Origin: Thermanaerothrix daxensis
Lineage (GTDB): Bacteria > Chloroflexota > Anaerolineae > Anaerolineales > Anaerolineaceae
Assembly (NCBI RefSeq): GCF_001306145.1
Contig: NZ_LGKO01000006.1
Span: forward strand, 62,001 to 126,000
DNA length: 64,000 nucleotides
Direction of reading: 5' to 3'
The translations under genes were made by a program, and so were the position numbers. Of this stretch, positions 1 to 64,000 are shown one piece after another (positions within the stretch are counted from its first letter, which is position 1; each line of letters starts with the position of its first letter). The notes beneath the pieces are model-generated. The model worked only from the letters and a program-made list of their open reading frames with translations, was not told the DNA's origin and did not search any database.

Positions 1-1
1 G

Positions 2-439
2 ATCGAGTGGATCAGCCTGATGGAGATTCAACCCTCCTACCGCGTCATGGAAGACCCCCTGCCCCTGCCGCCGCGCTCGGTGCCCGTGCAGGGTGCCGCC
101 TACATCCCCGAACTGGGGGCGCCCACCAACCCCGTGCCCGCCGATGAAGCCTCGCTGGCGCGGGGCAAAGCCTACTACGACGTGGCCTGCGCCCTGTGCC
201 ACGGGCCGACGGGCAAGGGCGATGGGCCCTTCTCCGGCTTCCTGGTCAAGTACCCGCCGGCCAACCTGGTCGCGCCGGAGGCCAACGCGCGCCAATTAAG
301 CGACGGCGCCATCTTCCTCACCATCACCAACGGCATCGAGGGGCGCATGCCCGCCCTGATCGAAAACCTCCCCGAGCCTCAAATGCGTTGGGATGTTGTC
401 AACTACGTGCGCCATTTGCAGCAGCAAGCCGCGCCCTGA
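2..439 (+). CDS. Monohaem cytochrome c, ActE-like (5' end outside window)
   Basis: The reading frame is open from the left edge; an in-frame ATG at 20 may be internal or the true start. The protein has one CXXCH haem motif (CALCH, about residue 57 from that ATG), a downstream GRMPALIENL segment providing the likely axial Met, and the class I cytochrome c C-terminal helix (WDVVNYVRHLQ). The pre-haem stretch (QPSYRVMEDPLPLPPRS) resembles the ActE subunit of alternative complex III, a quinol oxidoreductase, but the neighbouring act genes would lie outside the window, so this is an inference. It is followed by a hairpin terminator. A generic electron-carrier cytochrome is the alternative. Confidence 0.75.
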   Translation: MEWISLMEIQPSYRVMEDPLPLPPRSVPVQGAAYIPELGAPTNPVPADEASLARGKAYYDVACALCHGPTGKGDGPFSGFLVKYPPANLVAPEANARQLSDGAIFLTITNGIEGRMPALIENLPEPQMRWDVVNYVRHLQQQAAP

Positions 440-468
440 TCTCCCCCCCGCTTCCTCCCCACTTTTGG

Positions 469-505
469 GACCGACCCGCCGGTTCAGAGCGGGTCGGTTC
501 TCTTT
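469..505 (+). terminator. Rho-independent-like terminator after the cytochrome gene
   Basis: Arms GACCGACCCGC (469-479) and GCGGGTCGGT (489-498) form a 10-11 bp GC-rich stem, followed by a short T-rich run (498-505). It lies 30 bases after the stop codon. Confidence 0.6.
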
Positions 506-538
506 AGGCGTGAGAGATCCATTCACGAACGGGGCAAT

Positions 539-565
539 AAAAAAACCGCCCGGCACCCCGGGCGG
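539..565 (-). terminator. Terminator of the tRNA-Ser transcript
   Basis: On the minus strand an 8-bp stem CCGCCCGG/CCGGGCGG (558-565 with 546-553) is followed by a run of seven T (539-545), directly 3' of tRNA-Ser. Confidence 0.8.
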
Positions 566-568
566 AAG

Positions 569-659
<91 letters not shown>

Positions 660-859
660 GTGGGCGCCCGCGGGCCCATCCCTGCGCGGGCGCACTTTAA
701 TTATAACCGAATTTGCCGGCCGTGAAGCCCCGCGCACCGGGCAAGACGCAGAGAAGGTGCGCCCCATGCCCCTCAACCCGGACGCCCGGGAGCAGCACAC
801 GGGGAGTCACCGCCCCCCCAAACAATGCACAGATGGGAGTAGGGCACGACCTTTCATGC

Positions 860-905
860 TATAATCTTAATCAGAGCATTTTGCTCAAATACATCTTACC
901 AAGGA
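860..905 (+). promoter_or_regulatory. Ferritin -10 element and ribosome binding site
   Basis: A perfect TATAAT lies at 860-865 and AAGGAG at 901-906, nine bases before the ATG at 915. No convincing -35 hexamer is seen at the right distance. The rest of 660-859 shows no gene. Confidence 0.5.
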
Positions 906-914
906 GTTGAACCC

Positions 915-1409
915 ATGGCACTCAGCAAAACCCTAAACGAGGCCATTAATGCCCAGATCGGGCGCGAGTTCGCCGCTTCACTTCAGTACACCAACCTGGC
1001 CGCCCACTTCGACAGCCACGCCTACCCCAAATTGGCCGCCTTCTTCTACAAGCAAGCCGAAGAAGAGCGCGATCACGCCCTGCGCTTCGTCAAGTACGTG
1101 GTCGAAGCCGGCGGCTCGGTCGCCATCCCGGCGGTGCCCGCGCCCCAGCCCAGCGTCGCCAGCATTGAGGAGGCTTTCCGCCTCTCGCTGGATTGGGAGG
1201 AGGAAGTGACCCGCCAGATCCATCACCTGGTGGACCTGGCCGTGGCAGAAAAAGACTACCAGACCCGTCACTTCCTGGATTGGTTCGTTGAGGAGCAACT
1301 GGAAGAAGTCAACACCATGGACACATTGCTGCGCATTGCCAGCCGGTTGGGCGAGCAGAACAGCACCCTGCTCGAACTCTACCTGCCCGAACTGGCCGAG
1401 GAGGATTGA
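915..1409 (+). CDS. ftnA: Non-haem ferritin
   Basis: A 164-residue ferritin, close to the usual length of bacterial FtnA. It oxidises Fe(II) and stores the mineral in a cytosolic 24-mer shell. Ferroxidase ligands are recognisable: E18 in GREFAASLQY, the E-x-x-H pair at E51/H54 in EEERDHA, a Glu in the DWEEEVTRQ helix, and E/Q residues in FVEEQLEEVN. There is no Met that would indicate the haem ligand of bacterioferritin. The start is set by AAGGAG nine bases upstream. The gene is single, with its own TATAAT and a strong hairpin terminator. DPS-like function is unlikely because of the helix pattern and length. Confidence 0.92.
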   Translation: MALSKTLNEAINAQIGREFAASLQYTNLAAHFDSHAYPKLAAFFYKQAEEERDHALRFVKYVVEAGGSVAIPAVPAPQPSVASIEEAFRLSLDWEEEVTRQIHHLVDLAVAEKDYQTRHFLDWFVEEQLEEVNTMDTLLRIASRLGEQNSTLLELYLPELAEED

Positions 1410-1428
1410 GGATTAATGCGCCAACCGC

Positions 1429-1462
1429 GGCGGGCACCCCCGGGGTGCCCGCCCGCCTTTTA
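1429..1462 (+). terminator. Ferritin terminator
   Basis: GCGGGCACCCC (1430-1440) pairs with GGGGTGCCCGC (1442-1452), followed by CCGCCTTTT. It lies at the convergent junction with the DUF456 gene, whose stop codon it overlaps. Confidence 0.75.
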
Positions 1463-1957
1463 AAGCGCCAGCCACCAGAGCAGCCACAGCCCGATCATCA
1501 GCAGGGCGATCAGCGCGCGCACCACCACCGCCCAGCCACACCCCACCGCCAGCCCGCGCGTCGAATCCAGGGCCTTACGCCAATCGCGCAGACGCAGGTA
1601 CTCCACGGCAAAAATGCCCACCAGCGCCAGCCCCAGCCCGCCCAGCGGCGGCCAGAGCAGGCTGCCCACCAGCGCACCGAGCAGGGCCACCCCCACCGCC
1701 ACCCAGGAGGCCCCACTGCGCCGTGCGCTCCCGCCCATCAGGAGGTTATCGGCCACACTGCCCACCAGCATCAGCAGGGTGATCAGCGCAAAGAGGACCA
1801 CCCCCGCGCCCTGAAAGCCCATCACCAGGCCGTACACCAGCGCCGCCGCCCAGATCATCACCAGCCCGGGCAAGATGGGGATGATCACCCCCAGCAGCCC
1901 AACCAGCATGAACGCCAGCAGGACGAGGGGGAAAGCCACATCGCGCAGGGCCTCCAT
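1460..1957 (-). CDS. DUF456 family small integral membrane protein
   Basis: 165 residues starting MEALRDVAF. The start at 1955-1957 is preferred over an upstream in-frame one because it follows GAGGG and lies 5 bases beyond the serS stop. The protein is almost entirely hydrophobic, with four or five predicted membrane segments and the DUF456-like motif G-V-I-I-P-I-L-P-G near the N terminus and another glycine-rich helix near residue 100. Function is unknown. It is probably co-transcribed with serS and therefore under the same T-box. Confidence 0.8.
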   Translation of the reverse strand: MEALRDVAFPLVLLAFMLVGLLGVIIPILPGLVMIWAAALVYGLVMGFQGAGVVLFALITLLMLVGSVADNLLMGGSARRSGASWVAVGVALLGALVGSLLWPPLGGLGLALVGIFAVEYLRLRDWRKALDSTRGLAVGCGWAVVVRALIALLMIGLWLLWWLAL

Positions 1958-1961
1958 GCGG

Positions 1962-3239
1962 CTAGCCCTCGGGGCGGATGACCTCGATGCCGCCCATCCA
2001 CGGGCGCAGCACCGGCGGCACCACCACCGAACCATCCGGCTGCTGGTAATTTTCCAGCACCGCGATCAGCGTGCGCGGCAGGCCCAACCCCGAGCCGTTG
2101 AGCGTGTGCACCAGGCGCGCCTTACCGCCATCCGCCGGGCGGTACTTGATATTGGCCCGCCGGGCCTGAAAATCGGTCACGTTGGAGACCGAGGAGACCT
2201 CCAGCCACTCGCCGCACCCCGCCGCCCACACCTCGATATCGTAGGTGATGGCCGCACCAAAGCCCAGGTCGCCGGTGCACAATTGCACCACGCGGTAGGG
2301 CAGACCCAGTTCGGCGCAGGTCTGCTCGGCATCCGCGCGCATCTTCTCCAGTTCGCGCATCGAATCTTCGGGCTTGCAGTAGATGTACATTTCCACCTTA
2401 TCGAACTGGTGGCCGCGCTTGATGCCCCGCACATCCCGCCCGGCGCTCATCTTCTCGCGGCGAAAGCACGGCGTGTAGGCCGTGTAGCGCAGGGGCAGAG
2501 TCGCCTCTTCCAGGATTTCATCCATGTGCATGCCCGTCAGCGGCACCTCCGCCGTGGGCACCATCCAAAGGTCCTCCTCGATATCGCGGTAAAGGTTATC
2601 GGCAAACTTGGGCAACTGCCCCGAAGCGAAGAGCACCTCGCCCTTGACCATGAACGGGGGGTACTTTTCCAGGTAGCCCTGGCGGATGTGCAGATCAAGC
2701 ATCCAGGCGATCAGCGCCCGTTGCAGGCGCGCCCCCGCCCCGCTGAGGATGTAGAAGCGCGAACCGCTCAGTTTAACCCCGCGCTCAAAATCCAGGATGC
2801 CCAGGCGCGGCCCCAATTCCCAGTGCGGCAGGGGGGTGAAATCGAAGTGCGGCGGCTCGCCCACGGTCTTGATCACCACATTATCCGCCTCGCCCCGGCC
2901 GTAGGGCACCGCCGGATCGGGCAGGTTGGGCAGGGTGGCCACCAGGTTGCGCAGGTCGCTTTCCACCTGGCGCACCTCCTCATCCAGCGCGGCAATGCGC
3001 TCGCCCACCTGACGCATGGCCTCAATCTTGGCCTGGCGCTCGGCGGGGTCCTTCAGCCGCCCGATCTCGCGTGAGACGGCGTTGCGTTCGGCCTTGAGCG
3101 CCTCTACCTCGGTGAGCAGAGCGCGGCGGCGCGCATCCAGCGCCAGCACCTCATCCACCGGTGCCGGGTCCATCTGACGGGCACGCAGGGCCTCGCGCAC
3201 GGTATCGGGATGTTCACGAATGAGCGTTAAATCCAGCAT
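1962..3239 (-). CDS. serS: Seryl-tRNA synthetase
   Basis: 425 residues, the standard bacterial SerRS length. The N-terminal region (about 25-105) is the antiparallel coiled-coil arm that binds the long variable arm of tRNA-Ser ([19 protein letters not shown]). The catalytic class II core follows: motif 2 [10 protein letters not shown] near residue 260, the substrate loop [17 protein letters not shown], and motif 3 [19 protein letters not shown] near residue 385. It charges tRNA-Ser with serine in the cytosol. It is first in a two-gene operon with the DUF456 gene and is controlled by a T-box leader and a consensus promoter at 3551-3578. Confidence 0.97.
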
Positions 3240-3262
3240 TCAAGCCACCTCCGTGTGGAATG

Positions 3263-3545
3263 GAAACCCCCTCGCCTGCGCAGGACGAGGGGGGAAGCAT
3301 CTCGTGGTGCCACCTGCCTTCGCCGATTGCCCCGGGTGGGGCTACCGGCCTCGTTACGGGGGGATAACGGCCCCCTCCACCGTCCTCCTTACCGCCGTAG
3401 CGCATCACGGCGCCTGCGGAGGCGACCGGCCTGCCTGAGCAGGCCACCGGGGTGGAAAGCATCCGCGTTTCGACCGGCTCGCACCTGCCGCCGGCTCTCT
3501 GCACGAGCGCCGGATGCGCAGCCCCGGGCGGGTCTTTGGGGTTTA
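3263..3545 (-). promoter_or_regulatory. T-box riboswitch (serine) with terminator, upstream of serS
   Basis: The minus-strand leader carries the T-box core AGGTGGCACCACG (3303-3315); its TGGC bulge is complementary to GCCA, the discriminator plus CCA end of tRNA-Ser(GGA). Stem I shows AGAGAGCCGG and GGTGCGAGCCGG, the usual paired conserved elements. The expected specifier position reads TTTCCACC, giving UCC followed by A (3454-3456), a serine codon. Downstream the hairpin CCCCCTCGTCC/GGCGAGGGGG (about 3267-3294) followed by TTT is the terminator. Uncharged tRNA-Ser should stabilise the antiterminator and turn serS on. Confidence 0.9.
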
Positions 3546-3550
3546 ACCGG

Positions 3551-3578
3551 ATTATACCGGGGGCAGAGGGAATGTCAA
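3551..3578 (-). promoter_or_regulatory. Consensus sigma-70-type promoter for the serS T-box transcript
   Basis: Read on the minus strand: TTGACA (3573-3578), a 16-base spacer, TATAAT (3551-3556). Both hexamers are perfect. Transcription would start near 3544, at the 5' end of T-box stem I. Confidence 0.85.
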
Positions 3579-3908
3579 GGGGCGGGGAATGGGCGGTTTC
3601 TCGCTCGCGCCGCCGCAGGGCGATTGCGGCGCGGGACGCGCAGTGCCCGACGGCGCACCTTTACTGCCCGCATCATTCAGAGAGGGGAGACGCGGCCGCC
3701 TGGCAGACGCAGTGCTACTGCGCCTCCGTTCGGTGCGGGTGGCTTGTGATCGAGAGCCGTTCGAACGGCTAAGCGGCACCTTTCCAGTTAATTCCCCCCC
3801 AGCAAATTCTGAATTCAGGGCATTTGAGCCCCTTCGTGCCATTCATTGGATTGTCATCCCAACGATTGGTGCGGCATCATGTAGACGCGCGTAATGAAGG
3901 CCTGTCTC
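3579..3908. other. Non-coding stretch between serS promoter and methyltransferase gene
   Basis: No open frame here has protein-like composition. The only structure seen is a perfect 16-base palindrome, AGCCGTTCGAACGGCT, at 3755-3770. GC content falls toward the right, into the island that follows. Confidence 0.5.
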
Positions 3909-4628
3909 CTACCAAATCCCTGGTATCAAACGGTAGCGCACCCGCTCTGCGTATTCGCGATAACCCGCGAGTTCTTTTTGCAGCATGCGGTCTTCCAACG
4001 CCGTGCGGATTATGGTGAGCGTGATGACCACGATAGACGGGATTGCTACCCAATACGAGCTGAAAAAGACCGGCGCCGCAATCCATGCCAATATGCTGCC
4101 TGCGTACCCCGGATGCCTCACCACGCGGTACGGACCAGCACTGACGACAGTGTGGCCACGGTCGGCCTGGATACGGACGTGGGATGAGAAGAACCGGTTG
4201 ACTAGCATCGCCCAGGTGGCAATCATGCTGCCGAGGAACATCGCCCCAAGCGCAATGATCTGGATGAAGTCAGGCAAATCAGGCGTCCAACCGAAACGCT
4301 CGTCCAGCCCGGCGATGATCCAGGAAATTAGCGGCCCATAGATCGCAATCAACGGAACGAGGATCTTGTCCCAAACCTTGATGTCCTCTTTCTTACTGGC
4401 TTCTACACGCTCTCTTGCCAAATCCGGGTTCTTTAGGATGATCAGTGCCCGGCTCAACACAAGCACAAACAGGGTCATGCCTATGTAGGCCCAGCCCTCC
4501 CACCATTGCAGGCGTCCTGCTGACAAGAAAAGCACTCCCAGCATAAAGATGGTGGTGATGAAGAAGCGGATCCCCGCCTGCCATGGAATCCCGGTATTGA
4601 CAGAGGACTTACCTGATTTTGCGCCCAT
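3909..4628 (-). CDS. ICMT-like membrane methyltransferase family protein
   Basis: 239 residues with about five hydrophobic segments (roughly 25-45, 50-68, 92-112, 128-148, 180-205). The C-terminal half carries the isoprenylcysteine carboxyl methyltransferase/PEMT signature: VVSAGPYRVVRHPGYAGSIL near 160-180 and EDRMLQKELAGYREYAERV near the end, which bind S-adenosylmethionine. The substrate cannot be told; bacteria lack prenyl-Cys proteins of the eukaryotic type, so lipid or small-isoprenoid methylation is possible. Base composition is clearly less GC-rich than neighbours, and it sits with another AT-richer gene beside a CRISPR array, suggesting acquisition by transfer. Confidence 0.8.
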   Translation of the reverse strand: MGAKSGKSSVNTGIPWQAGIRFFITTIFMLGVLFLSAGRLQWWEGWAYIGMTLFVLVLSRALIILKNPDLARERVEASKKEDIKVWDKILVPLIAIYGPLISWIIAGLDERFGWTPDLPDFIQIIALGAMFLGSMIATWAMLVNRFFSSHVRIQADRGHTVVSAGPYRVVRHPGYAGSILAWIAAPVFFSSYWVAIPSIVVITLTIIRTALEDRMLQKELAGYREYAERVRYRLIPGIW

Positions 4629-4751
4629 CTCTTTTACTTATTGATTTGTAAGGTTTCAACCAGTCGCCCAACGGCTTGCGCTTCACCAGTGCGAGCGGAG
4701 CGGCGTCAGGTGGAGGTGCGGGTTAACCCGCATAAGGCATGATCAGAACCC

Positions 4752-5531
4752 TTATCTCACCCAAGTTCTGGCTTTTCGATTTGAAGAACTACTGGTCTCG
4801 TACTCAATCTCTCTACTGGCGGGATGGATGTCAAGCTTTGCTTCTTGGTCAAGCAATAAATCGGACAAGCAAACTGCATCTAAAGACCTATTTTGAAGGA
4901 TCGGCAGTACACTTTGAAAATTCTGAACATCTTGTGCTCGAACGTGGAAGAGAACAATATCACCCCCTTGTGCGAAGTACACTTCGCGGTAGTCGGTCAA
5001 ATGACTTGTACTCCAATTCGCAGACCACATAACTACGATAAGATTATTCTCACAGCATACTCTCAAAAAGTTGTAACTTATATCACCATAAGGAGGACGG
5101 GCGAATCTTACATTTGTGGCGGTCCCCAGAACATCTGTTAGGGTTTCTTGCCATTTTTCGAAGTCAATAGTCGACTGCCGTAAATCCATCGTTGATGGCA
5201 TATCATGGTTATAACCATGATAGCCAATCTCGTGACCCTTAATGAGAAATCGTTTCCATATGCAAGGATCTTTTAACGAGGTTTGAATTAGCGCAATTCC
5301 TGTCGGAAAAAATGTAACCTTGACATTCGGGTGATCATCAAGAAAGTTTTCCATACAACTAAGCAGGGCGTAGTCATAACAATCATCGAACGTCAGAGAA
5401 ACTGCTCGCATGTTCCTTTTACCATACCACACTATTGGGGGGCAGGTGAGATTCAGTAAAGGTTTAACAAAGGGATAACCAATGATCGAGAACATCAACT
5501 TTAAAAAAGATCGGCGTGATATATTCGACAT
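4752..5531 (-). CDS. Polysaccharide deacetylase (NodB fold) with Tat-type signal
   Basis: 259 residues. The N terminus has a twin-arginine motif (SRRSFLKL, residues 5-12) followed by a hydrophobic stretch, indicating export in folded form, consistent with tatA/tatC at 20.7-21.7 kb. The NodB core shows the metal/acid motif LTFDDCYD (about 47-54), the zinc motif HGYNH (about 108-112) and RPPYGD (about 151). These enzymes remove N-acetyl groups from cell-wall or extracellular glycans. The C-terminal 40 residues are polar and may be a tail. The gene is notably AT-rich compared with its surroundings and is probably transferred. Confidence 0.85.
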   Translation of the reverse strand: MSNISRRSFLKLMFSIIGYPFVKPLLNLTCPPIVWYGKRNMRAVSLTFDDCYDYALLSCMENFLDDHPNVKVTFFPTGIALIQTSLKDPCIWKRFLIKGHEIGYHGYNHDMPSTMDLRQSTIDFEKWQETLTDVLGTATNVRFARPPYGDISYNFLRVCCENNLIVVMWSANWSTSHLTDYREVYFAQGGDIVLFHVRAQDVQNFQSVLPILQNRSLDAVCLSDLLLDQEAKLDIHPASREIEYETSSSSNRKARTWVR

Positions 5532-5999
5532 ACTGCACTCACTTATGAAAAAGGGCTAATTACTTACTTGAACCATTACACTTTTACGCATCATCACTCC
5601 TAGATAGCAAGGTCATTATCTAAAATTTGAAATATCCAACCACCTGCGCAGCCTTTCTACGATAGAGTATATACCACCCCCTTTTTAGAGACAACCATTT
5701 TCAACACCCCATCACCCTTCCTAAAAATCGCGAAAACGACCCGCTCCGCCGCGGAAAGTGCTGTGCCTGAAGCTCTCCTCTGCCCCCTATCTTCTCCGTC
5801 GTTTGTCGTCCATTTCGATGATCTTGCCGATGACGATCATAGTGATCATGGCAATCCAAAGAACACAACCCTCCCCCATCCCAGCCTCCTATTTGCGAGT
5901 GATTTTGCTTTCAAGAATCTATCTACGATCTCTCGGCACACTCTATCGCACCAGATGTTGTGCTGGGAGGCTGGAACGCCATTCTTGTGACCACCCATT
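5532..5999. other. AT-richer non-coding region left of CRISPR array 1
   Basis: No gene is supported. It lies at the leader-distal end of array 1. Two overlapping frames over 5758-6090 have no recognisable family and run into the repeats, so they are not called. Confidence 0.5.
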
Positions 6000-6847
6000 A
6001 TTTCAGTATCCACTAACGGATCGAGGGGATTGCAACAATTGGAGCAGCTATTTGAGTTTTTGTCCCCATCCGAATTTCAGTATCCACTAACGGATCGAGG
6101 GGATTGCAACATTGACCAGGTATATCTATCGATGGGAGTGTATTCGCGTTTCAGTATCCACTAACGGATCGAGGGGGTTGCAACTTGGCAGAACATACGC
6201 GCCACCCTAAAATCGTATTTCGAGTTTCAGTATCCACTAACGGATCGAGGGGGTTGCAACGCCCCCGCCAATCCACCACCACGTAGGTTGGTAGATATTT
6301 CAGTATCCACTAACGGATCGAGGGGGTTGCAACTTTGCCAGCGACTTTGACACGGCTTTCGGGTACGGCAATTTCAGTATCCACTAACGGATCGAGGGGG
6401 TTGCAACTCGGATTATTCAACTTGAATTATCCGACGACTTGGAGTATTTCAGTATCCACTAACGGATCGAGGGGGTTGCAACGATTGGTACCGGGACGAA
6501 GCCCATGCCCGGATTGAGATTTCAGTATCCACTAACGGATCGAGGGGGTTGCAACCTCCAGTCCCAGGCGCGCGAAATGTGCATGTAATGCAATTTCAGT
6601 ATCCACTAACGGATCGAGGGGGTTGCAACACCCGCCGCGGATTAATTCCGATTATGTTAAATAATATTTCAGTATCCACTAACGGATCGAGGGGGTTGCA
6701 ACTACCGAAGTAGTAGCCCAGGACCAACAAAAATCCGTATTTCAGTATCCACTAACGGATCGAGGGGGTTGCAACCTTCTTACTAAATAATACCCAAATA
6801 TGCCGAAATAATTTCAGTATCCACTAACGGATCGAGGGGGTTGCAAC
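6000..6847 (-). CRISPR. CRISPR array 1: 12 repeats of 37 bases, 11 spacers
   Basis: Repeats end (plus-strand coordinates) at 6036, 6110, 6184, 6260, 6333, 6407, 6482, 6555, 6629, 6702, 6775 and 6847. Read on the minus strand the repeat begins GTTGCAACCCCC and ends GTGGATACTGAAAT (or ...C). Spacers are about 36-41 bases and all different. Minus orientation is preferred: ATCC/GGAT form a small hairpin that leaves exactly an 8-base tag ACTGAAAT; the two leftmost repeats share a G-to-A variant (ending GGGGATTGCAAC on plus), typical of the leader-distal end; and an extended -10 promoter lies just right of the array. No cas gene is within the window. Confidence 0.97.
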
Positions 6848-6900
6848 CCCCCAGATTTTCAACCCCCATTATACCATAAAATCTCAAAAAAACGCTCTAC
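6848..6900 (-). promoter_or_regulatory. Probable leader/promoter of CRISPR array 1
   Basis: On the minus strand an extended -10 (TGGTATAAT; TATAAT at 6868-6873) lies 20 bases before the first repeat. No good -35 is present, as is allowed for extended -10 promoters. The flanking 6848-6900 is A/T-rich. Further right, TTCGCAAATC (6954-6963) and GATTTGCGAA (6987-6996) form a 10-bp inverted repeat that may belong to the leader. Confidence 0.55.
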
Positions 6901-7092
6901 GTGCTTCTAGAAGGCCGTTTTCAACCCCTTCCTTTTCCCCCCTCTGCACGGCGTTCGCAAATCGCATTTTGCTTAAAAAACCGGGGGATTTGCGAAAAAC
7001 CACCTGTTCCTGCCCCCACCACCTGCCCCCCGCCAAACTCACCGCCCCCTGGACGTTGCTTTGCACTGCACTTTGGGCTAAAGTTAAAAGCG

Positions 7093-7854
7093 ATGCCCGC
7101 TTTTGCCTCCCCAACCTGCATCGGCGTTGACCCCACCGGCGGGCGGCCGCCCTTCTGCTACGCCGCCCTGGATGCCGACCTGCGCCTGCTGGCGCTGGGC
7201 ACGGGCCGCCTGGCGGATGTGCTGGCCTTCCTGGCCGGGCAACACCGCGCCCTGGTCGCCCTCAATGCTCCTCCGCGCCCGGCGCACCACTCCGGCACGG
7301 CCGACCCCCACCCCCCGGCCGCGCCCCCACGGCGTTCATCCGCCCCCCTGCGCCCGGTCGAACACGACCTGCGCACCCGGAACTTGCCCATCTACCTCAC
7401 CCCCGCCCGCGCCGCAGATGCCCCACCCTGGATGCGCCGCGCCTTTGCCCTCTACCAGCGCCTGGACGAACTGGGCTACCGCCCCCACCCCCATCCCGAA
7501 GCGCCCCGCCAGTGGCTCGAAGTGCCCGCCGAAGCCGCCTTCACCACGCTCCTGGGGCACACCCTGCTCCCGGCCCACCGCCTGGAAGGCCGCTGGCAGC
7601 GCCAGATCCTCCTCGCCGATGCCGGCCTGGGCATTCAGGACCCCATGCGCTTTTTCGAAGAGATCACCCGCTACCGCCTGCGCCGCGGGCAACTCCCCCT
7701 GCACCTCATCCACACTCCCGGCGAACTGAACGCCCTGGTGGCGGCCTACACCGCCTGGCTGGTCCTCCACCACCCCGAGCAGGTGCTTGCCCTGGGCGAT
7801 CCGGCCACGGGGCAGGCGTTCATCCCCCAGGGTCAGGTCGAATCGGCCGTCTAA
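7093..7854 (+). CDS. DUF429-type predicted RNase H-like protein
   Basis: 253 residues from ATG 7093; the frame is open farther upstream but that part is proline-rich and non-conserved. The N terminus CIGVDPTGGRPPFCYAALD followed by ALVALNAPP matches the DUF429 pattern, an RNase H-like fold in which the first Asp and the later D/N-x-P motif face the putative active site. Here the second motif is NAPP instead of the common DxPL, so catalysis is uncertain. It is a single gene, overlapping the convergent CMP-sugar synthetase gene by 4 bases. Its role is unknown. Confidence 0.6.
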   Translation: MPAFASPTCIGVDPTGGRPPFCYAALDADLRLLALGTGRLADVLAFLAGQHRALVALNAPPRPAHHSGTADPHPPAAPPRRSSAPLRPVEHDLRTRNLPIYLTPARAADAPPWMRRAFALYQRLDELGYRPHPHPEAPRQWLEVPAEAAFTTLLGHTLLPAHRLEGRWQRQILLADAGLGIQDPMRFFEEITRYRLRRGQLPLHLIHTPGELNALVAAYTAWLVLHHPEQVLALGDPATGQAFIPQGQVESAV

Positions 7855-9080
7855 GCGCGCGCCTGCTGCCGAAGCACCAGCAGGTCGCACAACTCGCGCA
7901 CCGCGCCGTGCCCCCCCGCACGGGTGAGGATGAGATCGGCGGCCCGCAGCACCTCCGGCTGAGCATCGGCCGGCGCCACCGCACACCCCACCAGCGGGAA
8001 GCAGGGCAGGTCGTTGATGTCGTTGCCCATGTAAACCACCTGCGCGGCCTCCAGCCCGCGCTCGGCCAGCACCTGGCGCAGCACCGTCGCCTTATCCCGA
8101 ATCCCCTGCAAAAAGGGCAGCCCTATCTTCCGACAGCGCGCCTCCACCACCGGGTTGGTCTCCGCCGAAAGCACCAGCGCCTGAATGCCCGCCGCAAAGA
8201 GCCGGTGCAGGCCGATGCTATCGGAGCGGTAGGCGGCCACAAACTCGTGCCCCTCGCCATCCACCCAGACGCGGTTATCGGTCATCACCCCGTCGAAATC
8301 AAACACCACCAGCGCCACCCGCTCGGGCAGAGGGCGGCGTGGGGTCGGCTGGACCATGTCCAGCCCGCCGAAGTAAACCAGCCACTCCGCGCGCTGCCAG
8401 TCGGCGGGGGTGTCAATATCTACCGTGTAGCGCGGGTCAATTTGCAGGGGCAGGATCACCGCCCCGCTCATGGAGTGCTTTTCCAGGATGGTGCTCGGGC
8501 GGATGGCATCAATGTGACCGGTCTGCCAGAAGACCGGCGGCAGGCTCTGGCGCGGCGCATTGTAGGGCTCGGGCACGCCGGGCAGGCTCAGCAGGGGCTG
8601 CAGGGCCCCGCTGTGGGGATCAATGCGCCACATTTTGAAAGGATTCTGCCCCGCGGGCACCACCCCACGCACCGAGTCGGCCTCCGGGTGGGCCAGCAGC
8701 AGGCGCACCGCGGCATCCACCAGCCCCCGCGGGCGCACCGGCGAGGTGGGGCGCAACTGCACCACCACCTGCGGCCGGTAGTTTTCCTGCTCGGCCAGCC
8801 AGCGCAAGGCGTGCTCAAAAACCGGCAGGTCGGTGGTTGCATCTTGCGCCAGTTCGGGCGGGCGTAGGAAGGGCGTCTCGGCGCCGTACGCCCGCGCCAC
8901 CTCGGCGATCTCGGCATCGTCCGTCGAGACAATCACCCGGGTGACCGTCTCGGCCTGGCGCGCCGCGGCAATGCTGTAGGCGATGAGCGGGTGCCCGGCA
9001 AACGGGCGGATGTTCTTGCGCGGGATGCCTTTGGAGCCTCCGCGCGCCGGGATGAGTGCAAGCACCTCGGGCGCTACCAT
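7851..9080 (-). CDS. Fused CMP-sugar synthetase and KdsC-type phosphatase
   Basis: About 409 residues in two enzymes. Residues 1-235 are a CMP-acylneuraminate/CMP-sugar cytidylyltransferase (LALIPARGGSKGIPRKNI nucleotide loop, LRPTSPVRP, and a TVDIDTPADW C-terminal motif). Residues 250-400 are a KdsC/YrbI-type HAD phosphatase (motif I VVFDFDGVMTDN, motif IV GNDINDLPCF). Together they could dephosphorylate a keto-sugar 9-phosphate and activate it with CTP. The start is ATG 9080, preceded by GGAGGGTGG; a GTG at 9089 is possible. It is the last gene of the glycan operon, overlapping the SDR gene by 7 bases. No NeuB/KdsA-like synthase is in the window, so the sugar (nonulosonate or Kdo-like) is undetermined. 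Confidence 0.88.
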   Translation of the reverse strand: MVAPEVLALIPARGGSKGIPRKNIRPFAGHPLIAYSIAAARQAETVTRVIVSTDDAEIAEVARAYGAETPFLRPPELAQDATTDLPVFEHALRWLAEQENYRPQVVVQLRPTSPVRPRGLVDAAVRLLLAHPEADSVRGVVPAGQNPFKMWRIDPHSGALQPLLSLPGVPEPYNAPRQSLPPVFWQTGHIDAIRPSTILEKHSMSGAVILPLQIDPRYTVDIDTPADWQRAEWLVYFGGLDMVQPTPRRPLPERVALVVFDFDGVMTDNRVWVDGEGHEFVAAYRSDSIGLHRLFAAGIQALVLSAETNPVVEARCRKIGLPFLQGIRDKATVLRQVLAERGLEAAQVVYMGNDINDLPCFPLVGCAVAPADAQPEVLRAADLILTRAGGHGAVRELCDLLVLRQQARA

Positions 9081-9907
9081 GCCGTCCACCCTCCGTCCAC
9101 AATCAGGTTTGCCCCCGTCATGTACGAAGAAGCATCCGAAGCCAGAAAGAGCAGCGCCCCGTTCATTTCGTCCTTGCGCGCCATGCGCCCCAGAATGGTG
9201 CGCGCGGCGTAATTGCGCACAAACTCCTCATCGTGCTGGTTATAAACCCCACCCGGCGTGAGCGCGTTCACCCGGATCTGCGTCCCGGCGTAGTAGGCGG
9301 CCAGGTACTTGGTGAAGCCCAGCACCCCCGCCTTGGTCACGGTGTAGTAAACCGGCTTGTAGCCCACGCGCTGCCCATCCGAACGCACGTAAATGCGCTG
9401 ATCGGGGCCGTTCAGCCCGTAGGTCGAGCAGATGTTGATGATGCTGCCCCGTCCGCCCTGCGCCAGCATGGGCTGCACACACGCCTGGGTGACCAGGAAA
9501 ACCCCGGTCAGGTTGACTGCCAGCGCCTGGTTCCACAGGTCCAGTGGAAAATCCTCGAAGCGCCCCGGGACGATGCCGCGTGCCAGCGCCTCCGGGTCGA
9601 ATTTGGGGTCCAGCGCGGCGCTGTTGACCAGCACATCCAGCCGCTCAAAATGCGCCAGGGTGGCTGCCACCAGGTCGCGCACCGACGCCGGGTCGGTCAC
9701 ATCCAGGCGCACGCCCTGCGCGGGGTAGCCCTGGGCGCGCAAATCCGCCGCCACGGCTTCTGCCGCCGCCGTTTGAATATCGGCCACCACCACCGCCGCC
9801 CCGGCCTCGGCCAGGGTGCGTGCAAATTCGCGCCCCAGCAGGCCCGCCCCGCCGGTGACCACGGCCACGCGGCCATCTAACCTGAACCGCTCCAAAATGG
9901 GGGTCAT
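9074..9907 (-). CDS. Short-chain dehydrogenase/reductase
   Basis: 277 residues. Classical SDR features: NAD(P) loop VVTGGAGLLGREFART (about 16-31), D-V-x-D region LDVTDPASV (about 69-77), NSAALD in place of NNAG, a Ser/Tyr/Lys catalytic set with YTVTKAG (Tyr about 187), and the C-terminal NLIVDGGWTAW. It reduces or epimerises a sugar or polyol in the cytosol; the substrate is unknown. It overlaps the upstream oxidoreductase gene by 4 bases (ATGA-type coupling) and the downstream cytidylyltransferase, so it most probably serves the same glycan precursor pathway. Confidence 0.88.
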   Translation of the reverse strand: MTPILERFRLDGRVAVVTGGAGLLGREFARTLAEAGAAVVVADIQTAAAEAVAADLRAQGYPAQGVRLDVTDPASVRDLVAATLAHFERLDVLVNSAALDPKFDPEALARGIVPGRFEDFPLDLWNQALAVNLTGVFLVTQACVQPMLAQGGRGSIINICSTYGLNGPDQRIYVRSDGQRVGYKPVYYTVTKAGVLGFTKYLAAYYAGTQIRVNALTPGGVYNQHDEEFVRNYAARTILGRMARKDEMNGALLFLASDASSYMTGANLIVDGGWTAW

Positions 9908-10926
9908 TGGCTTGCCTCCGTCATTGAAGTCAGAAACTCGCTCAGGCGCACCCGCCGCCCGCTGCGCGCCGCCTCGTGCGCCGCCAGCGCAATCGCCAGC
10001 GCCTGAATGCCGTCTTCCAGGGTGCAGTGGGGAGCTTCCTCCCCCGCCACCACCCGCCGGAAGTGGCGCAGTTCGTCCAAAAACAGATCGTTGCGCTCAA
10101 ACCCGCTCGGCGGGGTGTAGGTCTCCCAGGTTTCGGTGCTGGCGCGGTACACGCGGCAGGTGCCGTAGGTGTTATCCCAGCGGATCATGCCCGCCGTGCC
10201 GATGATTTCCAGGTGGTGGTTGGGCGGGCGCTGGAGGTAATCCAGGTGCACCTGGGCCAGCGCGCCCGATTGAAACTGCAGGCCAATATCTGCCGTATCT
10301 TCCACCGGGATGCCCAGATCGCCCAGCGTGGCCAGGTTGGCGCTGACGCTCTCCACCTCGCCCAACAGCCAGCGCAGGTAATCGAAGGGGTGACACAGGG
10401 TGAGCACCACCCCACCCCCCAGGTCGGGGCGGGCGGCGTAACTGCGGCGGTAATCCTCCCAGGGGTGCCAGCCCGGCAGGTACTCGCCCCAGTGGGCACG
10501 TGCGTGCACCGGGCGGCCGATGGCGCCCTCCTCCAGCCAGCGCTTGATGCGGCGCAGGCTGGGGTGGTAGCGAAACTGAAAGCCCACCAGCACGCGCACC
10601 CCACTCTGCTCCACCGCGGCGCGCAGGGCGCCGACCCCCGCCAGCGAGTGCGAAATGGGCTTTTCCAGCAGCAGGTGGCAGCCGCGCTGGGCCGCCGGGA
10701 TGGCCACCTCCAGGTGCAGAGCGGTCGGGTTGGCCACAATCACCGCATCCGGCCGGTGGGCCAGCGCCGCTTCCAGGTCCGTTTCCACCACGTAGTCCTT
10801 CAGTTCATCGGTGGGCAGGGTACTGCGCTGGGTGCGGTAGAAGATCAGATCCCGCTCCCCCAGCATGAGCAGGTTGCGAAAATGGCGCCGTCCGATGGAG
10901 CCAAAACCGGCAATCAGCACTCTCAT
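9904..10926 (-). CDS. Gfo/Idh/MocA family oxidoreductase
   Basis: About 340 residues from ATG 10926 (MRVLIAGFGSIGRRH); the frame stays open upstream but only as a shadow of the next gene. The N-terminal Rossmann fold has GFGSIG, DAVIVANPTALH and LLLEKPISHS, where the EKP lysine is the family catalytic residue. The C-terminal half has the HPFDYLRWL histidine motif of the substrate domain. Such NAD(P)-dependent enzymes oxidise or reduce nucleotide sugars or free sugars. Four-base overlaps on both sides show translational coupling in the glycan operon. Confidence 0.88.
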   Translation of the reverse strand: MRVLIAGFGSIGRRHFRNLLMLGERDLIFYRTQRSTLPTDELKDYVVETDLEAALAHRPDAVIVANPTALHLEVAIPAAQRGCHLLLEKPISHSLAGVGALRAAVEQSGVRVLVGFQFRYHPSLRRIKRWLEEGAIGRPVHARAHWGEYLPGWHPWEDYRRSYAARPDLGGGVVLTLCHPFDYLRWLLGEVESVSANLATLGDLGIPVEDTADIGLQFQSGALAQVHLDYLQRPPNHHLEIIGTAGMIRWDNTYGTCRVYRASTETWETYTPPSGFERNDLFLDELRHFRRVVAGEEAPHCTLEDGIQALAIALAAHEAARSGRRVRLSEFLTSMTEASQ

Positions 10927-12389
10927 TCCCAACCTCCTGCGGGGCGCTGCAACAGCGAAAACAGGAATTCGCCCGTACGCCGCCCCGCCGTGCCATCGGT
11001 GAAGGTGACCTCCTCGCGGATGAAGCGCTGCCGATTCTCGTGATCGGCCTGCGGGTTTTGCAGGTAGTGGTTGAGCGCCGCCGCCAATTCGCGCTCGTTC
11101 AGCGCCACCTTTCCCGCCCCCGAACGGCGGAAACGCAGGTGAGTGGGCCAGTTGCCGATCTTGGAAAGCGGCAGTGAGTACTTGCGCGGCACGTTCCAGC
11201 CGCCGGGCACATCCAGGCACACGCTGACAATGGGGCGGTCGTGAATGGCCGTCTCCACCACCATGGTCGAGTAAACCGTGGTAAACACATCCGCGTGCGC
11301 CATCATCGAGGCCTTTTCGGGCATGTCCTCGCCCGAGTAGTGCCCCAGTTCGCCCCCCAGCGGCACCGGCTCCACCACGTGCACGTGGGGCAGTTCACGC
11401 GCCAAGCGGCGGATCTTATCCGCCTCATCCCGGAAGAGTTTGACGTTCCAGAAGTGGTTGGGGTGCAGGCGCACCAACAACTGGGCCGGTTCGGCCAGCG
11501 CATCGCTGGCTACCAGGCGCGCCAGGGCCTCCACGTTCTGGTAGTTCGGCGAGAAGGACACGAAACTGCACGCGTAGGCAATCAATTTGCGCTGGGGGTC
11601 CAGGCCATGCAGGCGGAAGTACGCCTCGCGCGGGATCAGCCAGGTGCGGCGGAAGTAGCCATCGTAGGAGGGGATGCCCCCAATGTGCACCCGTTCGGGC
11701 GGCCAATCGGAGCCCAGCACCAGTTCGTCTTTCTGGATGGCCGACCAGCAGGTGATCCAATCCACCGGGGCGCCGGGCAGGCTGTAACTGCTGGGGTTGT
11801 CCCAGCCCACCACCACGGCAGCCGTGCGGATGCCGCGCGCCGCCGCCTCGCGCAGCAGGTAGCGATCCAGGCGCCAGCCCGGCGTGGCCGCCACCACCAG
11901 GTCGGGGTGGTAGCGCTCGAAGAGATCGGTGTACAGGCCGGGGGTGTAGCGCAATTGAGCGCGGCGCAGGGCCCGCCGTGCCGCCCGGCTGTGGCGCAGG
12001 GCCAGTACCGCCAGCAGGGCCAGGGGCAGGAAAAGGCGACGCCGGTTGCCCGATTCCACCATCACCTGGCGGATGTAACTATCGGTGGCACCGGTGTTGA
12101 TGCGCCGCGAACTGCCCACCCGGCGCAAAAAGCCCAGCCACCACTGCCATTCGCGGTCGTGCTGCTGCTCGTAGGCGCGCGCCTGAGCCAGACGCAGGCC
12201 CTCAAAGGTCAGGCCGGGGCGCCCGAAGCGCCGGGCCAGTTGTTCGGTCAGGCTGTCGTCGCTGAGCACAATCACCTCGGCCCCCGCCTCCAACAGGGTG
12301 GGGACCACATCGCTTTGCAGGAAGTACACCACGGCCAGGCCGTGATCAGCAGAGATAAAAATACGCGGTTTCTGTGGGTTCAGGGTCAT
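10923..12389 (-). CDS. GT-B-like glycosyltransferase or capsule-type transferase, unassigned
   Basis: 488 residues, soluble except for one hydrophobic patch (about 117-133, LFLPLALLAVLALRH). The N-terminal FISADHGLAVVYFLQSDVVPTLLEAGAEVIVLSDD and the C-terminal MMAHADVFTTVYSTMVVETAIHDRPIVSV have the shape of GT-B enzymes and CDP-glycerol-type glycerophosphotransferases, whose C-terminal motif places a His/Ser/Glu cluster near the donor phosphate. No exact family was recognised. Its position between two GT2 genes and sugar oxidoreductases supports a role in assembling the same surface glycan. Confidence 0.6.
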   Translation of the reverse strand: MTLNPQKPRIFISADHGLAVVYFLQSDVVPTLLEAGAEVIVLSDDSLTEQLARRFGRPGLTFEGLRLAQARAYEQQHDREWQWWLGFLRRVGSSRRINTGATDSYIRQVMVESGNRRRLFLPLALLAVLALRHSRAARRALRRAQLRYTPGLYTDLFERYHPDLVVAATPGWRLDRYLLREAAARGIRTAAVVVGWDNPSSYSLPGAPVDWITCWSAIQKDELVLGSDWPPERVHIGGIPSYDGYFRRTWLIPREAYFRLHGLDPQRKLIAYACSFVSFSPNYQNVEALARLVASDALAEPAQLLVRLHPNHFWNVKLFRDEADKIRRLARELPHVHVVEPVPLGGELGHYSGEDMPEKASMMAHADVFTTVYSTMVVETAIHDRPIVSVCLDVPGGWNVPRKYSLPLSKIGNWPTHLRFRRSGAGKVALNERELAAALNHYLQNPQADHENRQRFIREEVTFTDGTAGRRTGEFLFSLLQRPAGGWE

Positions 12390-13390
12390 CGCTCCGAATA
12401 AATTTCATACAGGGCATTATAAAGACGTAAAAAGTAGCGCCGCAAACGCGGCATGCGGGCCAGTTTGCCCAGCCAGCGCCGCGGCAAACTGCCCTCCACC
12501 GCCGGGGTGGGCAGCGCCGGGGGGGCCAGCGGCGTGCCGAGCACGGCCTCCACCTCGGGCTGGAGGTGCGCATCCACCGTATTGCCCATGTGCACCACCC
12601 AGGGCCGCAGGGTGGAAAGGTGCAGCCGTCCCAGTTCGTCAATGCGCTGGTTGAAGACCCGGTCTTCCTCCGGTGAAAGGCCGCGCGTAGCCGGCAAGGG
12701 TAAGACCTGGCGCAAGACCTCGCGCCGGGCCACGAACTGCATGTGCGAAGCGCCCAGCACCGCCGGCACGCCCTGGGCATTGCGCACCACCGGCAGGGGC
12801 GTGCGCAGGTAGCGCTGGCGCAGGTCCTCCGGGGCATTGATGCCGCGGCAGTACTCCTCCACCACCTCGGGGTCGGGGGTGTAGGCTTCCACCTGGTGCG
12901 GGGCAAAGAGGCGCCCCGCAGCCTGCCCCTCGCCGCGCAAAATATCAAAAAAGCAGGGCTGGGCGGTCACAATGCCGGCCTGGGGGAAGCCTTCCAGCAA
13001 CTCCCGGCTGGCCGGCCACCAGCCCCGCCGGAAGAACACATCCGCATCGGCATAACCGATGATCGGGTTGGGCATGGCCGCCAGAATCCAGTTCAGCGCC
13101 CCCGTCTTGCCCAGGTTGACCTCCGAGGTTACCAGCCAGCGAATCCAGCCCGCCGCCTGCATCTCGTGCAAAAACACCTTCACCTCGCGGCAACTGCCGT
13201 TATCGAAAACCAGCAGGTCAAAGGGCGCCTCGGTGTGGGCATGCAGGCTCAGCAGGTGCGCCTTTAAAATGGTCAGCCCGTGCTGAAAGTAGCCTTCCAG
13301 GTGGGGAATGAACACCAGCGAGGCCAGGCCCAGGGGCTGGGGGGAGTAAGCCGGAGTATCAATGCGAGCCGGGTTCTGACCGAGACGCAT
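12386..13390 (-). CDS. Glycosyltransferase family 2 protein
   Basis: 334 residues of GT-A fold. Conserved parts: LLVFDNGSCREVKVFL (about 58-73), EVNLGKTGALNWIL (about 88-101), and the D-x-D metal site IIGYADADVFF (about 109-119). There is no transmembrane tail; the C terminus is basic and aromatic. It transfers a sugar from a nucleotide donor to a glycan or protein acceptor. It is paralogous to the next gene upstream: both begin with the unusual MR(L/I)GQNPA sequence and share layout and length. It overlaps the downstream GT-B gene by 4 bases. Confidence 0.87.
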   Translation of the reverse strand: MRLGQNPARIDTPAYSPQPLGLASLVFIPHLEGYFQHGLTILKAHLLSLHAHTEAPFDLLVFDNGSCREVKVFLHEMQAAGWIRWLVTSEVNLGKTGALNWILAAMPNPIIGYADADVFFRRGWWPASRELLEGFPQAGIVTAQPCFFDILRGEGQAAGRLFAPHQVEAYTPDPEVVEEYCRGINAPEDLRQRYLRTPLPVVRNAQGVPAVLGASHMQFVARREVLRQVLPLPATRGLSPEEDRVFNQRIDELGRLHLSTLRPWVVHMGNTVDAHLQPEVEAVLGTPLAPPALPTPAVEGSLPRRWLGKLARMPRLRRYFLRLYNALYEIYSER

Positions 13391-13398
13391 GGCTTCCT

Positions 13399-14346
13399 CT
13401 AACGATCAAAGTACAGGCGGAAGATGGCATCGTGCAGGCTCAGCAGAGCCTTGCGCACGGGTGCCCAATCCCACACGCGCCACCGGCGCGCCGGGCCGGA
13501 TGCCGGAACTTCCGGACGGCGGATGCCGCGCAGGGTGTTGCTCATGTTCATCACGCGCGGCTCGGTCAGCATCAGGCGCAGGTAGCCGGCCTGATTCATG
13601 CGCTCATCCAGTTGCTTGACCTGCCCCATCGGGCGGTTCATGTCAAAGGGCAGAAACTCGGCCAGCACAGATTTGTAGGCCACAAACTGCCAGTGCGAGG
13701 CGCCCGCAATGGCGCTCACCCCGCGGTAGGTGATGCGGAAGCAGGTATCTTTCTCAAAATCCTGGCGGATGACCTCCGGCTCCTGACCCAGCGAGCGTGC
13801 AAACTCGAAGTAGGTCTCCCAGGGGATGAATTTGCCCTCCTCCACCCGGGCTTCGGGGTCGCTGCGCGCCCAGGCCAGGGTGTGGGTCAGGTACTCGGGC
13901 TTGGTGATGAAAGGCCGGCTGGTGACCATGCCCACGCGGGGGAAAGTTTCCAGCACGCGCACGCTCTCGCTCAGCCAGCCGGGGTAGAAAAGCACGTCGT
14001 TATCGGCGTAGGCAATGATCTCACCCGGCGCCCCGCTAAGGATGAGATTCCACGCCCCCCCTTTGCCCAGGTTCTTCTCCGAGAGCCACAGGTACTGGAT
14101 GCGCCCGGCGCGCTGCTCGCCCAGCAGGTAATCCTGCACCTCTGCACAACTGCCGTTATCAAACACCAGCAGATCGAACGGCAGGCCGGCCTCGTGGCGC
14201 ACCGACTCCAGGCAGGTACGCAGAACCTCCAGCATCTCGGCGTAAAAGCCGCTCAGGAAGGGAATGTAGTTGAGAATGGCCACGGTGATGCGCTCCGGGC
14301 GCGCCACCTCATGGACAAATTTGGCAGGGTTTTGACCAATGCGCAT
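13399..14346 (-). CDS. Glycosyltransferase family 2 protein, first gene of the glycan operon
   Basis: 315 residues from ATG 14346 (MRIGQNPAKFVHEV). The open frame continues upstream for over 1 kb only because it lies antisense to xseA. GT2 motifs: LLVFDNGSCAEVQDYL, SEKNLGKGGAWNLIL, and the D-x-D-like IIAYADNDVLFYPGWL. It has the same architecture and N-terminal MRIGQNPA as the neighbouring gene, indicating a tandem duplication. It is probably the promoter-proximal gene of the six-gene operon; a TAGAAT element lies at 14388-14393 without a clear -35. Confidence 0.87.
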   Translation of the reverse strand: MRIGQNPAKFVHEVARPERITVAILNYIPFLSGFYAEMLEVLRTCLESVRHEAGLPFDLLVFDNGSCAEVQDYLLGEQRAGRIQYLWLSEKNLGKGGAWNLILSGAPGEIIAYADNDVLFYPGWLSESVRVLETFPRVGMVTSRPFITKPEYLTHTLAWARSDPEARVEEGKFIPWETYFEFARSLGQEPEVIRQDFEKDTCFRITYRGVSAIAGASHWQFVAYKSVLAEFLPFDMNRPMGQVKQLDERMNQAGYLRLMLTEPRVMNMSNTLRGIRRPEVPASGPARRWRVWDWAPVRKALLSLHDAIFRLYFDR

Positions 14347-14416
14347 GTGCACTCCCGGCCCGCAAAAAGGCGACGGGCCGTCTTGTATTCTACCACACCC
14401 CGCCGCTCTCATTCCG

Positions 14417-14445
14417 TTGACAGTCGCGGGCGGGCAGGGTATCCT
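14417..14445 (+). promoter_or_regulatory. xseA promoter, apparently giving a (near-)leaderless mRNA
   Basis: TTGACA (14417-14422), a 17-base spacer, TATCCT (14440-14445). The expected start of transcription (about 14452) is only a few bases before the ATG at 14455, and no Shine-Dalgarno sequence is present. Confidence 0.65.
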
Positions 14446-14454
14446 TGAATCGCC

Positions 14455-15717
14455 ATGGTGTTGGAGCAGATCCCCCTCTTCCCGGCCCCGGCGCTGAGTG
14501 TGAGCGCCCTCACCCGGTACCTGCGCACCCTGCTGGAAAGCGATGCGCTCCTGCAAGATGTGTGGGTGCAGGGGGAGATCTCCAACCTCTCCCGCCCCAC
14601 CTCGGGCCACATTTACTTCACCCTCAAGGATGAATTCGCCGCCCTGCGCTGCGTCATCTGGCGCACGCACGCCCAGCGCCTGCGCGTGGCCCTGCAAAAC
14701 GGCCTGGCCATCGAAGCCCACGGCTACATCAGCCTGTACGAGCGCGACGGGCAGTACCAGTTGTACGTAGATGCCCTGCGCTTGGCCGGTGAGGGGGTAC
14801 TTTTTCAGGAATTCCTGCGCCTGAAGGCCCGCCTGGAAGCCGAGGGGCTGTTTGAAGCCGCGCGCAAGCGCCCCATCCCCGCCTTCCCCCAGCGCATTGG
14901 CCTGGTCACCTCGCCCACCGGCGCGGCGCTTCAGGACATGCTCAACATCATCCGCCGCCGCTACCCCCTGGTGGAGGTGGTGCTGGCGCCGGTCAGCGTG
15001 CAGGGGGAAGAAGCCGCCGGCGAGGTGGTGCGCGCCATTGCCGACCTGAACCGACGCGAACAGCCCAGCGTGATCATCGTGGCGCGCGGCGGGGGCACCC
15101 TGGAGGACCTGTGGGCCTTCAACGATGAGCGCGTGGTGCGCGCCATTGCCGCCTCTCAGGCCCCCGTCATCACCGGCATCGGCCACGAAACCGACTTCAC
15201 CCTGGCCGATTTTGCCGCCGACCTGCGCGCTCCCACTCCCTCGGCGGCGGCCATGCTGGCCACACCGGATGGAGACGAACTGCGCCAGCAGGTGCGCCAC
15301 CTGGCCCACCGCCTGGCCGGCGCCCTGGCGGCTCAGGTGCAGGAAAACGCCCGCCACCTGCTGCACCTGCGCCAGCGCCTGGAGCGCGCCTCGCCCCTGC
15401 GCCGTGTGGGCGAAGATCGCCAGCGCCTGGATTACCTGAGCACCTGGGCCGCCCACCACATGGCCGGCGCCCTGCGCCTGCGCCGCCTGCACCTGCAGGG
15501 CCTGCAGGCGCGCCTGGAGTCGCTCAACCCCCGCGCCGTACTGGCGCGCGGCTACGCCATCTTACAGCGCCCCGACGGCCGGACCGTCCAGCGGGTGAGC
15601 CAGGCCACCGCAGGTGAGGTTCTGCACGCCCACCTGGCCGATGGCTACCTGAGCACGCGGGTGGAATCCGTGCACCCCCGCCCCCCAACCGCCCCGGAAG
15701 GAGGTAACCATGCCTGA
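14455..15717 (+). CDS. xseA: Exodeoxyribonuclease VII large subunit
   Basis: 420 residues, usual length. N-terminal OB-fold (DVWVQGEISNLSRPTSGHIYFTLKD, about 32-60) binds ssDNA; the catalytic domain carries GLVTSPTGAALQDMLNII, VARGGGTLEDLWAFNDE and GIGHETDFTLADFAAD with the invariant Asp, Arg and His/Glu residues; a long coiled coil follows (270-370), and NPRAVLARGYAIL near the C terminus is the family hallmark. With XseB it degrades single-stranded DNA from both ends. The stop overlaps xseB by 8 bases. Confidence 0.96.
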   Translation: MVLEQIPLFPAPALSVSALTRYLRTLLESDALLQDVWVQGEISNLSRPTSGHIYFTLKDEFAALRCVIWRTHAQRLRVALQNGLAIEAHGYISLYERDGQYQLYVDALRLAGEGVLFQEFLRLKARLEAEGLFEAARKRPIPAFPQRIGLVTSPTGAALQDMLNIIRRRYPLVEVVLAPVSVQGEEAAGEVVRAIADLNRREQPSVIIVARGGGTLEDLWAFNDERVVRAIAASQAPVITGIGHETDFTLADFAADLRAPTPSAAAMLATPDGDELRQQVRHLAHRLAGALAAQVQENARHLLHLRQRLERASPLRRVGEDRQRLDYLSTWAAHHMAGALRLRRLHLQGLQARLESLNPRAVLARGYAILQRPDGRTVQRVSQATAGEVLHAHLADGYLSTRVESVHPRPPTAPEGGNHA

Positions 15718-15958
15718 GCCCTGGAAAACCGTGGAGTCCCTCTCCTACGAAGAGGCCTATGCCGAACTGGAGCAACTGGTGCAGCGCCTGGAAAGCGGCC
15801 AGCAATCGCTGGAAGAGGCCATCCGCCTGTTCGAGCGCGGGCAGGCGCTCATCCGCCACTGCCAGGCCCTGCTGGACCAGGCCGAACTGCGCGTGCGCGA
15901 ACTCGGCCCCAGCGCGGCGCCGGAAGGCGAACCCCCTGAGGAGGAGGTGGCGCCCTGA
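15710..15958 (+). CDS. xseB: Exodeoxyribonuclease VII small subunit
   Basis: 82 residues. SYEEAYAELEQLVQRLESGQQSLEEAIRLFERG is the standard two-helix XseB core that wraps the XseA coiled coil. AAGGAGG lies just upstream inside the end of xseA. The C-terminal 20 residues are acidic and Pro/Glu-rich. The gene is translationally coupled on both sides: 8-base overlap with xseA and ATGA with the DUF212 gene. Confidence 0.95.
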   Translation: MPEPWKTVESLSYEEAYAELEQLVQRLESGQQSLEEAIRLFERGQALIRHCQALLDQAELRVRELGPSAAPEGEPPEEEVAP

Positions 15959-16413
15959 TGGTGTGGAACGAACTGCTGGCCAATCGCCCCCTGCTGGCGG
16001 GTTTGCTGGCGCTCTGGCTGGCACAGTTTCTCAAAGTGCCGATTGACTACTGGGTCAACCGGCGCTGGAACTGGAACATGTGGTTCAGCATGGGGGGCAT
16101 GCCCTCCTCGCACGCCGCGCTGATGGTCGCCACCACGCTTTCGGTGGGGCTGTACTACGGATTTGACCACCCGGTCTTTGCGCTGGGGGTCGCCATCACC
16201 ATGATCGTGCTTTACGATGCTGCCGGAGTGCGCCGTCAGGCCGGGGTGCATGCCCAAAAATTGAATGTCCTCCTGCAAGAACTGTTCAGCGGACAACCCC
16301 TCTCGCAGGAGCGCCTCAAGGAAATGCTCGGCCACACCCCCCGCCAGGTGGCGGTGGGCAGCCTGCTCGGCGCGGCCATTGCGCTGGGTATGTGGTGGTT
16401 GTGGCGGCCCTGA
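15958..16413 (+). CDS. Divergent PAP2 (DUF212/YuiD) membrane protein
   Basis: 151 residues. It has the family pattern: LAQFLKVPIDYW near the N terminus, FSMGGMPSSHAALMVA (about 41-56; Ser-His corresponds to a PAP2 acid phosphatase active-site motif), YDAAGVRRQAGVHAQKLN (about 90-107), and LGHTPRQVAVGSLLGAAIAL at the end. About four membrane segments. It is probably a lipid-phosphate phosphatase, but activity in this divergent branch is not established. It starts on the xseB stop (ATGA), hence co-transcribed. Confidence 0.88.
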   Translation: MVWNELLANRPLLAGLLALWLAQFLKVPIDYWVNRRWNWNMWFSMGGMPSSHAALMVATTLSVGLYYGFDHPVFALGVAITMIVLYDAAGVRRQAGVHAQKLNVLLQELFSGQPLSQERLKEMLGHTPRQVAVGSLLGAAIALGMWWLWRP

Positions 16414-16420
16414 GGGTGGG

Positions 16421-18148
16421 TCAGAACCCCAGTTTTTTGCTCGCCTCTTCCAGGCTGGTCGGCAGTCGGTTGGAGGACCCCAGCAGGTCTTCCCAGAAGC
16501 GCGCGTCGTAGCGGCGGCTGCGGATGGGAATGGCCATGGGCACGCCCCAGCCCATCACCAGCACCTCCTCGCGCGGCTGGAGGTGGGCAAGCATGCCGCG
16601 CAACTGATCGCGGTCGGCCAGGCCGGAGAGCACCGCGTGAATGTCGCTCTCATCCCCCAGCCAGCCGCTGATGCGCGTGCCCAGTTGCGACATCACCTCG
16701 TCGTAAATCTGCGAGGGGCGCTGGTCCACCACCAGCAGGGTGACGAAGTACTTGCGCATTTCGCGGGCAATCGTGCTGAAGGTGGTCTGCCCGGCCAGTT
16801 CGCGGTTGAGCAGTTTGTGCGCCTCTTCCAGCACGATCACCAGCGGGCGCGGCGCCGGCGCCTTCTCCCGCCCGTGGGCGCGGTAGGTCTCGGCCTTCTT
16901 CACCCAGGCCTCGCGGATGTGGCGGGTGAGCACATTGGTCACCAGCAGGTAATCCAGGTCGCTCTCGTACGTACCGAACGAGAGCACCACATGCTGCCCG
17001 GCTTCCAGGCACTGGATGATCTGCTGGATGGTGGCGCCGGGAGGCGGGTCGGGGACGATGTAGGGCTTCTCGAACAGGCGGCGCAGTTTGTTGTGCAGGC
17101 CCTCCGCCGCCATGACATTGGTGCCCACCGCGTTGGCCCATGCGGCCACACTGTCCGGCGCGGGCACCTTCTTGCCATCTTCATTCGGGATCTCCTTACC
17201 GACTTCCATGTGGCGGAACTCGTGGAACCAGTTCTCGCCGAAGGACTGCACCAGCGCGCTTAGCGTGGTGGGGGTGGTCTCTTTGAGGTTCAGTTCGCGC
17301 GTGAGCATCTCAATGTCTTCGGGCTCCAGGTCGCGTTCCCCCAGCACGAGGTTGAAATCGGGCGAGCGCCCGCGGATGATGGCGTTCTGCCCCAGGGCCA
17401 CCACGCGCACGCGCGCCGGGAACTTGGTGCGCAGGCCGATCACCGTCTCGCGGGTGTCGGAGGCGATGTCGTCGAAGCCGTACTCGTTGTGCATGTCGAA
17501 AACCAGCACCGAAGCCTGGTTGTAGTGAATGAGCCCCGCCAGGATCATGCGGGTGAGGAAGGACTTGCCCGTGCCGGTGGCGCCGAAGATGCCCGCCGAA
17601 CGCTGGACGAACTTTTCCAGGTCAATCGGGATGGGATGGCCCTGCTCGCGGGTGTAACCCAGGACAAAGTTGCGCTCGCTCGGCTCGCCGAAAATCTCGG
17701 CCACATCGCCGGCGCTGGCCAGGCGCACGGTGGCATGGTGCAGGGGTACCGTGCGCACGCTCATGATGCGCCCTCCCTCCGGATGCTCCCGCACCCAGGC
17801 TTCGTAGGCCGGCGTGCCCGGCTCCGGGCCAATCTCCGCCATCAGTTTGGGCAGCACCTCCAGATTGGTGTAGAGCGTCTGCCCGTGCAGCAGGTCCACC
17901 AGCCCGGCGGGCAGGCGCGCCTCCGAGGGTTCATCGGCAAAGCGCGGGTTGGTGGCGTCCAGTTTCAGGTCCACCACCGTGCCGTAGAACTGCCAGTTGC
18001 CCGAGCGGATGGTGACGAAACTGCCCTCCTGGATGTCCTGGGGCGGCACGGTCAGGCGCACGCGCAGGGTGCTTTGCAGGCTGCCGCCCACCACATAGCC
18101 GATGGTGCGGCCTTCGCGATCGGAAACCGAAAGTGGAAATGCCGTCAT
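16421..18148 (-). CDS. herA: HerA-type hexameric DNA translocase/helicase (DUF87)
   Basis: 575 residues. Residues 1-95 form the HAS-barrel (GRTIGYVVGG, GSFVTIRSGNWQFYGTVVDL). The RecA/FtsK-like core has Walker A GIFGATGTGKSFLTRMI (about 188-204), Walker B LVIVLEEAHKLLN (about 436-448), and an arginine-finger-like DQRPSQIYDEV. HerA pumps DNA into the NurA nuclease to resect double-strand ends for recombination. It lies downstream of nurA and one small gene, separated from the latter by 12 bases. Bacterial HerA homologues also occur in defence systems, but no Sir2 or other toxin gene is adjacent here. Confidence 0.9.
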   Translation of the reverse strand: MTAFPLSVSDREGRTIGYVVGGSLQSTLRVRLTVPPQDIQEGSFVTIRSGNWQFYGTVVDLKLDATNPRFADEPSEARLPAGLVDLLHGQTLYTNLEVLPKLMAEIGPEPGTPAYEAWVREHPEGGRIMSVRTVPLHHATVRLASAGDVAEIFGEPSERNFVLGYTREQGHPIPIDLEKFVQRSAGIFGATGTGKSFLTRMILAGLIHYNQASVLVFDMHNEYGFDDIASDTRETVIGLRTKFPARVRVVALGQNAIIRGRSPDFNLVLGERDLEPEDIEMLTRELNLKETTPTTLSALVQSFGENWFHEFRHMEVGKEIPNEDGKKVPAPDSVAAWANAVGTNVMAAEGLHNKLRRLFEKPYIVPDPPPGATIQQIIQCLEAGQHVVLSFGTYESDLDYLLVTNVLTRHIREAWVKKAETYRAHGREKAPAPRPLVIVLEEAHKLLNRELAGQTTFSTIAREMRKYFVTLLVVDQRPSQIYDEVMSQLGTRISGWLGDESDIHAVLSGLADRDQLRGMLAHLQPREEVLVMGWGVPMAIPIRSRRYDARFWEDLLGSSNRLPTSLEEASKKLGF

Positions 18149-18160
18149 GCGGAAACCTCC

Positions 18161-18793
18161 CTAAAACTCCAACTGGGTATCGGCCAGCGTCTTCAGCACG
18201 TTGGTGAGGGTGGCGTAATCGTCGCGCAGCAGGGTAATCAGTTCGCGGGCGGCCTCGCGCGCCCAGGCGGTGTTGCCCGCCTGACGGTGGCAGGCGTGGG
18301 CCTGTTGCAGGTGCGCGGCCAGCAGTTCGTCAATCGGCTGGTCGGTGGCGCGCAGGATGTGGCGGAAGTAGCCGAAACGCCCGTGCGCGGTAAAGCGGCG
18401 CACCTCCTCCGGCGTGCAGGTGTACAACACGTGCAGCACCAGCGGGGGGCGCGGCGGCAGCAGGTGGCTGAGCGCACCGCTCCGCTCGTAGCCCACGAAG
18501 AGCACGCCGATCTCCAGCGGCAGGTTGCGGTTGTACTGGTTATCCAAGATGACGCTGGGGTCAATCGTATCGCTGACCACCACCTGGCGCGTCAGCCCAT
18601 CGTCAAAAATCTGCACATTGGCCACCAGGCCGTAAACCTGGTAGGTGTCTTCAACCGGCAGGCGCACCAGACTGCCCAGCGCGGGCAGGTTAGCCTGCCC
18701 GGCACGACAGCCCACCACACAGCGGGTGTTGTCGGCGCGCAGCATGCGCCCAATTTCAAGAGACGTGGAAGGGGGTAGCGGGTACTCGCTCAT
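18161..18793 (-). CDS. Small HAS-barrel-like protein encoded between nurA and herA
   Basis: 210 residues, no confident family. The first 110 residues resemble a HAS-barrel, the domain HerA uses to dock NurA (LEIGRMLRADNTRCVVGC, LGSLVRLPVEDTYQVYGLVANVQI), with LLPPRPPLVLHVLYTC after it. The C-terminal 80 residues are alpha-helical (HILRATDQPIDELLAAHLQQAHACHR, REAARELITLLRDDYATL). It sits between nurA and herA with a 12-base gap to herA, which suggests a subunit, adaptor or antagonist of the NurA-HerA machine. Function is inferred from context only. Confidence 0.7.
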   Translation of the reverse strand: MSEYPLPPSTSLEIGRMLRADNTRCVVGCRAGQANLPALGSLVRLPVEDTYQVYGLVANVQIFDDGLTRQVVVSDTIDPSVILDNQYNRNLPLEIGVLFVGYERSGALSHLLPPRPPLVLHVLYTCTPEEVRRFTAHGRFGYFRHILRATDQPIDELLAAHLQQAHACHRQAGNTAWAREAARELITLLRDDYATLTNVLKTLADTQLEF

Positions 18794-18887
18794 CGAATCA
18801 CTCCAACCTCAGAGAGTGGGGTCAAAAGACGGCAAATGGCGCCCTGCCCCTCAACGCGGCGGCGGGCACAGGGCCCGGGAGATGGGT

Positions 18888-20084
18888 TCATGCCGGGCTC
18901 CTCCGGCTGGTCATCTGCAAATCACGTTTGGCTTGCTGCTTGTCCGATTCTTCGCCCACGACCACCCCCTGGCGGTGCCATTCCTGCTCGATCATCGCCG
19001 CAACCGCCTGCCGGTCCTGGTGGGTCACCAGCGCCAGTTCGTGGGCGCGGGTCAGCGCATAGGGGTAGCGGCGGTTGGGGGTGATGCGCGTTTGCTGGAG
19101 CAGCACGGCGTGCAGGCAGGCCACAGCCGGCGCATCGGCGACCACCCAGCGCGGGATCTCCACCCGCACCACCTTGGGCTGGTTCTCCACCCCCACGTTC
19201 AGGTAGAAGAAGAACAGCCCCAGTTGTCCCCCTTCGTACTGGCGGAAGCGCTCGGCACTGGTGGATTGAATGCCGAAGATGGCCGAACGCTCGCCGGGCA
19301 ACAGCAGCGTGTTGAAGAGCATGCGGTCGGTGACGCCGCGCAGGGGACGCTCCTGCCCGGCCTGGCGCAGGTTGGCTTCCTCCAGCAGGGCCAATTCCAG
19401 CAGGCGCACCACCAGGTCGGCCTGGGGCTTGTCCACGTAGCCGGCCGCCACGGCGCCGCGGGCGGCCAGCCCGGCCAGCACATCCAGGTACGCCTCAAAC
19501 AGCGCCTGAAACTCCGGGTCGTTGCGCGGCTGGCGGTAGAGTTCCAGCGGCCCGTCGGTGAGGGTGATCAGCGGGGAGGTCGCCGCGCCTTCCAGGCGTT
19601 CCAGCAGGGCGCGCCGCTCGCGCAGGTCGCGTTCCAGCGCGATGCGCTCCTCGCCGATCATCCCGAACTCGTCGTAAAGGTCCTGGTTGAGCAGTAACTC
19701 GGTCTGGATGATCTCCTCCGGCGCACGGCGGTGGCTCAGATCCCAGGCAAACAGGCCGATGTTGATCAGCCCGAAGGGGATGCGGTCGTGATGGTTGGGG
19801 TTGGCCTGCGAGCCGTCGGCGGCCAGCAGCAGGCCGGCCTGCGGTGGGGGCGGCGCGGCAAAGCGGGCATTCAGCGGTTCCTGCCAGGGTAGGGCACAGC
19901 GCAGCGAGGGGTTGTAGCCCAGGGCCTGCGTTGCCCGCGCGATGAGGTCATCCAGGTGGTTCGCCCACGCTTCCAGCGCCTCATGCGCCTGCGCCAGGCG
20001 CTCCCGCAGGGCTTTCTGCTCCCGCCGGGCTGCCTCCCCGGCCTGCTGAATTTGACGATGCACTTCCACGAAATTGATCGTCAT
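18888..20084 (-). CDS. nurA: NurA-family DNA end-resection nuclease
   Basis: 398 residues. After an N-terminal coiled-coil helix (EAARREQKALRERLAQAHEAL) comes the RNase H-like NurA core: LLLAADGSQ (about 83-91, first metal-binding Asp), LITLTDGPLELY (about 170-181, second acidic motif) and AAGYVDKPQADLVVRLLEL (about 213-231, YVD/K motif). The C-terminal part contains FYLNVG and IPRWV, as in NurA proteins. It cuts ssDNA and dsDNA ends in complex with HerA. First gene of nurA-(HAS-like)-herA, driven by the promoter at 20114-20141. Confidence 0.88.
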   Translation of the reverse strand: MTINFVEVHRQIQQAGEAARREQKALRERLAQAHEALEAWANHLDDLIARATQALGYNPSLRCALPWQEPLNARFAAPPPPQAGLLLAADGSQANPNHHDRIPFGLINIGLFAWDLSHRRAPEEIIQTELLLNQDLYDEFGMIGEERIALERDLRERRALLERLEGAATSPLITLTDGPLELYRQPRNDPEFQALFEAYLDVLAGLAARGAVAAGYVDKPQADLVVRLLELALLEEANLRQAGQERPLRGVTDRMLFNTLLLPGERSAIFGIQSTSAERFRQYEGGQLGLFFFYLNVGVENQPKVVRVEIPRWVVADAPAVACLHAVLLQQTRITPNRRYPYALTRAHELALVTHQDRQAVAAMIEQEWHRQGVVVGEESDKQQAKRDLQMTSRRSPA

Positions 20085-20113
20085 GCCCTATCACCCCTTG
20101 AACATTTGTACTA

Positions 20114-20141
20114 ATTTTACCGCGAACCGCGCCGCGCGCAA
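20114..20141 (-). promoter_or_regulatory. nurA operon promoter
   Basis: On the minus strand TTGCGC (20136-20141), a 16-base spacer, TAAAAT (20114-20119). The ATG of nurA is about 30 bases downstream, after GGGGTGAT. Confidence 0.55.
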
Positions 20142-20176
20142 GGTAAATAACCTTAAAAAATCGGCTTACCGGCCCC

Positions 20177-20204
20177 TTGATCGCGCCGCTCCGCGTGCTA
20201 TAAT
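20177..20204 (+). promoter_or_regulatory. Promoter of the tatB-like gene
   Basis: TTGATC (20177-20182), a 16-base spacer, TATAAT (20199-20204) with a TGC extension in front of the -10. It leaves a leader of about 100 bases before the ATG at 20312. Confidence 0.65.
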
Positions 20205-20311
20205 GAAGCCAATCCCGCTCGCGATTGCGCTCGTTTGCCCATTCCGGCGGGCAGAGCCGGCGCCGCCGGGCGCACCAATGCAGGCCGTGTCACCCCTTCA
20301 CCAGGACGACC

Positions 20312-20659
20312 ATGGAAATTTTTAACGTCGGCATCTTAGAGTTAGCCCTGATTCTGCTGCTGGCCTTCATCCTGCTCGGCCCGCAGGGCATGGTTCAAGC
20401 CGCCCGCAACCTGGGCCGGCTGCTGCGCAAAATCCTGCATTCCCCCCTGTGGGCCTCCCTGCGCAAAGTAGACCGCGAAGTGCGCCAGGTGCCCACCCGC
20501 CTGATCCGCGAAGCCGGGCTGGACGAACTGGAAGAAGAACTCCGACGCTCCGGCCAGAGCCTTCTGCCATCCCAGCCCGCCGCGCCCGTCCAGCCCCCCG
20601 CGCCGCCACCGGCGCCCGACGACGGCCCTCCCTCCGGCAACGGCTCCGCCCCCCGCTGA
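20312..20659 (+). CDS. TatA/TatB-family protein translocase component
   Basis: 115 residues from ATG 20312. An N-terminal membrane helix (IFNVGILELALILLLAFILLG) is followed by the Gly-Pro hinge LLGPQGMVQAARNLGRLLRK and an amphipathic helix, then a long acidic/Pro-Ala-rich tail. The Glu at the start of the helix (ILELAL) and the extended tail favour TatB over TatA. It is convergent with tatA-tatC, not in the same operon, but would function with them in twin-arginine export. Confidence 0.82.
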   Translation: MEIFNVGILELALILLLAFILLGPQGMVQAARNLGRLLRKILHSPLWASLRKVDREVRQVPTRLIREAGLDELEEELRRSGQSLLPSQPAAPVQPPAPPPAPDDGPPSGNGSAPR

Positions 20660-20669
20660 GCCCTGCGGC

Positions 20670-20864
20670 TCACTGGCTGGGTGGGGTGGTCTCGTCCTTT
20701 TTATCGGCCGGCGCTTCGGGGCTTTCTTTCTTCTCCAGCCCCTCGCGGAAGGCGCGGATGCCACTGCCGAGTTCCCCGGCAATCTTGGTAATCCGCCCCG
20801 GGCCGAACAGCAGCAAAATCAGCACCAGGACAATCAGCAGTTCGGGTAAACCGGGTCGCCACAT
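20670..20864 (-). CDS. tatA: Sec-independent translocase TatA
   Basis: 64 residues. LPELLIVLVLILLLFGPGRITKIAGELGSGIRAFREGLE shows the short membrane helix, FGPG hinge and amphipathic helix of TatA; the tail is Lys/Glu-rich. It oligomerises to pass folded proteins that carry twin-arginine signals. It is encoded 43 bases after tatC on the same strand, with AAGGAG upstream. Confidence 0.93.
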   Translation of the reverse strand: MWRPGLPELLIVLVLILLLFGPGRITKIAGELGSGIRAFREGLEKKESPEAPADKKDETTPPSQ

Positions 20865-20907
20865 GGGTATGCTCTCCTTGAGTTAAATCGGATTTCCCCA
20901 CCCCACC

Positions 20908-21651
20908 TCACCGCACCGCCGCAAACGCCAGCAGTACGCTCAGGCCGTAGAGGGCCAGCAGCGGCAGCATCAACAGGGTCATGTTGACCGGGTCGGGGGT
21001 GGGGGTGATGACCGCCGCCAGGACGGCGATCACGATCACGGCGATGCGCCAGTGCCGCGCCAGCAGGCCCGGCGTAACCAGGCGCAGTTTGGCCAGCACA
21101 AAGACCACCAGCGGCGTCTCAAACGCCACCCCGATCCAGAACAGCAGGTTGGTGACGAAGGCGTAGTAATTGGCCAAGCGCGGCGTGGTGCGAATGCCGA
21201 TGAAACTGATCAGGAAGGGCAGCGCCGCCGGCAGCATCACCAAATAGGCAAACAGCACCCCCGCGATGAAAAGCGTGCTGGCCGCCGGAATGGCGATGAA
21301 CAGCCCGCGCCGCTCACGCGGCGTCAGCCCGGGCAGCACAAAAGCCACCACCTGGTAGAGCAGGTACGGCAGGGCCAGGATGAACCCGGCCAGCAGGCTG
21401 ACGCGCATGAACACGCCGATGTTCTCCGTCACCTCAATGGAAACCAGTTTGTCCACTCCCCCAATGGGGCGCGCCAGCAGGTCAATTAGGCGCTCGCCGA
21501 AGGCAAAACTCGCCGCCGTGGTGAGCCCCAGCGCCATCAATCCCCTGAGCAGGCGCCCGCGCAGTTCTTCCAGGTGCTCCCATAGGCTCATCGCCGCTGG
21601 GACCTGGGCCGTCTCCTCCGTGCGGGGCAGGGTTTCTTGCCACGTGGCCAT
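20908..21651 (-). CDS. tatC: Sec-independent translocase TatC
   Basis: About 247 residues from ATG 21651 (MATWQETL). The N-terminal SLWEHLEELRGRLLR is the TatC signal-peptide-binding hallmark (Glu in HLEEL). Six membrane segments follow, with FVLPGLTPRERRGLF in the first periplasmic-to-cytoplasmic loop and VITPTPDPVNMTLLMLPLLALYGLS in the last two helices (the P-D-P motif). It recognises twin-arginine precursors such as the deacetylase at 4752-5531. Upstream of tatA in one operon. Confidence 0.95.
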   Translation of the reverse strand: MATWQETLPRTEETAQVPAAMSLWEHLEELRGRLLRGLMALGLTTAASFAFGERLIDLLARPIGGVDKLVSIEVTENIGVFMRVSLLAGFILALPYLLYQVVAFVLPGLTPRERRGLFIAIPAASTLFIAGVLFAYLVMLPAALPFLISFIGIRTTPRLANYYAFVTNLLFWIGVAFETPLVVFVLAKLRLVTPGLLARHWRIAVIVIAVLAAVITPTPDPVNMTLLMLPLLALYGLSVLLAFAAVR

Positions 21652-21818
21652 GGCACTGCTTATTTTACCACACTCCCGCTCCAAATTCGCCGGCCTCACC
21701 GCGCTTGGGCAGTGCGCTTTATGCCCCACAGCATGACTTGCGTCATAAGCGGCCCGGGAAAAGTGGGGGTAGAATCTTTCATGGAGACCCCATTCTCAGC
21801 CTGCCTCAGGAGCGTCCT

Positions 21819-22679
21819 ATGACCTACCCCGTTGCCTTGATCGCCGATAGCACCTGCGACCTGCCCCCCGAATGGGTGGAGCGCTACGGAATTTTGATCG
21901 TTCCGCAAACGATCATCTTTGGACGCGAGGTCTTTCTGGATGGGATAGACATGACCCCCGAAGCGTTCTACGAACGGCTGGAACGCACCGGTGAGCACCC
22001 CACCACCTCGCAGCCACCCCCCGAAGCCTTTGTGCGCGCCTTTCACCGCGCCGCCGAGCAAGGCGCCCGCGAAATCATCACCTTCGTGGTCAGCAGCCAC
22101 ATGAGCGGCACCTACCGCTCGGCCCTGCAGGCCGCCGCCGAATCGCCCGTGCCGGTGCACGTGGTGGATAGCTGCAACAATTCCATGGGCATGGGCTGGC
22201 AGATCATGGCCGCCGCCCGCGTGCGCGAGCAAGGCGGAGATGTGGCCGAGATGCTGCGCGCCGCGCAGAAAGTGCGCGAGGCCATGGTTTACTTCGTCGC
22301 CCTGGATACGCTGGATTTTTTGCAAAAGGGAGGACGCATCGGTGCCGCGGCGCGTCTGCTGGGTTCGCTGATTCAGATTAAACCGCTGGTGTACGTCAAG
22401 CCCAGCGACGGCACGGTGGCGCCTTCCATGCCGGCCCGCTCCCGCACCGGGGTCATTGAAAACCTCTTCCGCGAGTTCTTCAAGCGCCTGGATACCAGCC
22501 GCCCGTTGCACATCGCCGTCCTGCACAACCTCTGCCCGGCCGATGCCGAGGCGCTGGCCCGGCGGGTTGAAGCCACCTACCACCCGGCGGAGTTGATCAT
22601 CCGCGTCCCCAGCCCGGTGCTGGGTGCCCACACCGGCCCGCGCGCCATTGCCCTCTGCGGCTACGCCGAACCCGCCTGA
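21819..22679 (+). CDS. DegV family fatty-acid-binding protein
   Basis: 286 residues from ATG 21819, with CAGGAG upstream. N-terminal VALIADSTCDLPPEW, GREVFLDGIDMTPEAFYERL, TSQPPPEAF, and later VSSHMSGTYRSALQAA and DSCNNSMGMGW are the standard DegV motifs that hold the fatty acid head group (Thr, Ser). The segment LDTLDFLQKGGRIGAAARLLGSLIQIKP matches the second domain. DegV/FakB proteins present fatty acids to the FakA kinase; no fakA is nearby. It overlaps the convergent HAD gene by 19 bases. Confidence 0.93.
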   Translation: MTYPVALIADSTCDLPPEWVERYGILIVPQTIIFGREVFLDGIDMTPEAFYERLERTGEHPTTSQPPPEAFVRAFHRAAEQGAREIITFVVSSHMSGTYRSALQAAAESPVPVHVVDSCNNSMGMGWQIMAAARVREQGGDVAEMLRAAQKVREAMVYFVALDTLDFLQKGGRIGAAARLLGSLIQIKPLVYVKPSDGTVAPSMPARSRTGVIENLFREFFKRLDTSRPLHIAVLHNLCPADAEALARRVEATYHPAELIIRVPSPVLGAHTGPRAIALCGYAEPA

Positions 22680-23353
22680 AGCGGGTCGCGCCCGTTCGTG
22701 CGCAGGCGCTCCAGCAGGGCGGGCACCTCGGCCAGCGAGCGCAGTTGCCAGGTGGCCAGGTTCACAATCTCCGCGCTCAGCGGCTGCACATCCGGGATGA
22801 GGATGCAGCGCATCCCCGCCGCATGGGCAGCCTGCACCCCAACGCTGGAATCTTCCAGCACCACGCACGCCTCCGGGGGTAGGTTCAGGCGGCGCGCCGC
22901 TTCCAGGAAGAGGTCGGGGGCGGGTTTGGCCCGCGGCACGTCCTCGCCGGTGACGATGACCTCAAAAAAATCGCGCAGGCCGGCACTGCGCAACTTGGCC
23001 TCGGCCATGGCGCGGGAGGTGGAAGAGGCCACCGCCTTGGCCAGGCCGCGCCGGGTCACATAAGCGAGCAGATCGTGGGCGCCGGGCTTGGGCGGCACCC
23101 CCTCGCGCGCCAGCGCTTCCAGAAAGTGCGCCTGGCGCAGGCGGGTCACCCTCTCAAAGGGAAAATCCGGGCCGAAAACGCGCTCAAACAGCGTGCGTAC
23201 CTCGCTCTCCGAGCGCCCCACCATCTGCATAAACACCTCATCACTCAGGGTGTGGCCGACCCGGGCAATGACCTCGTTCCAGGCGCGCCGTGAAAGCGGC
23301 TCCGAATCCACCAGCAGGCCATCCAGGTCGAAGAGCAGGGCTTTAACCGTCAT
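22661..23353 (-). CDS. HAD-superfamily phosphatase, beta-phosphoglucomutase-like
   Basis: 230 residues. Motif I ALLFDLDGLLVDSEPLSRRAW (nucleophile Asp, acid/base Asp two residues later), motif II VASSTSRAMAEAKL, motif III Lys in RAKPAPDLFLEAARRL and motif IV VVLEDSSVGVQAAHAAGM identify subfamily IA with a helical cap (about 18-85). It is either a sugar-phosphate phosphatase or a phosphomutase; sequence alone does not decide. It stands alone on the minus strand with a 19-base convergent overlap with degV. Confidence 0.9.
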   Translation of the reverse strand: MTVKALLFDLDGLLVDSEPLSRRAWNEVIARVGHTLSDEVFMQMVGRSESEVRTLFERVFGPDFPFERVTRLRQAHFLEALAREGVPPKPGAHDLLAYVTRRGLAKAVASSTSRAMAEAKLRSAGLRDFFEVIVTGEDVPRAKPAPDLFLEAARRLNLPPEACVVLEDSSVGVQAAHAAGMRCILIPDVQPLSAEIVNLATWQLRSLAEVPALLERLRTNGRDPLQAGSA

Positions 23354-23533
23354 GCAGGGGCTCCTTTAGGTTCGCATTCGCCCGGATTATACCCGTTTTA
23401 CCGGGCCGCGCTGCAAAATGCACGCCGGCCGTCCCGGATTCTTATTTTATTTTAATTTTTTTGGCTCCCAATTCCGTAAAATGGAGAAAGGATAAAACGT
23501 GTTGAAGCGTAGGGGAGCGAAGAAGAGCCGATC

Positions 23534-24265
23534 ATGAGTGTCGAGACGCCCGATCTGACCCGGAAACGCGACCCCATGCCCGTTCTGCGTGCGCTGGCGG
23601 TCCAGCAAATTCCGCTGACGCTGGCCGTGCCCTACAAGGGCCTGGTGCTGGAGCAAACCCTTCAACCGCGTTCTTTCAGCGCCCACGGGGTGTACTTCCC
23701 ACCCCCCAAGCCCCAGCTGTGCGCCGCCATCTACCAGACGGCCTACCTGCACAGCCGCTTTTTACCCGCCACCGTGCGCGGCCACGTGCAGTGGCTGATG
23801 GAAGAAGGCTGTACCCTGCACCTGACCGGTTTGCGCTTCCTGGCAGCGCCGTGGCGCCCCCGCCGTGAATCGCGGGTGCAGCCCGAGGGCAGTTTCCCCG
23901 TCACCGTGTGGGTTGACCGCCTGCCCTTCCAGGCCCTGATGACGAACCTGAGCGTGCACGGGGTGGGCCTGCTCTTCGACAGCCTGGTGGAGACCCCTCC
24001 TGCCGGCCTGGCGGCGGGGCTGAGGATGGATGTGACCCTGCAACTGGCCAGCCAGCACCGCATCACCGTGGCCGGCGAAGTCATCCACGCCCACTGCCGT
24101 GAAGAGCACCTGTGGCAAGTTGGCGCCCGCCTCTTCCCCACCCTGGAACAGGAGCGCTGGCTGGACCTCTACGTGGCCGAGCGGCGCGTGGCCATCTTCA
24201 CCGAACTGGAACAGCGCGCCCGCGAACTGCGCGAGGTCGGGCAGAGCCTGGGCCTCTACTTTTAG
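23534..24265 (+). CDS. PilZ-domain cyclic-di-GMP-binding protein
   Basis: 243 residues. The N-terminal half (about 20-110) resembles the YcgR/flagellar-brake N-terminal domain (IPLTLAVPYKGLVLEQTL, AAIYQTAYLHSRF). The PilZ domain starts at RRESRVQPEGSFPVTVW (R-x-x-x-R motif, about 115-120) and has NLSVHGVGLLF as the D/N-x-S-x-x-G motif (about 137-146). It binds c-di-GMP; a GGDEF protein is encoded nearby at 25024-26628. There are no flagellar genes in the window, so the output (adhesion, gliding, pili) is open. A TAAAAT lies at about 23476. Confidence 0.82.
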   Translation: MSVETPDLTRKRDPMPVLRALAVQQIPLTLAVPYKGLVLEQTLQPRSFSAHGVYFPPPKPQLCAAIYQTAYLHSRFLPATVRGHVQWLMEEGCTLHLTGLRFLAAPWRPRRESRVQPEGSFPVTVWVDRLPFQALMTNLSVHGVGLLFDSLVETPPAGLAAGLRMDVTLQLASQHRITVAGEVIHAHCREEHLWQVGARLFPTLEQERWLDLYVAERRVAIFTELEQRARELREVGQSLGLYF

Positions 24266-24271
24266 CCGCGC

Positions 24272-24910
24272 TCAGGCGTAGCGCTGCTCCTTCCACACAT
24301 CGGCTTCATTGTGGTAGCCGGCCTGTTCCCAGAAGCCGGGGCGATCTTCGGCCAGGAATTCCAGGCCGCGCAGCCACTTGGCGCCTTTCCAGAAGTAGGG
24401 CACCTTGAGATCCTCGCGGCCCGGGATGGCGCCCACCACCCCGCGCAGGGGGAAACCGTGTTCGGGGGTGAGCGGTTCGCCGTTGTAGTGGGTGGCCAGT
24501 AGGAAATTTTCCGCCAGCACCACCTCCAGCGGCAGGTTGGCGGTAAAGCCGTACTCGGCGTGCTGCACCACGTAGCGCGCCGTGGGTTTGAGTTTAAGCA
24601 GTCCCAGGTCCACCAGCGTGCGCACGCTGACGCCTTCCCACACGGTATCCAATTTGCTCCAACGGGTGACACAGTGAATATCCAGGGTCACGCGGGTGTG
24701 GGGCAGGCGGTTAAATTCCTCCCAGGTGAAGCGCAGGGGCTGTTCGACCTCCCCCCAAATGCGAAAATCCCAGGTGCTCAGGTCCACCCGGGGCACGGGG
24801 CCGTAATGCAGCACCGGGAAGCGCTGGGTGAGCGCCTGGCCGGGGGGCAGGCGGCGCTCGGCGCGCCAGCGTTGTTCATCGGCTTTGCGTCGAAAAATAT
24901 CCTCAACCAT
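24272..24910 (-). CDS. Sulfite-oxidase-like molybdopterin oxidoreductase
   Basis: 212 residues, no signal peptide. The molybdopterin-binding fold of the sulfite oxidase/YedY family is shown by DIHCVTRWSKLDTVWEGV (about 77-94; the Cys is the Mo ligand), EYGFTANLPLEVVL, HYNGEPLTPEHGFPLRGVVG, and YFWKGAKWLRGLEF. The missing Tat/Sec signal suggests a cytosolic member. Substrate and electron partner are unknown. Convergent with the PilZ gene, 6 bases apart. Confidence 0.87.
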   Translation of the reverse strand: MVEDIFRRKADEQRWRAERRLPPGQALTQRFPVLHYGPVPRVDLSTWDFRIWGEVEQPLRFTWEEFNRLPHTRVTLDIHCVTRWSKLDTVWEGVSVRTLVDLGLLKLKPTARYVVQHAEYGFTANLPLEVVLAENFLLATHYNGEPLTPEHGFPLRGVVGAIPGREDLKVPYFWKGAKWLRGLEFLAEDRPGFWEQAGYHNEADVWKEQRYA

Positions 24911-25023
24911 GGGTATCTCTCCTGATCCGAATTATACCCACAAGGTCAGAATAACGGAATCGGATGCCGAAGGTTAGCCGGGGGAAAACCGCCCCGGCAC
25001 GGAGCGCTCCCCCGCCATTCGCC

Positions 25024-26628
25024 CTAGGGCGCGCCGACGTGCCCCGCCGGGTCGCCCGGGGCCTCGTACGTGGCCCACTCGGTTTCGATGGCGTTGCCGC
25101 CCCGCCGCTTGGCGCGGTAGAGCGCGCGGTCGGCCCGCTCCACCAGTTGCTCCAGGGTCAGCGCGCAGGTGGCATCGCTCACCACCACCCCCACGCTGAC
25201 CGTGCTCATGACCGCCCACCCCCCCGCTTCAATGGGGTGGTCGGCCACCTCGTGCTGAATGCGGCGGGTGATTCCCGCCACATCCTCCGGCGTCACCCCC
25301 GGCAGGATGGCCATCAGTTCATCCCCGCCGATGCGCCCCAGCACGTCCGTGGCCCGCAGTGCCCCCTGGACGCGGCGGCAGATCGCCACCAGCACCTCAT
25401 CCCCCATGGGATGGCCGCAGGCGTCGTTGATGGCCTTGAAGTGGTCAATGTCCAGTTCCAGCAGAGCTAGCGGCTGGCCAGAGGCGCGGTGATGCGCCAG
25501 CGCCCGCGCCGCCACCTGCAGAAACATGCGCCGGTTCAACAGCCCGGTCAGGGCATCCGTCTGCGCCTCCTGCTCCACCGCCTGCAGGTAGCGCATCCGC
25601 TCGGTCTGATCGCTCAGCGTCACCGCGTAGCCCAGCACCCGCCCGCGCGGGTGGAGCAGGCGGGTCACCCGCACCTCGTAGTAGGTCGCCGCGGCCGACT
25701 CCCCATCGCGCAGGCACAGATCCTCGCCCACCGGTGCGTCACCGGTGGGCAGCAGGTCGGCATGCCAGAAGGGCAGCACCGCCCCTACCGGCGCCCCCGC
25801 CCAGGCGACCCCCTCCAGGCCGAAAAGGCGCCGGGCGGTCCGATTGAGGTCCACCACGCGCTGCCGGGCATCCAGCACCACCACCCCCTCGCCCAGGTCA
25901 TCGAAGACGGCCTGGCGGGCAATCGGCGTCACCCCCAACCAATCGTAGCGCATTGCCGTGCCCCCGATGATTCCCCCGGCCAGCACGTACCCCAGCGGCG
26001 TGATCGCCTGCTGGCCCTGCGGCAGGAGAAAGAGGAGATCCACCAGATTGAAGAGCAGGGGAATCAGCGCCCCGATCACCAACCAGCGCGCTTGCCAGCG
26101 GTAGGGCAGGCGCGCCCCGCCCTGAGCGCGCAGAATCCAATACGCCCCCGCCGCCATCAGCGCGTAGGCGTACACCAGGTGCACCCAGAACCACGCACCG
26201 TACTGCCCCACCTGAAAGAGCACATAGCGCCCCCGCTCGATCAGGCTGTGGTCCGCCCAGATCAGCCCGTGCCGGGGGTTGGTCAGCACCAGCAGGAAGG
26301 TCAGCAGGGGAATGACGCCGAAAAGCCAGGCGCGCGCCGGCTGCAGCCACGCTCGCTGGCCGCTGTAATCCAGCGCGAAGAACAGCCACAGCACCGGCAG
26401 GGTGACCAGGAAGGCATACTGCAACTGAGCCCCCAGGAGGGCCGCCCCCGGCGCGGCCGCCAGCAGGGTGAGGCTGTGGGTTAGCAGGAGCGCGGCCCCG
26501 GCGATTAGAAACCAGAACAGCGCCAGCGGGGTATTCAGGTGCGGCATGCGCAAACGCACCCCCACCTGGCGCAGAAGCAGTACCTCTGCGGCCAGGGCCA
26601 GAATCAGAAACACCTCATAAACACTCAT
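25024..26628 (-). CDS. Membrane-bound diguanylate cyclase (7TM sensor-PAS-GGDEF)
   Basis: 534 residues. Residues 1-225 contain seven to eight hydrophobic segments of the histidine-kinase-like 7TM sensor type (VLWLFFALDYSG, HLVYAYALMAAGAYWILRAQ). A PAS domain follows (about 235-350, LGEGVVVLDARQRVVDLNRTARRLFG), then a GGDEF domain (about 365-525: DALTGLLNRRMFLQVAARAL, LELDIDHFKAINDACGHPMGDEVL). The signature loop is RIGGDELMAIL, with Leu for the usual Phe; the catalytic Asp/Glu are kept, so activity is still likely. It would make c-di-GMP in response to a membrane or PAS-sensed signal. Confidence 0.9.
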   Translation of the reverse strand: MSVYEVFLILALAAEVLLLRQVGVRLRMPHLNTPLALFWFLIAGAALLLTHSLTLLAAAPGAALLGAQLQYAFLVTLPVLWLFFALDYSGQRAWLQPARAWLFGVIPLLTFLLVLTNPRHGLIWADHSLIERGRYVLFQVGQYGAWFWVHLVYAYALMAAGAYWILRAQGGARLPYRWQARWLVIGALIPLLFNLVDLLFLLPQGQQAITPLGYVLAGGIIGGTAMRYDWLGVTPIARQAVFDDLGEGVVVLDARQRVVDLNRTARRLFGLEGVAWAGAPVGAVLPFWHADLLPTGDAPVGEDLCLRDGESAAATYYEVRVTRLLHPRGRVLGYAVTLSDQTERMRYLQAVEQEAQTDALTGLLNRRMFLQVAARALAHHRASGQPLALLELDIDHFKAINDACGHPMGDEVLVAICRRVQGALRATDVLGRIGGDELMAILPGVTPEDVAGITRRIQHEVADHPIEAGGWAVMSTVSVGVVVSDATCALTLEQLVERADRALYRAKRRGGNAIETEWATYEAPGDPAGHVGAP

Positions 26629-26798
26629 CCTCGGCCTGCCCGCCCCACCCAGGGGACTACTTTCATTTTACACCCGGCCGCCCCCACGACAAAGCGGCGG
26701 GCAAGTCGTGTGGGCGCACGGACGCCCGCGCGCCCGGAAGCCGCGCCACCCCGGGTGGGGGGACCGCCGGGGTGACGCTTGCAAGCACCAGGGCCGGG

Positions 26799-29444
26799 TT
26801 AGCGCATGACCGCCGGGATGAAGACGCGGAATTGGTCCACCGTGGTGGTCAGACTGACCACCATGCAGGCCGCGGGGTCATGGGAAGAGCAAACCTCGAT
26901 CTGGTCCACGTGGCTCTCGCCCACGCTCACCCCGCTGGCCGGCACGCGCACCTGCACCTGCACCGTGCGCGTATCCTCATTTCCAGGGGCCACGTTCTCC
27001 AGCCCCTCGGGCAAGGCGCTGACCCAGGAGCCGTTGCCGGCATGCACATCCCGCAAGGTCAGGTCCTCGGCCAGATCTCCGGCATTTTGCACCTCGAAGG
27101 TGTAGGTCAGCGTGCTCCCCGGGGTCGCGCTGGCGCTCAGGTCGTTCGGGGTGGCCAGGACGCCGTAATAGGCCGTCTTGGCCCGCACGCCGATGCGCAC
27201 GGTGCGCGGGCTATCGTTCGATTGGCGTTTGACCGCGAGCAAAACCTCGCCGGCGTACTCCTTATCCGGCACGCTTCCGCCGTTAAACCCAACGGTGAAG
27301 GTGCAGTGTTCGCCGCGCCCATACTCTTCGTCAAGTTGGCATTGGTGACTGAACGTGAAGGGATTCTCCCCGTTGGGAATATCCTTCGGGGTAAAGGTAA
27401 CCCCGCTGACGTACAAATTCCCCAGGAAGCGCACGGTGAAGAGCCTGGGCTCCCCCCCTTGGTTCAAGTGCAGAATGCCCCAGTCCTGGAAGGTCGGTTG
27501 TACGTTGGGGTTGCCGGGGGGGTTGCCCATATCGCGCAGGTAAATCTGCAGCACGTTTTGGTAAATTGGGGTCTCGTTGTTGAGGTCCAGGTCGGCGTAG
27601 GAGGCAAAGAAGGCAAACTGGCCGGTGGCCGAGAGCCCGCCGTACACCGAATCCGGTGCCCCCTGCTGACCGTTTGAGGTCAGCGAAACGCGCCAGGTTT
27701 GCCGGGCGTTCCAATCGTGGGCAAACACGTCCGGGCAACTGGTCGTCGGGGTGCCCTCAATGCCCTCCCCCGTTGTGTAGGGACAGATGTTGTTGGTATC
27801 GCCCTCGATCAGGTTGTCGGCGTAGGAGTGGAAACTGATCACCAGCCCATCGCGCGAGATGGCCGGCGCGTAGGAAGCCAGGTTGGCCAGCGCGGCAGGC
27901 CGCTGGCTCTCGTCGTCCAGCGGCACCGACGGCACCGAGACCAGGTAGCGCTCCTGAATGGAACCGTTCGTCAGATCCCACTTGAAGAGATAGATGTCGG
28001 TAAAGCCGTTGTCATCGGCGCTCTTGCCTTCGGGGAGGTTGATGGGCGCCAGGTCGCTGGCGCGGGATTGGAACGCCACGTACAACCGCGGCTGTCCGTT
28101 CTCCTCCACGTAGGCCACCGCCGGGTACTCGCTGGTGCCGTTGGCGGGCTTGCCGCTCGCATTTTGCGAAATGAGGTAGATGCGCACGCCGCCCGGCTGA
28201 TCAAATTCATCGTAGGTGCCGTTGCCGTCGTTGTCGCGGTCCAGCAGGAAGAGATTGGCCCGCCGCGCGTAGGGGCGCGCGTTCGGATCATCCGCCGGGT
28301 AGTGCTCCTTCAGCCCGCAGATCAGGTTGGTGGCCCGCGAGACGAAGAGCAGGTAGCGCCCATCTTGCGCTTTACCGGGCATATCCACGAAGACGGGGTG
28401 GTAAGAATCGCCGTCGGTCGGCCGATCGTAGGCGGTGGGCTGACCGCTCTGGTCGCAGGTCGGCGCGCGCGTCAGCAACTGCGAGCCTCTTTGCTCAAAT
28501 TGGGGCTCTAGGCTGTGACCTTTATCCGAGGCCTGCCCGAGGAAGATGTCCTTGATGTGCCCATTACCGTCTTGAATGTCCAGGTTGCTGGCAATGGACT
28601 CAAAGGCCACAAAGACCTCGGTATAAACGTCCACCTGACCGTCGTTATTGAGGTCCTGCCAGTACACATCCGCCACCGGATGGGGGTACTCCACCATGGG
28701 TTTCGTCGTGCCGTTTGAGTAACGGTCGCATTCCGGCGTCTCGTCCGCAGTCAGGCGGCAGGCCACGTTGCCCGAATCGGCATCCACATCAGGGCCGGTG
28801 CTGGTATCGTGATTAGAAACCCGGTACGGCCCACGCAGATTGTCGGGGTCGCGCAGGTCCATCAGCCAGATATCCGTCTCGGGGGTATCATCCCCGCCCT
28901 CAATCTCCGCATATTCGCTGGCCGATTGGAACACCACCCAGCGGCCGTCTCGCGAGAGGGTGGGGAACATGGCGTCACCCTTGGGGTATTGGGTGAAACC
29001 CCCTCCCAGGGTCAGCGCGCGTACAACGTCCGAGCCTTTTCGGGCCAGGAAAATATCGGCGCAGTACACCGTCTTGCCCTCCGCATCCACCCCGCACGTT
29101 TCCTCATCCGACATGCCCTCAACCAGGTTGGTCGCGCGGGAGGCAAACGCCGCCCGCGGGGGCGCATCCAGCACGTCGGTGTTGCAGTAGGGGTTGTACG
29201 GGTCGTCCGAACGCTGAGAACCATCGCAATCCTCGTTGAACCACGCCACCGAAACGTAGTTGCTCATCTGATCGCCGCGGCTGAACCCTCCCCCTTCGGT
29301 AGCCACCTTCGAGACCAGCACGGTGGTGCCGAAGTAACTCGGATCCGCCGCCTGCACGGTCAGCAGGCCCAGCCCGGCCATCAGCCCCAGGCCCAACAGC
29401 GTGCTCCATTTGATATTTCGACGCAGGGTGCTCCACCATCCCAT
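26799..29444 (-). CDS. Large secreted PD40/TolB-like beta-propeller protein
   Basis: 881 residues. N-terminal signal peptide (NIKWSTLLGLGLMAGLGLLTVQA, cleavage after AADP region). Residues 130-640 carry repeated PD40-like blades (PTLSRDGRWVVFQSAS, PAISRDGLVISFHSYADN, GLSATGQFAFFASYAD). Calcium-site-like loops occur: DLNNDGQVDVY, DRDNDGNGTYDE. The C-terminal 200 residues are Ig-like/NEW3-type (TPGSTLTYTFEVQNAGDLAEDL). The last residues FRVFIPAVMR resemble the hydrophobic-Pro-basic ends common on Chloroflexota exported proteins. No catalytic motif is visible. An exposed binding or adhesion role is an inference. Confidence 0.7.
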   Translation of the reverse strand: MGWWSTLRRNIKWSTLLGLGLMAGLGLLTVQAADPSYFGTTVLVSKVATEGGGFSRGDQMSNYVSVAWFNEDCDGSQRSDDPYNPYCNTDVLDAPPRAAFASRATNLVEGMSDEETCGVDAEGKTVYCADIFLARKGSDVVRALTLGGGFTQYPKGDAMFPTLSRDGRWVVFQSASEYAEIEGGDDTPETDIWLMDLRDPDNLRGPYRVSNHDTSTGPDVDADSGNVACRLTADETPECDRYSNGTTKPMVEYPHPVADVYWQDLNNDGQVDVYTEVFVAFESIASNLDIQDGNGHIKDIFLGQASDKGHSLEPQFEQRGSQLLTRAPTCDQSGQPTAYDRPTDGDSYHPVFVDMPGKAQDGRYLLFVSRATNLICGLKEHYPADDPNARPYARRANLFLLDRDNDGNGTYDEFDQPGGVRIYLISQNASGKPANGTSEYPAVAYVEENGQPRLYVAFQSRASDLAPINLPEGKSADDNGFTDIYLFKWDLTNGSIQERYLVSVPSVPLDDESQRPAALANLASYAPAISRDGLVISFHSYADNLIEGDTNNICPYTTGEGIEGTPTTSCPDVFAHDWNARQTWRVSLTSNGQQGAPDSVYGGLSATGQFAFFASYADLDLNNETPIYQNVLQIYLRDMGNPPGNPNVQPTFQDWGILHLNQGGEPRLFTVRFLGNLYVSGVTFTPKDIPNGENPFTFSHQCQLDEEYGRGEHCTFTVGFNGGSVPDKEYAGEVLLAVKRQSNDSPRTVRIGVRAKTAYYGVLATPNDLSASATPGSTLTYTFEVQNAGDLAEDLTLRDVHAGNGSWVSALPEGLENVAPGNEDTRTVQVQVRVPASGVSVGESHVDQIEVCSSHDPAACMVVSLTTTVDQFRVFIPAVMR

Positions 29445-29659
29445 GATTACCGTCCCTCTGGCGTGTGCAGGATCGTGCCCCGCAGGCGGTCAAAAAGGAG
29501 GGGCGCGGAATCTGCGCCCCCCTGGGGTGTCGTTTTGGTGTTCAGGTGGTCAGCCCGGCCCGAAGACCGGGCTGCCACTATCTGCGGGGTTATTTGCATT
29601 GTAGCAGAAGAGGGGGCCGTTTTCTCTTACAGAATTGTTAGGTGCGGGGGCGCCGCGCC

Positions 29660-29968
29660 TTACAATTTTGTTGGGTGCACGCGCAGGCCCACCCCCGCCT
29701 GCCAGGTGAGGTGGCACAGGCGCAGGGGCTGCAGCGGCCAATCGCCCAGCGGCTGGGCCCACTCGCCCAATGCACTGCGCCCCAGCGGCCAGGGGGCGCC
29801 CAGCGGGGTGACCAGGCCGCCGCGCGCATCCAGCCCGACCGCCGGGTGGGGGCCGGCTTCGGGCAGGGCCTCCACACGGCGCATCAGCGCGCGCAAGATG
29901 CGGATCTCATCGCTGAGGGCACCGCCGCGGCGGCGCCGGGAAGGAACGGGGGGAAGGGGTGCGTCCAT
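29660..29968 (-). CDS. Small hypothetical protein behind a possible SOS-type operator
   Basis: 102 residues from ATG 29968, with a strong GAGGAGG seven bases upstream. The first 40 residues are basic and helical (PSRRRRGGALSDEIRILRALMRRVEAL); the remainder is small-residue-rich, with no recognisable domain. It is not similar to anything I can name. A perfect TAGAA-N6-TTCTA inverted repeat lies 16-31 bases upstream of the start codon. Codon usage is GC-rich like the neighbours, and the good ribosome binding site is the main support for a real gene. Confidence 0.45.
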   Translation of the reverse strand: MDAPLPPVPSRRRRGGALSDEIRILRALMRRVEALPEAGPHPAVGLDARGGLVTPLGAPWPLGRSALGEWAQPLGDWPLQPLRLCHLTWQAGVGLRVHPTKL

Positions 29969-29983
29969 AGGCCTCCTCGGATT

Positions 29984-29999
29984 TAGAATGTTTGTTCTA
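29984..29999 (-). promoter_or_regulatory. Inverted repeat, possible LexA-like operator
   Basis: Minus strand TAGAACAAACATTCTA: perfect 5-bp arms and a GAAC-N4-RTTC core reminiscent of Gram-positive SOS boxes. It lies just upstream of the small gene at 29660-29968. No functional evidence. Confidence 0.35.
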
Positions 30000-30048
30000 T
30001 CATCCTGCCCCAAGCATAGCGCAGAGGGGCGATTTTGGCAACCTGCAT

Positions 30049-30095
30049 CTTTAACGAGGGTTAAGGGGGGCAAAGGGGCCACCCCCTCGTTAAAG
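30049..30095. repeat. 12-bp perfect inverted repeat upstream of CRISPR array 2
   Basis: CTTTAACGAGGG (30049-30060) and CCCTCGTTAAAG (30084-30095) with a 23-base loop. It lies between the small hypothetical gene and the array 2 promoter. Confidence 0.7.
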
Positions 30096-30156
30096 TGACG
30101 ACTTGACAAAACGGCAAATCTGTGGTGGGCACCCCAAAAAAACCCCGGTGGGGGGC

Positions 30157-30185
30157 TTGCGCGGGTGTACAGAATTCTCTATAAT
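30157..30185 (+). promoter_or_regulatory. Promoter of CRISPR array 2 leader
   Basis: TTGCGC (30157-30162), a 17-base spacer, TATAAT (30180-30185). It reads toward the array; the leader from the expected start (about 30192) to the first repeat is about 300 bases. The nurA promoter has the same TTGCGC -35. Confidence 0.65.
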
Positions 30186-30296
30186 AAGAGCAGTGCAGTT
30201 CCACCGCACCTTAACAAGTGCATAGGGCGGAAAGAACGAGAGCCCATCCACGCGGTAGCGGGCGCCGCGCGAGGGGCATATTGTGAAAGATTTCAC

Positions 30297-30360
30297 TTTT
30301 GCGTACCCCCCCTCGAAAATGAGCCGAAAACGGGCCCGAACGGGAGGGGGGTACGCAAAA
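30297..30360 (+). repeat. Long near-perfect hairpin in the array 2 leader
   Basis: Left arm TTTTGCGTACCCCCCCTC (30297-30314) and right arm GAGGGGGGTACGCAAAA (30344-30360) pair over 17 bp with one C bulge; loop 29 bases. A weaker pair, AGTGGGAG (30411-30418)/CTCCCACT (30466-30473), follows. These are not terminators (no T-run after the right arm). Confidence 0.7.
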
Positions 30361-30495
30361 ATCGGCGTGGGGTAGAAAGGGTGCATCAAACGGCCGAAAT
30401 TACCCCCTCGAGTGGGAGGAAAAGCGCTGTTTTGCCCCCCAAAAACGCTCGAAAGTGCGAATTTTCTCCCACTTTCAATTGTCTAGATGTCTGCA

Positions 30496-33204
30496 GTCTG
30501 AATCATCAAATGCCCGTAAGGGCATTAAGACTAAGGTTCTAGATTGCGCACCGCCTACGCCAATATGATAAGTCTGAATCATCAAATGCCCGTAAGGGCA
30601 TTAAGACGTACAACCTGAAACCTTCTTTAGCCAGAATGAGCTACGTGCGTCTGAATCATCAAATGCCCGTAAGGGCATTAAGACGGAACACAAAGTTAAA
30701 CTAATAGTAGTGCGTCATGTTTTATGTCTGAATCATCAAATGCCCGTAAGGGCATTAAGACCAGCGAAGGTAATGCTTTCAACGGCATCGGCAATGGTTA
30801 GTCTGAATCATCAAATGCCCGTAAGGGCATTAAGACGTACGAATTTTCATGATACACCTCACTTTGTTTTTTTTGTCTGAATCATCAAATGCCCGTAAGG
30901 GCATTAAGACATCTGCGCTATCAAATAGCAATTGCTCACTTATTCTAAATAGTCTGAATCATCAAATGCCCGTAAGGGCATTAAGACCGGAAAGCACGCG
31001 CAACGCCAGCCCGGAGGCGAAGCGCGTCTGAATCATCAAATGCCCGTAAGGGCATTAAGACATATTCAGGGCATGGCGGAATTCGTGGAAGGATTTCCAG
31101 GCGGTCTGAATCATCAAATGCCCGTAAGGGCATTAAGACAGGACAGAGTAATATTCTTCAACGCGACCGTCTGGCCATACGGTCTGAATCATCAAATGCC
31201 CGTAAGGGCATTAAGACAGGTGTAGCAGCATGATTGTGATCGATGGCCTAACCTATAAGTCTGAATCATCAAATGCCCGTAAGGGCATTAAGACTCTCCC
31301 TCTTCATTTCCTCAATGGCCTTCTCGAGCTCGTTTAGCCAGTCTGAATCATCAAATGCCCGTAAGGGCATTAAGACCTTCGTACCCTCTCCGCTTGCACG
31401 CTCTGGCAAACGATAGAGCGTCTGAATCATCAAATGCCCGTAAGGGCATTAAGACGTTCCTCGCGCCATTTGCTGATGTCTGCTATCGGCAACCACCAGG
31501 TCTGAATCATCAAATGCCCGTAAGGGCATTAAGACTAAAACTTCCATTCGACTTCATACCCTCTACGACGGCATTCATCGTCTGAATCATCAAATGCCCG
31601 TAAGGGCATTAAGACCTTGCGGATCTCGGCATCGAACAGCAGATACAGCAAAATGTCTGAATCATCAAATGCCCGTAAGGGCATTAAGACTTGGGGAATT
31701 CATTTCCATCCTCATCCTCCCCCCACGGGGTGATAGGTCTGAATCATCAAATGCCCGTAAGGGCATTAAGACCTATTATGTAGGTGCCGGCGCGGGAGCG
31801 CCGAGAAAAAAGTCTGAATCATCAAATGCCCGTAAGGGCATTAAGACAAAAACTCTGATTCGTCTGCTCCGATCTCAACCAGAGTTAAAGTCTGAATCAT
31901 CAAATGCCCGTAAGGGCATTAAGACGTTTCGTAGTTGAACCCCAGTGCCTCGCGCGCCTCTTGCTTGTCTGAATCATCAAATGCCCGTAAGGGCATTAAG
32001 ACCGAAAACAAAATTAACAAAGTGCCCCGAGCCTGTACGCCATTTTGTCTGAATCATCAAATGCCCGTAAGGGCATTAAGACGCCGGCCTTAAGGAACAC
32101 ACTGAACTCATGGAAATTGTTAAGTCTGAATCATCAAATGCCCGTAAGGGCATTAAGACACGGTTGTAAATTCAAATTCGCTTGTGGTCATGGTTACACC
32201 GTCTGAATCATCAAATGCCCGTAAGGGCATTAAGACCATCACCCTTCCGCGCATCGCGTCGAGAAACTCAGCTTGGTCTGAATCATCAAATGCCCGTAAG
32301 GGCATTAAGACCCCCATTCCTCGTACTCGCCCCGATAGCGCGCGTCGGGGTCTGAATCATCAAATGCCCGTAAGGGCATTAAGACGGACATCTAATGACC
32401 ATCCACCCCGCCTTGTCAGTCCGAGTCTGAATCATCAAATGCCCGTAAGGGCATTAAGACCAAATTCACCCCCGCACTCACATATGAGCAGTGTATGTCT
32501 GAATCATCAAATGCCCGTAAGGGCATTAAGACTCAGCGAGGCGGGCTTCAGGGAACTCACGAGCAAATAATGTCTGAATCATCAAATGCCCGTAAGGGCA
32601 TTAAGACCAACCTTTACGGTCTTGACCTTCAACATTTTGGCACGAATAGGTCTGAATCATCAAATGCCCGTAAGGGCATTAAGACCCACGTGCTGCGCGT
32701 ACTCAACCGCGGCCTCCGGATCGGTCTGAATCATCAAATGCCCGTAAGGGCATTAAGACACTGTGGCAGCGTGAATGCCTACGCCATCCTTCACGCTGTG
32801 TCTGAATCATCAAATGCCCGTAAGGGCATTAAGACCAAGTCGCGAACGCCGCCCTCGACGATGCGGTCTAGGAGTCTGAATCATCAAATGCCCGTAAGGG
32901 CATTAAGACATGATTGCGACCAACTGCCGGCCGCTCCCCATCCTGCGTCTGAATCATCAAATGCCCGTAAGGGCATTAAGACTGCGTTGGGTATTCGAAC
33001 TCACCTCCCGCACCGCACCTCTGTCTGAATCATCAAATGCCCGTAAGGGCATTAAGACTTTCACGGCCTGGTGCCAGGCGGCATAAGCGTTCATACTTGT
33101 CTGAATCATCAAATGCCCGTAAGGGCATTAAGACCTTGTGTCTCAATCCACACATCACCAAATGTCTTGCTGATCTGTCTGAATCATCAAATGCCCGTAA
33201 GGGC
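30496..33204 (+). CRISPR. CRISPR array 2: 35 full 36-base repeats plus one truncated repeat
   Basis: The repeat starts GTCTGAATCATCAA, continues ATGCCCGTAAGGGCAT (6-bp hairpin with GTAA loop) and ends TAAGAC. First repeat 30496-30531, last full repeat 33099-33134; a truncated one of 28 bases lies at 33177-33204. Spacers are about 37-46 bases, all different. Full repeats are identical. Plus orientation is supported by the hairpin position (cleavage at its base leaves the 8-base tag ATTAAGAC), the truncated repeat at the right end, and a promoter and leader at the left. The repeat is unrelated to array 1. No cas genes lie nearby. Short open frames over the array are artefacts of the repeat. Confidence 0.98.
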
Positions 33205-33579
33205 CCTCAGGCTCAAGCAAGCCTCTGCATGCCGATAATAAAAAGGGCAATGGCTGAAGCCTCCCATGCCCCAGGGCCTTGAGCCCCACCCGGCACTCAC
33301 CAGGCTCAAGGGGTGAGGAGGTCCCATGCGTCGGCCCCTCATCAAACGGGTTTTTCACCCGCGCCAACCCCACCGCATACCCGGCCACACCGCGGGCGCA
33401 CCGCCCGGGGCGCACCGGGTGCGCGGTGCCGCCCTATGCCCAGAGACGGCCCACCGGCCGTTGCAGGTCAAAACTCATTCTGTTGGGGGGGGTTATCACC
33501 ATCGAAGGTCGCGTCATTACCCCTGCCGTGGTGGCCATGATCGTCATCGGCTTCATCATTAGGGACGGCCCGACGCCCC
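33205..33579. other. Non-coding region after CRISPR array 2
   Basis: The truncated terminal repeat runs into unique sequence. The motif CAGGCTCAAG occurs at 33208-33217 and again at 33301-33310, and CCTTGAGCC/GGCTCAAGG form a 9-bp inverted repeat around 33278-33311. No gene is supported; the frame ITPAVVAMIVIGFII near 33515-33560 is a short hydrophobic run without family. Confidence 0.45.
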
Positions 33580-34470
33580 TCAGGGGGCGCGCAGACCCCC
33601 CTCCACCTCCCCCTGCACAAACCGCCCCTCGCGCAGGTCGCGCAGGGCCTGCTCGATCTCCTCGCGCGTGGTCATCACAAACGGCCCATAGGGGTAGATG
33701 GGCTCGCCAAAGGGGCGCCCGCCGATGAGCATGGCGCGCATCCCCGCCGCACTGCGCCAGCGCAGGCGCTCCCCCGCGCCGTACACCACCATCACCGGCG
33801 CGGCCAGGGTCACCCCGCGGCCCGTCGCCCCGTCTTCCAGCGTGCCCTCGCCCTCGAAGAGGTAGGCCAGCAGGGTGTGCGTCGGGTCGGTGGCCCACTC
33901 CAAAGCCCCGCCCGGCGGCACGGCCACCTCCAGGTAGAGCGGCTGAGCGGCAATCTCGCGCACCGGGCCGCGCACCCCGGCCACCTCACCGGCCACCACG
34001 CGCAGGCGCACCCCGGCCACCTCCACCTGCGGAATGCGCGCCGCCGCCACCTCCTGATAGCGCGGCGGGCTCATCTTCAGCGCCGCCGGCAAGTTGACCC
34101 ACAACTGAAAGCCCAGCACGCGTCCCGCAGGCCCGCGCGTGGGCATCTCCTCATGCAGAATGCCGCGCCCGCTGGTCATCCACTGCACATCCCCGGGGCC
34201 GATCACCCCCAGGTTGCCCAAACTATCCCGATGGCGCACACTGCCCTCGAGCATGTAGGTCACCGTCTCAATACCGCGATGCGGGTGAGTGGGAAAGCCG
34301 CGCAGAGGCCCCTCGCGCGGATCGTTGAACGCAAAATGATCGAACAGGAGGAAGGGATCGTAGGGGTTGGAGCGCTGGGGGGCAAACGAACGCAGCAAGC
34401 GCACCCCCGCGCCCTCGATCACCAACTGCGGCCGGATCACCTCACGAATGGGCCGTACCTCAGATGCCAT
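33580..34470 (-). CDS. Pirin family protein
   Basis: 296 residues, typical bicupin pirin length. The metal site is THPHRGIETVTYMLEG (about 60-75) with a further His/Glu in GRGILHEEMP (about 101-110). N-terminal RPQLVIEGAGVRLLRSF and QRSNPYDPFLLFDHFAFND are standard. The C-terminal cupin has LLAYLFEGEGTLEDG. Pirins are iron cupins, some with quercetin dioxygenase activity, others regulatory. The single gene has TATAAT inside a 9-bp inverted repeat upstream. Confidence 0.93.
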   Translation of the reverse strand: MASEVRPIREVIRPQLVIEGAGVRLLRSFAPQRSNPYDPFLLFDHFAFNDPREGPLRGFPTHPHRGIETVTYMLEGSVRHRDSLGNLGVIGPGDVQWMTSGRGILHEEMPTRGPAGRVLGFQLWVNLPAALKMSPPRYQEVAAARIPQVEVAGVRLRVVAGEVAGVRGPVREIAAQPLYLEVAVPPGGALEWATDPTHTLLAYLFEGEGTLEDGATGRGVTLAAPVMVVYGAGERLRWRSAAGMRAMLIGGRPFGEPIYPYGPFVMTTREEIEQALRDLREGRFVQGEVEGGLRAP

Positions 34471-34485
34471 GACCGCCTCTCTTTC

Positions 34486-34511
34486 GGATATAATTTTGAT
34501 TGATTATATCC
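34486..34511 (-). promoter_or_regulatory. Pirin promoter with overlapping operator-like palindrome
   Basis: Minus strand GGATATAAT-N8-ATTATATCC: perfect 9-bp arms (34503-34511 with 34486-34494). TATAAT-like sequence lies inside the first arm, so a bound dimer would block the promoter. This is a shape typical of MarR/HxlR-type operators. Confidence 0.55.
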
Positions 34512-34573
34512 TATTTTAACCGCGGACGAGCACGCGGGTCGAAGGCCGTGTGGGCGCCGGCGGCGCGGGTGGA

Positions 34574-34601
34574 TTGACACCCGGCGCAGAATCGGTATAA
34601 T
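34574..34601 (+). promoter_or_regulatory. tRNA-Lys promoter
   Basis: TTGACA (34574-34579), a 16-base spacer, TATAAT (34596-34601); perfect hexamers. The tRNA begins 25 bases after the -10. Confidence 0.88.
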
Positions 34602-34625
34602 TAGGAATGCGAGAAAGCACCACAT

Positions 34626-34698
<73 letters not shown>

Positions 34699-34743
34699 CA
34701 CCCGCGCGCACTCATGGGGGAACGCCGCCCCCGCACTTTCGTG

Positions 34744-34776
34744 CGAGCCTGCCGCTGCTGGCAGGCTCATTTTTTA
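34744..34776 (+). terminator. tRNA-Lys terminator
   Basis: GAGCCTGCC (34745-34753) and GGCAGGCTC (34760-34768) form a 9-bp stem followed by ATTTTTT. Confidence 0.9.
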
Positions 34777-34821
34777 TGCCCGCGTTGGGACCGCCACCCG
34801 CCGCAGGTGGCCCCGGCGCCC

Positions 34822-36726
34822 TCACTCCCCCGTGCAGGTGAGGCGGTACAGGCGCGCCCACGTCCCGGCCCGCACCACCTCGCCACAGCGCGGCAGGAAG
34901 ACCGCCTCCCAAAAGGTCAGCGCGGCCCGATGGCGCCCCGTGGGATCGTGGTAAACGCTGAACAGCGCGCTCTCGCGGTCCAGCAGCACGTGGGTCACCC
35001 CCGCCGCGGCCAATTGCCGGGCCAGGTCCGTCACCTGCCCGGCAGCGGCTTCGGCCAGGCGCACCCCCCGCGTGTGGTCGGCATCCGGCAGGCACACCGG
35101 TGCACAGTAGTACCCCCGCCCCTCCCACAGCAGCAGCACCCGCGCCCCGGCGGGCAGGTTCTGCTGCACGGCAAAATCGGGCCAGGGGCGCACCAGCCAC
35201 GCCTGCACCCGCTCCTGCCCCAGCCAGAGCCGCCAGGGTTGAAGAATTTGCCCAAAGGTGGTCACCTGGATCGCCAGCGTTGCCCCCAGGGTGCCCAGCA
35301 CCAGCCCCTGACGCAACACCCAGCCGGCACGCGCCCCCAGGCGTTCGGCCAGCGCCTCCAACCCCGCCGCCGCCAACGGGCTCAGCCAGAGAAAAGCCGG
35401 GTAAAGGAAGCGCGTTTGCTGCGTGCCCGGCCACCAGGCCAGAGCGCGCACCAGCCCCAACCCCAGCAGCACCGCCGCGCGCTCCCTGCCGCGGCGCCCC
35501 AGCGGCCAGGTCAGCACCAGCGGCAAAAGCAGCGGCGGCACATCTGCCAAGCCCATAAAGGTGGCAAAACGTTCACGGGTCAGGTAAAGCGCCGCCGGCA
35601 GGCGGATCAGATCCACCAGGCGGCGCCCCAGCCCAAAATCGTAAAGGTAAACCGAGAGCAACTCCCAGCGCTCGGGCGGGTATCCGGCCCCGCCCCAGAA
35701 CAACGGATAGACGGGGTTGCCCCCCAGGATGAGGTTCTTCAGGTACCACGGCGCCGCCACGCCCAGCGCGGGCAGGGCAAAGCGCAGGCCTGCTTCCACC
35801 GCCCGGCGCAAACCCACCCGGCGCGCCAGAAAGAGGAACAGCGCCCCTGCCGCCGGCAGTGCCGCCAGCGCCTGGTACTTACTCCCCAGCGCCAGGCCCA
35901 TCAGCAGGCCGCTCAGGGTGGGCCAGGTGGTTGGCGGCCGCTCGGCCAGCCCCCAGCGCAAGAGCAGGTACAGCGCCAGCCCCTCCCAGGTGAACCAGAT
36001 CAAATCAATGTAGGCCCAGCCCGCCAGCAACGGCAGGTACGGCATACTGCACAGCACCACCGCCGTCAGCACGCCCAGCCCCGGCCCGCCCAACCACCGC
36101 CCCAGGCACAGCCCCAGCCCCACCCACAGCACCCCGAACAGCCCGTGCAGCAGTTTGGGAAAGACATCACTGCCCAGGCTCAGCCCAAAGAGAAAGAGCA
36201 TCTCGCCATTCGCAGGGCCATTGGCCTGCCAGAGTTCCGGCAGCAACACCAGCCGCCCCGCCGCCAGAAACTCCCGCGGCCCCTCCAGGTGGTACATCAG
36301 CCCGTCGTAATCCCAGGGCGGGGTCAGCGCGTTTAAAAAAGCCACCAGCCCGATCAGCCCCAGCAGGATCAGCCCACCGCGCAGGTGGCGCAGTTCGGGC
36401 AGTGCCCATTCCGCGCGCAGTGCCGCCACCGCACACCGGGTAAAGCGCACCCCCTCCGGCGCTCCCAGCAGGGCCAGCACCCCCAGCCAGGCCAGCAGGG
36501 CCGGGCGGTGCAGCCCACCCACCCCTCCCAGGACCAGCCCACCGCAGGCCGCCACCCCCAGCCCCAGCCCCAGCCCCATCAGACCCTGCTCCGCCAGCGT
36601 GAGGCTCGCCCCCTCAAAAAAGCGGCGCAGCAGGCGTAGCCCCAGCCCCAGGCCGCTCACTCCCAGGAGGAGGACCAGCCCCACCCCCAACCCGGCATTG
36701 AGCCCAAACGGCAGCATCCCGTTCAT
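34822..36726 (-). CDS. Polytopic glycosyltransferase-like membrane protein (GT39/ArnT-like)
   Basis: About 634 residues from ATG 36726, which overlaps the stop of the upstream gene (ATGA); longer in-frame starts would lie inside that gene. At least ten membrane segments. The first large loop has LTPPWDYDGLMYHLEGPREFL (about 135-155): acidic residues at the start of the loop are the polyprenol-phosphate-sugar GT-C signature. Later WYLKNLILGGNPVYP also recurs in this family. The last 130 residues form a soluble domain. It probably transfers a lipid-linked sugar to a lipid or protein outside the membrane. The acceptor is unknown. Confidence 0.75.
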   Translation of the reverse strand: MNGMLPFGLNAGLGVGLVLLLGVSGLGLGLRLLRRFFEGASLTLAEQGLMGLGLGLGVAACGGLVLGGVGGLHRPALLAWLGVLALLGAPEGVRFTRCAVAALRAEWALPELRHLRGGLILLGLIGLVAFLNALTPPWDYDGLMYHLEGPREFLAAGRLVLLPELWQANGPANGEMLFLFGLSLGSDVFPKLLHGLFGVLWVGLGLCLGRWLGGPGLGVLTAVVLCSMPYLPLLAGWAYIDLIWFTWEGLALYLLLRWGLAERPPTTWPTLSGLLMGLALGSKYQALAALPAAGALFLFLARRVGLRRAVEAGLRFALPALGVAAPWYLKNLILGGNPVYPLFWGGAGYPPERWELLSVYLYDFGLGRRLVDLIRLPAALYLTRERFATFMGLADVPPLLLPLVLTWPLGRRGRERAAVLLGLGLVRALAWWPGTQQTRFLYPAFLWLSPLAAAGLEALAERLGARAGWVLRQGLVLGTLGATLAIQVTTFGQILQPWRLWLGQERVQAWLVRPWPDFAVQQNLPAGARVLLLWEGRGYYCAPVCLPDADHTRGVRLAEAAAGQVTDLARQLAAAGVTHVLLDRESALFSVYHDPTGRHRAALTFWEAVFLPRCGEVVRAGTWARLYRLTCTGE

Positions 36727-38030
36727 CACTTCGCCAATGAAGGCATCTCCCCCTCGCCCCGGGTGTAGTACAGCCGCACCAGAATGAGAATATGGGTGCA
36801 CAGCACGAGCATTCCCAGCAGATTGTGGGCATGCCCCACCGCGCGCTGTGCATCCGCCACGAACACCAGCCCCGTCAGCAGGGTCCAGGCGAGAAAAAGC
36901 CAGCGCGTCCAGCCATCCCGGGCGCGGACCAACACGACCAGCCAGGGCACCCCCAGCGCCAGCGCCATGTACACATTACCGTGGAGCATCACTACCGTCT
37001 CAACAGCAAGCGTCGCCAGAAAGAGCACCGGCCAGCGGGCCGGCTCCCGGCGGCCGAGCCACACGCGCAAGATGGCCGCCCACACCACCAGCGCGCCCAG
37101 CGCAATCAGTCCACCCACCCCCAGCGCCAGCGGCGCGGGCACTCCCCAGAGGCTCAGGTGATCCGCCGCGCTGAGCCAGGTGATCCCGCTGGATCTAAGC
37201 GCCGTGGGCCAGTTTTGCAGGGTCTCAAACACCCCCCGCAGGCCCTCCATTCCCCCCAGCACCGCAGATGCCCCCACCACCAGCAAGGAGCCCACCCCAA
37301 AGCCGCGCCCAAAGCGCCACTCGCGGGCCACCAGCGCCACCGCCGCCAGGAGCAAGATCATCTGAGGCTTGATCCACCCCAGTGCCAGCCACAGTCCGGC
37401 CCGCCCGGGCCGGCCCTGCTGAAGGTTGCACAGGGCTTCCCCGACGGCAATGAGCAACAGCACGTTGACCTGCCCGAAAAACAGGTTGAGAAACCCCGCA
37501 CTGCTCAAAAAGAGGGCGGCCACCGGCCAGCCCCCCGCCCACCCCAGCCCGAGGCGCCGCTTCCACAGGAGCAAATACCCCAGCGTCACCCCACCGTTGA
37601 GGGCCACCCAGACCCCAAAAGCCGTCAGCGGGGGCAACCGCGAGAGCAGGGCAAAGGGAGCCGCAAAGAGGGGCAAATACGGGATAGCGAGTGGCCAGAA
37701 AGGCATGGAGAGGCCCTCCGCCGGGCGCGCAAAGCCCTCGTACAGCGGCGCCTGGTAGCGCGCCTGCAGGGCCGGGTCGTAAATGCCGCCGGGGCCGTGG
37801 ATGCGACAGATCTGCCCGCTGGCGTAGAACAGCCGAAAATCAATCCCCACGTACTCAAAGAACCCCCGTTTTTGGATCTGCTGAAGAGTGAAGAACGCGT
37901 AGCCCAGCAGGGCCAGCAGGCATAGCCCGGCCAGCAGGCGCAGGAAACGGCGCTCCTGCCAGGGCAGGGGGGCGGTCGGCGGGGGAAGGTCAGGGGCGCA
38001 CACGGCATCCTCGACGGGCAGCAGCCACAC
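36726..38030 (-). CDS. GT87-like (DUF2029) mannosyltransferase-type membrane protein
   Basis: 434 residues with about ten hydrophobic segments. The N-terminal loop has YVGIDFRLFYASGQI (about 60-74), the acidic DF motif of DUF2029/GT-C proteins, and FFGQVNVLLLIAVGEAL with WLALGWIKPQMILLLAA, the G-Q-x-N and K-P motifs typical of this group. These use polyprenyl-phosphate mannose to extend glycolipids. It is coupled (ATGA) with the next membrane protein, so they likely act on one glycoconjugate. Start ATG 38030 has no strong ribosome site; a TATAAT-like element lies about 40 bases upstream. Confidence 0.78.
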   Translation of the reverse strand: MWLLPVEDAVCAPDLPPPTAPLPWQERRFLRLLAGLCLLALLGYAFFTLQQIQKRGFFEYVGIDFRLFYASGQICRIHGPGGIYDPALQARYQAPLYEGFARPAEGLSMPFWPLAIPYLPLFAAPFALLSRLPPLTAFGVWVALNGGVTLGYLLLWKRRLGLGWAGGWPVAALFLSSAGFLNLFFGQVNVLLLIAVGEALCNLQQGRPGRAGLWLALGWIKPQMILLLAAVALVAREWRFGRGFGVGSLLVVGASAVLGGMEGLRGVFETLQNWPTALRSSGITWLSAADHLSLWGVPAPLALGVGGLIALGALVVWAAILRVWLGRREPARWPVLFLATLAVETVVMLHGNVYMALALGVPWLVVLVRARDGWTRWLFLAWTLLTGLVFVADAQRAVGHAHNLLGMLVLCTHILILVRLYYTRGEGEMPSLAK

Positions 38031-38232
38031 GGCAGGGGGCTGGGTGATAAGGAATCTGCCCCTATTATAGAGGCAATGGGGCGGTGACGCCTTTGCAAAT
38101 GGTTTTCAAATTTCCCCGCCTCACACCCGCACCACCCATCCCCGCCGCGGCCAGCCGCCGGGCGGCCAAGTTATGGTATATTAATCCCATCACGCTGACA
38201 TCACCGTCATCTCTTCACGGATCGAGGAGCCC

Positions 38233-38892
38233 ATGTTCATCGCCATTGAAGGAGTCATCGGCGTCGGCAAAACCACCCTGGCGCGCCTGCTTCAGCCGCG
38301 CTTCAACGCCAATCTGCTGCTGGAGGCCTTCGAGGAAAACCCCTTCCTGGCGCGCTTCTACGCCGACCGCGCCCGCTACGCCTTCCAGACCCAGGTGTTC
38401 TTCCTGCTCAGCCGCTACCACCAGTTCCGCCAGGCCGCCGAGTGGCTGAGCACCGGCCTGCCCCTGATCAGCGACTACACCTTCGAGAAGGATAAACTGT
38501 TCGCCCGCCTCAACCTGAGCGGCGATGAGTGGGAGGTGTACCTGCGCCTGCACGAGGCCCTGGCCGAGAAGATGCTCCCCCCCGATCTCATCGTTTACCT
38601 GCGCGCCGACACCGAAACCCTGATGCGGCGCATTGCCCTGCGCGATCGCCCCTACGAGCGCAACATGGACCGCGATTACATCGAGGCGCTCAACCGCGCT
38701 TACGACGCCCAGTTCCTGCCCCCGCGCCAGGGGCCGCCCGTGCTGGTGATTGACAGCGCCGACCTGGATTTTGTGCAGTACGAGGCCGATCTCGATACCA
38801 TCGAAGCCGCCATCCGCCGCGCCCTGCGCCTGCCGCCCTATCAGCCCGAACTGCCCCTGGAATCCCCCCTTTCCCACCCTGCTTCTGACTGA
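38233..38892 (+). CDS. Deoxynucleoside kinase (dGK/dAK-like)
   Basis: 219 residues. P-loop IAIEGVIGVGKTTLAR (about 3-18), LLLEAFEENPFLARFYAD (about 28-45, acidic substrate contacts), YTFEKDKLFA (D/ERS-region equivalent, about 82-91) and the lid RIALRDRPYERNMD (about 133-146) are characteristic of salvage kinases that phosphorylate purine or pyrimidine deoxynucleosides. Strong GAGGAG precedes the ATG, and TGGTATATT (extended -10) lies about 58 bases upstream. Followed after 11 bases by a nucleotidyltransferase gene. Confidence 0.92.
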   Translation: MFIAIEGVIGVGKTTLARLLQPRFNANLLLEAFEENPFLARFYADRARYAFQTQVFFLLSRYHQFRQAAEWLSTGLPLISDYTFEKDKLFARLNLSGDEWEVYLRLHEALAEKMLPPDLIVYLRADTETLMRRIALRDRPYERNMDRDYIEALNRAYDAQFLPPRQGPPVLVIDSADLDFVQYEADLDTIEAAIRRALRLPPYQPELPLESPLSHPASD

Positions 38893-38903
38893 CGGAATGA
38901 CCT

Positions 38904-39911
38904 ATGCGCATTACCCGCGAGATGTTGCTCAACCTGGCCCGTGAGACGGCCGAACGGACCGCCCGCCGGCAGCGCGATGTGGTCTGCATCTTCCTCATCG
39001 GCTCCCTGCTGGATGAAGAGCCCCTGCTGGGCGGCAGCGGCGATATTGACCTGGTCGTCGTTCACGATGTCGAGCCGCCGGCCCCGCGTGAGGTCCAGCG
39101 CCTGAGCGATGAGATCACCCTGGATGTGGCCCACCTGGGCGTTGCGGCGTTTCAGCCGGCACGCCGCCTGCGCCACGACCCCTGGCTGGGCGCGGCCCTG
39201 TGGGGCAACCCGCTGGTGCTGTACGACCGCCAGCACTGGTTCGAATTCACCCAGGCCAGCGGCACCGCCCAGTTTAACCTGGCCGAGAACGTCTACGCCC
39301 GCGCTCAGAGCCTGGCCCAGGCCGCCCGCGCGAAGTGGCGCGATCTGAGCGAGAGCGCCCCCGCGCCGCTGGCCGCCGCCTGGGGCCTGCTGGATGCCCT
39401 GACCCAGGCGGCCAATGCCATCGCCTGCCTCAGCGGCGCCCCCCTGACCGAACGGCGCTTTGTGCTGAACTTCCCCGCCCGCGCGCAGGCCGTGGCCCGT
39501 CCTGGCCTGGCCGCCGGCCTGACCGACCTCATCGGCGGGGAGAGCGCCGCGCGCGAGGGCCTGCACACCTGGAAAACGGCCTGGCTGGAGGCGCTGGAGG
39601 CCGTAGCCCGGCACCCGGATGCCCCGCCGCGCCTGAGCGCCGCCCGCCGCGCCTACTACCAGCGCCCGGTTGAGGCCCTGGCCGCAGACCAGCCCCTGGC
39701 CGCCTGGTGGCTCCAGTGGCGCACCTGGACGCGCGCGCTGGTGCACCTGGGGCAGGATTCGCCCCTCTTTGCCCCATGGCAGGAAGCCGGCGAGGCGCTC
39801 GGCCTGGGCATGAGCCACCTGCCGCGGCAACTGGCCGCGCTGGATGCCTACCTGGATACGGTCGAAGAAACGCTGGATCAGTGGGCCAGCGACCACGGCG
39901 CCCGCATCTGA
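38904..39911 (+). CDS. Pol-beta-superfamily nucleotidyltransferase domain protein
   Basis: 335 residues. The N-terminal domain has IFLIGSLLDEEPLLGGSGDIDLVVVHD (about 29-55): the G-S and later D-x-D metal site of the nucleotidyltransferase fold, with an acidic insertion between. A third Asp may be in EITLDVAHL (about 71). The remaining 230 residues are alpha-helical and unassigned. Possible roles are nucleotidylation of a protein, RNA or antibiotic; no partner HEPN antitoxin-like gene is adjacent. It is probably co-transcribed with the kinase. Confidence 0.72.
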   Translation: MRITREMLLNLARETAERTARRQRDVVCIFLIGSLLDEEPLLGGSGDIDLVVVHDVEPPAPREVQRLSDEITLDVAHLGVAAFQPARRLRHDPWLGAALWGNPLVLYDRQHWFEFTQASGTAQFNLAENVYARAQSLAQAARAKWRDLSESAPAPLAAAWGLLDALTQAANAIACLSGAPLTERRFVLNFPARAQAVARPGLAAGLTDLIGGESAAREGLHTWKTAWLEALEAVARHPDAPPRLSAARRAYYQRPVEALAADQPLAAWWLQWRTWTRALVHLGQDSPLFAPWQEAGEALGLGMSHLPRQLAALDAYLDTVEETLDQWASDHGARI

Positions 39912-39941
39912 TTCCTCCTCTCCCCCCTGACACGCAGAGAT

Positions 39942-39966
39942 GGCCACCCACGCCGGGTGGCCTTTG
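39942..39966 (+). terminator. Terminator after the nucleotidyltransferase gene
   Basis: GGCCACCC (39942-39949)/GGGTGGCC (39955-39962) with a 5-base loop and TTT. An outer CACGCA/TGCGTG pair extends the stem. Confidence 0.65.
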
Positions 39967-40040
39967 CGTGCCCGCAGCACCGGCACACCGGGCCACGCCA
40001 CCCCTGGGGGGCGCCCGGCAGGCCCATTTTCCCCATCTGC

Positions 40041-40645
40041 TGTGGATAACCGGGTTAAAACTGTGGATAAGCGGGGATACCTGTGGAAAACCGGCCGATT
40101 TTGGGGAAAATCCCCGCCCCGGCCAAATGCCCCTTACCCCCCATATGTGGGGGGCGGTCGGCGCTCCGCACCACATCCCCGCGTTAATGACTCTACGCAA
40201 TTCCACCGCCTGCGGAGAGGGCAAAACGGAGGCCGGTTTATCCGTTTTTCATCCACAGTCGGCTGGGGATAAACAATGCCCCTTTGACCGCACGGGTGGA
40301 GCCCCTTGCACTGCACCACGCCAGGGATGGGGACAGGGGCACACTTATCCACATATCCCCAGGCCCTACGACGGCTACGAAATTATTAACTCACTTATGA
40401 ACATGAATAAAGAATGGGGAGAAACAAACGCAGGGTGTGGTGGATAACACGCCCCGGGGCCCAAAAACGCCGATCCGGCCGTTGGAAGCGGGAGATGTAT
40501 GGGGGAAGAGGGGAGGCAGGGAAACGGTGCATTAAAGCGCCACAGGCCGGGGTGAGGGGGGCACCTCGGCCTGTGGCAACTCTTATTATACATAAAAAAA
40601 TTTAAACTTGCATTAAAAATAAAAGCAGAAAAATTTCAATTTTGT
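40041..40645. other. Candidate chromosomal replication origin (oriC)
   Basis: An 860-base intergenic region holds a cluster of DnaA boxes. Perfect TTATCCACA or complement: 40041-40049, 40062-40070, 40345-40353. One mismatch: 40082-40090 (TGTGGAAAA), 40249-40257 (TCATCCACA), 40264-40272 (TGGGGATAA), 40439-40447 (GGTGGATAA). An 11-bp hairpin GCCACAGGCCG/CGGCCTGTGGC (40539-40549 and 40567-40577) separates the boxes from an almost pure A/T stretch at 40580-40645, a good unwinding element in this GC-rich genome. Genes to the left are mainly minus and immediately to the right plus, as expected for bidirectional forks. parS sites and dnaN lie 10-14 kb away. No dnaA gene is in the window. Confidence 0.78.
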
Positions 40646-40707
40646 CTGACAAGTATGTGGCTATGGAGTATAAAGTCAAAAATGCATTACTGTCTCAATT
40701 TGTCATA

Positions 40708-40778
40708 TTTCATTATGATCCAAATGGGTTTGAACCTTATTGCAATTCATTTCTGATAATGTCATAATGAAATTATCA
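40708..40778 (+). promoter_or_regulatory. Promoter and operator-like repeats of the PTS operon
   Basis: TTGCAA (40740-40745), a 17-base spacer, CATAAT (40763-40768) places the start about 3 bases before the ATG at 40778, with no Shine-Dalgarno. Two overlapping inverted repeats surround it: TTTCATTATGA (40708-40718)/TCATAATGAAA (40762-40772), and TGATAAT (40754-40760)/ATTATCA (40772-40778). They are candidate sites for the PRD regulator or a host factor. Confidence 0.55.
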
Positions 40779-42352
40779 TGACCCGGCTAGATGCTCTACA
40801 GGTCTCGACCTTACTCGCCTTGCTGGATGCCGAACACCCTCTTTCGGCGCAGCGCCTAGGGGAGCGTTTGGGCATTTCAGCCCGCACCTTGCGCTATCGG
40901 TTGCCGCTGTTGCAAACCTGGCTATCCCGATATGGGGTTGAATTGGTAGCAAAGCCCCGCCAGGGATTGCAACTGAATGCACCGGTCGAAATTCGACAGC
41001 GCCTGCGGGTTGAGTTGCAACAAGGGGACTGCCTGCCTGTACTGCGCGGCAACGAACGTGCCACTTATATTCTGTTCCTGGTCTTAGTGGCACGGGAAAA
41101 ACTCACGCTTGAAATAGTACGTCAGCGATTAGGCGTCTCACGGGCCACGTTATTGCGCGATTTGCGAGCCATGGAATCGCGCTTGAATGAGAAAGGTTTG
41201 CTTCTCAGGCGTTCACGTCGGCAAGGGTTGCAAATTTTCGGCCCAGAAGCAGTCCAGCGGCATCTGATAATCGAGATGTTGCTGCATGCCGGTTTGGATG
41301 AGGCCCTAACTGAACTCAGCCTGCGCGGCAAGGTTGACCTGACCACATACGCCGCGTTTCAACGGCTCCTGCTGGCAGAGGTGAAAGAATGGAATCTATC
41401 CGTAGCGCGCCGTTTCGTGGCTCGGTTAGAGCGCGAAATGGAGCTGACGCTAATGGATGATGATTTACTGTTCCTGACGCTGTATTGGGCGCTGGCGCTT
41501 CAACGAATTCAGCGTCAGCGGCTGGTCTCCCCTTTGGAGCGAACGGCAGAAGTCATCCTCTCGGCGCAAGAGGTGGCCCGAGTTGAAGCGTTGGTGAAAA
41601 CTTTCTCGGCTGCCCATGGTACGCCAATTCCTCGTGACGAAGTGATTCAGCTGGTGGTGGAAATAAAAGCCTGTCAGGGGCAATTGACCCTGGCAACATC
41701 AACAAAAGTCGCTTCCGAGACCGATCTCAGTCGGTTGGTGGCTGAGCAGATGCTAAAAAGGGTGGGAGAACGACTGGGATACAACTTGTGCCAACCAGAT
41801 ATTCTCAATCAGATGGCCATGCACCTTGCACGAACCCTTACTCGCCTGCAGGCAGGACTACCCCTGTACAATCCACTCACTCAGGAAGTGCAACAAGCCT
41901 ACGCGCATCTCTGGCAACCTTCCATGGAGGTCGTTCAGCAATTCAAGATGCAATTTGATTTGACCATTCCCGCCGAGGAGGTGGCTTACTTGGTCATGTA
42001 CTTGGCGTTAGCGGTGCAACTGGCGGAGCAGAGTCAGAAGCCACGCTTTCGCGTTTTAGTGGCCTGCCCAACCGGGGGCGTCATGGCGCGGTTATTGGTG
42101 TATCGTTTGCAAAATGCATTCCCGGAAATTGAAATAGTAGATACCCTATCTCTGCGCCAGTTATCCCGCCTGGATGGACTGGCAGTAGATCTGGTCATCT
42201 CAACGGTGAAGATACCGGCAGGGCGGTGGCCGGTGCTCACGGTAAATCCTTTGCTGGGAGAGGAGGATATTCAACGCATCAAAGCGCAACTTAATGTCAT
42301 TCACTCTCGACGTATATTAACCGCACAAAAGGAGCATGAGGTATGCCGGTGA
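40778..42352 (+). CDS. PRD-containing PTS operon regulator (BglG/MtlR-type)
   Basis: 524 residues. Two N-terminal winged-helix units (about 5-60, LSAQRLGERLGISARTLRYRL; about 95-145, LTLEIVRQRLGVSRATLLRDL) bind DNA. Two PRDs follow (about 180-285 and 305-400), though the usual phospho-His positions are not all obvious. An EIIB(Gat)-like domain (about 422-500, RFRVLVACPTGGVMARLL; Cys in ACPTGG) ends the protein; no EIIA domain is present, unlike long MtlR proteins. It should activate the downstream galactitol-type PTS genes according to phosphorylation state. The stop overlaps the IIB gene by 10 bases. Confidence 0.87.
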   Translation: MTRLDALQVSTLLALLDAEHPLSAQRLGERLGISARTLRYRLPLLQTWLSRYGVELVAKPRQGLQLNAPVEIRQRLRVELQQGDCLPVLRGNERATYILFLVLVAREKLTLEIVRQRLGVSRATLLRDLRAMESRLNEKGLLLRRSRRQGLQIFGPEAVQRHLIIEMLLHAGLDEALTELSLRGKVDLTTYAAFQRLLLAEVKEWNLSVARRFVARLEREMELTLMDDDLLFLTLYWALALQRIQRQRLVSPLERTAEVILSAQEVARVEALVKTFSAAHGTPIPRDEVIQLVVEIKACQGQLTLATSTKVASETDLSRLVAEQMLKRVGERLGYNLCQPDILNQMAMHLARTLTRLQAGLPLYNPLTQEVQQAYAHLWQPSMEVVQQFKMQFDLTIPAEEVAYLVMYLALAVQLAEQSQKPRFRVLVACPTGGVMARLLVYRLQNAFPEIEIVDTLSLRQLSRLDGLAVDLVISTVKIPAGRWPVLTVNPLLGEEDIQRIKAQLNVIHSRRILTAQKEHEVCR

Positions 42353-42639
42353 AGCGTATTATCGTAGCGTGTGGTTCTGGGGTGGCCACATCGAATGTGG
42401 CGGCAGAAAAACTGCGCAACCTGCTCCGCGAACAAGGCTATCACAACGTGGATGTGCGAGCGGTGGATATCAAAAGCCTGGAGGCGGAGGCCAAAGTCGC
42501 CGATTTGCTTGTTTCCATCACCCCTTATGCCATCCGGGATAAGGAGTTGCCTATTCCTTCTATCAACGGCATTCCTTTGCTCACCGGAGTTGGTACGGCA
42601 GATGTGATCCAACAAATCAAACAGATTCTCAAACTGTAA
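42343..42639 (+). CDS. gatB: PTS galactitol-type IIB component
   Basis: 98 residues. The active Cys lies in KRIIVACGSGVATSNVAAEKL (Cys10 in the P-loop-like C-x-x-G-x-x-T/S motif), and the rest (VDIKSLEAEAKVADLLVSITPYAI) is the GatB/SgaB fold. It takes phosphate from EIIA and passes it to the sugar bound by IIC. GGAG lies upstream within the end of the regulator gene. The exact sugar is uncertain: galactitol, arabitol or a related polyol. Confidence 0.9.
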   Translation: MPVKRIIVACGSGVATSNVAAEKLRNLLREQGYHNVDVRAVDIKSLEAEAKVADLLVSITPYAIRDKELPIPSINGIPLLTGVGTADVIQQIKQILKL

Positions 42640-42806
42640 TTTCATCTCTGCCCATCTGAGATCTCAACCAAAGTCCGGATTCGACACCCCTGGAGAGAGG
42701 AGGTGAGGTAGTTTTTTGCCTGTAGCAGCCCTGAATCATCCCCCTTCCATCGGTAAACCTGTAACCAAACCGTTTTAGTTCCCCCCAAGGAAAGGAGTTA
42801 GGAAAA

Positions 42807-44264
42807 ATGCAAGCCGCATTAGATACCATCCGTAGTTTTTTGGATTACGGCCCCAATGTTGCCCTACCGGTGATCATGTTTTTGCTGTGCTTGGTCCTGG
42901 GCATGCGGGTTGGAAAAGCCATTGGCGCCGGTTTGATGCTGGGTGTGGCATTTACCGGCATTTTCGTATTGTTTGACTTCGCCTTCCCGGTTCTCGGAAA
43001 GGCGGGGCAAGCCATGGTGCAGCGCATCCCCGGGCTGAAATTCGAGGCCTACGACATGGGATGGACGGTTGCCTCGGTAATTTCGTGGGCCTGGCCCTAT
43101 GCTTTCCTGATGTTCCCCGTCCAGATTACCATTAATATCGTTATGTTGGCACTGGGGTGGACTAAGTGCCTCAATGTGGATATGTGGAACGTATGGCATA
43201 AGGCCACGCTGGGTGCGTTTGTCTCCGCTCTGGTAGGGCAGAGCCTGCCCGGGCTGGCCTTACCGTTGGGCTTCCTGGTCGCCGGCATCTGGGTGGTGCT
43301 GGAACTTATCAGCGCCGATCACACCCGCGAGCAGGTGTACAACCTGACCCGCATTCCGGGCATTGCTGTTTCCCACAATATGTTGTTGGATATTATGTGG
43401 ATGGCGCCCGTCCTGGATCTGATCGAGAAAATCCCCGGACTGGGAAAGATCAAAACCAGCCCTGCCGACCTACGCCGCCGGATCGGGGTTTTCGGAGAAA
43501 ACTACGTCATCGGGGCTATCTTGGGACTGATCTTTGGGCTGTTGGCAGGCTATGACTTTAAGGGGATCGCAACGCTGATGATCCAATGTGCTGCTATTGT
43601 GACCCTTTTCCCCCTGCTGGCGGGCCTGTTTGCGCGGGCTTTGGCACCGGTCGCCGAGGGCGCGCAGGAGTTTATGCAGAAGCGATTCCCCGGGCGCAGC
43701 TTCTACATCGGCTTGGATTGGCCGGTGTTGGCCGGCATTGACTCGCTATGGGTGACGGGCATTCTCATCGCTCCGCTGATCTTGCTCTTTGCCATCCTCC
43801 TTCCCTTCAACAAAACCCTTCCTTTCGCCAGTATTATTGCCGTTTCGCTGGTGGCTACCGTCACAGTGCTCACTCAAGGGGATCTGGTGAAATCACTCTT
43901 GCTCTCCATCATCGGTATTCCGGTTTACCTGGGAGCGGCAACTTACTTCGCTCCTTACCTGACCAACCTAGCCGTGGCAACAGGAGCAATTCAAGTTCCC
44001 GAAGGGTTCGGCATGGTTACATGGCTGGAGACCAATGCGGCGGGGATGCGTTTGCTCGTCTTTACCATCCTCGATATGCTCAATGGGAATATAGTGGCCG
44101 GTCTCATTGCGCTGGTCATCCTGGCATTCTGTGTCTGGTACTACTTCCCGGCGATGAAGCGTCGTGAGAATGCAGCGGCTCAGCAGAGCGGTGGCATTTC
44201 GGGCAATCCATTGCCCTATCCTGAAGCCGCACCGAAGGCGGCCGAATCCGCCTCTGCCGATTAG
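42807..44264 (+). CDS. gatC: PTS galactitol-family IIC permease
   Basis: 485 residues, about twelve membrane segments. Galactitol-type IIC pattern: LDYGPNVALPVIMFLLCLVLG (about 13-33), GLMLGVAFTGIFVLFDF, AYDMGWTVASVISWAWPYAF, and WNVWHKATLGAFVSAL. The C terminus is a polar tail. It imports the polyol while IIB phosphorylates it. A 167-base gap separates it from gatB (AGGAGG at 42700-42705 without an ORF; the gene's own AAAGGAG is at 42790-42796). A 14-bp hairpin follows the stop codon. Confidence 0.92.
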   Translation: MQAALDTIRSFLDYGPNVALPVIMFLLCLVLGMRVGKAIGAGLMLGVAFTGIFVLFDFAFPVLGKAGQAMVQRIPGLKFEAYDMGWTVASVISWAWPYAFLMFPVQITINIVMLALGWTKCLNVDMWNVWHKATLGAFVSALVGQSLPGLALPLGFLVAGIWVVLELISADHTREQVYNLTRIPGIAVSHNMLLDIMWMAPVLDLIEKIPGLGKIKTSPADLRRRIGVFGENYVIGAILGLIFGLLAGYDFKGIATLMIQCAAIVTLFPLLAGLFARALAPVAEGAQEFMQKRFPGRSFYIGLDWPVLAGIDSLWVTGILIAPLILLFAILLPFNKTLPFASIIAVSLVATVTVLTQGDLVKSLLLSIIGIPVYLGAATYFAPYLTNLAVATGAIQVPEGFGMVTWLETNAAGMRLLVFTILDMLNGNIVAGLIALVILAFCVWYYFPAMKRRENAAAQQSGGISGNPLPYPEAAPKAAESASAD

Positions 44265-44271
44265 CCTCCCC

Positions 44272-44308
44272 GGGCTCCCGGTAGAACGGTTGGCTCTACC
44301 GGGAGCCC
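44272..44308 (+). repeat. Perfect 14-bp intercistronic hairpin in the PTS operon
   Basis: GGGCTCCCGGTAGA (44272-44285) and TCTACCGGGAGCCC (44295-44308), loop 9 bases, no T-run after it. It starts 8 bases after the gatC stop and ends 20 bases before the kinase start. Likely mRNA stabiliser or partial terminator that lowers expression of the distal genes. Confidence 0.75.
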
Positions 44309-44327
44309 CGTCAATATGGAGTTGCTC

Positions 44328-45263
44328 ATGATTCTCACGGTCACCTTTCATCCTGCACTGGATCGAATTTTAGCCGCCCACCAGTTGCGCCCAGATGCGG
44401 TAAACCGCGTGCAGGTGGTGCGTGAATACGGGGGCGGGAAAGGAAACAATGTGGCGCGGGCACTCCATCGCCTGGGAGCCCCCGTACTGGCATTTGGGTT
44501 TCAAGGAGGCTGGACGGGGCGAATTGCCCGCCGGGCTTTCAAGCGTGAGGGGGTCCCCACCCAGTTTGTGAGCTGTCGCGCATCCACGCGCATTTCCACT
44601 TTACTGATAGAGAATGCGACAGGTCATGGGTATACCCTGTACGAGCCGGGACAGGCGGTCAGCGAAAAGGAAATGCGGAAACTCAAGGCCCAGTTTTTGC
44701 AACTGATCGGCGGTTTTCAGATAGCGCTCTTTTGTGGCTCAGCCCAGAGCCCTGCGTTGGCCCGTTTGCTGGCTGATATGATTAGTGAGGCCAAGCAGCG
44801 AGGGGTTGTGTGCGTGCTGGATAGTTCGGGTCAGGCATTACGGGAAGGCATCCAGGCTCAGCCGTTTATGGTTAAAGTCAATCGTGAGGAGCTGGAGGAG
44901 TGGCTGGGCGAAACCCTGGAGACCCCGGCTCAATTGATTGAAGCCCTCTTGCGGGTGCATCGTCTGGGTATTGCGCTGGTGGCCGTCACCCAGGGGGAGG
45001 ATGGGCTTATGGTCACCGATGGAAAAACCCTCTGGCAGGGTTCATTGAAAATGAACACCGTGATCAATGTAATGGGATGTGGGGATTCGCTGCTTGCTGG
45101 GATGACCTACGCGTTGATGAACGGACTGCGCCTGCCGGAGATCGTTCGCTGGGGAGTGGCGTGTGGAGCCGCAAACACCCAGGTACTCGGGGCTGGTTTC
45201 ATTCACCGGGCGGATGTTGAGGCGTTACTCCCCCAGGTACAGTTGACCCACATCGAACTTTAG
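44328..45263 (+). CDS. PfkB-family sugar-phosphate kinase (tagatose-6-P/1-phosphofructokinase-like)
   Basis: About 311 residues from ATG 44328 (MILTVTFHPALDR), chosen over ATG 44316 because GGAG lies seven bases before it. LacC/FruK features: GGGKGNNVARALHRLGAPVLAFGF (substrate loop, about 38-61), TRISTLLIE, CGSAQSPALARLLADM, NREELEEWLG, and the C-terminal anion hole MGCGDSLLAGMTYAL (about 245-259; catalytic Asp in GCGD, with Cys in place of the usual Ala). It would phosphorylate the imported sugar phosphate at C1, giving a bisphosphate for an aldolase. Confidence 0.87.
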   Translation: MILTVTFHPALDRILAAHQLRPDAVNRVQVVREYGGGKGNNVARALHRLGAPVLAFGFQGGWTGRIARRAFKREGVPTQFVSCRASTRISTLLIENATGHGYTLYEPGQAVSEKEMRKLKAQFLQLIGGFQIALFCGSAQSPALARLLADMISEAKQRGVVCVLDSSGQALREGIQAQPFMVKVNREELEEWLGETLETPAQLIEALLRVHRLGIALVAVTQGEDGLMVTDGKTLWQGSLKMNTVINVMGCGDSLLAGMTYALMNGLRLPEIVRWGVACGAANTQVLGAGFIHRADVEALLPQVQLTHIEL

Positions 45264-45283
45264 GAAAAGAAAGGCGCTTTATC

Positions 45284-45889
45284 ATGGAACTTGCGTATTT
45301 TGAGTTGCGTCAACGCATTGCCGAGATCGGTGCGCTGATGTACGCGCGCCACCTGACCGATTCGGCAGGGGGCAATATCAGCCTGCGCGTGGACGAAGTG
45401 ATCCTGATGACACCGCGTTATGCAGGCAGCAAGTATTTATGGCGACTGCGTCCCGAGCAGATTCTGGTGCTTGACCTGGCCGGCAATCGCCTGGAGGGCG
45501 AAGGAGAGGTATCTCGTGAGGTGCGTGTGCACCTGAAATTATTGAATGAGTTTTACCCCATCGGCACGGCAGTCGTTCACGGCCATGCCCGTAATGCCCT
45601 GGTCTTTTGCAGTCTTAACCGACCTATACCCTCCATGCTTTATGCAACCGACAAGTTTGGGGAGATTGGCCTGGTGGAAGATGCGCCGGCCCACACCCAA
45701 GAACTGGCCGATGCCATCGGCGCGGCGATGGCGGAGCAGTTAGAGCGGGTGCGTAAGCAGGCAGCCGCAGTACTGGCCCCACGGCATGGGGTTTTTGTCT
45801 TTGCACGTGATTTGGAATCTGGATACGATGCCTTGGAACGTATAGATGTAAGCGCCTATTGCGCTCTAATGGCGCGATTAATTCATTGA
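45284..45889 (+). CDS. Class II aldolase (AraD/FucA family)
   Basis: 201 residues. SAGGNISLRVDEVILMTP (about 27-44) and AVVHGHARNALVFC (about 94-107, zinc His pair) plus the later RHGVFVFARDL give the L-fuculose/L-ribulose phosphate aldolase-epimerase fold. The E-V-R-V-H segment offers the catalytic Glu. It probably cleaves the ketose phosphate made by the preceding enzymes. It replaces GatY/GatZ, the usual tagatose-bisphosphate aldolase, which is absent, so the imported sugar may not be galactitol. Confidence 0.85.
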   Translation: MELAYFELRQRIAEIGALMYARHLTDSAGGNISLRVDEVILMTPRYAGSKYLWRLRPEQILVLDLAGNRLEGEGEVSREVRVHLKLLNEFYPIGTAVVHGHARNALVFCSLNRPIPSMLYATDKFGEIGLVEDAPAHTQELADAIGAAMAEQLERVRKQAAAVLAPRHGVFVFARDLESGYDALERIDVSAYCALMARLIH

Positions 45890-45906
45890 AGCCCCAGGGG
45901 GAATCT

Positions 45907-46719
45907 ATGATGGATCAAGATGTGAGCATTCCACTCTCCGAAGACTTGGTCTTACTTAATCTAGAGGCTCACCATTTCCAAGAGGTTATCCAGAGGATGG
46001 CGGACCATCTTCTGACCCATGGCTATGTCAAATCTACCTACCCTCAGGCTGTCCTGAAACGGGAGCAGCAATTTCCCACCGCGTTGCCGACTCCTATCCC
46101 GGTAAGCTTTCCACATACAGATGTGAGCCATTGTCTGCGTCCTGCCATTGCCGTGGGGGTACTACGTCATCCGGTTAAGTTTGGTTTTATGGGGGATCCT
46201 ACGCAGCAACTGGATGTGCGGGTGGTGTTCATGCTCTCGGTGACCCGTCCAGAGTATCAGGTCAAGACTCTGCAAAAACTGATTGATTTATGCCAGGAGG
46301 CGGAGAACATTGAGCGCATTTTGAACGCCTCAGTAGCGCGTGAGGTGGTGAAGGTGCTGAGCGCCCTCTTCGAGCCCGCCACCTCAACGACTGTGGAGGC
46401 GTCCGAGGAGACCGGTGCTAACTCCTGGGCGCGTAGGGAGGCGGTCATTCGCCATCCGGTGGGGTTGCATGCGCGCCCGGCCGCGCTCTTCGTCAAGACG
46501 GCGGCTAAGTATCCCTGTGAAATCCAGGTGGCGCGAGCCGATCAGCCAGATCGACGTGTCAGCGCCAAGAGCATTCTGAGCGTGCTGGGTTTGGGAATCA
46601 AGGCGGGGGAGCGTATTATCATTGAGACACGGGGTGAGCAGCATGACGCTGCTTTACGTGCATTGATGGGGTTGATCGAAAGTAATTTCGGCGAGGAGGA
46701 AAATGCCAGTCATGAGTGA
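45907..46719 (+). CDS. PTS EIIA-HPr fusion protein
   Basis: About 270 residues from ATG 45907. Residues 1-150 are an EIIA of the fructose/mannitol/galactitol type (HHFQEVIQRMADHLL, REQQFPTALPTPIPVSFPHTDVSH; the PHTD histidine is phosphorylated). Residues 180-270 are a complete HPr: AVIRHPVGLHARPAALFVKTA with the catalytic His in GLHARP, and SAKSILSVLGLGIKAGE where the Ser matches the regulatory Ser46. One polypeptide therefore carries phosphate from enzyme I to IIB. Enzyme I is not encoded in the window. Frame could start upstream at 45859 inside the aldolase gene, but ATG 45907 follows CAGGGGGAA. Confidence 0.92.
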   Translation: MMDQDVSIPLSEDLVLLNLEAHHFQEVIQRMADHLLTHGYVKSTYPQAVLKREQQFPTALPTPIPVSFPHTDVSHCLRPAIAVGVLRHPVKFGFMGDPTQQLDVRVVFMLSVTRPEYQVKTLQKLIDLCQEAENIERILNASVAREVVKVLSALFEPATSTTVEASEETGANSWARREAVIRHPVGLHARPAALFVKTAAKYPCEIQVARADQPDRRVSAKSILSVLGLGIKAGERIIIETRGEQHDAALRALMGLIESNFGEEENASHE

Positions 46720-47050
46720 GAATCCGACCCCTGCCTGTTTTGATCTGGTTGCCATGCTGGCCCAACGTTTTGATCCGGCGGCAGCGCGGGGGCAGGAAGG
46801 GGAGATCCAGTTCTTTTTTAGTGGAGCGGAAAGCGGCGCCTGCTACCTGCGGATGACCAAAACCGCATGCACTTTCCATCTCGGTGAGGCCCTGTATCCC
46901 AAACTGACTCTGCGGGTAGACTGTGACGTGTGGAAAGCGATTCTGCGCGGTGAATTGACGTGGGAGAAGGCAATGATGGAGCGCCGTTTCCTGGCCACCG
47001 GGAGTTTTCCACTACTGGCGCAAATGCCCCGTATTTTTAAATTCGGTTGA
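46703..47050 (+). CDS. SCP2 sterol-carrier-like domain protein
   Basis: 115 residues. IQFFFSGAESGACYLRMTKTACTFHLGEALYPKLTLRVDCDVWKAILRGEL matches the SCP2 fold, a small hydrophobic-ligand-binding domain, with WEKAMMERRFLATGSFPLLAQMPRIF at the end. It overlaps the EIIA-HPr gene by 17 bases and is the last gene of the PTS operon. An SCP2 domain is not an expected PTS component; its purpose here is unknown. GAGGAGG lies upstream inside the preceding gene. Confidence 0.75.
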   Translation: MPVMSENPTPACFDLVAMLAQRFDPAAARGQEGEIQFFFSGAESGACYLRMTKTACTFHLGEALYPKLTLRVDCDVWKAILRGELTWEKAMMERRFLATGSFPLLAQMPRIFKFG

Positions 47051-47069
47051 GCGCGCGTGTAAAGCGGAG

Positions 47070-47229
47070 ATGAGCCGGGAGGGGCGCATGCCCCCGGCGC
47101 TGTATCGGCCCTTGCACCCCCCAGGCGCATCTCAACCCGGCAGAAAAGGAGGCCCTCATCCAGGGGCTGGGGCGCACCTTCGGTACGGGGGGTGCGGGCG
47201 GCGAGGATGAGGGCGACAAAGGCGATTAG
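47070..47229 (+). pseudogene. Frameshifted remnant of a haem-binding (Haem_bd-like) protein C terminus
   Basis: From ATG 47070 one frame reads MSREGRMPPALYRPLHPPG; the next frame, after a C6 run near 47117, continues AHLNPAEKEALIQGLGRTFG and a Gly/Asp-rich tail to TAG 47229. Joined, they give M-P-P-x-x-Y-x-x-L-H-P-x-A-x-L-x-x-x-E-K-x-A-L-I-x-G-L, the C-terminal pattern of small Haem_bd cytochromes. The N-terminal part with CXXCH is missing. Base composition resembles the respiratory genes to the right. Treated as a decayed fragment; function lost. Confidence 0.55.
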
Positions 47230-47403
47230 CCCGCCGCAACGGGCCTCACGCGCCCCGGCCGTACCGGAGCGGGCCAACCGGGAAGGGGACGGCCCGCCGC
47301 TTCCGCCCGCCCCGCCGGTGTGCATCCCGGCGGGGTGCAACTTTTCAGCCCCTCCCCCATCTAAATGACAGAAAACCCATCTCAAATGTCCAGAAAGGTG
47401 CTC

Positions 47404-47862
47404 ATGGCCAGACGAACCGCTGCATCATCAACTGCTCGGAAGCACTTCCCCGTCATCCCCGCCTGGGGCTGGCTGGTGGGGGTGCTCCTCCTGGGCCTGG
47501 GGGCCGTGCTGATTCCGGCCCTGCTGAACCCCCGCCCGGTCAGCGCCCTGCCGCTGGAAGTGGATGTGCGCCAGGCCGCCGCCCTGCGCGAGCAGGGTGC
47601 GCTGGTGCTGGATGTGCGCGAGCCGGAGGAGTGGGTGGAGGTCCACATCCCCGGCGCAACGCTGATCCCGCTGGGGCAACTGGCGGCGCGCGTGGAGGAA
47701 CTGCCCCGCGACCGCACCGTGGTGGTGGTCTGCCGTTCCGGCAACCGTAGTCAGGAGGGGCGGGATATTCTCCGGCGGGCCGGTTTTACCCGGGTGACCA
47801 GCCTGCAGGGCGGGGTGCGGGCCTGGGCGGCCGCGGGCCTGCCCACCGTCTCCGGCCCGTAA
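47404..47862 (+). CDS. Membrane-anchored rhodanese-domain protein
   Basis: 152 residues from ATG 47404, preferred over ATGs at 47365 and 47386 because AAAGGTG lies before it. A basic N terminus and one membrane helix (WLVGVLLLGLGAVLIPALL) anchor it with the domain outside. Rhodanese motifs: GALVLDVREPEEWVEVHIPGATLIPL and the active loop VCRSGNRS (Cys persulfide site). It handles sulfane sulfur or senses redox state near the Nrf proteins; substrate unknown. Followed by a hairpin. Confidence 0.9.
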   Translation: MARRTAASSTARKHFPVIPAWGWLVGVLLLGLGAVLIPALLNPRPVSALPLEVDVRQAAALREQGALVLDVREPEEWVEVHIPGATLIPLGQLAARVEELPRDRTVVVVCRSGNRSQEGRDILRRAGFTRVTSLQGGVRAWAAAGLPTVSGP

Positions 47863-47889
47863 GCACCCGCCATCCGCCGGGATATGACT

Positions 47890-47917
47890 TTCGGGGCGCC
47901 GTTGCAGGCGCCCCGAA
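47890..47917. terminator. Hairpin between the rhodanese gene and nrfA (convergent genes)
   Basis: TTCGGGGCGCC (47890-47900) and GGCGCCCCGAA (47907-47917): perfect 11-bp stem, 6-base loop, no long T-run on either side. Probably a bidirectional transcription block. Confidence 0.55.
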
Positions 47918-47946
47918 GTGACAAAGGCAGAGGGACGAATGCGGCG

Positions 47947-49260
47947 CTAGCGCCGGGCCTGGAGGGCACCCGTGCTGACGGCCTGCAGGGCTTTCAACTG
48001 CGCCTGGCGCGCCAGGTCAATCGAAGCCGCCAGGATGCGCAGGGCCTCCTCGGGGTTGTGGAAGCCCATGCTGTTTTCGGCGGCAATGAAATCCCAGCGC
48101 AGTTGCGCCGCACGGTGCAACTGGCGTGCTTCTTCCAGCAGGGCGGGGTCGGCATTGGGGTTCTGGGACGCTGCCACGATGGCATCAATGGCCGCCACCA
48201 GGGCATCTTCGCTGGCGCTCATGGTCACCGCCACCTGGCGCTGGATCAAGCCGACCCGTGCCACCACGTAATCCACGTTGGTGTGGCAGGCGCCGCAGGC
48301 TTGCTGGGGGTTGAGCAGGGGGCTGTGCACGTTGTGGCTGCTGTACTTGACCGCGCCATCGCGCACGTAGGGCATGTGGCAATCCGCGCAGGCCACGCCG
48401 GCTTTGTAGTGGGTGCTATCGGCGGTGTAGAGTTCGTACTCCGGATGCTGCATCTTGATCATCGGGGCAGCCGTCTCGGCGTGCTTCCAGTCGCTGAAGC
48501 CCAGTTCGTTGTAGTACTGCTCAATGGCTTCCACCTTCACGCCGTGGTCCCAGGGGAAGGTGAGCACCTTTTCCTCCCCGGCGAAGTAGTACTCCACGTG
48601 GCAGTTGGCGCACACCACCGTGCGCATCTCCTGGCGGGTGAAGGTGCGCCAGTCCTTGCCCTGCTCTTTGAGCGCCGCCTCGAGCGCCGGGTTGGTAACG
48701 ATCAGGCGCATCGTGCCGGCCTCGTGGCAGTTGGCGCACCCGATGGGCTGATCAATGCGCTGGCCGAGGTCCTTGAAGGGGGTTTTAGCAAACGCCACCG
48801 GCCCCATCTCGGCCCACAACTGGGGGGCGTTGGCGGTCTTGCACGAGTAGCAGGTGCCGGGGGTCTTTTCGTTGACGCGCTGGGTCTCGCGCACGTCCTG
48901 CAACGAGTAAACGTGCCCGCGGTCCTCTTTGTAGTCCTTGCTGAAGGCGTTGCCAGCGAAAAGGCGCTTGAGGCGCGGATCGGCGTCAACCTTCTGGTAG
49001 GGCTGGGAGCCGCCGAACTCGGTGCGCGCGGCGTTCTCGCGCATTTTGAGGAACGAGGTGTACTGGTTGGGGAAATTCAAGCCCCATTGGCTGCTATCGG
49101 GCTCCAGCGGGTCAATGGCCACCAGGGTGGGCAGGCCGCGGGTCTGCACGGGCTGGTTGGCCAGGAAGAGCAGCACGCCCAACGTGGTAGCGGCCAGAAT
49201 GAGGATGATGACGGTCAGAGCAATGGGAAGCGCTTTGGAGGATTTGGGGGTTGTGCCCAT
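47947..49260 (-). CDS. nrfA: Ammonia-forming cytochrome c nitrite reductase (c552)
   Basis: 437 residues. N-terminal uncleaved helix or signal (ALPIALTVIILILAATTLGVLLFL). Five haem sites in order: CYSCK (about 140; Lys-ligated catalytic haem, the NrfA hallmark), CANCH (about 175), CANCH (about 218), CADCH (about 298) and CGACH (about 325). It reduces nitrite to ammonium by six electrons outside the membrane, fed by NrfH. It lies 30 bases after nrfH in one operon, behind an HcpR-like palindrome. Confidence 0.96.
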   Translation of the reverse strand: MGTTPKSSKALPIALTVIILILAATTLGVLLFLANQPVQTRGLPTLVAIDPLEPDSSQWGLNFPNQYTSFLKMRENAARTEFGGSQPYQKVDADPRLKRLFAGNAFSKDYKEDRGHVYSLQDVRETQRVNEKTPGTCYSCKTANAPQLWAEMGPVAFAKTPFKDLGQRIDQPIGCANCHEAGTMRLIVTNPALEAALKEQGKDWRTFTRQEMRTVVCANCHVEYYFAGEEKVLTFPWDHGVKVEAIEQYYNELGFSDWKHAETAAPMIKMQHPEYELYTADSTHYKAGVACADCHMPYVRDGAVKYSSHNVHSPLLNPQQACGACHTNVDYVVARVGLIQRQVAVTMSASEDALVAAIDAIVAASQNPNADPALLEEARQLHRAAQLRWDFIAAENSMGFHNPEEALRILAASIDLARQAQLKALQAVSTGALQARR

Positions 49261-49290
49261 GGGAGCAACTCCTTTGTCCGGGTGTGGAAT

Positions 49291-49785
49291 TCAGGGTTGG
49301 GTGGGATGATAGCGCCCTGTATCCTGGTAGGGCAGCAGGCTGAGGCCGCGCGGGCCGTGGGCGACCTCGCGGTGGCACTCGAAGCAGTAGCGTCCGGCGT
49401 CCATCTGCCCATCGCCGATCATGGCGACCGTTTCGGCGTGGCAGCGCAGGCAGTTGGCCTGAATGATGCGGCGGGTGGATTCTTTGGCGCGGATGGGCTC
49501 GGGGATGTGCCCGCTGACGAAGGCGGTGACGTGGTTGAAGCCGGAGCGGGCTTTGACGAAGTACTTGGGGATGAAGGCGTGGGGGGTGTGGCAGTCATTG
49601 CAGGTGGCCCAGCGCTGGTGGCCGGCGTGGTACCAGCCCTCGTAGGCGGCATCCATGACGTGGCAGTTGTTGCAGGCCACCGGGTCATCGCCCAGGTAGG
49701 CGGTGAAATCGGTGACGACGGCTCCCACTATCAGCACCAGAGCGAGGGACACCAATCCAACGATGAGGGGCAGGCGCATGGTCAC
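49291..49785 (-). CDS. nrfH: Tetrahaem quinol dehydrogenase NrfH
   Basis: 164 residues of the NapC/NirT family. One N-terminal membrane helix (LIVGLVSLALVLIVGAVV), then CNNCHVMD (about 38-45; the Met is the haem 1 ligand), CNDCHTPH (about 62), CLRCH (about 112) and CFECH (about 134). It oxidises menaquinol and passes electrons to NrfA. It is first in nrfHA. The start ATG 49785 is preceded by GAGGAGTGACC. Confidence 0.95.
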   Translation of the reverse strand: MTMRLPLIVGLVSLALVLIVGAVVTDFTAYLGDDPVACNNCHVMDAAYEGWYHAGHQRWATCNDCHTPHAFIPKYFVKARSGFNHVTAFVSGHIPEPIRAKESTRRIIQANCLRCHAETVAMIGDGQMDAGRYCFECHREVAHGPRGLSLLPYQDTGRYHPTQP

Positions 49786-49863
49786 TCCTCAGGGATGGGA
49801 TTAACCTGCCTTTAATTTACCATATACGATATATTAAGTCAAAATGATAAAAATCACCCGATG

Positions 49864-49881
49864 TTGTGACGTTCGTCACAA
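49864..49881. promoter_or_regulatory. CRP/FNR-superfamily site, HcpR-like, between nrfH and the NifX-like gene
   Basis: TTGTGACGTTCGTCACAA: 8-bp perfect arms around a central TT, matching the known HcpR/CRP consensus TTGTGA-N6-TCACAA exactly. It is centred about 87 bases before nrfH and about 50 bases before the expected start of the rightward transcript (TATAAT 49913-49918). HcpR is known in other bacteria to control hcp and nrf genes under nitrosative stress. Confidence 0.75.
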
Positions 49882-49972
49882 GCCCGGTCACCTGAGGCGC
49901 GCTAGGCGCATCTATAATAATAAATAGTCCCAATCTCCGATAAAGCGGTGGCAAACCCGCAGGAAGGTGAGT

Positions 49973-50362
49973 ATGGTCAAAATCGCATTTCCCACTGAAG
50001 AGGATGAAACGATCAGCGCGCACTTGGGCGCGGCGCCCTATTTTACCGTGGTGACGTTGAACGATGACGGCAGCACCACCCTGGAACGGCGGGCCAAACC
50101 GGCGCATTCGCACGAACCATCTGAAAGGCACGCGGCCGGGGCGCACCAGGGGGGCCACGGTGCGGCCATGCTGGCGGCGATTGCCGACTGCCAGGTGCTC
50201 ATTGCACGGGGTATGGGCCAGCCGGCGTATGAACGGGCGCAAGCGCAGGGGCTGACGGTCTACCTGGTGGCCGAGCGCACGGTCAGCGCGGCGCTGGCGG
50301 CCTACCGCGCCGGGACGCTGCGCTCCGACCCGCGGCGCGTGCACCGCCACGGTGAGGGGTGA
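49973..50362 (+). CDS. NifX/NifB C-terminal-type iron-molybdenum cofactor-binding protein
   Basis: 129 residues from ATG 49973 (AAGGTGAG upstream; a GTG six bases earlier is possible). VKIAFPTEEDETISAHLGAAPYFTVV is the conserved start of the dinitrogenase cofactor-binding fold (Pfam Nitro_FeMo-Co), and IADCQVLIARGMGQPAYERAQAQGL matches its C-terminal strand-helix. A His-rich loop (HSHEP, RHAAGAHQGGHGA) suggests metal binding. Stand-alone versions occur widely outside nitrogen fixation. It is divergent from nrfHA and shares the palindrome with it. Two parS sites follow. Confidence 0.85.
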   Translation: MVKIAFPTEEDETISAHLGAAPYFTVVTLNDDGSTTLERRAKPAHSHEPSERHAAGAHQGGHGAAMLAAIADCQVLIARGMGQPAYERAQAQGLTVYLVAERTVSAALAAYRAGTLRSDPRRVHRHGEG

Positions 50363-50364
50363 AG

Positions 50365-50378
50365 GTTTCACGTGAAAC
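50365..50378. promoter_or_regulatory. parS site 1 (ParB-binding centromere)
   Basis: GTTTCACGTGAAAC, the perfect core of the bacterial parS consensus; the palindrome extends to 16 bases, GGTTTCACGTGAAACC (50364-50379). It lies just after the stop codon of the NifX-like gene. Confidence 0.88.
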
Positions 50379-50400
50379 CATGGGCTGGCAGGGGGCAATG

Positions 50401-50424
50401 TAAAAAAGCCGCCCTGCGGGCGGC
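50401..50424 (-). terminator. Terminator of the PPDK_N-domain/dnaN operon
   Basis: On the minus strand GCCGCCC/GGGCGGC stem (50408-50424) with a TGC/GCA loop is followed by six T (50402-50407). Confidence 0.85.
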
Positions 50425-50448
50425 CGGATGGCGCGTGAAGCCGGCGGC

Positions 50449-52872
50449 TCATTCCAGAATCTCAGGCGGCGCGGCGGGTTCATCGGTTTCACGTGAAACA
50501 CTCACGGGCGGGCGCACCGTGGCCGTCCCCAGACGGCCGTTGTGCTCGGCATCCGGGTGCAGGAAGGCCACTGCCACGCCCTTTTCGTCGCTCATCACCA
50601 AGTCCAGATGGTGGTCGGGGCAGTAATCGCTGACGCGAATCAGGCGCAGGGCCTCGCCCAGGGCGTGGTGATTGGGCAGGACCTCGTGCAGGCGGTTGGG
50701 GGTCTCGTAGAAGAAGGCGCGCGCAAAGCGGGTGTGGCGGTCGTCCAGGTCAATGGCCAGCGGGTAAATCTGCGATTCGAGCAGGTCCTGGAAAAAGTGC
50801 GTGCCCAGCGAGGGCTCCGGCGGTAGTCCCAGGCTGTGCCCGGTCAGTTCCACCAGCGCACGCGCGTGGTACACATCCCCGTAGCCCACCGGCACCCCCA
50901 GATCGGGGTTGGAACTGCCCCAGCGCCCCGGCCCGATCATGATGAAGCACGTCCCGGCCAGGGCCGTGTTGAGCCGCCCAATCGCGCGCGCCAGTTCCTG
51001 GCGCAGCAGGTAGGCCGGCAGGGCAAAGTACGTCTCCGGCGGGATGAACACCACGTGGGTGATGCGCTCCACCGTGCCCTCCGGCACCACGAAGTGGGTG
51101 CGGAAGATGATCTGCTCCTCCGGCAGGGCGTGCGGCAGGGCCGCCGCGGCGCGGGGCTGTAACTGACTCTGCGGACGGCATTGGAGCAGGGTCAGGTGCA
51201 GGTGCGGGCCCTCGCCGCTTTCGCGCACCTGGGCGGTGAACTCCACATCCACCGGCACGCCGTAGTGCGTTTCCAGCGTGCGCAGCAACTGGCGCATGGC
51301 GGCGGCAAAGGGCGTGCGGCGCAGGAAGTCTTCAAAAGTCAGCACCAGGCGGCGCGGATCGCCGGCCAGGTAGCGCCCGCGCAGGGAGGTGAGGAAACCC
51401 TCTTCCTCCACCTGCGCCAGGTAGCGCAGTGCGGGGTAGTCGGCTTTGAGCACCTCCGCCACGGGCAAGGTTTTGAAGGTGTTATCTTCCAGGTCAATGA
51501 CATCCACGTACTGCTGGGAGTAGCGCCGGATCATGCGCACGTCCTTGGAGGGGTGCAGGAGCGGGTGGCTGAGCGCCACCAGGCGCGGAAAATCGTTGCC
51601 CACGCGCTCCACCGCGCGCGTTCCCAGCCCCCACACCAGGCGCACAAAGCCATCCTCGCGCCGGATCTGAGGCGCCCAGCGGTAGAGGTTGCGGCTGAAA
51701 GCCACCCCCGCCGCCTGGGGCAGGAAGTAGCGCCCGTAGCGTTCGCCCTGCACCACCTGGATCAGAATGGCCATGCGCTCGTCGTAATCCAGCAAGCCGC
51801 GCTCCCGGCGGTAGAGCAGAGCATTGGGGTTGAAGGTGGAGGCGTAAACGCGGGCAATGGCGCGCGTGAGCGCGTGCAGGTTCTCTTCCGGGGTGCCCTG
51901 GTTGGGCAGGAAGATGCTCTCGTACTTGCCGGCGAACGCCGTACCGAAGTTATCTTCCAGCAGGCTGGAGGAGCGCACGATCAGCGGCTGTTTGCCCACA
52001 TTGCTGAGCAGAATCTCCAATTTTTGCAGGACGTCCGGCGGAAACTCGCCCGCCTCGCAATCGCGCACGATCTGCGGGTACTCGGCGCGCATCTCGGCTT
52101 CGGTCTTGTACTTCTGGTCGTTCCAGTGGTAGAGGTTGTTGATGGCCATGAAGGCGTAGTGCACGTCCGCGCCGAGGAAGTAGGATTCGGGGATGCTCAG
52201 GCTCACCCCGGGCCCCAAATCGGCCACCGCTTGCAGGATGCGGTGGGCCAGGATCATCCCCGCGGCTTTGCCGCCGATGCGCCCGGGGCCGATCTTGCGC
52301 CGCCGGATGTGCAGCAGATCGCCCACGGTGAACCAGCGCCGCGCAATGGTCACGTAGGGCAACTGGTCGCTGATCAGGTGGCGGATGAGCACCACCTTGG
52401 TTTCCTGCAGGCGCGCCTCATAGCGGGCGCGCTGGGGTGGGGGCAGGCGCTCGATGGTGAGGGCCTGCTCGAAGACCAGGTCAATCGGGGCCAGTTCGGG
52501 ATTGATGGAGAGCATCAGCCCGGCGGCATCCACGCCGCGCTCGCTGAGCACCTCGGCGATCAGGCGCTCCAGGTCATCCAGGGTGAGGTACTGGCTGAAT
52601 TTGAGGTCCGTCAGTTGATCGCGCACGCGCGCCAGGCGCATCTCCCACACCTCGGCCGGCTCCTCGCTGAAGGGATCGCGCAGTCCCTCGCGGCTCTGTG
52701 AGCGCACCGCCAGTTCGCGCGCCTCCGCCTCAAACGCTGCCGGCGTGACCAATCCGCGGGCATATAATTCGCGCCGCATCCGTTCGCGGATGCGGCTGCT
52801 GAGGATCGGATATTGCCCAAGGGTGAGGTAAATCTCGATCAGGCGATCGGTCTGACTGGACGGAAACCCCAT
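50449..52872 (-). CDS. PEP/pyruvate-binding (PPDK_N-type) domain protein
   Basis: 807 residues. N-terminal 200 residues are helical (RRELYARGLVTPAAFEAEA). The ATP-grasp-like PPDK_N region (about 195-480) has IGPGRIGGKAAGMILAHRIL, KQPLIVRSSSLLEDNFGTAFAGKYESIF and GVAFSRNLYRW. The C-terminal part has MIGPGRWGSSNPDLGVPVGYGDV and THFFQDLLESQIYPLAI. It lacks the phosphohistidine swivelling domain and the PEP-binding barrel, so it is not a complete PEP synthase. Such proteins occur in several bacteria, with unknown reaction. It is 6 bases downstream of dnaN, so it is co-transcribed. Confidence 0.78.
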   Translation of the reverse strand: MGFPSSQTDRLIEIYLTLGQYPILSSRIRERMRRELYARGLVTPAAFEAEARELAVRSQSREGLRDPFSEEPAEVWEMRLARVRDQLTDLKFSQYLTLDDLERLIAEVLSERGVDAAGLMLSINPELAPIDLVFEQALTIERLPPPQRARYEARLQETKVVLIRHLISDQLPYVTIARRWFTVGDLLHIRRRKIGPGRIGGKAAGMILAHRILQAVADLGPGVSLSIPESYFLGADVHYAFMAINNLYHWNDQKYKTEAEMRAEYPQIVRDCEAGEFPPDVLQKLEILLSNVGKQPLIVRSSSLLEDNFGTAFAGKYESIFLPNQGTPEENLHALTRAIARVYASTFNPNALLYRRERGLLDYDERMAILIQVVQGERYGRYFLPQAAGVAFSRNLYRWAPQIRREDGFVRLVWGLGTRAVERVGNDFPRLVALSHPLLHPSKDVRMIRRYSQQYVDVIDLEDNTFKTLPVAEVLKADYPALRYLAQVEEEGFLTSLRGRYLAGDPRRLVLTFEDFLRRTPFAAAMRQLLRTLETHYGVPVDVEFTAQVRESGEGPHLHLTLLQCRPQSQLQPRAAAALPHALPEEQIIFRTHFVVPEGTVERITHVVFIPPETYFALPAYLLRQELARAIGRLNTALAGTCFIMIGPGRWGSSNPDLGVPVGYGDVYHARALVELTGHSLGLPPEPSLGTHFFQDLLESQIYPLAIDLDDRHTRFARAFFYETPNRLHEVLPNHHALGEALRLIRVSDYCPDHHLDLVMSDEKGVAVAFLHPDAEHNGRLGTATVRPPVSVSRETDEPAAPPEILE
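50486..50499. promoter_or_regulatory. parS site 2, inside the end of the PPDK_N gene
   Basis: A second perfect GTTTCACGTGAAAC, 121 bases from site 1. It lies in the last codons of the minus-strand gene and encodes V-S-R-E-T there, in a poorly conserved C-terminal tail. Confidence 0.88.
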
Positions 52873-52878
52873 TGCCTC

Positions 52879-54009
52879 CTAACCTAAGTGCATCGGCATC
52901 AACACGTGAATAAACGATTCATCGCCAATTGGCCGGATGGTGACCGGGGCGTTGTTGGCGTTCATCTCCAGGGCGAAACTGGGGGTTTTGATCACATCCA
53001 GCACCTCGCGCAGGAAGCGCACGTTGAAGGCGATCAGCAAGCCCGGCCCCTCGATGTTGGCATCCAGGCTCACCTGGGTGGCGCCGGTCTGCTCGGATTG
53101 GGCGGAGACCTCCACCAGGCCGGGGGCATCCGCGCGGGGCTGCAGGTTCAGCCGTACCACGTTGTTGCCCTCGCGGGCGATGATCTCGGCCTGCCGGCAG
53201 GCCTTGGCGAAGGCGCCGGTCGAAAGCACGACGTGGGTGCGCGCGGCGCGCGGAATGATGACCTTGTAGTCGGGGAAGTTGCCCTCGATCAGTTGCGAAA
53301 CCAGTTCGACCTCCCGCTGGCGGAAGACCACCTGGCCGCGCCCGGGCGGGACGAGCATGGTCACGGTTTGCTCGCCATCGGTCAGGATGCGCGCCAGTTC
53401 GTTGAGCGCGCGCGCCGGGACGATGAGGCGCAGGGGGGCCGCGGCAGGAGTTTCCAACGTCATCTTGCGCACCGAGATGCGGAAGCCGTCTGTGGCGGCA
53501 AAGGTCACTTCCTCACCGGCAATCTCGATCAGCACGCCTTGCAGCACGGGGCGGTTTTCGTCGGTGGAGGCGGCGAACACCACCTGCTGGATCATCTCCT
53601 TGAGTTCGGCGGCTTTGAAGACGAGGCCATCACTGCTGTCGGGGGCGGGCATGGGCGGAAATTCATCCGCCGAGATGCCGCGCAATTCGGCCTGGCTGCT
53701 ACTGCACTGCAGGCTGAGGATGTTGCCGCTGCCGACTTTGAGGCCGAGGGCAATGCTTTCGCTGGGGAAGACGCTGACCATGTCGCTCAGCGTGCGCGCG
53801 GGCACAGTCAGTGCGCCCTCTTCGGCAATCTGCGCCGGGATCCAGCAAGAGATGCCCAGTTCCAGGTTGGTGGCCGAGAGGCGCAGGCGGCCCTCGTCGG
53901 TGGCCAGCAGGACGTTGGAGAGCACCGGCAGGGTGCTGCGCGTGGCGACTGCACGTGAGACCAGGCTCAGGCCATGGGCTAAATGGGGTTGCTGAACGGT
54001 GAGTTTCAT
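52879..54009 (-). CDS. dnaN: DNA polymerase III sliding clamp (beta subunit)
   Basis: 376 residues from ATG 54009 (MKLTVQQPHLAHGL), with GGGAGGG upstream. Three clamp domains: TLPVLSNVLLATDEGRLRLSATNLELGI (about 28-55), RPVLQGVLIEIAGEEVTFAATDGFRIS (about 155-181), and the C-terminal FNVRFLREVLDVI with the end VLMPMHLG, close to the usual MPMR-x. It encircles DNA to hold the replicative polymerase. In many bacteria dnaN adjoins dnaA and oriC; here the candidate oriC lies 12-14 kb to the left and dnaA is not in the window. Confidence 0.96.
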   Translation of the reverse strand: MKLTVQQPHLAHGLSLVSRAVATRSTLPVLSNVLLATDEGRLRLSATNLELGISCWIPAQIAEEGALTVPARTLSDMVSVFPSESIALGLKVGSGNILSLQCSSSQAELRGISADEFPPMPAPDSSDGLVFKAAELKEMIQQVVFAASTDENRPVLQGVLIEIAGEEVTFAATDGFRISVRKMTLETPAAAPLRLIVPARALNELARILTDGEQTVTMLVPPGRGQVVFRQREVELVSQLIEGNFPDYKVIIPRAARTHVVLSTGAFAKACRQAEIIAREGNNVVRLNLQPRADAPGLVEVSAQSEQTGATQVSLDANIEGPGLLIAFNVRFLREVLDVIKTPSFALEMNANNAPVTIRPIGDESFIHVLMPMHLG

Positions 54010-54057
54010 GTTGGCTGCCACCCTCCCGCAAGATGCGCATTGAGAAACTTTGCCAAA

Positions 54058-54086
54058 AGTATACAACGAGAGTGCCCAAATGACCA
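54058..54086 (-). promoter_or_regulatory. dnaN promoter
   Basis: Minus strand TGGTCA (54081-54086), 17-base spacer, TATACT (54058-54063). The start codon follows about 50 bases later. Confidence 0.5.
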
Positions 54087-54209
54087 GTCTTTCACGCTGC
54101 CCAAAAAACTCATGCTTGCCCCGGCCTGTGTGTTGTTCGGCCAGGTTGTATAATGGGCTTAGCACGGTCAATGCTCTGGTAGTGAGCGGATAAAAGAGGA
54201 GGCAGCGCA

Positions 54210-54722
54210 ATGCATGTGAAAGCCCTGTTTCAAGACCTGGCTCATGCGGCGGGGATCATCTACAGCCTGATGGTGGAGTTTCCGCCGGAGGAGGCGCGTC
54301 AGCGCCCGGCGCCCGGGGCGTGGTCGGCGCTGGAAGTGCTGGGCCACCTGATCGAGGAGGAGCGCCACGACTTTCGCCCGCGCCTGGAGGGGGTACTCTT
54401 CCACCCCGAACAATCCTGGACGCCGATTGACCCGGCCAGCGCGCCCGAATTGGCCCACTACAACCAGCGCGACCTTGACGAGGTGCTGAGCGAGTTCATG
54501 CGCGAACGCGAGCGCTCGGTGGTCTGGCTGGACAGGATCAGAGAGACGGCGGACTGGGAGGCCACCTACCCGGCGCCTTCGGGCCCGATTCGTGCGGGGG
54601 ATTTGCTGGCGGCGTGGGTGGCGCACGATACCCTGCACCTGCGCCAGTTGGTGGAATTGCGCTACGCGCGCCAGCGCCGCCTGGCCGAGCCGTACCGCGT
54701 GGATTACGCCGGTGAGTGGTGA
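54210..54722 (+). CDS. DinB-like four-helix-bundle protein
   Basis: 170 residues. WSALEVLGHLIEEERHDFRPRLEG (about 38-61) gives the first metal His and LLAAWVAHDTLHLRQLVEL (about 132-150) the H-x-x-x-H pair, the usual DinB/YfiT triad. Family members are thiol-dependent metalloenzymes of mostly unknown substrate. AGAGGAGG lies just before the ATG; a TATAAT at 54149-54154 could be its -10. Divergent from dnaN. Confidence 0.88.
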   Translation: MHVKALFQDLAHAAGIIYSLMVEFPPEEARQRPAPGAWSALEVLGHLIEEERHDFRPRLEGVLFHPEQSWTPIDPASAPELAHYNQRDLDEVLSEFMRERERSVVWLDRIRETADWEATYPAPSGPIRAGDLLAAWVAHDTLHLRQLVELRYARQRRLAEPYRVDYAGEW

Positions 54723-54804
54723 GACCCCACCGCGGATCTGAAATACGGGCGGCACGGGCGTGCCCTGGGTTGCCCCATCCCTATCTGAGAAAGGAATTTT
54801 CCCC

Positions 54805-55317
54805 ATGACTCTGCATGTGCTGGTGGCCTATGCCACCAAGTACGGGGCGACGCGCGGCATTGCCGAGCGCATCGCCGAGGTTTTGCGCCAGGCCGGCCTC
54901 CAGGTCACCCTGGCCGAGGTTGATCGGGCCGGCTCGCCCACTGCCTACGACGCGGTGGTGCTGGGCAGTGGCGTGTACGCCGGGCGCTGGCTGGCGCCTG
55001 CCGCCGCGTATCTGAAAACGCATGCCGGGGCGCTGGCCGAGCGTCCCACCTGGTTGTTTTCCTCCGGGCCAACCGGGAGCGGCGACCCGGTGGCGCTGAT
55101 GCAGGGCTGGCGCTTCCCGCAGGACCTGCAAGCGCTGGCGGAGCAGATCCGTCCGCGGGACGTGGCTTTCTTCCACGGCGCCATCTGGCCGGAGAAATTG
55201 AATCTGGCGGAGCGGCTGATCCTCAAGGCGCTCAAAGCCCCCATCGGTGATTTTCGCGACTGGGCGATGATTGAGGGCTGGGCCCGGCGGATTACGGCGG
55301 CGCTGGCAGAAGCCTGA
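54805..55317 (+). CDS. Flavodoxin-domain protein, HemG-like
   Basis: 170 residues from ATG 54805 (AAAGGAA upstream). LVAYATKYGATRGIAERIAEVL is the FMN phosphate loop (T-K-x-G-x-T), VVLGSGVYAGRWLAPA and WLFSSGPTGSGDP flank the isoalloxazine ring, and VAFFHGAIWPEKLNLAERLILKAL matches protoporphyrinogen-oxidase-like flavodoxins. It may be a menaquinone-dependent protoporphyrinogen IX dehydrogenase or a general flavodoxin-like regulator; no haem genes are adjacent to decide. It is 82 bases after the DinB gene. Confidence 0.85.
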   Translation: MTLHVLVAYATKYGATRGIAERIAEVLRQAGLQVTLAEVDRAGSPTAYDAVVLGSGVYAGRWLAPAAAYLKTHAGALAERPTWLFSSGPTGSGDPVALMQGWRFPQDLQALAEQIRPRDVAFFHGAIWPEKLNLAERLILKALKAPIGDFRDWAMIEGWARRITAALAEA

Positions 55318-55362
55318 GGTGGGTGCGGGCCCCCCCACCGCCAGCGAGCGCAGAGAGACTTA

Positions 55363-55407
55363 CCGCATATCTGGCGTCATTGGCCAGTATAACCGCCAGA
55401 TATGCGG
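55363..55407. repeat. Perfect 14-bp inverted repeat after the flavodoxin gene
   Basis: CCGCATATCTGGCG (55363-55376) and CGCCAGATATGCGG (55394-55407) with a 17-base loop. There is no T-run, so it is not a normal terminator. It resembles a recombinase core site or a small remnant element. Confidence 0.75.
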
Positions 55408-55444
55408 GGTTGGGCGGGCCGTCCACTCGGGGGTGGGGGTATAG

Positions 55445-55573
55445 ATGAAGCGCATGAAGCTTATCTGGACGGCATGGAAAGCATGGGGGTTTGGCCAGAA
55501 AAGCACGCCCTCGCGCTGGCTGACGTTGACGGCCTGGCGGATCCTCCAGCGGCCGGCGCCCGCCCGGCCGTAG
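55445..55573 (+). CDS. Possible small basic protein (42 aa), uncertain
   Basis: ATG 55445 to TAG 55573. The start MKRMKLIWTAWKAWGFGQK has an amphipathic Trp/Lys-rich helix as in several small membrane-associated proteins. A second short frame (ATG 55580) encodes the hydrophobic LLLRVPVLGFAPLLLRPFIG, so the pair could be one small gene broken by a stop and frameshift. The GGGGGTGGGGG upstream is a weak ribosome site. No family recognised. Confidence 0.2.
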   Translation: MKRMKLIWTAWKAWGFGQKSTPSRWLTLTAWRILQRPAPARP

Positions 55574-55896
55574 TTCGGCATGGCGCAGGCCCTTCTGCTC
55601 CGCGTGCCCGTGCTGGGCTTCGCCCCGCTGCTGCTCAGGCCGTTCATCGGCCCGGTGTTTCTCCTCCGGAAAGGAAAGGTGCCCTGTGAGACCGAAGGTT
55701 GTGATTTATGGGGGGTTCGGTAGACGGCCGGCTCACCCTCGGCCCGGAGGTGCTCCTGCTATTCGGCGATCCGCGATGGGAGGCTGTTGCCGCACCGGGT
55801 GAGGCACTTGCATGGTTCCCCCCACACGCACCACCCCCGGGCCTTGCTGGAGGGGAGCGGCTCTCTCGTTCCGAGCCACCATCGGGCGGGGGGTCG

Positions 55897-56177
55897 TTGT
55901 CCCGGGCCCGTGGGTGTGCTATAAACGAAGTGAGATGCGGAAAACCCTGTGTGGGCAGATCCCTGGTCGGAGCGCCCAACCGGACGGGTAAGCGCAGGCC
56001 AGGAAACGGCGGGGGTGAAAGCCCATCCACGGCGCGGGGTCGGCGGGCACCTGGGCCAGGCACCCGCCGGGACTGCCGGAGGGGGGCGGAGGATCTCCCT
56101 TGGCGTGGCGTGAATGCCCTGCCCGCGCGGCGTTTCCACCGAAGACCTGAGGTACTGGTGCTGAAAGGAGGTGGCCC
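55897..56177 (+). promoter_or_regulatory. Promoter and long structured 5' leader of the winged-helix gene
   Basis: TTGTCC (55897-55902), 17-base spacer, TATAAA (55920-55925) with a TGC extension. The leader (about 55932-56177, 246 bases) has no protein-like frame and several strong hairpins, for example GGCGGG/CCCGCC near 56049-56075. The last hairpin pairs CACC (about 56140) with GGTG (about 56160), while CCACC can alternatively pair with the GGTGG of the ribosome site AAAGGAGGTGG. This suggests regulated initiation (riboswitch or protein-binding leader). No known riboswitch class was recognised. Confidence 0.4.
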
Positions 56178-57065
56178 ATGCAGGCAATCCGGCTTTGGCC
56201 CACGGCGCTGGAAGCGCTCCGCGCGCTGGGCCGACAGTACACCCCCGAGATGAATCGGGTGGCGGCCGAGTTGCGCCTGCCCGACTGGCATGGCTGGTTA
56301 TTGGAGGCATGGTTGTTCACTCCCGAACCCATCTCGGCGGCGCGCTTGCGCCTGCGTTCTCCCTACACGTCCCCCCAGTGGTACAACGAGCGCCTGGCCG
56401 CCGCGGCCGGGCAGGGGTTCCTGGCAGAGGTGCCCGGCACGCCGCAGGCCTACAGCCTGACCGAGTTGGGCCGGTGGGCCGCCGAACGGCTGGTTGAGGC
56501 CGGGTATGCGCAGATGACCACGCTCCAGCCCCTGCCGGAGGAGGCCTTGGAGCACCTGGCCGATCTCCTCATGCGTCTGGTGCGGTCTTGCCTGGCGGCC
56601 CCCGAGCCCCCCGAAAAGGAGTGCTTGCGGCTCTCGCGGAGGATGGACCCCGGCGCGGAGGCGTGTGGGGTGATTCGCATTGATCAGTATTTGAGCGATT
56701 TGGCAGCCTACCGCGACGACGCTCACCTGGCCGCCTGGCGCCCTCACGCCGTGGAAGGACCGGCGTGGGAGGCCTTCACCTACCTTTGGCGCGGGGAGGC
56801 CGCCACGCTGGATGACCTGTGCCAGAAGTTGAAGCACCGCGGCTTTACGCGCGAGGATTACCAATGCGCGCTGGCAGCGCTGCTCGAGCGCGGCTGGGTG
56901 GCAGAAAGCGCAGGGGCCTACCGGGTGACCGAGGTGGGAAACGAAATCCGCCAGGCGGCCGAGGAAACGACGGATCGCTACTTTTATGCCCCCTGGGCTT
57001 GCCTGAGCGCGGAGGAAGTGGCAGACCTGCAGAGCGCGCTGGTGCGCTTTCGCGACGCGCTGTAA
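56178..57065 (+). CDS. Winged-helix (SCO6045-like) domain protein
   Basis: 295 residues. The N-terminal half (about 20-100) and the C-terminal half (about 195-260: LDDLCQKLKHRGFTREDYQCALAALLERGWVAESAGAYRVTEVGNEIRQAA) each look like a winged helix with a wing strand YRVTEVG. The end DRYFYAPWACLSAEEVADLQ is a recognisable family tail in actinobacterial and chloroflexal DinB/helix-turn-helix-type proteins. It has no ligand pocket motif that I can name. Strong AAAGGAGG precedes the ATG. Expression may be governed by the long leader. Confidence 0.6.
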   Translation: MQAIRLWPTALEALRALGRQYTPEMNRVAAELRLPDWHGWLLEAWLFTPEPISAARLRLRSPYTSPQWYNERLAAAAGQGFLAEVPGTPQAYSLTELGRWAAERLVEAGYAQMTTLQPLPEEALEHLADLLMRLVRSCLAAPEPPEKECLRLSRRMDPGAEACGVIRIDQYLSDLAAYRDDAHLAAWRPHAVEGPAWEAFTYLWRGEAATLDDLCQKLKHRGFTREDYQCALAALLERGWVAESAGAYRVTEVGNEIRQAAEETTDRYFYAPWACLSAEEVADLQSALVRFRDAL

Positions 57066-57216
57066 AAGCCTGCGGGGTTGCGGCTTACCGGCCCGTTGGG
57101 CGGCGCGGTGGGACCATCGCCGCGGGGCCGGCGGGGTCCTGGGCGCATGCGGGGTTCTGGTGGGGGTGCCCCGTTGAACCGGTGGAAATGGGGGAAAACC
57201 GCTCTTCCCCCAGGGG

Positions 57217-57840
57217 GTGATCACGCTGACCGGCCACACCTACGTGGATGCCAACAGCCCGCGGGCGTACCTCGTGGACGAGGCGGGCCAAACTAAAATT
57301 AAAAGGTGGATAGCACCTGGATACCGGGATCTCCAATGGTAAATATGTGTTCGGACTGTCCGCCGGGGATGGTGATATTGAGGAGCATAATACAGGCGAT
57401 AGCCTCAAGGCCTACCTGTATCGAGACGACAGCCCGGACCTCAAAAAACAAACGCGGTGGTTGACGGCGGACTTTGGCACTCACCAATAAGGACGAGAAA
57501 TGGCAGGTGGATGTCTGGTGCTTTGATTGCACTGCGGAAGGGGTAGTGTTCGAGTACCGCGAATTTACCGGCCTGGAAGGGGGAACGAAGCACAATACGG
57601 GCCTGCTTACCGGGGACTATTCCCTTCTGCGGCATCGTCGGGCAGGCGGCGCTGTACATATAAATGCGGATGACGTTCAACTGGTGATCTGGGAGGCCTA
57701 CATGGTATGGAAGCGGTCCCGAATGGCAGGCGGTGGTGGATTTTATCACGGAGGAAGGGGAGGAAACCCGGAATGTCAATGTGCTGTGTGTGGACAGGGA
57801 GTTTGTCAAGTTCGAAGTCCCGCCCTCGTGCTGGGGCTCT
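57217..57840 (+). pseudogene. Multiply frameshifted remnant of an unidentified protein gene
   Basis: Protein-like sequence jumps between frames: VITLTGHTYVDANSPRAYLVDEAG (from 57217), then YVFGLSAGDGDIEEHNTGDSL and LKAYLYRDDSPDLKKQTRW (57320-57490), then DEKWQVDVWCFDCTAEGVVFE and EYREFTGLEGGTKHNTGLL (57474-57620), then WYGSGPEWQAVVDFITEEGE and VNVLCVDREFVKFEVPPSCW (about 57700-57840). At least three frame changes are needed to join them. The region is less GC-rich than its flanks. Family unknown; the acidic, beta-rich character suggests an extracellular protein. A sequencing error cannot explain all breaks. Confidence 0.6.
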
Positions 57841-58152
57841 CAACGTCATCCCCCTTGCCCGGAACCCCTTTAGAAGGGCAAAGGGGGGTGACGCAGGGCT
57901 GGGGGGTGGCGGGGCCACGGTGCCGCACCCCCCGCCGATTTAAGGGCAGGGGGATAAGGCGCAAGGTGCGCCTCGAGAGCCGGCCCAGCCCCAAACCGGC
58001 GCTCAGCGGGCGGGCATTTGCTTTTCCGCCCGCGGGGGTGTTGACACCCCGGCGCGGGGCGCGGTAGACTAATGATAGGGCACCGCCCCCGCCCGGAGGC
58101 GTCGCTCCTTGCCGTGGGTCACGCACCCGGCTGGTGGGGTGCCCCTGACTCT
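57841..58152. other. GC-rich non-coding region with an orphan promoter-like element
   Basis: No gene is supported. TTGACA (58041-58046), an 18-base spacer and TAGACT (58065-58070) point rightward, but the next gene is on the minus strand. About 80 bases of structured sequence follow (GCACCC/GGGTGC near 58125-58142), so a small RNA is possible. Confidence 0.35.
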
Positions 58153-58734
58153 TTAGAAGTCTTCCGGGTGTACGTAGGGTGCGCTCCACAGGGCCACCTG
58201 CATCACCACCGATTTGAACCAGGCCTGGTGCATCTTTTCCACCTCTTCGGGGCTGTGGCCTTTACGCGCCAGGAAGGGTTTGATGGTGGCGGTGATGGGG
58301 TAGATAAAAGCCACCAGATAGCGGTGATGCACGATCGGCACGGCCTCGACGCCGTCGGTGCGGTTTTTCTTACTGCGGTGGTGGCGCAAGCCGATCTCGT
58401 GCTGGTAGTTCAGCCAGTCCTGATCGTAGGGGCGGGTGCAGGTATCCAGGATCCACTGCCCAAACCGCCGGCGTACGGCAGCCAGGTATTCGGCGTTGGG
58501 GTTGCCGTGGCCATCGGTGAAGTAGTAAACCAGGTGGGGGTGAGAACCCACAAACCCGTACCATACGTCCAGGATCTCTTCGATCTGGTCGGCCAGCACC
58601 TCACCGGCCAGACGCAGGTAGTGCTCGTCTTCCGGGCCGAAGAGCACGGCCTGTTTGAGGTGCTCCAGATCGGTCGGGCTTAGCGGGGAACGCGCTTCCG
58701 TCAAGCCATAGGTGTAACCGGGAATGGCGCTCAT
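58153..58734 (-). CDS. Protoglobin-domain protein
   Basis: 193 residues, the length of archaeal/bacterial single-domain protoglobins. GYTYG at the N terminus, LADQIEEILDVWYGFVGSHPHLVYYF (B/E helices), QDWLNYQHEIGLRHH (proximal His in the F helix, about 117-123) and the C-terminal AWFKSVVMQVALWSAPYVHPEDF are typical. It binds haem with O2, NO or CO in the cytosol. It is followed on the same strand (upstream in transcription) by a glutaredoxin-like and a MarR gene, forming a probable three-gene operon. Confidence 0.9.
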   Translation of the reverse strand: MSAIPGYTYGLTEARSPLSPTDLEHLKQAVLFGPEDEHYLRLAGEVLADQIEEILDVWYGFVGSHPHLVYYFTDGHGNPNAEYLAAVRRRFGQWILDTCTRPYDQDWLNYQHEIGLRHHRSKKNRTDGVEAVPIVHHRYLVAFIYPITATIKPFLARKGHSPEEVEKMHQAWFKSVVMQVALWSAPYVHPEDF

Positions 58735-58774
58735 GGTGAACCTCCTTTTGGGGATAGATGGGAATGCAGAGGGT

Positions 58775-59041
58775 TTATTCCAATGCGGGCAGCAGAGACA
58801 GTGCCCAATCTAGGTCGGTGGCTTGGGGTTCGGTCAGAATAATTTTGCGTTTGCCGGTCCCGATCACCAGCGTGGGGGTACTGCGGAAGCCGTGGTTGAT
58901 GAAAATCACGAAGTGCTCGGCGGTAGGATCGTTGGCGATATTGACTTCGTGGAAGGGTACGCTCCGTGCTTGCAGGTCAGCCCGGGTGCGGGCGGTATCC
59001 TCGCAATCCTGGGCACCGAAGAGGGTGATCGAGACGGGCAT
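58775..59041 (-). CDS. Glutaredoxin-like small protein
   Basis: 88 residues from ATG 59041, chosen because GGAGGT lies seven bases upstream; ATG 59047 and GTG 59050 are too close to it. The thioredoxin fold starts VSITLFGAQDCEDTARTRADL, where the redox motif is C-E-D-T with a single Cys, so a monothiol or NrdH-like activity. FRSTPTLVIG contains the cis-Pro (TPT). It sits between the MarR and protoglobin genes, 15 and 40 bases apart respectively, suggesting a role in thiol or nitrosative stress. Confidence 0.83.
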   Translation of the reverse strand: MPVSITLFGAQDCEDTARTRADLQARSVPFHEVNIANDPTAEHFVIFINHGFRSTPTLVIGTGKRKIILTEPQATDLDWALSLLPALE

Positions 59042-59056
59042 GGGCATCACCTCCTT

Positions 59057-59674
59057 TCAGGGGGAACGCGGGATGAAATCGGGACACTCTAAGTAGGTAT
59101 TGGGTTCGGGCAGGGGGGCATCCACGAAGGCGCAATGGTGTGGCGCAGTGGGGTCGTTGGGGTGGGCGTTGGGGCGGAAAAACTGACAGCCCCAGCACAT
59201 TTCGTACACCACCACGTGGCCCGCCTGCTGGAGGACGCGCACCAGCGCCTGAGTGGCCTGGAGCAGGGCTTCCTGCTGGGTGGGCGGCAGGGTCGCCAGG
59301 GCCGCTTCGAGGTCATCGAGCAGGTCTTCGAGGGCATTCACCTTGTGTGCGCCGGCGGGAGTGAGTGCCAGGGTGATGACGCGCTGGTCGGCGGGGAGAG
59401 GCTGCCGCCGGATCAGCCCCTTGCGTTCGAGCGCATCGGCCACTTCACTGGCAGTGGCGGGCGCGCAACCCAGGCGCTGGGCCAGCCCGCCGATGGTGCG
59501 CACACCCGGGCGGGCATACTTGAGGAAAAGCAAGGCCTGAGCCTGAGCCGGGGAAAGTCCATGTGCCTGGGCCCGTTCGCGCAGGCGGTGCTGTAGCCCC
59601 TGGCTGAGGCGGTACAGCCCTACCAGGGTCTGTGCAAGGGGGGTGGTGCGGGAACGCGGATCTAAACCTGACAT
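59057..59674 (-). CDS. MarR-family regulator with Cys/His-rich C-terminal extension
   Basis: 205 residues. The winged helix (about 35-105) reads LAQRLGCAPATASEVADALERKGLI and QPLPADQRVITLALTPAG, the standard MarR recognition helix and wing. After the dimerisation helix, the last 45 residues contain CWGCQFF, HPNDPTAPHHCAFV and LECPDF: four Cys plus several His, fit for a metal or Fe-S cluster. It probably represses its own operon (with the glutaredoxin and protoglobin genes) in response to redox, metal or NO. Confidence 0.9.
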   Translation of the reverse strand: MSGLDPRSRTTPLAQTLVGLYRLSQGLQHRLRERAQAHGLSPAQAQALLFLKYARPGVRTIGGLAQRLGCAPATASEVADALERKGLIRRQPLPADQRVITLALTPAGAHKVNALEDLLDDLEAALATLPPTQQEALLQATQALVRVLQQAGHVVVYEMCWGCQFFRPNAHPNDPTAPHHCAFVDAPLPEPNTYLECPDFIPRSP

Positions 59675-59684
59675 TATTTCGTAC

Positions 59685-59722
59685 TCCTAAATAATTATAG
59701 GAAAATAGAGTAAATTTGTCAA
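59685..59722 (-). promoter_or_regulatory. marR promoter and overlapping operator palindrome
   Basis: Minus strand TTGACA (59717-59722), 17-base spacer, TATAAT (59694-59699): perfect consensus. TCCTA-N8-TAGGA (59685-59702) overlaps the -10 and the start site, the expected place for autorepression. Confidence 0.8.
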
Positions 59723-59883
59723 GATATATCTGGGCAGGAGCACCGGCTCAAAAGGCGCGGTAGATGAAAGGGGAAAACGCGCCCGGACCAACGGGCCGTC
59801 GTCTGATGACCTAGAGGGCCGCCAGCAGGCTCTCCTTGATGCCACCAACCTGCCCTTCCTGGCGACGATGAGGCTCTTTTCGG

Positions 59884-59911
59884 TTCACTGCCACCCTGCT
59901 TCCGTTATAAT
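59884..59911 (+). promoter_or_regulatory. Promoter upstream of the antiporter gene
   Basis: TTCACT (59884-59889), 16-base spacer, TATAAT (59906-59911). The leader to the start codon is about 165 bases. The remaining region 59723-60080 shows no gene. Confidence 0.55.
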
Positions 59912-60080
59912 ACCTTAACGCCCGTCCTTCGTATGGACTAGATGGGAGTTCGTACGCAATGTCAGCCTTGGACGGGGTAGGGCGGTTGGCTGGTGGGCAG
60001 AGCGCACCCGGGCATTCCGGGCACCCGCTCAGGAGCGGCGCGGTGTGCCCCCCTCCCGCAGGGGTTGTGAGGAGCAGGTT

Positions 60081-61550
60081 TTGAACGAATACGTTCTGAT
60101 TGGGGCTTCTGCCCTTCTCCTCATCAGTGTTCTGGCCAGTAAGATTTCCGACCGCTTTGGCGTGCCGGCTCTCTTGCTCTTCTTGATTCTGGGAATGCTG
60201 GCCGGATCGGATGGGCCGGGCGGTATCTACTTCGATGATCCGGCGGTGGCGCAGTTTGTGGGGGTGTGCGCGCTGATTCTGATTCTGTTCTCGGGCGGGC
60301 TTAGCACGGAATGGAAGAAGGTGCGCCTGGTGACTAAGGAGGGGCTGCTGCTCGCCACGCTGGGGGTGCTTCTGACGGCGCTGGCGGTGGGCTTTTTTGC
60401 CCACTGGCTGCTCAATCTCTCGCTGATGGAGGGGCTACTGCTCGGCGCCATCGTCTCATCCACGGATGCGGCGGCGGTTTTTTCGGTGCTGCGCTCCAAA
60501 GGGATAAATCTGAAAGGCAAACTCAAGCCCCTGCTGGAATTGGAGTCGGGCAGTAATGACCCAATGGCGATCTTCCTCACCATCGGTTTGATCCAGTACA
60601 TCCAGCAGCCCGAGACCTCGCCGCTGGCGCTGGTGGGGTTATTTTTCAAACAGATGCTCATCGGCGCCGGCCTGGGGTATGGCATGGGGAGGGTCATGCT
60701 GTACCTGATCAACCACCTCAAATTGGGGTACGAGGGGCTTTATCCCGTCCTGACCCTGGCGCTCGTCTTCCTCACCTTTGGATTGACCGCGGTCTGCGGT
60801 GGAAGCGGCTTTTTGGCCGTCTACCTGGCCGGGTTGGTTCTGGGGCAGCATCATTTCATCCACAAGAAGAGTCTGGGACGCTTCCATGACGGGATGGCCT
60901 GGATCATGCAGATCATCATGTTCTTGACGCTCGGCTTGCTGGTCTTTCCTTCGCGCCTGGTTCCCATTCTGGGGCCGGGATTGCTCATTGCCGTTTGGTT
61001 AATGGGGGTTGCCCGTCCTCTGAGTGTGTTCCTTAGTTTGCTTCCCAGCGCGTTGCACTGGCGGGAAAAGGCGTTCGTTTCCTGGGTGGGCTTGCGCGGT
61101 GCGGCCCCCATCATTCTGGCGACGTTCCCCTTTCTCGCCGGGCTTCCGCAAGCCGAACTCATTTTCAATGTGATTTTCTTCGTCGTGCTGACGTCCGTGT
61201 TACTGCAGGGCACTTCCATCCCCTATGTGGCCAAATGGCTGGGCGTGGATGCGCCCCTTCTCCCCCGCCGTGTGTATCCCATTGAATACACCCCCATGGA
61301 GGGATTGAAGGGCGAACTCAAGGAAATCCACATCCCCCCTGATTCCAGACTGGTTGGAAAAGCCATTGTGGAACTGGGGCTTCCGGACGACTTTTTGATC
61401 ATCCTGGTTGCCCGCGGGAAGGATTTTGTGCTGCCAAGCGGGGGCACCGTGCTCCAGGGTGGGGACGTGCTGCTGGTGCTCTCCGATCCGGGCTCCTTGA
61501 AGGATATCGTTGCCAGGTTCGGCTTGCCCGACCCTGAGTCGGCAGGCTGA
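60081..61550 (+). CDS. NhaP2/CvrA-type cation/proton antiporter with RCK C-terminal domain
   Basis: About 489 residues, start TTG 60081 with GAGGAG seven bases upstream (an upstream GTG is possible). Residues 1-385 have twelve or more membrane helices of the CPA1 family: VPALLLFLILGMLAGSDGPGG, the ion-site motif SSTDAAAVFSVLRSKG (Asp, about 125), ELESGSNDPMAIFL (N-D pair, about 154-158) and SWVGLRGAAPIILA (Arg). The C-terminal 90 residues are a TrkA-C/RCK-C domain. It expels K+ or Na+ in exchange for H+. Confidence 0.92.
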   Translation: MNEYVLIGASALLLISVLASKISDRFGVPALLLFLILGMLAGSDGPGGIYFDDPAVAQFVGVCALILILFSGGLSTEWKKVRLVTKEGLLLATLGVLLTALAVGFFAHWLLNLSLMEGLLLGAIVSSTDAAAVFSVLRSKGINLKGKLKPLLELESGSNDPMAIFLTIGLIQYIQQPETSPLALVGLFFKQMLIGAGLGYGMGRVMLYLINHLKLGYEGLYPVLTLALVFLTFGLTAVCGGSGFLAVYLAGLVLGQHHFIHKKSLGRFHDGMAWIMQIIMFLTLGLLVFPSRLVPILGPGLLIAVWLMGVARPLSVFLSLLPSALHWREKAFVSWVGLRGAAPIILATFPFLAGLPQAELIFNVIFFVVLTSVLLQGTSIPYVAKWLGVDAPLLPRRVYPIEYTPMEGLKGELKEIHIPPDSRLVGKAIVELGLPDDFLIILVARGKDFVLPSGGTVLQGGDVLLVLSDPGSLKDIVARFGLPDPESAG

Positions 61551-61637
61551 GGGGGGTGGGCAGGCAGGGCCGGGATCGGGCAAGGGGCGCGGGGCATAAA
61601 CCGCCGGGCAGCCTGAACATTCGGGCGCATGAAAGCA

Positions 61638-61697
61638 TTGACCCGTGGAGCGCAGATAACTATAATGGATGTAACGATTAAGTTTTTCCTTAAACGT
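61638..61697 (+). promoter_or_regulatory. tup operon promoter with operator-like inverted repeat
   Basis: TTGACC (61638-61643), 17-base spacer, TATAAT (61661-61666). Immediately downstream ACGATTAAG (61674-61682) and CTTAAACGT (61689-61697) form a 9-bp inverted repeat with one mismatch, covering the expected start site up to the ATG. A site for autorepression by the adjacent HTH regulator is likely. Confidence 0.72.
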
Positions 61698-61698
61698 C

Positions 61699-62670
61699 AT
61701 GCGCAAGGTGTTCCTCTGCTCCGATCCCGAGGTGGCGCGCCGGGTCAGCGACCCGCACCGGATGCGCCTGCTGGGCCTGCTCATGCGCAGGCCGGCCACT
61801 CTCACCCAACTGGCGCAGGCGGTGGGGCAATCCCCGGCCTGGGTGCGCCACCACCTCAGCGTGCTGGTGGAAGCCGGGGTGGTGGAATTAAGCGAGGTGC
61901 GCAAGCGCGGGCGTGTCACTGAGAAGTACTACCGGGCGTGCAGCGAGGGACTGCTTTTCCAGCACTGGGTACTGCCGGCGGTTTCTCAACCCGTGGTCAT
62001 CTTCGCAGGGAGTCACGACTTGGCGCTGGAGCAACTGGCCGAAGCGCTGGAACCCCACCTCCTGCTCCTGGCCATGCCGCAGGGCTCGCTCAATGGGCTG
62101 GTGGCCCTGCGGCAGGGGCTTTGCCACCTGGCGGGGGCGCACCTGCATGAACCCGGAGGCGATTTCAACCTGCCCACCCTGCGCCACCTTTTCCCCGATC
62201 GCACCGTGGGGGTGGTCACCCTGGCGTACCGCATCCAGGGGTTGATGGTGGCTCCCGGCAACCCCCTCGGCCTGCGTGACCTGAGCGACCTGGCCCGCCC
62301 GGGGCTGCGCTGGGTAGGGCGCAACCCGGGGTCAGGCACGCACCTGTGGATGCAGCAGACGGTGCGGCGCCTGGGGCTGGCCCTGCCGGCCCCCCGGCAG
62401 GTGGTCAGCACCCACACCGAGGCGGCGGCACTGGTGGCGCAGGGGCAGGCCGATGTGGCGGTGGGGCTGGAAGCCGCGGCGGCGCGCTTCGGGTTGGTCT
62501 TCATCCCCCTGTTTGCCGAGCGCTACGACCTGGTCTTTGGCATGGAACAGCGCGAGCGCCTCGCGCCCCTGCTGGATTTTCTGCAAAGCGCGGCCTATCG
62601 CCGCCGCGTGCGCGCTCTGCCCGGCTACGATCCCGCTCAGAGCGGAACTCTTCTCTCGTTGGAGGAATGA
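61699..62670 (+). CDS. ArsR-type HTH regulator fused to a molybdate/tungstate-type binding domain
   Basis: 323 residues. An ArsR-like helix-turn-helix (about 10-80: RLLGLLMRRPATLTQLAQAVGQSPAWVRHHLSVLVEAGVVEL) is followed by a PBP-like domain (about 100-320: GSHDLALEQLAEAL, GNPLGLRDLSDLARPGLRWVGRNPGSGTHLWMQQ, ALVAQGQADVAVGLEAAA). The GSGTH/QADVAVG pattern is that of the PBP domain seen in molybdate regulators and MoeA-like proteins. It would sense oxyanion directly and control tupA-tupB, which follow one base later. No Shine-Dalgarno precedes ATG 61699. Confidence 0.85.
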   Translation: MRKVFLCSDPEVARRVSDPHRMRLLGLLMRRPATLTQLAQAVGQSPAWVRHHLSVLVEAGVVELSEVRKRGRVTEKYYRACSEGLLFQHWVLPAVSQPVVIFAGSHDLALEQLAEALEPHLLLLAMPQGSLNGLVALRQGLCHLAGAHLHEPGGDFNLPTLRHLFPDRTVGVVTLAYRIQGLMVAPGNPLGLRDLSDLARPGLRWVGRNPGSGTHLWMQQTVRRLGLALPAPRQVVSTHTEAAALVAQGQADVAVGLEAAAARFGLVFIPLFAERYDLVFGMEQRERLAPLLDFLQSAAYRRRVRALPGYDPAQSGTLLSLEE

Positions 62671-62671
62671 T

Positions 62672-63508
62672 ATGAAGCGTTGGTGGTCTTTCCTCGTGAG
62701 TGTGGCCTTGAGCATGGGGCTGGCCGCCTGTGCCGCCCGCCCGGCGGGTGTGACGCCCCCGGCCACGCTGATCCTGGCCACCACCACCAGCACGCAGGAT
62801 AGCGGATTGCTGGACGTGCTCATCCCCCGCTTTGAAGCCCAGAGCGGCTATCCGGTCAAGGTGGTGGCGGTGGGGAGCGGCCAGGCGCTTAAGATGGGGG
62901 AGCGGGGCGACGCAGATGTGTTGCTGGTGCATTCCCCGGAGGCCGAGGAGGCGTTTATGCAGGCCGGGTGGGGGAAAGATCGCGTGCAGGTCATGCACAA
63001 CGATTTCATCCTGCTGGGCCCGCCGGAGGATGCGGCCCAGGTGCAGGGGGCAGATATCCTCACGGCATTGCGCCGCATTGCGGCCCGGGGGGCGCGGTTC
63101 GTCTCACGGGGGGATCAATCGGGCACCCACGCTCTGGAACTGCGCCTGTGGGAATCCGCCGGCCTCCAACCGCAGGGGCAGGCCTGGTACCTGGAGACGG
63201 GGCAGGGCATGGGCGCCACGCTGATGGTGGCGGCGGAGAAGCGGGCCTACACCCTGAGCGACCGGGGTACCTACCTGGCATACCGCGCGAAGATCGGCCT
63301 GCGCCCGCTGGTGGAAGGCGACCCCCGCCTGCAAAACATCTACCACGTCATTACCGTCAACCCCGAAAAGTGGCCGCACGTCAATTACGTGGGTGCGCGG
63401 GCTTTCCTGGAATTTCTGCTTGACCCCGAAACGCAGCGCCGGATCGGTACATTCGGGGTGGAAACCTACGGCGAACCTCTGTTTGTGCCCGATGCCATAA
63501 CCCCCTGA
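62672..63508 (+). CDS. tupA: Tungstate-binding lipoprotein TupA
   Basis: 278 residues from ATG 62672, with GGAGGAA just upstream inside the end of the regulator gene. Signal peptide with lipobox-like LAAC (residues 16-19). LILATTTSTQDSGLLDVLIPRFE is the TupA/WtpA-type signature (TTTSTQDSGLL), and FVSRGDQSGTHALELRLW and SDRGTYLAYR complete the anion site. It captures tungstate outside and hands it to the TupB permease. Tungsten enzymes or Mo/W cofactor needs are implied. Confidence 0.93.
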   Translation: MKRWWSFLVSVALSMGLAACAARPAGVTPPATLILATTTSTQDSGLLDVLIPRFEAQSGYPVKVVAVGSGQALKMGERGDADVLLVHSPEAEEAFMQAGWGKDRVQVMHNDFILLGPPEDAAQVQGADILTALRRIAARGARFVSRGDQSGTHALELRLWESAGLQPQGQAWYLETGQGMGATLMVAAEKRAYTLSDRGTYLAYRAKIGLRPLVEGDPRLQNIYHVITVNPEKWPHVNYVGARAFLEFLLDPETQRRIGTFGVETYGEPLFVPDAITP

Positions 63509-63522
63509 CGTGAGGAAGACAC

Positions 63523-64000
63523 ATGATCCCAGAGGCCGAGATCTGGCAGATTACCGCGCTCTCGCTGCGCATCTCCCTGACCGCTACCGGGCTGAGCCTG
63601 TTCCTGGGGCTGCCCCTGGGCACCTGGCTGGCGCTGGGGCGCTTCCGCGGGCAGACGTTTCTGCTCAGCCTGATCAACACCGGGATGGGGCTCCCGCCAG
63701 TGGTGGTGGGGCTGGTGGTGGCCATGCTGCTCTGGCGCTCCGGCCCGCTGGGTGGGCTGAACCTGATTTACACCCCCACTGCCATTGTGATTGCCCAAAC
63801 CCTGATCGCCCTGCCGGTGGTGACCGGGCTGACCGCCTCGGCCCTGCAACAACTGGATGTGCGCCTACAGTGGCAACTGGCCGGGCTGGGCGCCTCGCGG
63901 GTGCAGATGGTGCTGGTGCTGTGGCGCGAGGCGCGTCTGCCGATCCTGGCCGCGCTAATGGCGGGGTTCGGGGCGGTGATCTCGGAGGTGGGGGCTTCGA
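63523..64000 (+). CDS. tupB: Tungstate ABC transporter permease TupB (3' end outside window)
   Basis: From ATG 63523, 14 bases after the tupA stop, with TGAGGAAG upstream. The frame is open to the right edge (159 codons). Hydrophobic helices LSLRISLTATGLSLFLGLPLGTWLAL, INTGMGLPPVVVGLVVAMLLWRSGPLGGL and IVIAQTLIALPVVTGLTASAL, plus LAGLGASRVQMVLVLWREARLPILAALMAGFG near the edge, match ModB/TupB permeases including the EAA-like loop. It forms the channel for tungstate. The ATPase TupC should follow outside. Confidence 0.93.
   Translation, partial: MIPEAEIWQITALSLRISLTATGLSLFLGLPLGTWLALGRFRGQTFLLSLINTGMGLPPVVVGLVVAMLLWRSGPLGGLNLIYTPTAIVIAQTLIALPVVTGLTASALQQLDVRLQWQLAGLGASRVQMVLVLWREARLPILAALMAGFGAVISEVGAS

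Follow-up and report, generated by a model that had tools for sequence, protein, structure and literature searches.

Where replication starts in the chromosome of Thermanaerothrix daxensis is a question raised by a cluster of DnaA boxes far from dnaA, with a nucleotidyltransferase-like gene on one side and a PTS operon on the other. We studied this cluster within a window of 64,000 nucleotides, i.e., the whole stretch of DNA that was analysed, which corresponds to C4:62,001-126,000 in a genome of 3,012,066 bp and six contigs (C4 and the like denote contigs). Positions given without a contig are those of the window. The features of the locus are:

38233-38892, forward strand: deoxynucleoside kinase gene (dNK), the conserved left neighbour (Pfam dNK, 1.2e-36)
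38904-39911, forward strand: nucleotidyltransferase-like gene directly left of the proposed origin (NTase-like motif recognised by eye)
40041-40049, reverse strand: DnaA box 1, exact; invariant in the 10-sequence alignment A2
40062-40070, reverse strand: DnaA box 2, exact, at 21 bp pitch; in alignment A2
40082-40090, reverse strand: DnaA box 3, TTTTCCACA, one mismatch, at 20 bp pitch; in alignment A2
40137-40154, no strand: palindrome CCCCCCATATGTGGGGGG (core 40139-40152), a candidate NrdR box lying 98 bp away from box 1
40169-40182, no strand: palindrome partner at +30 bp, 7 of 14 positions matching, weak in this genome
40249-40257, forward strand: DnaA box, TCATCCACA, one mismatch
40264-40272, reverse strand: DnaA box, TTATCCCCA, one mismatch
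40345-40353, forward strand: DnaA box, exact, first of a tandem pair adjoining the proposed melting site; in alignment A2
40353-40361, forward strand: second tandem box, ATATCCCCA, two mismatches; tandem partner conserved
40366-40380, forward strand: degenerate DnaA-trio-like array CTA CGA CGG CTA CGA
40381-40414, no strand: AT-rich stretch directly after the array, 34 bp, 21% GC, proposed unwinding site; the skew minimum (40394) lies inside
40439-40447, reverse strand: DnaA box, TTATCCACC, one mismatch
40539-40577, forward strand: GC-rich hairpin, terminator-like
40578-40777, no strand: AT-rich block that more probably forms the region upstream of the PRD/PTS operon
40778-42352, forward strand: PRD-domain PTS regulator, the right neighbour (Pfam PRD, HTH_11, Mga)

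The exact DnaA box TTATCCACA occurs three times at this locus, and together with four one-mismatch copies all seven boxes lie inside 40041-40447 (407 bp), as a preliminary description of this DNA had reported. In the window, 11 matches with at most one mismatch were found compared to 5.63 expected from shuffled sequences. Seven of the 11 fall into the cluster, and the Poisson chance of at least seven boxes in 415 bp is 1.7e-14. Genome-wide there are 29 exact boxes, versus 10 for the backwards-read pattern as a control, and nowhere else do three of them come as close as the three within ~310 bp at the cluster. The densest 500 bp elsewhere, among 39 sampled stretches of 17-20 kb each, holds three boxes with at most one mismatch. 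The boxes are thus clustered beyond chance in non-coding DNA, and three tested mechanical ORFs overlapping the region had no match in Pfam. The other landmarks of the preliminary description were also recovered: its GC hairpin corresponds to the terminator-like stem, its AT-rich stretch to 30-35% GC at 40561-40800, and its neighbours to the nucleotidyltransferase gene (named by motif only) and the PTS operon.

The cumulative GC skew of the window reaches its minimum at 40,394, within the box cluster. Beyond the window, the 39 sampled stretches cover 26% of the genome. On contig C4, both stretches to the left were negative and both to the right positive (one weakly, +0.019), and the other sampled contigs showed one sign each: positive on C1 (20/20) and C2 (9/9), negative on C3 (4/4) and C5 (2/2). 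Single 5-kb bins depart from the skew sign of their contig. Taken together, the 39 stretches fit a single origin at the cluster, and replication arms of ~1.56 Mb (right part of C4 plus C1) and ~1.45 Mb (left part of C4 plus C5, C2 and C3), with the contig order inferred, would fit as well. The dnaA gene is located at C1:187,915-188,388, at least ~290 kb from the cluster (C4:102041) whatever the order of the contigs, so that the adjacent dnaA of a dnaA-linked origin is missing here. The 20 kb around dnaA have positive skew (+0.058), with neither a skew switch nor a box cluster, and in the window and the 39 stretches the switch from negative to positive occurs at the cluster and at none of the rival sites. 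Because the boxes exceed chance, the skew switches inside the cluster and the distant dnaA has neither switch nor cluster, identification as oriC is strongly supported, and we put at about 0.93 the probability that this Anaerolineaceae-type bacterium has its chromosomal replication origin at 40,041 to ~40,450. The preliminary description had proposed a chromosomal origin, which GC skew, box density and conservation now support; the two results that it named as contrary, a skew switch elsewhere and a denser box cluster at dnaA, were both absent from the sampled part of the genome.

Base composition varies along this genome in two further respects. In the sampled stretches, GC content is ~0.66 near the origin on C4 and has dropped to 0.49 by the far end of C1, a strong origin-to-terminus gradient. 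Within the window, two 2-kb stretches (4001-6000 and 30001-32000) have ~48% GC amid ~65% GC.

Comparison with relatives showed that the place of the cluster is conserved. We collected loci titled Anaerolineaceae, genera of that family, or only Anaerolineae/Chloroflexi (hereafter named loci); 66 contain the nucleotidyltransferase gene, and three of these are too short downstream, leaving 63 testable. Three or more boxes lie no farther than 500 bp from the end of this gene in 56 of the 63 (median six), compared to none of 1,052 background windows. Among the remaining seven, boxes were found within 5 kb in four and upstream in one, and two had none. Two same-strand boxes at 20-22 bp pitch occur in 56 of 61 named loci (61 of the 66 were used; an inverted cluster, L129, went unscored). 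Based on tblastn, the 66 named loci encode a dNK homologue in 60 cases, SpoVS in 25 (the family assignment was confirmed for L111) and DnaA in none, the loci being 3.4-21 kb long. A homologue of the nucleotidyltransferase-like protein was detected in 53 of 61 genomes searched, our own included; the protein itself had no match in Pfam, NCBIfam or PDB, although its gene stands beside the origin in most relatives. The same-genus relative of the window, an 'uncultured Thermanaerothrix' MAG (L104), has a homologue of the PRD regulator at the same place with 76% identity. This regulator and its PTS operon (40778-46719; ~53-57% GC in 2-kb windows to 46 kb) stand where other relatives have spoVS. The preliminary description was right that dnaA is elsewhere, but the origin is not peculiarly displaced in this genome, since its place is the usual one among relatives (56/63).

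The complete chromosome of Pelolinea submarina permits a closer look. Among 20 stretches, two of them near zero, skew changes from negative to positive at 326.75 kb, which coincides with the box cluster, and back from positive to negative between 2.02 and 2.15 Mb. At its dnaA (base 737) no skew switch was seen, both sides being negative. The public record of this chromosome (NZ_AP018437.1; L131/L174) is numbered from dnaA, ~326 kb from the skew switch and the cluster. Other relatives are less uniform, and the local skew minimum is no more than 1 kb away from the cluster in only 29 of the 65 named loci with boxes. In a second complete chromosome (G018), skew switches at the nucleotidyltransferase gene, but few consensus boxes are found there. 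In Longilinea arvoryzae, the switch is ~20 kb from the box cluster (L195-L196, G031:C1:657561-697560), perhaps due to a recent inversion or insertion. Skew is weak in three genomes of family f12 (G047, G271 and G170) and likewise gives no clear call in G057.

The dnaA locus itself was considered as an origin and rejected: besides the absence of a skew switch, a cluster of at least three boxes was found at only one of 30 dnaA loci cut out. This single case is Ornatilinea (L102/L226), in which four boxes lie upstream of dnaA (L226:13158-13297) in a stretch without a skew switch (-0.076), and the usual cluster after the nucleotidyltransferase gene is also present. A second cluster away from the usual place, four exact boxes at G047:C1:150326-150559, was rejected as an origin, the conserved signature of that genome being at 505.5 kb; these boxes are possibly a DnaA reservoir.

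Such cases raise the alternative that the cluster in our window is itself a datA-like DnaA reservoir or a DnaA-regulated promoter, with replication starting elsewhere, for example at dnaA. Box clusters are indeed known away from origins, as the example of G047 illustrates. However, skew switches inside the cluster and not at dnaA both here and in Pelolinea submarina, and the element of tandem boxes, trios and AT-rich DNA is conserved together with its place; we regard this explanation as very improbable. Even less credence is due to the idea that the skew minimum merely reflects gene strand bias or a recent inversion, for which the weak or shifted skew in f12 and Longilinea could be quoted. 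Against this speak the uniform skew sign of each contig on a given side of the locus throughout the sampled stretches, the chromosome-wide GC gradient, and Pelolinea, where the switch occurs at the same place and the opposite one about half a chromosome away.

If the locus is an origin, it should contain a site of unwinding. The preliminary description had assigned melting to the AT-rich block at 40,580-40,645, and this part of it did not hold. In favour of melting in the block (40,580-40,777), no AT-rich stretch in the vicinity is longer, the block is situated past the last box, and the trio-like array of this genome is degenerate. However, in L104 the low-GC stretch immediately precedes the PRD regulator, with ~700 bp separating it from the boxes; the block thus precedes the PRD gene in both genomes at very different distances from the boxes and goes with this gene, for which reason we rejected it as the melting site and consider an origin that opens there improbable. 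It also contains a promoter-like site (40740-40768, forward strand; a consensus match only). Instead, we propose 40,345-40,414 as the conserved melting-site candidate, with its tandem boxes, trio-like array and adjoining AT-rich element, whose unwinding is predicted. In alignment A2, boxes at 21/20 bp pitch are followed by the palindrome in most of the 10 sequences and then by the tandem boxes and CTAC. The latter combination is present in 50 of 78 loci, and in all 50 the CTAC array leads into a short AT-rich stretch. In these loci, trios two to five have the expected middle base in 80, 68, 76 and 48% of cases; because the loci were selected by CTAC, trio one and the C of trio two are fixed by construction. 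The published order of the basal unwinding system is box, spacer and trios (PMC8287927). Its strict pattern (box, spacer of at most 16 bp, at least three successive NAN) is present in relatives such as L116 and L131, and the array of our genome lacks three successive NAN.

Between the triple box and the middle boxes lies a palindrome that connects the origin to two other loci. In 37 genomes of the family, CCCCATATATGGGG with at most one mismatch has 66 sites, carried by 29 genomes, compared to eight sites for the backwards-read control. Twenty sites are upstream of nrdR (at most 0.6 kb), 15 upstream of dnaA (at most 1.5 kb upstream of a DnaA-domain match), 16 at the origin (-3 to +5 kb of the nucleotidyltransferase gene end) and 15 elsewhere, so that 51 of 66 belong to one of the three places. 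Counted by genome, the site is found at nrdR in 19, at dnaA in 15 and at the origin in 14 of the 37, and the three palindromes of the T. daxensis genome are at the origin, dnaA and nrdR. At the origin, 18 of 56 named loci have a palindrome with at most two mismatches at a distance of 96-98 bp from box 1 (none of 2,696 background windows), and four further loci have it at 87, 109, 149 and 160 bp. As only these 18 loci have it near +97 bp, the origin palindrome is not general in the family. A whole-genome search for a box, 86-90 bp and the palindrome retrieved 51 of 400 genomes of the order, with one occurrence each (0/400 for the control); 15 belong to family f1 and 36 to f12, and they represent 12 of 130 genera. 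Both f12 dnaA promoters examined carry the palindrome with one mismatch.

NrdR is the dATP-sensing repressor of ribonucleotide reductase. The core CCATATGTGG fits the published core pattern of NrdR boxes, C.[AT].A[AT].[AT].G, and the same site stands upstream of nrdR (20/66 palindromes, 19/37 genomes). In our genome, nrdR (TIGR00244) is followed by an 862-aa ribonucleotide-reductase-like ORF, which we read from its sequence as class II. Published NrdR sites are pairs of boxes three helical turns apart that are bound when ATP and dATP are loaded, as described in PMC12051234. For nrdR, the mean match profile for a partner box peaks at -31 (17 sites at 16 loci; 4.6 sd), and for the origin it peaks at +30 (22 rows, 4.4 sd higher than at other offsets), although these values are not formal tests since the peaks were picked among all offsets. 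The origin profile comprised the window and L104-L131, two rows (the second site of L121, and L129) being second palindromes. At dnaA promoters (16 of 21 loci; five lack a palindrome with at most two mismatches), the partner peaks at +32/33 and -39/-41 are less clear. The strict published pair with a 14-17 bp spacer was detected in seven of 63 origin regions versus 10 of 1,066 background windows. At the Pseudomonas aeruginosa topA gene, NrdR is described to act through a single box (PMC4409342); according to PMC4898720, there are species in which the nrdR gene is clustered with dnaA, dnaB, dnaI or polA.

From these patterns, NrdR probably binds the palindrome. Since the shared palindrome fits the NrdR-box pattern, NrdR may also bind oriC and the dnaA promoter, and we lean, with modest conviction, towards the more far-reaching proposal that in two families of one Anaerolineae order a single palindrome is the binding site of NrdR at the origin, at the dnaA promoter and at the reductase operon alike. 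A possible but unlikely alternative is that the palindrome serves another regulator or the promoter of a neighbour such as spoVS, unrelated to initiation: spoVS is downstream in 25 of 66 named and eight of 11 f12 loci, the strict NrdR pair is rare, with a weak partner in our window, and NrdR binding is predicted only. Yet the distance between palindrome and box is kept in the window and L104, where a PRD gene replaces spoVS, the same site recurs at nrdR and dnaA, and an nrdR-type -10 element is absent from all 61 origin regions whereas 15 of 16 nrdR promoters have it. In the literature covered (titles, abstracts and some passages, with few subscription papers), NrdR was not described at an origin; dnaA may have been predicted as a target before. 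No origin of Anaerolineaceae or Anaerolinea was reported among the matches listed.

The NrdR reading and the origin can be compared with known systems. Tandem boxes, a short spacer, AT-rich DNA behind a trio-like array and an array that starts with CTA (3'-GAT-5' on the other strand) are shared with origins of the Bacillus subtilis type as described in PMC8287927; unlike these, the present locus is not beside dnaA and its array is degenerate. As in Escherichia coli, oriC and dnaA are far apart (PMC8287927), but the recurring neighbours are dNK, the nucleotidyltransferase gene and often spoVS, and a triple box with 21/20 pitch and a candidate NrdR site inside is present. With NrdR boxes of reductase operons (as described in PMC12051234 and PMC12176259) the palindrome shares the core pattern, a second, weaker box ~30-33 bp away in the mean profile, and its position ahead of nrdR and a ribonucleotide reductase gene; it differs in C/G runs at the outer bases and in also occurring at dnaA and inside oriC. 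The topA case (PMC4409342) likewise involves a single box at a replication-related gene, here as a candidate only, but it concerns a promoter and not also an origin.

Other Anaerolineae families provide hints on how this arrangement may have evolved. In a survey of triple boxes (30 of 55 matches examined, 10 of the 30 without any of six query proteins), six loci from families f59, f67, f24 and f38 (L234, L235, L255, L257, L262 and L263) have the same triple box at 21/20 pitch, but directly downstream of dnaA and without the palindrome at up to one mismatch. In family f4 (G039), a box cluster is located upstream of dnaA and the nucleotidyltransferase gene beyond the other end of dnaA. In view of these dnaA-linked triple boxes and the f4 arrangement, dnaA linkage may be ancestral, and the separation and the palindrome derived. 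A genome of the same genus as G039 (G052) has no box cluster at this place, and in G040 (f5) dNK, the nucleotidyltransferase gene and spoVS are present with dnaA ~10 kb off, the gap being free of boxes with at most one mismatch. That the nucleotidyltransferase gene was merely left behind when dnaA moved is unsupported, given the layout in G039 and the lack of a cluster in G052.

Under the proposed mechanism, DnaA would be supplied in trans from the dnaA gene at least ~290 kb away, load first on the three same-strand boxes (21/20 bp pitch) and the middle boxes, and afterwards occupy the tandem boxes at 40,345-40,361. From there, a filament would extend across the trio-like array and unwind the AT-rich stretch at 40,381-40,414, with bidirectional replication from the origin, as the skew indicates. 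dATP-loaded NrdR would be positioned between the two groups of boxes, where kinking of DNA, a known property of this protein (PMC12051234), could block or help the orisome: either the orisome would be blocked at high dATP, or an IHF-like bending of the origin would license initiation. The same dATP signal would lower expression of dnaA and the reductase.

Overall, our analysis assigns the origin in a little-studied bacterial group to a conserved locus, and at least one public record, that of Pelolinea submarina, is numbered from dnaA instead. If the NrdR reading is true, initiation, initiator supply and dNTP synthesis would answer to one dATP/ATP signal, and the dNTP pool would be wired directly to the start of replication. 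The long-standing question of how initiation is matched to nucleotide supply would then become testable with one protein and three DNA fragments.
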